Source: a bacterium (GTDB taxonomy: Bacteria > JAJRZV01). From it: a stretch of 13,675 bases of DNA. The notes beneath the pieces are model-generated. The model searched no databases and was not told the origin of the DNA. It saw only the letters and a list, made by a program, of their open reading frames with translations. A program made the position numbers and the translations under genes. Below are positions 1 to 13,675 of this stretch, piece after piece. The stretch covers positions 1 to 13,675 of the forward strand of contig JAJRZV010000001.1 of the NCBI GenBank assembly GCA_024275095.1, given 5' to 3'. How positions within the stretch are numbered: the first letter of the stretch is position 1; each line of letters opens with the position of its first letter.

Positions 1-838
1 CGAGCCCGGCCATCCATGCCTCGCGGGACCCTGCAATGGAACCTGTGTGAGAAGAGGCGGCTCTTACGCCTGCTTCGCTGACGCCTCCACGGAGTATGAA
101 TATCGGTTTATGTACTGCCAGCTTGGATGCTGCTTCCACAAGTTCCCTTCCACGCGCGGCTGATTCCACGTACATGGCCACCGCTTTTGTTTCCTCGTGT
201 TCCGCGAAGAATTTAAGAAGCTCAACCTCGTCCAGGTCCATGCCGTTGCCGATGGAAAACATCATGCTGAAGCCCGCCCCTGTTTTAAGGCTCCAGTCTA
301 TGGCGGACGTGATAAGCGCTCCTGATTGACTGATAAAGGCAATGCCGCCCTTCATGGGCATGGCCGGTGCAAATGATGCGTTGATGGGAAGGTACGTGTT
401 TATAAAGCCCAGGCAGTTGGGGCCAAGGACGCGAAGGCTATAGCGCCGTGCTGTTCGCAGCATTGTTTTTTCCAGCCTGGCACCCGCAGGACCTGTCTCG
501 CGGAAACCCGCCGTGAGAACTATCGCGAGTTTCACGCCTGCTGTGCCGCACTCTTCTATCACTGACGGTACAAGCTTTGAGGGTACAGCCACTATGGCAG
601 CATCAACCGGTTCCGGAACGTCGCTTATAGAGGGATAACAGCGCTTTTCGAGTACCTCAGATGCTGCGGGATTGACGGGGAATATTGCTCCGGGATATCC
701 GGAAATAATAATGTTTTTGAGAACCTCGTGACCTACCTTCCCCGCGGTTCGGGATGCGCCGATAACAGCAATTGAGCGGGGATTGAAAAGCGCTCTTTCG
801 GAGGAAGCATCAAATTCATATTGAGGGTTTTTCACCAT
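1..838 (-). CDS. ADP-forming acyl-CoA (acetyl-CoA) synthetase, alpha/CoA-binding part, cut by window edge
   Basis: Only the first 279 residues are present; the gene leaves the window at base 1. They read as the CoA-binding and ligase-CoA domains of NDP-forming acyl-CoA synthetases, cytosolic enzymes that convert an acyl-CoA, ADP and phosphate to acid, CoA and ATP. A Rossmann nucleotide/CoA motif (IAVIGASR) lies at residues 23-30, LGPNCLG at 138-144, and FISQSGAL at 168-175. The phosphohistidine motif SSHTGSIAG spans about 262-270, with His264 as the expected phosphorylated residue. That His argues for a working synthetase rather than a Pat-type protein acetyltransferase, whose synthetase-like part usually lacks it. 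ATG at 836-838 overlaps the upstream LarA-like stop by 7 bases, so translation is probably coupled. Whether a beta (ATP-grasp) part is fused or separate cannot be seen. Confidence 0.9.
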   Translation of the reverse strand, partial: MVKNPQYEFDASSERALFNPRSIAVIGASRTAGKVGHEVLKNIIISGYPGAIFPVNPAASEVLEKRCYPSISDVPEPVDAAIVAVPSKLVPSVIEECGTAGVKLAIVLTAGFRETGPAGARLEKTMLRTARRYSLRVLGPNCLGFINTYLPINASFAPAMPMKGGIAFISQSGALITSAIDWSLKTGAGFSMMFSIGNGMDLDEVELLKFFAEHEETKAVAMYVESAARGRELVEAASKLAVHKPIFILRGGVSEAGVRAASSHTGSIAGSREAWMAGL

Positions 839-2097
839 TTTCCTTTTTCCTTACCGATAAGCATATACGAGGCATAGGGTATAATGCACGTGTTGTCGGC
901 AATATTTGGGGGCAGATGATCAACAAACGATTCCACGTTCTCAACAATTTCAAATCCAAACAGCTTTGCCACCTCCCTGCCCTTTTCACAGGTGTAGAGC
1001 ATGAGTCGCTCCGGCCGCGCGACCACGAAATCCCACAGGCGGTAGAGAAGAATACACGCGAATGATTCCATGCTGCCGGAAAGCATGATTTTTATCAGGT
1101 CTTCCCGGCGCTGGATTTTCCCCTTTTGTATGGCACTTACCAGATCTTCCATTTCCTCCCAGTTGAGTCCCCTCGGCATGGATGCGCACAGGAGAAGCCT
1201 GCCGTTTTGTGAAAGCACCTTGTTTGCCGTGTAGACGGCTTTTGCTGCCTGCACGAAATCGATGTCTTCTCTTCCCCCGGGAGCGGCGATGACAAGCTTG
1301 AAGCGTCCGGGAAAGGGAACCTGATATATTTCTCGAACAAGTCGGTGTGAGGCATCTGCAATTTCTTCAGGAGGGCCGACGAATACGTCCATGACCGGAC
1401 TTTCATTTTCCCAGCCCAGTACAAAATCCACCACAACCTTTAACCCTCCTATGCGGGCACAGTCCTGGATGTCCTCATACACCGGATTCCCTCGAGCTAC
1501 CCCAGCTTCTGCAAAGGGTGAAAGGTACCTGAGATGGTTAAAATTAATGGTGATGTAATGGGCGACTCCCGGCACGAGAATTTTTCCGCCACCGGTGAAG
1601 CCCGCTATTTCAGACGGAAACACGGACCCCATGCCCATTATAAAGGCACATTCGGCGACCTCCCTGTTAATCCATACAGGTGTGCCAGCGCGTGATATCC
1701 CTGCAAACACATGGGCGTCATGGTCGAAGGCATCGTGATATACCACCTTTACCTTTTTGAGAGTTTCAGGGGGGATCTTCTTTTCGATGTCTGCGCGTTC
1801 GTAATTATGCGTTCCAGGTGCGTAGGCGATCACCACTTCTGTGAAGCGTTGAAGGAGTAATTCAACTACCGGAGGCACGTAAATGTGGGTGGGAGTCGGT
1901 CGTGTATGATCATCCACGATAAGGCAGGCCTTTTCTCCGTTTGATGGAAGAATGGCGGATAGCTTTTCTATAATTTTTTGCTCGACCGCTTCCTTGGGGA
2001 GGGTTTCTTTTTTATTAGGAAGAATAAGGCGTGCACCCTCGGGCAGGCGAATGTGCACAGCCTTCTGGCCCATATGAAAAGGCAGTGAGATGTTCAT
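832..2097 (-). CDS. LarA-family (nickel-pincer lactate racemase-like) protein with altered catalytic histidine
   Basis: A 421-residue protein matching LarA, the 2-hydroxyacid racemase/epimerase family that uses a covalently bound nickel-pincer nucleotide. Visible signatures are VDDHTRPTP (61-69), APGTH (93-97) and GFTGGGKILVPG (166-177). By eye, against the Lactobacillus enzyme, His97 matches the first catalytic His (H108), Lys172 the cofactor-tethering Lys (K184) and His188 the nickel ligand (H200). The spacings agree (10 and 16 residues). The position of the second catalytic His (H174, normally PH before the GFSGG segment) is Ser162 here, in FPSEIAGF. The protein is therefore probably not a simple lactate racemase; the family also includes malate, phenyllactate and sugar-acid epimerases. 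The cofactor genes larB, larC and larE are not in the window. It starts 6 bases after the dsbB-like stop without a strong ribosome site, suggesting coupling. Confidence 0.85.
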   Translation of the reverse strand: MNISLPFHMGQKAVHIRLPEGARLILPNKKETLPKEAVEQKIIEKLSAILPSNGEKACLIVDDHTRPTPTHIYVPPVVELLLQRFTEVVIAYAPGTHNYERADIEKKIPPETLKKVKVVYHDAFDHDAHVFAGISRAGTPVWINREVAECAFIMGMGSVFPSEIAGFTGGGKILVPGVAHYITINFNHLRYLSPFAEAGVARGNPVYEDIQDCARIGGLKVVVDFVLGWENESPVMDVFVGPPEEIADASHRLVREIYQVPFPGRFKLVIAAPGGREDIDFVQAAKAVYTANKVLSQNGRLLLCASMPRGLNWEEMEDLVSAIQKGKIQRREDLIKIMLSGSMESFACILLYRLWDFVVARPERLMLYTCEKGREVAKLFGFEIVENVESFVDHLPPNIADNTCIIPYASYMLIGKEKGKW

Positions 2098-2103
2098 AAA
2101 TGT

Positions 2104-2517
2104 TCAGGGCTTTTCGCGTACGGATTGATAAATGAGAAGAATGCTTCCTGCCAGTATAAGAAGAGAAAGAAACAGGGCGTAAAGAGATACGTGGAATCCC
2201 ATGAATATTGGGGATAGACATTCCACGTTACCGGTACAGATGGGAGAGGGAAAGTAATCGTTTCGCACGAGAATAGATGAGGCTACCAGGGCGGGTATTG
2301 AAACAAGAGTTATTCCACCAACAACCCATAGACTATCGTAGTAAAGCGAAGAGGCAGCAAGTATGGCCACGACAATCATTGATATGCGCGCTATCCAGCA
2401 GTACACGCAAGGGGTATTGCCCGTGATACTGAGCATGAAGCTTCCACCCACACCCAACAGCGCCAGTCCAAGAATGCATGCTTTCACCACTCTGGAATTT
2501 GTAATGTGGACGTTCAT
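2104..2517 (-). CDS. DsbB/BdbC-like disulfide bond formation membrane protein
   Basis: A 137-residue, very hydrophobic protein with about four membrane segments (roughly 11-31, 42-58, 64-82 and 107-130). After the first segment it has the redox pair CVYC at 37-40, and a second Cys pair (Cys94 and Cys100) in the loop between segments three and four. This is the DsbB layout: quinone-linked reoxidation of a periplasmic thiol oxidase. The length fits the short BdbC-like branch. No DsbA partner is visible nearby; the PDO gene at 5325 encodes a cytosolic-type enzyme and is not an obvious partner. The start overlaps the Nudix stop by four bases (ATGA), with a GGAGG site about 9 bases upstream. Family membership is read from the cysteine pattern and topology. 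Confidence 0.8.
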
Positions 2518-2945
2518 TTTTCCAAGCCCTCCAGGCGTGGAATGCGCCCTGTGTTTTTGAACTTGAAATAATCTTTTAATATTTTTCCATGGTCAAAGGC
2601 AAGGGGGGTGGGGAGAGAGTTTTCTGAGCACACAATTGCTTCTGCGGCATCGTCTGCAGGTTTTAAAACTCCTTGGCCTTTTGCAATATAAACCGTTGTT
2701 ACTGTATGCCGGCGTGGATCGCGATGTGGATTCGAATATGTAAAAAACTGCATGGTGAGTTCTACATCAAGTCCGGTTTCTTCTCTGGCTTCCCGTATGG
2801 CTGCCTCTTCAAGAGACTCTCCATACTCCACGAATCCTCCCGGGATGGCCCACCCGAGCGGCGGGTACTTTCGCTTGATAAGAACAACGCCGTTTTTGTA
2901 TTCGATGATAATATCCACGGTGAGTAATGGACCTTTTCTTTCCAT
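2514..2945 (-). CDS. Nudix hydrolase, ADP-ribose pyrophosphatase-like
   Basis: A 143-residue cytosolic protein with a complete Nudix box at residues 37-59: Gly37, Glu43, Arg51-Glu52, Glu55-Glu56 and Gly58-Leu59. The stretch [12 protein letters not shown] before and within the box is typical of small Nudix enzymes that cleave ADP-ribose or related nucleoside diphosphates, but the substrate cannot be fixed from sequence. It is the first gene of the leftward operon. The ATG at 2943-2945 has GAGG at 2953-2956, 7 bases upstream. It faces the rightward UbiA pair across a 130-base divergent intergenic region. The last four bases overlap the dsbB-like start. Confidence 0.9.
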
Positions 2946-3000
2946 GGTTCTGCCTCATTATAAAAGTTTGTACTCAGGATTTGCACCTAAAAGACACTGG

Positions 3001-3031
3001 TTGGTTGCGTCCGTAAAATAGATGATATAAT
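3001..3031 (+). promoter_or_regulatory. Candidate promoter for the UbiA-family pair
   Basis: A perfect TATAAT lies at 3026-3031, about 45 bases before the ATG at 3076. The -35 is poor: TTGGTT at 3001-3006 would give a 19-base spacer. An AT-rich stretch follows, then a ribosome site AAGGGAG at 3063-3069, 6 bases before the start. The position in the divergent gap between two operons supports a promoter, but the weak -35 leaves doubt. Confidence 0.4.
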
Positions 3032-3075
3032 TCAAAAATATTTTTTCTGTGTGAATCATAATAAGGGAGCAAGCA

Positions 3076-3984
3076 ATGGTTGGAAAATTTAAAGATTTTG
3101 TCCAGGTAAGCCGTTTTAAAATCCAGCTCGCCAGTCTCCCACACGCCACTCTCGGGGTCTTCATGGCTGTTTCAAAATTTGAGGAACTTGTAACGCCTCT
3201 CACGGGAGCCTATGTCATTCTTACCTTCCTTCTCATTACCTATTCGTGTCACATCAACTGTCTTTATGATGTGGATGTGGACCTCAAATATAAACGGTAT
3301 CTGGCAGAAGCCGTGCTGAGGCTCGGACGTCCTTTCATGTGGAAACTGATTGCTGCAGATACGCTCCTGGCCGGGTTGATTCTTCTCTATATCGCTTTTT
3401 CTGGAAGGTGGGTCACCGCGATACTGGGTGCTGCTGGCATGGTTCTGGCCTGGATTTACTCGAGTCCTCCCCTGAGGGTAAAAGCGAGGGGCGCGGTCAG
3501 TTTTATTCCGGTACTCGTGGGATTGTATTCTTTCCCCATACTGGGTGGGTGGTTCCTGTTTCGGGATGACCTTACGGTGGAAATTGTGCTTTTCACCCTC
3601 TTTTATGCAATGATGAACGAGGGAATCACTTTTGTTAACACGGCGGAGGATTACCGTGAAGACCTTGACGAAGGTATAACAACACTTGCACACGTGATAG
3701 GTATCAGAAACCTGCTTGTGCTTGCAGCTTTCCTCACGGTTTGTGGATCAACAGGCGCAACGGTTCTGTTGCTGAAACACTCTTATCACATGGACCGCTT
3801 TGTTTTTGCAGCTGTGGCAGTGCTTTCTATTTTTGTCAGCATCGCAATCGGCATAAGAATGCTCGGGGGTTCCCTCGCTCCTGATCCTGAGAAAGAGGCC
3901 AAGCTTCTGGGTCCCAAAATGGGGCCCTGGTTTATGGTCGTGAGGTACCCGTTGTTTCTGGGCGCTCTCCTCATGGTGGTATAA
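3076..3984 (+). CDS. UbiA-family membrane prenyltransferase (first of two)
   Basis: A 302-residue integral membrane protein of the UbiA superfamily, which attaches isoprenoid chains to acceptors such as quinone precursors, chlorophyllide, haem or glycerol-1-phosphate lipids. The first magnesium/diphosphate motif is NCLYDVDVD (Asn61, Asp65, Asp69), an NxxxDxxxD form in which the usual second-position Asp is Cys62. The second motif is Asp192-xxx-Asp196 (in EDYREDLDEG). YSSPPLRVKARG (128-139) is the typical loop between them. About eight or nine hydrophobic segments fit the fold. ATG at 3076 has AAGGGAG 6 bases upstream. The stop is 2 bases before the next UbiA-like start, so the two are co-transcribed. 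The acceptor cannot be deduced; no menaquinone, haem or isoprenoid synthesis gene lies alongside. Confidence 0.85.
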   Translation: MVGKFKDFVQVSRFKIQLASLPHATLGVFMAVSKFEELVTPLTGAYVILTFLLITYSCHINCLYDVDVDLKYKRYLAEAVLRLGRPFMWKLIAADTLLAGLILLYIAFSGRWVTAILGAAGMVLAWIYSSPPLRVKARGAVSFIPVLVGLYSFPILGGWFLFRDDLTVEIVLFTLFYAMMNEGITFVNTAEDYREDLDEGITTLAHVIGIRNLLVLAAFLTVCGSTGATVLLLKHSYHMDRFVFAAVAVLSIFVSIAIGIRMLGGSLAPDPEKEAKLLGPKMGPWFMVVRYPLFLGALLMVV

Positions 3985-3986
3985 GC

Positions 3987-5210
3987 GTGAAGAGGCTTCT
4001 TTATATTCTTGTGACCGTTTGTCTCTCTGCCGCAGCCTCGGCCGTGCTTTTGTACGCGGGTGTGGCTCCTGAACAGGCATTTCTTTTTCCACTGACCATT
4101 TCGCTTGCAGGAGTTCTTTCCTTTTCCCCGGGGTTAAAAAATACGGTGCTGATGGGTGTACCACTGGTGGTTTTGATTGCAGAAGGTGTGTTGAGCGCAT
4201 CGTTACGTCCCGATGAGTACACCTTCACCCTGGTGGCGTGGTCAGCGGTGATGGTACTGGCGGGTGTTTTCGAGAAAAAGGTTTTTCCTGCTTTTGTCGC
4301 CGGCGCGGCGGTGGTATGGGCCTTTTTGCTCGTTCCCGAACTGGGAGCGTGGATTCCTCCGGTGCTTACTGCGTTTATGCTTTATTTCTGGCTCGTTGAG
4401 GAAGGATGGTTCCGGGGCAGCATCCGTGTGTTTCCTTCGCTGCATTTTCCTGTTCTGGTAATGGCGGGCTGGTATTTTGCACGGCATGATTTACCTGTTG
4501 AAGCGTTAATACCTGCTCTTGCTTTTATGGCGGCATGGCATTACGCAGTGGCCATAAACGATATTTACGATAGAGAGATAGACGCTGTATCAAATCCACA
4601 CAGACCCCTTGTTTCGGGCCTGGCCTCTGAAAAGCAGTATCATGAAATGTACATGTCCTGTGCACTTCTGGCAGCGGTTCTGGGTGTTGCGGGAAAGGTT
4701 CCGGTGCACGTGTTGATTTTTATTTTTCTTGCGTACGTATACTCAACTCCTCCAGCGAGGCTGAAGAGGTTCCCGGTGGGAAGTGTTTTCGTGGCCGCGG
4801 GAAGCGTCATTGCATTTCATGCAGGTCTGGTGTCTTCTGGAGCGCGGGCTTTTACAGGAGAGCTTGTTCGAGTTCTCCTGGTGATGTTTCTCGCTTTTTC
4901 AGCAGGAATTGTGATCAAGGATCTGAAAGATGTGGAAGGAGATAAACGCGCGGGTGTGGCAACGCTTTTTACCACGCTGGGAGTGAAGAGAGGACTCGTG
5001 GTGGCGACCCTTCTTCTGGCCATAGCATTTTTTTCTCCTCTTTTTCTCATTTTTTCCCTGTATGACGTGGTAGTTTTTGCTGTTCTTTACGTAATAACAT
5101 GTGTGGTATTGTGGATGAGTCATCGTCCTTTTGCTGTTTTCCCCCTTTATTTCGTGGAATTTCTCTACGTGCTTTTGCGATACACCGGTTACATTTCTTA
5201 TGCCCGGTAA
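3987..5210 (+). CDS. UbiA-family prenyltransferase with extra N-terminal membrane region
   Basis: A 407-residue membrane protein. The C-terminal 260 residues are a standard UbiA domain: NDIYDREID at 191-199 (Asn191, Asp195, Asp199), YSTPPARLKRFP at 252-263, and Asp315-xxx-Asp319 in KDLKDVEGDKRAG. The first 140 or so residues add about six hydrophobic segments with no motif I recognise; they could be a degenerate half-copy or a separate membrane module. GTG at 3987 is used because the frame opens only 2 bases after the previous stop, implying coupling; the ribosome site is weak. UbiA proteins are usually near 290 residues, so the length is unusual. Substrate unknown. The pairing suggests successive or heteromeric prenyl transfer, but this is inference. 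Confidence 0.85.
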   Translation: MKRLLYILVTVCLSAAASAVLLYAGVAPEQAFLFPLTISLAGVLSFSPGLKNTVLMGVPLVVLIAEGVLSASLRPDEYTFTLVAWSAVMVLAGVFEKKVFPAFVAGAAVVWAFLLVPELGAWIPPVLTAFMLYFWLVEEGWFRGSIRVFPSLHFPVLVMAGWYFARHDLPVEALIPALAFMAAWHYAVAINDIYDREIDAVSNPHRPLVSGLASEKQYHEMYMSCALLAAVLGVAGKVPVHVLIFIFLAYVYSTPPARLKRFPVGSVFVAAGSVIAFHAGLVSSGARAFTGELVRVLLVMFLAFSAGIVIKDLKDVEGDKRAGVATLFTTLGVKRGLVVATLLLAIAFFSPLFLIFSLYDVVVFAVLYVITCVVLWMSHRPFAVFPLYFVEFLYVLLRYTGYISYAR

Positions 5211-5313
5211 AATATTTTAAGTTCTCCCGAACCTTTTTCATGTTTAGGGTTGCCAAATACCTTCCCCCGTCTTAACCTTTGAATAAGAAAAAAGAAGGGC
5301 TTGGTCCCGAAAC

Positions 5314-5319
5314 AGGAGG
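5314..5319 (+). promoter_or_regulatory. Ribosome binding site that fixes the PDO start
   Basis: AGGAGG ends 5 bases before ATG 5325. An in-frame TTG at 5301 would put this strong site inside the coding region and has no ribosome site of its own, so ATG 5325 is the better start. Confidence 0.8.
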
Positions 5320-5324
5320 TAGAC

Positions 5325-5972
5325 ATGGCATTTATTAATCCAGTGGACAGAAAGAAACTGGAGGAGGAGTTCAACAAGTTACCGGAGCCCGTAGAAATTA
5401 TCCTCTTCACCCAGGCCATCAACTGTGAATATTGCGGCGACACGGAATTGCTTCTCAAAGAACTGGCTGAGATCTCGGACAAGGTAAATCTCACAGTGAA
5501 AAATTTTACGATTGATAAAGAGGATGTTGAGCGTTATGGGATTGACCGCGTTCCTGCCATAGTGGTGCGCAATGCTGAAAAGGACTACGGCATCAGGTTT
5601 TTCGGAATTCCTGCAGGATACGAGTTTGCTTCGCTGATCGAGGCCATCCGGCTCGTCTCCTACAAGATGACAGTTCTCGATGAGGAACTTCGCAACAGGG
5701 TGAAAGAGGTGGATAAACCCCTGCTTATTCAGGTGTTTGTAACACCGACATGTCCTTATTGTCCCCGTGCCGTTTTGACCGCATATCAGATTGCCATGGA
5801 GAATGATAATGTAACGGCTCACGCGGTTGAGGTTTCTGAGTACCCTGAACTGGCAAATAAATACGCTGTCACCGGAGTGCCCAAGACTGTGGTGGATGAC
5901 AGAGTGGAGTTCGTGGGTGCTGTGCCTGACCACGTGTTTGTGGAAAACGTGCTCAAGGCGGTGAACTTGTAA
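5325..5972 (+). CDS. Protein disulfide oxidoreductase (PDO), tandem glutaredoxin-like
   Basis: A 215-residue cytosolic protein made of two thioredoxin-fold units, each with a redox CxxC: CEYC at 34-37 and CPYC at 143-146. Each unit has its cis-proline segment (VPA near 77, VPK near 186). This is the PDO family, found mainly in thermophilic archaea and in Aquifex- or Thermotoga-like bacteria, where it forms and shuffles intracellular disulfides. The second site (TPTCPYCP) is the usual more reactive one. It appears to be a single-gene unit: 114 bases separate it from the UbiA stop and about 100 from rtcB. I see no convincing promoter upstream, only a weak TTGCCA near 5250. No thioredoxin reductase-like partner is in the window. 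The family assignment is firm; thermophily is inferred from it. Confidence 0.93.
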   Translation: MAFINPVDRKKLEEEFNKLPEPVEIILFTQAINCEYCGDTELLLKELAEISDKVNLTVKNFTIDKEDVERYGIDRVPAIVVRNAEKDYGIRFFGIPAGYEFASLIEAIRLVSYKMTVLDEELRNRVKEVDKPLLIQVFVTPTCPYCPRAVLTAYQIAMENDNVTAHAVEVSEYPELANKYAVTGVPKTVVDDRVEFVGAVPDHVFVENVLKAVNL

Positions 5973-6026
5973 GGATAGCAGCTTTGTTTGAGTCATAAAC
6001 TCGGCGATTCTCTTGGTGAGGGCGGA

Positions 6027-6035
6027 TGGTATAAT
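6027..6035 (+). promoter_or_regulatory. Extended -10 promoter for rtcB
   Basis: TGGTATAAT is a consensus extended -10 (TGnTATAAT). The -35 region has no good hexamer, as is common with extended -10 promoters. Transcription would begin near 6042, giving a leader of about 34 bases with GAGAGG 7 bases before ATG 6076. Confidence 0.55.
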
Positions 6036-6075
6036 TTCCATATAGTATTGCATCCTTTGTTGCGAGAGGCCGAAC

Positions 6076-7512
6076 ATGGCCGGGATTAAACTTCAAAAAG
6101 CAGGTGAGGCGCGCTGGCGGATTCCGCGTGAAGGTTCCATGCAGGTCGAAGGAGTGGTTTACGCCACGGATGAACTGCTGAAGACAATCCGGGATGACGA
6201 GTCGCTCAGGCAGGTTGTCAACGTGGCGCAGCTCCCGGGTATTGTGAAGGCGAGCATTGCCATGCCCGATATTCACTATGGTTACGGTTTCCCCATTGGA
6301 GGGGTGGCTGCATTTCCCGCGGAGGATGGAATCGTATCGCCAGGAGGTGTTGGTTACGACATCAATTGTGGCGTTCGCGTGCTTCGGCTTCCCCTGCAAA
6401 AAGAAGATGTGGAAAAGGAGATTCACCGTATAGTGGACGCACTTTTCAGCCATGTGCCTGCAGGCCTGGGTCGTGGAGGACCTCTTAAACTTTCAAAAAA
6501 AGATTTGAAAAAGGTGGCACGGGAGGGTGCTGTATGGGTGATAAACCGGGGAATGGGACTTTCCGATGATCTTGAGTCTATTGAGGATGGCGGGCGGATA
6601 GATGGTGCGGACCCTGATGCAGTGTCTGACAGGGCTTATGATAGAGGTAGTGATCAGCTGGGCACAGTTGGATCTGGAAATCATTTCGTAGAAATAGGGT
6701 ATGTGGACAAGGTGTACGATCCTGAAATTGCACGGCTTTTCGGTCTCGAAGAGGGGACGGCAACGGTGCTTATTCATTCGGGATCGCGCGGCTTTGGTCA
6801 TCAAATATGTGATGATACCATAAGAGCTCTTCAGTCTTATGTGACCCGTAAGAACATAAATCTGCCCGACAGGCAGCTGGTTTATGCTCGTGTAAATGAC
6901 CCTGAGGGACGCAAATACCTGGGAGCGATGAAATCAGCTATTAACTATGCCTTTGCCAACAGAGCAATCATTGCACATTTTGTCAGGGAAGTTCTGAAAA
7001 AAGTGCTTAAAATCCCTTATGACCAGATCGCGCTGGTCTACGATGTGGGTCACAACATTGCGAAAGAGGAAGAACACGTGGTGGACGGCGAGCGCATCAA
7101 ACTCATTGTACACAGAAAGGGGGCTACAAGAGGTCTTCCTGCAGGAGATTCTCGCCTTCCTTTGCGTTATCGTGGTACCGGCCAGCCCGTTATCATTCCC
7201 GGGGACATGGGACGCGCGTCTTACATTTTAGTGGCTGAATCCAGAGCCCTTGAGGAAACGTTCGGTACGGTTTGCCATGGTGCAGGTCGGAACCTGTCGC
7301 GTGCTCAGGCCAAAAAGAGAGCCCGCGGTCGGCAAATTGACCAGGAATTGAAAAGAGACGGCGTGGTGGTGAGGTCCCACTCCCGGGCAACGCTTGCGGA
7401 AGAAATGCCCGAAGCGTACAAGGATGTCTCTGAAGTGGTTCACGCAGTGGAGGCAGCGGGACTTGCCCGGGCGGTGGCCCGCTTGAAGCCACTGGGTGTG
7501 ATTAAAGGATGA
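6076..7512 (+). CDS. rtcB: RNA-splicing ligase RtcB
   Basis: A 478-residue, full-length RtcB, which joins 2',3'-cyclic-phosphate or 3'-phosphate RNA ends to 5'-OH ends using GTP and Mn2+; it acts in tRNA splicing in archaea and RNA repair in bacteria. The metal and guanylylation residues are visible: Asp95 and Cys98 in GVGYDINCGVR, His203 in GSGNHFVE, His234 in HSGSRGFGH, His326 in DVGHN, and the guanylylated His401 in CHGAGRNLSRA. The numbering fits the Pyrococcus enzyme closely in the N-terminal half. There is no intein. No archease, rtcA or rtcR-type regulator is adjacent. It has its own extended -10 promoter and a possible hairpin 20 bases after the stop, so it is probably a single-gene unit. 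Confidence 0.97.
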   Translation: MAGIKLQKAGEARWRIPREGSMQVEGVVYATDELLKTIRDDESLRQVVNVAQLPGIVKASIAMPDIHYGYGFPIGGVAAFPAEDGIVSPGGVGYDINCGVRVLRLPLQKEDVEKEIHRIVDALFSHVPAGLGRGGPLKLSKKDLKKVAREGAVWVINRGMGLSDDLESIEDGGRIDGADPDAVSDRAYDRGSDQLGTVGSGNHFVEIGYVDKVYDPEIARLFGLEEGTATVLIHSGSRGFGHQICDDTIRALQSYVTRKNINLPDRQLVYARVNDPEGRKYLGAMKSAINYAFANRAIIAHFVREVLKKVLKIPYDQIALVYDVGHNIAKEEEHVVDGERIKLIVHRKGATRGLPAGDSRLPLRYRGTGQPVIIPGDMGRASYILVAESRALEETFGTVCHGAGRNLSRAQAKKRARGRQIDQELKRDGVVVRSHSRATLAEEMPEAYKDVSEVVHAVEAAGLARAVARLKPLGVIKG

Positions 7513-7531
7513 GCCCGACCAGTTGGTTGAA

Positions 7532-7554
7532 GGCATGTGCTTTTTGCTCATGCC
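7532..7554 (+). terminator. Hairpin after rtcB, possible weak terminator
   Basis: GGCATGTGC and GCTCATGCC form a 9-base stem with one T:T mismatch around a five-T loop, starting 20 bases after the rtcB stop. No T run follows, so it may be an RNA-stabilising hairpin or a pause site rather than a true intrinsic terminator. Confidence 0.4.
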
Positions 7555-7565
7555 GGCCAGGCAGG

Positions 7566-7583
7566 TGTGATACCATAATCACA
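7566..7583. promoter_or_regulatory. Operator-like inverted repeat upstream of the exported protein gene
   Basis: TGTGAT and ATCACA are perfect 6-base inverted arms around ACCATA. The arms resemble CRP/FNR half-sites, but the TGTGA...TCACA spacing is 8 rather than 6. The palindrome covers a possible -10 (CATAAT, 7574-7579), so a bound repressor would block transcription. It ends 26 bases before the ATG at 7610. Chance occurrence is possible. Confidence 0.3.
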
Positions 7584-7609
7584 AAAGTTTCCGGTGAAGG
7601 AGGTGCAGT

Positions 7610-8131
7610 ATGAGAAAAATTGTCGTGGTACTGGCCGTAATCCTTGCAGGTTCCGTTGTTGCGAATGCTGCAGAAGAAGGAAAGGTGAGTTTCGGCACCG
7701 GGCTGGATGTTGCGCTGATGAGCTATTCGGACACAGCAGTTGCGGGTTCGAATACCGCCGTGATCGGTGCTGACTTTTTTGCACTGGGCATTCGGCTTGC
7801 CGGAGAGTACGGAATCAGCAGCATGATTTCTTCAGGTGTTGAGATTGTTCCCTGGATTGAACTGAAGGAAGCGCAGGACCTGGAGTCCATGGATTTTGTG
7901 TTTTACGGGAAATCCCAGGCCGGTCCCGGCTACGGTAAAATCGGGCTGGTGCTTTCCTACAATAAGGCTGCCAGCGACATGGATGTGGGCATTAATCTGG
8001 GCTTCGGAATTACGCGGGAAATTTCTCCCAATGCAGAACTGGAGGTGGGTGTGGAAATAACCCCCTTTTTCCGCCTTGCCAATCTCATCCTCCCCATTGC
8101 CCTCAGGCTGGGCGTGAACTTCGGCCTGTAA
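7610..8131 (+). CDS. Small exported protein, probably an outer-membrane beta-barrel; family not recognised
   Basis: A 173-residue protein with a clear signal peptide: MRKIVVV, a hydrophobic core, and a likely cut after ANA at residue 20. The mature part alternates polar and hydrophobic residues with many glycines and aromatics (GTGLDVALMSY, INLGFGITR, ALRLGVNFGL), as in short barrel-forming outer-membrane proteins. The C-terminus ends in leucine rather than the usual aromatic residue, which weakens the barrel call. No cysteines are seen. It has a strong ribosome site (AAGGAGG, about 6 bases before the ATG) and is closed by a strong intrinsic terminator, which suggests an abundantly made single-gene product. 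Export is well supported; location and function are inferred. Confidence 0.7.
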   Translation: MRKIVVVLAVILAGSVVANAAEEGKVSFGTGLDVALMSYSDTAVAGSNTAVIGADFFALGIRLAGEYGISSMISSGVEIVPWIELKEAQDLESMDFVFYGKSQAGPGYGKIGLVLSYNKAASDMDVGINLGFGITREISPNAELEVGVEITPFFRLANLILPIALRLGVNFGL

Positions 8132-8142
8132 TTGAACAACTG

Positions 8143-8187
8143 AAGAACCGGAGGGGAGAGCTCTCCCCTCCGGTTCTTTTTAATTTT
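8143..8187 (+). terminator. Strong intrinsic terminator, perfect 18+18 palindrome
   Basis: AAGAACCGGAGGGGAGAG (8143-8160) is followed directly by its exact reverse complement (8161-8178). As RNA it folds to a GC-rich stem of about 16 pairs with a four-base loop, followed by a T tract (TTTTT then TAATTTT). It lies 12 bases after the stop of the exported protein gene and insulates it from gcvH. Confidence 0.92.
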
Positions 8188-8199
8188 CCTGATCAAAAA

Positions 8200-8278
8200 G
8201 TTGAAAAAATAAAGTTTTTGTAAATGTTCTGTTGCATAAAAATCTCTGCTTCGAAATGTTGAAAAATCAAACGTTTTT
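8200..8278. repeat. Imperfect direct repeat in the AT-rich gcvH leader
   Basis: Two copies of a GTTGAAAAA...AAA...GTTTTT unit lie at 8200-8219 and 8258-8278, with starts 58 bases apart. They differ by a substitution or two and one inserted base. AAATGTT also occurs twice (8222-8228 and 8254-8260). The rest of 8182-8330 is AT-rich and holds no ORF I would support. I see no convincing -35/-10 pair, though TTGAAA occurs in both copies. Confidence 0.5.
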
Positions 8279-8341
8279 ATGAAAAATGGAAGGCAGTAAC
8301 CTTCACCTGAAGAAGATTTTTCTGCGATTGGAGGTGCGGCA

Positions 8342-8734
8342 ATGGAATTTCCGGAGGGCCTTTTATACACAAAGGAACACGAGTGGGTCCTGGTGGAAAA
8401 CGGGGAGGCCACGGTGGGTATTACCGCGTATGCTGTGGACCAGCTCGGGGATATCGTGTACGTGGAACTTCCAGCCGTTGGTGCTTCTTTTAAACAGATG
8501 GAAACGTTTGGAGTGGTGGAGAGCGTGAAGGCGGTGGCAGACCTTTACTGTCCGCTTTCAGGAGAGGTCGTTGAGGTTAACGAGGCTCTGGAAGAGCATC
8601 CCGAATGGGTCAACCAGGATCCTTATGATAAAGGCTGGATGATACGGATTAAACTCCATAATCCTGATGAAACCGGTGCGCTTCTGTCTGCACAGGACTA
8701 CAGGAGATATGTGGAAGAAGAAAAGTCCGGGTAA
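8342..8734 (+). CDS. gcvH: Glycine cleavage system H protein (lipoyl carrier)
   Basis: A 130-residue, full-length GcvH, the lipoylated shuttle that carries the aminomethyl group between the P and T proteins. The N-terminus YTKEHEWV (9-16) is typical. The lipoyl site is ESVKAVADLY with Lys63, and PLSGEVVEVN (71-80) and NQDPYDKGWM (91-100) are standard. GGAGGT at 8330-8335 is 6 bases before the ATG. No gcvT, gcvP or lipoyl ligase gene is in the window, and the next gene is an mscS-like channel overlapping by one base (TAATG). H-like proteins also serve lipoate assembly or sulfur oxidation, but no hdr-like genes are here. Whether it serves glycine cleavage or only lipoate relay is open. Confidence 0.93.
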   Translation: MEFPEGLLYTKEHEWVLVENGEATVGITAYAVDQLGDIVYVELPAVGASFKQMETFGVVESVKAVADLYCPLSGEVVEVNEALEEHPEWVNQDPYDKGWMIRIKLHNPDETGALLSAQDYRRYVEEEKSG

Positions 8735-9768
8735 TGCCTTCTCTTCCCTTTCATCCTTTGATAATCGTAGCCGGCATTCTCGTTGCAGGGGTTGTCTCCG
8801 GCGTATTGCTGGAGTGGCTGCTCAGAAGGTATGTGCTTCGTCTTGTGGAAAAAACGGAAGGGTTGTTTGACGACAGGGTGGCTCGAGCATTCCGTGGCAT
8901 TCTCTTCCTCTGGTGTGTGCTCGCTGCTGTGTCTCTGAGCCTTAAAATTTTTCCATTTCCCCCGGAGCTTGGGGGCACCTTTGAAAAGATAATCACCATC
9001 CTTTTTATTGTTTCCTTTACAGTTGTGGGTGCGAGGGTGGCCGGGGGACTTATTGAGACCTATGCGGGTCGTATGGCTGCTCCCCTTACGTCCACATCTA
9101 TTTTCAGAAACATTGCTTACACAGTGATTTACCTGCTGGGTCTCCTGATGGTTTTCCACGCCCTTGGCATATCCATCACCCCACTTATCACAGCCATGGG
9201 CGTGGGTGGGCTGGCCGTGGCACTCGCGCTGCAGGAGACACTTTCCAACCTTTTTGCGGGATTGCACATTATCGCCTCACGTCAGGTGAGGGTGGGTGAT
9301 TACGTGAAGCTGGATACAGGTGAAGAGGGCTACGTGGTGGATATTACCTGGCGCAACACCACGATCCGGGCCTTGCCGAACAATCTTATCATCGTGCCCA
9401 ACTCGCGCATGGCCTCGGCAGTGGTTCTCAATTACAACCTCCCACAGCGGGAGATGTCTGTGATTGTTCAGGTGGGGGTATCCTATGATAGTGATCTGGA
9501 GAAGGTGGAGAAGGTCACTATTGAAGTGGCCACGGATGTGATGAGAGAAGTACCCGGAGGTGTGCCAGAATTTCAGCCGTTTATTCGTTATCATACTTTT
9601 GGAGATTCGAGCATCAATTTCAGTGTGATATTGAGAGCCAAGGAATTTGTGGACCAGTACCTCATCAAGCACGAATTTATCAAGCGGCTTCACGCCCGGT
9701 ACAGGGAAGAAGGGATAGAGATTCCCTTCCCCATCAGGACTGTTCACATGAAAAATCCCCCTTCCTGA
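8734..9768 (+). CDS. MscS-family mechanosensitive channel
   Basis: A 344-residue inner-membrane protein with about four to five membrane segments (near 8-28, 54-72, 85-106, 125-147 and the pore helix). The pore-lining helix ITAMGVGGLAVALALQETLSNLFAG (about 152-176) has the Gly/Ala packing of MscS TM3. It is followed by the beta domain with VRVGDYV (185-191), VVDITWRNTTIR (201-212) and the NSRMA loop, and then the C-terminal alpha/beta domain. It would release solutes on hypo-osmotic shock. Its ATG overlaps the gcvH stop by one base, so the two are probably co-transcribed. Its 3' end overlaps the convergent tRNA nucleotidyltransferase gene by 35 bases. Confidence 0.95.
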   Translation: MPSLPFHPLIIVAGILVAGVVSGVLLEWLLRRYVLRLVEKTEGLFDDRVARAFRGILFLWCVLAAVSLSLKIFPFPPELGGTFEKIITILFIVSFTVVGARVAGGLIETYAGRMAAPLTSTSIFRNIAYTVIYLLGLLMVFHALGISITPLITAMGVGGLAVALALQETLSNLFAGLHIIASRQVRVGDYVKLDTGEEGYVVDITWRNTTIRALPNNLIIVPNSRMASAVVLNYNLPQREMSVIVQVGVSYDSDLEKVEKVTIEVATDVMREVPGGVPEFQPFIRYHTFGDSSINFSVILRAKEFVDQYLIKHEFIKRLHARYREEGIEIPFPIRTVHMKNPPS

Positions 9769-11110
9769 ATTTTTCATACTCTTCTTTCAGCACCTGGACG
9801 GCTTTTTCTTTGTTATCAGGTGAAAGAACGCCGTCCACAACCATTTCTTCCAGGCGCTTTTTTAAAAATCCCACCGCCGGACCGGGTTGAATGTTCAGTA
9901 TCTCCATGATTTCGTATCCGTTAAGTGGTGACTTCATTTCACCGGCACTTGTCTCTTCCAGGAGTTTTTCAACACGATGCTTGAGTTCGCTCAGTGCCTG
10001 GATCGATTCGGCTTTTGCTAAATCCGAACGCGAGATGATGTCTGCTTCTACCAGACAGTAGAGGTCCTCGCGGAAACCTTCCGTACGCTTGATAAAGCGC
10101 CTTACAGCCCTGTCTGTCCATTCGGGCGTGTAAATAAGCATGTGGTGACGGATCAGTGATTCCACAGTTTTTCTCGTATTTCGTGGAAATCCCCAGCGCA
10201 AAAGCGCCCTTGCCGCCAGCTTTGCACTGATGTGTTCGTGGCCTGGAAAAGAAAGCCGCCTTTCTTTTTTTACGGCAGCATGTGGTTTGCCAGCATCGTG
10301 AAAGAGAGCGGCTGCTCTCAAGGCCAGCTTTGGTGGTACGAGCCCTGTTACCCGTGCAGCGTGAGAAAAAACGTTTTCGAAGTGATAGGGAGTTTGCTGG
10401 TCGAAATCCACACTCGGAAGCAGTTCAGGAAGTACGTATTCTACGAGCCGGGCTTTTTTTAGAGCCAATAGCACAGGATGCACCCGGGGGGAGAGAAGAA
10501 TTTTTCTCATTTCTTCGCCGATACGCTCGGATCGCAGCGTCCTCAACCACCCCTTCATACGAAGGGCAGCAGCAGCCACGTCGTGATGGGGTGAAATGTC
10601 CAGTTCCGTGGAAATGCGCACCATGCGCACGATGCGTCCGGGATCTTCGTAAAAGGTTTTTTCAGGTATGTCACAGGTTTTACATATGCCGGAGAATAAA
10701 TCTTTGATCCCGCCCAGGGGGTCTTCTGCGTCAAACTCTGGAAGCGTGATGTAAAAGGCATTTACGGTGAAGTCTCTGCAACGTGCATCTTCTTCAAGTG
10801 TGGGACCTTTTGATTCCACGAGATCGACAAAGTATTTACCATGTTTAAACCTCAGTACTTCCTTGTTCCGAATGGTCTGCGGTTCTCCAAGGATGCGGGT
10901 AAGGGTCCGTGCAAGCCGATGGCGTGAATGCTCATCGAGCGTTAGCACGTCAATATCTTCTGGTACTTTTTTACCGGTGAGAAGAAATATAGAGAATCCT
11001 CCAACGATATATGCTTTGACACCGGTGGCACGGACACTTTCCAGAAGAATGTCGACGCATTCACGCAACTGCTGGGGGAGGGTTTCAAGTTTTAAGGGAG
11101 GTCCAGACAT
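9734..11110 (-). CDS. tRNA nucleotidyltransferase / poly(A) polymerase family with HD domain
   Basis: A 458-residue protein with the class II nucleotidyltransferase head followed by an HD domain, as in CCA-adding enzymes. The catalytic acidic pair is Asp52 and Asp54 in EDIDVLT after YIVGG (35-38). CRDFTVNAF (111-119) matches RRDFTINA, with EDPGRIVRMVR (155-165) after it. The HD segment is ALFHDAGK (268-275), and PLNGYEIMEILNIQPG (395-410) is the usual tail motif. The segment after GG is SIFLLTG in place of the usual VRDxLLG, so a normally conserved Arg-Asp is absent. ATG 11110 is preferred: AGGT at 11117-11120 lies 6 bases upstream, whereas the longer ATG at 11155 has no ribosome site and adds unconserved residues. 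It overlaps the queE end by 19 bases. CCA, A-adding or other nucleotidyl transfer cannot be told apart here. Confidence 0.88.
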   Translation of the reverse strand: MSGPPLKLETLPQQLRECVDILLESVRATGVKAYIVGGFSIFLLTGKKVPEDIDVLTLDEHSRHRLARTLTRILGEPQTIRNKEVLRFKHGKYFVDLVESKGPTLEEDARCRDFTVNAFYITLPEFDAEDPLGGIKDLFSGICKTCDIPEKTFYEDPGRIVRMVRISTELDISPHHDVAAAALRMKGWLRTLRSERIGEEMRKILLSPRVHPVLLALKKARLVEYVLPELLPSVDFDQQTPYHFENVFSHAARVTGLVPPKLALRAAALFHDAGKPHAAVKKERRLSFPGHEHISAKLAARALLRWGFPRNTRKTVESLIRHHMLIYTPEWTDRAVRRFIKRTEGFREDLYCLVEADIISRSDLAKAESIQALSELKHRVEKLLEETSAGEMKSPLNGYEIMEILNIQPGPAVGFLKKRLEEMVVDGVLSPDNKEKAVQVLKEEYEKFRKGDFSCEQS

Positions 11111-11814
11111 TTGTGTACCTGTGGAATCACGCGTACGTGTGTTAAGTGTTCGCATGCAATTCGGTAAAAACTCATCAGCAAGTCATAAGGTATTTTTTCA
11201 ACAGGTTGAATAAAAAAAGGCACCTGTTCACCGTGAATGCGTGCCGTGAGCTCTGCCGCGCGTTTGACCTCTTCTGGTTCTTCCTGCCCGGAGACAACTG
11301 CTTTAACAGAGAGACTTGAGGACGAGACATTAATCAGTGCCTCCTGAAAAATGTCCCAGCCGTTCCGAATCCCTGAGGAACGGGGGAATTTTACATCGAG
11401 GGAGACGTGGACGTTGGCGTCTGATATTTCTTTCAGCACTGATGGATACACCCCCGCTGTTTCAAGAACCACAGGTGCATCGGCTAATGCGACAAGGCCC
11501 TTCAAAAATTCTTTCTGGTAAGTGGGCTCTCCGCCGGTAATGCACATACGCGAGAACGGTGCATGTTCTGTCAGGGATTTGACAGCGTCTTTGACGAATT
11601 CGACCGTTACAGGGTTGGAAAACAATTTTGTTGTCATTTCAGGAAAGAGAATTTTTCCCTGCCGGCGAGGTGTAAGACCTTCAGGCGTGTCGCAATACCT
11701 GCACCTCAGCGGACAACCACCCATGCGCACGAAAGCATGGACTTCTCCAACGAACAGGCCCTCACCCTGGACAGAGAGAAATATTTCATGGACAAATCCC
11801 TTCAGGAAACCCAT
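11092..11814 (-). CDS. queE: 7-carboxy-7-deazaguanine synthase QueE (radical SAM)
   Basis: A 240-residue radical SAM enzyme that converts 6-carboxytetrahydropterin to 7-carboxy-7-deazaguanine in the preQ0/queuosine pathway. EIFLSVQGEG (10-19) is the QueE hallmark. The 4Fe-4S cluster cysteines are Cys34, Cys38 and Cys41 in GGCPLRCRYCDT, the classical CX3CX2C form. CITGGEPT is the SAM-binding GGEP motif, and the C-terminal IPQVHKCLDLP matches the family tail. The ATG overlaps the DUF366 stop by 13 bases with no strong ribosome site, so translation is probably coupled. It works directly before QueC, encoded two genes upstream in the same operon. Confidence 0.95.
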   Translation of the reverse strand: MGFLKGFVHEIFLSVQGEGLFVGEVHAFVRMGGCPLRCRYCDTPEGLTPRRQGKILFPEMTTKLFSNPVTVEFVKDAVKSLTEHAPFSRMCITGGEPTYQKEFLKGLVALADAPVVLETAGVYPSVLKEISDANVHVSLDVKFPRSSGIRNGWDIFQEALINVSSSSLSVKAVVSGQEEPEEVKRAAELTARIHGEQVPFFIQPVEKIPYDLLMSFYRIACEHLTHVRVIPQVHKCLDLP

Positions 11815-12350
11815 CGTACTTTGGTGCAGGCTTCAACGGCACTGACATATTCCCTGCAGAAGCGTTGTGCAATTTTATCTGCAAGTTGGCGTGGCTCTGG
11901 ACGAGCAGGCAGCGTGGCTGCGGTCACAGGAGCACCTTTTGCATCAATGTTCAGTCCCAGATGTATAAGTCCTGACACGGGTGAGACAGTGGCAATGGAT
12001 ACAGAAAGCTTGCCTTCATTTACAAAAAGGTCGTCACCATCGCGGTGAAGCCCCGGCATGAAGGATTGGAGGATTTCTGCTGTTATGGCGACAAGCAGAC
12101 GCTGGGCTAGTACTGCCTCGAGTATGGATACTCTAAAAATTTCCACAATAAAGTGGAGCATTTTGCGCGCACGAATGATGTGTCCTTTTTCAATGTCTTC
12201 TACATCTACCATGCGTGCAGGTTCCACATCGCAGCTACCCATGAATGCAATGATCGCATCACCTTGAATCCCGGTATTGTGGCGTATCCAGTGGCTGCTG
12301 AGCTGGGAACCGTCGTAGTGGATGTGCCTGTTAATCCATTCGTACTTCAC
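11802..12350 (-). CDS. DUF366 family protein, uncharacterised, in the preQ0 operon
   Basis: A 182-residue soluble protein matching DUF366, known mainly from archaea and some thermophilic bacteria. Recognisable segments are YDGSQL (12-17), MVDVEDIEKG (47-56), MLHFIVEIF (64-72), GDDLF (105-109), KLSVSIAT (114-121) and HLGLNI (130-135). I know of no established function. The order GDDLF, GKLSVSIA, HLGLNI recalls the Lys and GxN strands of biotin/lipoate protein ligases (GRKxxG then xGxN), a resemblance by eye only. Start choice: GTG at 12348-12350 is 6 bases after GGGAGG, while the adjacent in-frame TTG at 12351-12353 is only 3 bases after it. It overlaps queC by 20 bases and queE by 13, so it is fully embedded in the deazaguanine unit. 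Confidence 0.85.
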   Translation of the reverse strand: MKYEWINRHIHYDGSQLSSHWIRHNTGIQGDAIIAFMGSCDVEPARMVDVEDIEKGHIIRARKMLHFIVEIFRVSILEAVLAQRLLVAITAEILQSFMPGLHRDGDDLFVNEGKLSVSIATVSPVSGLIHLGLNIDAKGAPVTAATLPARPEPRQLADKIAQRFCREYVSAVEACTKVRWVS

Positions 12351-13020
12351 CAAACGCCTCCCTGAGCGCTTCTGTCAGTCCCGCATCCTGGAATCCCCTG
12401 ATAAAGCGGGTGCAGGACTCACATCGGAAACATGGAAAAATACCGTTACGATAGCAGAACCAGAGGTGCTGAAGGGGAATTTTTCTTTTTACAGCTTCTG
12501 AAGCGATGTCTTTTTTTCTCATGTGAAGCAAAGGTGTCCACAGTGCAACCCGACCTGCGGTGCCAAAGTAAAGCGTGCGAGAAAGTGCCTCCACAAAACT
12601 CGGCGAGTTGTCGGGAAAGGTTTCGCCTTCTTCAGCGTTGAACCCGGCTGCTACAGCGCCACCCCCGCGTGATTCCACGAAGGCTGCGGCTACGGAGACA
12701 AACACCAGGTTTCGGGCAGGTACCCATACAGCCTGTGCTGTTTGTTCCGGATGCCAACGCTTTTCAATGTCAGGTATTTCTGAAGGACCGACAAGGGCTG
12801 AAGCCTGACTCCATTCCTTGAGCCAGGGAAGTTCTATGGTGAGGTGTTCTACGTTGAAATGAGATGCCAGAAGTGATGCTTTCTCCAGCTCCCTGCGCGC
12901 TTTTTGACCGTAGTCCACAGTGAGAGCCCATACATTGTCAAACTCCTCTATTGCACGTGAGAGCACGACTGCAGAGTCCAGACCACTGGATAAAAGTACA
13001 ACTGCTACATGATGGGGCAT
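12331..13020 (-). CDS. queC: 7-cyano-7-deazaguanine (preQ0) synthase QueC, divergent
   Basis: A 229-residue PP-loop ATPase that makes preQ0 from 7-carboxy-7-deazaguanine, ammonia and ATP. The PP-loop is SSGLDS at 11-16, where QueC normally has SGGLDS. The central VWVPARNLVFVSVAAA (99-113) is a strong QueC signature. The zinc-binding cysteines are Cys189, Cys197, Cys200 and Cys203 in the usual C-x7-C-x2-C-x2-C array. The segment following GFNAEEGETF reads PDNS, where most QueC have a YPDCR-like substrate loop. Length is normal. GGAGG lies 6 bases before the ATG. With queE two genes downstream, the pathway assignment is good. The two substitutions leave room for a paralogue with altered specificity. 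Confidence 0.87.
   Translation of the reverse strand: MPHHVAVVLLSSGLDSAVVLSRAIEEFDNVWALTVDYGQKARRELEKASLLASHFNVEHLTIELPWLKEWSQASALVGPSEIPDIEKRWHPEQTAQAVWVPARNLVFVSVAAAFVESRGGGAVAAGFNAEEGETFPDNSPSFVEALSRTLYFGTAGRVALWTPLLHMRKKDIASEAVKRKIPLQHLWFCYRNGIFPCFRCESCTRFIRGFQDAGLTEALREAFGEVRMD
12357..12362 (-). promoter_or_regulatory. Ribosome binding site deciding the DUF366 start
   Basis: GGGAGG on the minus strand lies inside the end of queC, 6 bases from GTG 12350 but only 3 from TTG 12353, favouring GTG. Confidence 0.7.
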
Positions 13021-13049
13021 AACGTGCCTCCGCTGGCTACTGTCAAAAG

Positions 13050-13457
13050 TTACTTCAGTCGAGGTTTCAAGGCTTTTTTAAGCTTAATTCGTGCCACCGG
13101 TTTGCCGTGGTAGTTTTTGACGATGATGCGGGTTTCACCCTGGATGTTATTGAGAATTTCTCCGGTAATACACGTGTAATATCCGAAAGTTTTACCGGTC
13201 CTGTCCCCTGTTGCCAAGGGCTCTATTGTACCGAGATATACAATGCCCTCGTCTGTTCGAATTTCGAAAGACCTGGGCATGCCTTTACGAAATCTGATTT
13301 TGTATGGAGGACGCAGAATGCGCCCGTCCACATACACGCGTGCTCCTTCAGGACAGGGCATGATGAGATAGAAAAAATCTTTAACCGGTTTCGAAATCCC
13401 TGGCACGGGCATTGTTAATATTCCGCAAATAAAGCTGACTATCAACAACTTTTTCAT
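13050..13457 (-). CDS. Small exported protein with PEGA-like motif
   Basis: A 135-residue protein with a signal peptide (MKKLLIVSF, hydrophobic to about 18, probable cleavage near residue 22). Residues 35-45 read CPEGARVYVDG, followed by RPPYKIRFRKG and a strand-rich segment to about 70, which is the pattern of a PEGA-type beta domain. The C-terminal 30 residues are strongly basic (GKPVARIKLKKALKPRLK). Two cysteines (Cys35 and Cys96) could form a disulfide outside the cytoplasm. AAGGAG lies about 8 bases before the ATG, inside the end of the yihY-like gene, and queC starts 29 bases downstream. I do not recognise a specific family and assign no function; envelope location is inferred. Confidence 0.65.
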   Translation of the reverse strand: MKKLLIVSFICGILTMPVPGISKPVKDFFYLIMPCPEGARVYVDGRILRPPYKIRFRKGMPRSFEIRTDEGIVYLGTIEPLATGDRTGKTFGYYTCITGEILNNIQGETRIIVKNYHGKPVARIKLKKALKPRLK

Positions 13458-13462
13458 AGCAC

Positions 13463-13675
13463 TTACTCCTTTAAGGTGATGGTATTTATTTTATTCGTTT
13501 CCCATGCGTATGCCAACTCTGCGCCCCAGAATAGAACGCCGAATGAGAAATATATCCATAGAACCCCGATAATAAGAGCACCGAACGAGCCGTAAATAAT
13601 GTTAACACGTGTAATGTGGGTCATGTACCAGTTGAAGATGGCGCGCCCTACTTCCCATACCACAGCAGCGCTGGC
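13463..13675 (-). CDS. YihY/BrkB family (UPF0761) inner membrane protein, C-terminal end only
   Basis: The last 70 residues of a membrane protein whose frame stays open to the right edge, so the start lies outside the window. A GTG at 13663 is not a credible start because the homologous sequence continues above it. The segment VNIIYGSFGALIIGVLWIYF, then FGVLFWGAELAYAWE, is the characteristic end of the YihY/BrkB family (once misnamed ribonuclease BN), multi-pass inner-membrane proteins of unclear role. Only 5 bases separate it from the PEGA-like gene, so the operon promoter lies to the right of this window. Confidence 0.8.
   Translation of the reverse strand, partial: ASAAVVWEVGRAIFNWYMTHITRVNIIYGSFGALIIGVLWIYFSFGVLFWGAELAYAWETNKINTITLKE

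Follow-up and report, generated by a model that had tools for sequence, protein, structure and literature searches.

DUF366, encoded between queC and queE, accompanies a variant QueC: a proposed enzyme at the last step of preQ0 synthesis

As the precursor of widespread tRNA and DNA modifications, preQ0 is formed by QueC, the last enzyme of the pathway, from the carboxylate CDG made by QueE, and the amide ADG is a known intermediate of this reaction. On balance we favour the view that DUF366, encoded between queC and queE, is an enzyme dedicated to making preQ0 that acts at the QueC step (CDG to preQ0), and that a variant QueC with an altered substrate motif would depend on it. This view draws on gene order, co-occurrence, the variant QueC clade, the modelled fold of DUF366, its invariant residues and an otherwise intact-looking pathway. 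Conversion of an acid to a nitrile is rare in enzymology, and a second protein at this step would be chemically interesting. A literature search for DUF366, PF04017 and COG2029 found no paper, and none of DUF366, PF04017 and FPDN occurs in the main text of a recent QueC study (PMC13329287).

The analysed stretch (the window) is a contig of 13,675 nt. The DUF366 gene lies at 11802-12350 on the minus strand and encodes 182 aa from a GTG at 12350, with a TTG at 12353 as an alternative start and the stop codon at 11802-11804. Its product matched Pfam PF04017 over residues 4-180 (E 4e-57), scoring 193.1 bits against a gathering cut-off of 29.9 and covering positions 3-184 of the 184 in the profile. 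On the same strand, queC (12331-13020) matched PF06508 (E 4.9e-52, 176.9 bits) and TIGR00364 (171.6 bits, cut-off 150.3), and reached 246.6 bits with a profile of the variant QueC; the substrate motif at 12607-12618 (-) reads FPDN where the canonical one is YPDC. The queE gene (11092-11814, minus strand) encodes a radical SAM protein (PF04055, E 2.3e-13), a 7-carboxy-7-deazaguanine synthase for which the QueE models of NCBIfam scored best, yet under their clade-specific cut-offs. DUF366 overlaps queC by 20 nt (12331-12350, minus strand) and queE by 13 nt (11802-11814, minus strand); the coordinates together with the PF04017 match confirm the original prediction that it is embedded between the two. 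A CCA-adding enzyme/HD gene (9734-11155, minus strand) follows queE, with an overlap of 64 nt in the longest frame, and may be co-transcribed with it. Further away on the plus strand, two adjacent UbiA-type prenyltransferase genes (3076-3984 and 3987-5210) are separated by 2 nt, and the second encodes an additional membrane extension at the N terminus. The window gave no matches in Rfam and tRNA scans.

A scan of one genome per species, about 85,000 species in all, returned 184 DUF366 relatives, of which the closest 80 were fetched; with other loci these made up a set of 85, chosen for their resemblance to the window. Of the 85 loci, 69 carried one or more of queC, queD and queE, and 33 had the order queD-queC-DUF366-queE. 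At 26, mostly in Firmicutes, folE adjoined queE; the arrangement queD-queC-DUF366-queE-folE occurs in Firmicutes. Since the order queC-DUF366-queE recurred across many phyla and the queC/DUF366 junction was commonly overlapping (31/55 loci), this arrangement goes beyond chance. No conserved partner genes other than preQ0 genes were found at the surveyed loci. Three long frames that suggested DUF366-QueC/QueE fusions were discounted as further evidence, since they resemble the open frames of high-GC DNA and not true domains. Four divergent members of the family were unlinked, and some otherwise invariant residues were lost in them. A plasmid search for DUF366 gave no match.

The neighbourhood survey was repeated on an unselected sample of 386 bacterial genomes. 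DUF366 was found in 30, and in 23 of these queC, queD or queE lay within 1.5 kb. QueC was present in 29 of the 30 DUF366 genomes compared with 209 of the 356 others (p = 7e-6). Among 74 DUF366 genomes, QueC was clearly present in 73 and QueD in 71. The exception for QueC was G190, which has queD and DUF366 and in which no queC or queE was found; its locus (contig 56, 59371-60467), where the SPVS of DUF366 is changed to TLVS, resembles a decaying operon.

DUF366 was also encoded on phage contigs, with queD, folE2, queE and queC on two of them, with folE2 on a third, and with folE, queD, queE, variant queC and a DpdA-like transglycosylase on a fourth (L137). The cluster of L137 and of L140 (IMGVR_UViG_3300009529_000017) is, from its gene content, likely a 7-deazaguanine DNA modification cluster. 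In the phage-contig stretches that were read no QueF was seen, and the clusters therefore point to a role of DUF366 in preQ0 formation or in the use of preQ0 in DNA, not in the tail steps of tRNA modification. Archaea use preQ0 for archaeosine, and the presence of DUF366 in M. jannaschii, M. acetivorans and P. horikoshii agrees with a role in preQ0 formation or use. The neighbourhoods, the co-occurrence with QueC and the phage clusters thus support the original prediction of a function in the pathway of the neighbouring genes; the contrary outcome that it had named, a gene mostly away from deazaguanine genes, does not fit with linkage in 23 of 30 genomes. DUF366 almost certainly belongs to the deazaguanine/preQ0 pathway. 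The contig of L137 and L140 also encodes an extra radical SAM protein. The sole GenBank phage match for DUF366, Microcystis phage MaAM05 (MW495066.1, 274 kb), carries glyS, secDF, fliM, fabI and engB and looks bacterial-chromosomal, not phage.

The original prediction had noted that QueD and GTP cyclohydrolase are missing from the window and had suggested that DUF366 could stand in for one of them. The absence is true of the window because it is only a 13.7 kb contig; both enzymes are encoded elsewhere in the same genome, which refutes the substitution. Genomes with DUF366 do not lack queD (71/74), and queD and folE share the Firmicutes operon with it, so that replacement of either enzyme by DUF366 is practically ruled out. 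The genome of the window encodes FolE, QueD, QueF and queA-tgt; QueF looks intact, with its Cys and Asp region, and the variant is the sole strong QueC. Given intact-looking QueF, Tgt and QueA and the rest of the pathway, this genome should make preQ0 and queuosine using the variant QueC.

DUF366 might instead replace QueF as preQ0 reductase, since QueF was found in 9 of 29 DUF366-positive genomes with QueC against 169 of 209 DUF366-negative ones (p = 1e-7). However, nine variant-QueC genomes, including that of the window, carry both DUF366 and QueF, and we know of no need for preQ1 in the phages and archaea that have DUF366; this replacement is highly improbable. A gene resembling the D component of 2-hydroxyglutaryl-CoA dehydratase follows queE at 13 loci (PF06050, E 1.8e-27 at L084). 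Six of the genomes with this gene were examined for QueF and all six lack it; the product of the gene is a possible alternative preQ0 nitrile reductase.

The partner that differs in DUF366 genomes is QueC. Beside DUF366, QueC has GFNxEEAxTFPDNS where the canonical enzyme has DxSGYPDCR. Over the 386 genomes the variant-QueC profile was bimodal, with 22 genomes at 233-329 bits and the rest at 173 or below; FPDN or FADN was found in three of this lower group as well, giving 25 variant-QueC genomes by motif. The profile was built partly from sampled genomes, but 64 separately fetched QueC from DUF366-negative genomes bear out both the gap and the residue table. The Asn of FPDN was present in 72 of 72 FPDN-type QueC, and Cys occupied this site in 62 of the 64 from DUF366-negative genomes. 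DUF366 was present in all 25 variant-QueC genomes compared with 4 of 213 with another QueC, and none of the 386 genomes had the variant but no DUF366. In three genomes the two genes co-occur on different contigs, though unlinked.

In a QueC tree built without the motif columns, a branch with SH-aLRT support of 99 set the variant apart; by this tree the variant is one clade and so of a single origin. Fisher's p of 5e-30 for the pairing of variant QueC with DUF366 therefore does not count independent events. The correlation, as read from the tree, is one ancient association without visible DUF366 loss across a deep clade of about twenty families, and it rests on that one transition and on the absence of loss.

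Adjoining queE, DUF366 could also act upstream with QueE or QueD on 6-carboxytetrahydropterin, a substrate that the original prediction had considered. QueE was taken as a control. The QueE class of the DUF366 operons also occurred in 21 DUF366-negative genomes, and it was missing from 11 genomes with DUF366 and QueC, which have another class. DUF366 tracks the variant QueC, not QueE, and with QueC as the altered partner an upstream role is very unlikely. Tree distances (DUF366-QueC 0.82, DUF366-QueE 0.83, QueC-QueE 0.88) singled out no partner.

Within the YPDC motif of canonical QueC, Tyr stacks against the base, and Asp recognises the Watson-Crick edge of that base (PMC13279940); E. coli QueC is inactive as Y131A and partly active as Y131F (PMC13329287). 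Compared with the canonical enzyme (Biochem J 2026, PMC13329287), the variant has F for Y and N for C of YPDC with PD retained, Ser, Thr or Gly for the following Arg, E for an invariant D, and Ala or Ser, never His, for the His/Thr of YxQxH; it is also always accompanied by DUF366. It keeps SGGxDS (SSGLDS in the window), the VPxRN motif with its invariant R and N, the four invariant zinc cysteines of C-x(n)-CxxCxxC, and the tyrosine near the zinc site that is essential in E. coli. The variant therefore retains the look of a deazaguanine enzyme that uses ATP, apparently with an altered pocket. With these elements it may perform both half-reactions alone, and the partial activity of Y131F counts against a need for DUF366.

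The structure model of DUF366 from a single sequence was poor (pLDDT 47), while that from the 85-sequence alignment reached 96.5. The latter matched 2ddz of Pyrococcus horikoshii with Z 28.1, biotin protein ligase with Z 13.3 (rmsd 3.1, 158 aligned) and LipB with Z 12.4, which gives DUF366, as modelled, the fold of biotin/lipoate ligases and octanoyltransferases. The 2ddz protein belongs to the same family over its full length (E 7.6e-35, 42% identity in the structural alignment). It was deposited without an assigned function, whereas for the DUF366 of the window genomics now suggests a pathway and a partner; the family is conserved and has had a crystal structure since 2007. Against biotin protein ligase, LplA and LipB, identity was about 11%; a lysine after an x-D motif and a G-x-N strand seem to have counterparts in DUF366, but the cysteine of the LipB PCG motif is absent by inspection. 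The adenylate loop of biotin/lipoate ligases (GRGRxG or RRxGGG) was absent from the 85-sequence alignment, which counts against the proposed enzymatic role.

In a profile search of PDB sequences, the next match after 2ddz was the Aquifex biotin ligase, at a non-significant E of 0.17. In this weak alignment RxGDDLYxxxKLSVSI of DUF366 lay opposite the KWPND...K region and GLN opposite GIN, and the invariant K114 faced the catalytic lysine that follows the PND turn. Profile matches to E. coli BirA and LipB, for which approximate query sequences were used, were not significant, and kinship to the ligases thus rests on the fold. D49, E70, Q83, R103, K114, S118, S126, H130 and N134 were invariant in 119 relatives. 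R103 opens the motif R103-x-G-D-D107 (12030-12044, minus strand), and the next four of them fall with N134 in K114-LSVSIATVSPVSGLIHLGL-N134 (11949-12011, minus strand), the stretch that aligns weakly with the catalytic-lysine and GINV region of biotin ligase. This invariance speaks for catalysis by DUF366. DUF366 might instead be a subunit that supports or stabilises the variant QueC without catalysis of its own, or might channel CDG from QueE to QueC. Such a role would account for the strict co-occurrence and the overlapping genes; given that the fold is that of enzymes and that so many of its polar residues are invariant, and with DUF366 also occurring beside canonical QueC, it is unlikely.

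The substrate, the reaction and any contact between the proteins are inferred from these observations. In the enzymes that share the fold of DUF366, a conserved lysine is the site at which a carboxylic acid is processed, and the carboxylate CDG is the proposed substrate. The most likely role would be one half-reaction of the QueC step, preferably CDG to ADG, or the delivery of activated CDG to QueC; otherwise DUF366 might serve as an essential partner. DUF366 is kept alongside canonical QueC in Heliorestis and Carboxydocella, which counts against this proposal. With intact motifs it also accompanies canonical-like QueC at four loci, one of them on a phage contig. Such pairs would be expected if its product, for example ADG, were usable by canonical QueC, and ADG would fit as a product shared with both types. 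Because DUF366 is intact with both QueC types and the variant is never seen without it, DUF366 would, most simply, supply what canonical QueC does for itself, leaving QueC free to drift. In a more specific and tentative form, DUF366 would convert CDG to the amide ADG, and dehydration of the amide to the nitrile would be all that is left to the FPDN-type QueC. Such a two-enzyme preQ0 synthase, possible though doubtful, would split a reaction pair that canonical QueC performs alone, in bacteria, phages and perhaps the archaea with DUF366.

The acyl-transfer fold would also suit an enzyme that passes the acyl group of CDG to a different acceptor, such as a protein lysine or a small molecule, either LipB-like or resembling the deazaguanylation by the QueC family. 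Protein deazaguanylation is established for Cap9, as cited in PMC13279940, and in QatB-QatC and CdnD-Cap9 a divergent QueC-family enzyme is likewise encoded with a partner protein. QatB and CdnD, however, serve as substrates, with an N-terminal glycine as the shown or proposed site of modification, whereas DUF366 has no such glycine and stands in a preQ0 context. Only preQ0 genes are conserved as its partners, and transfer to another acceptor would not explain why DUF366 goes with the variant QueC; such a transfer is quite unlikely. Deazaguanylation of DUF366 itself was rejected, with glycine at residue 2 in 1 of 85 sequences by automatic start choice.

The variant makes up about one in ten bacterial QueC genes of the broad sample (25/238), and the annotation of these as stand-alone preQ0 synthases needs checking. 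In four further QueC sequences PDTT replaces PDCR; two of these are in DUF366-negative genomes and two in genomes with a divergent DUF366.
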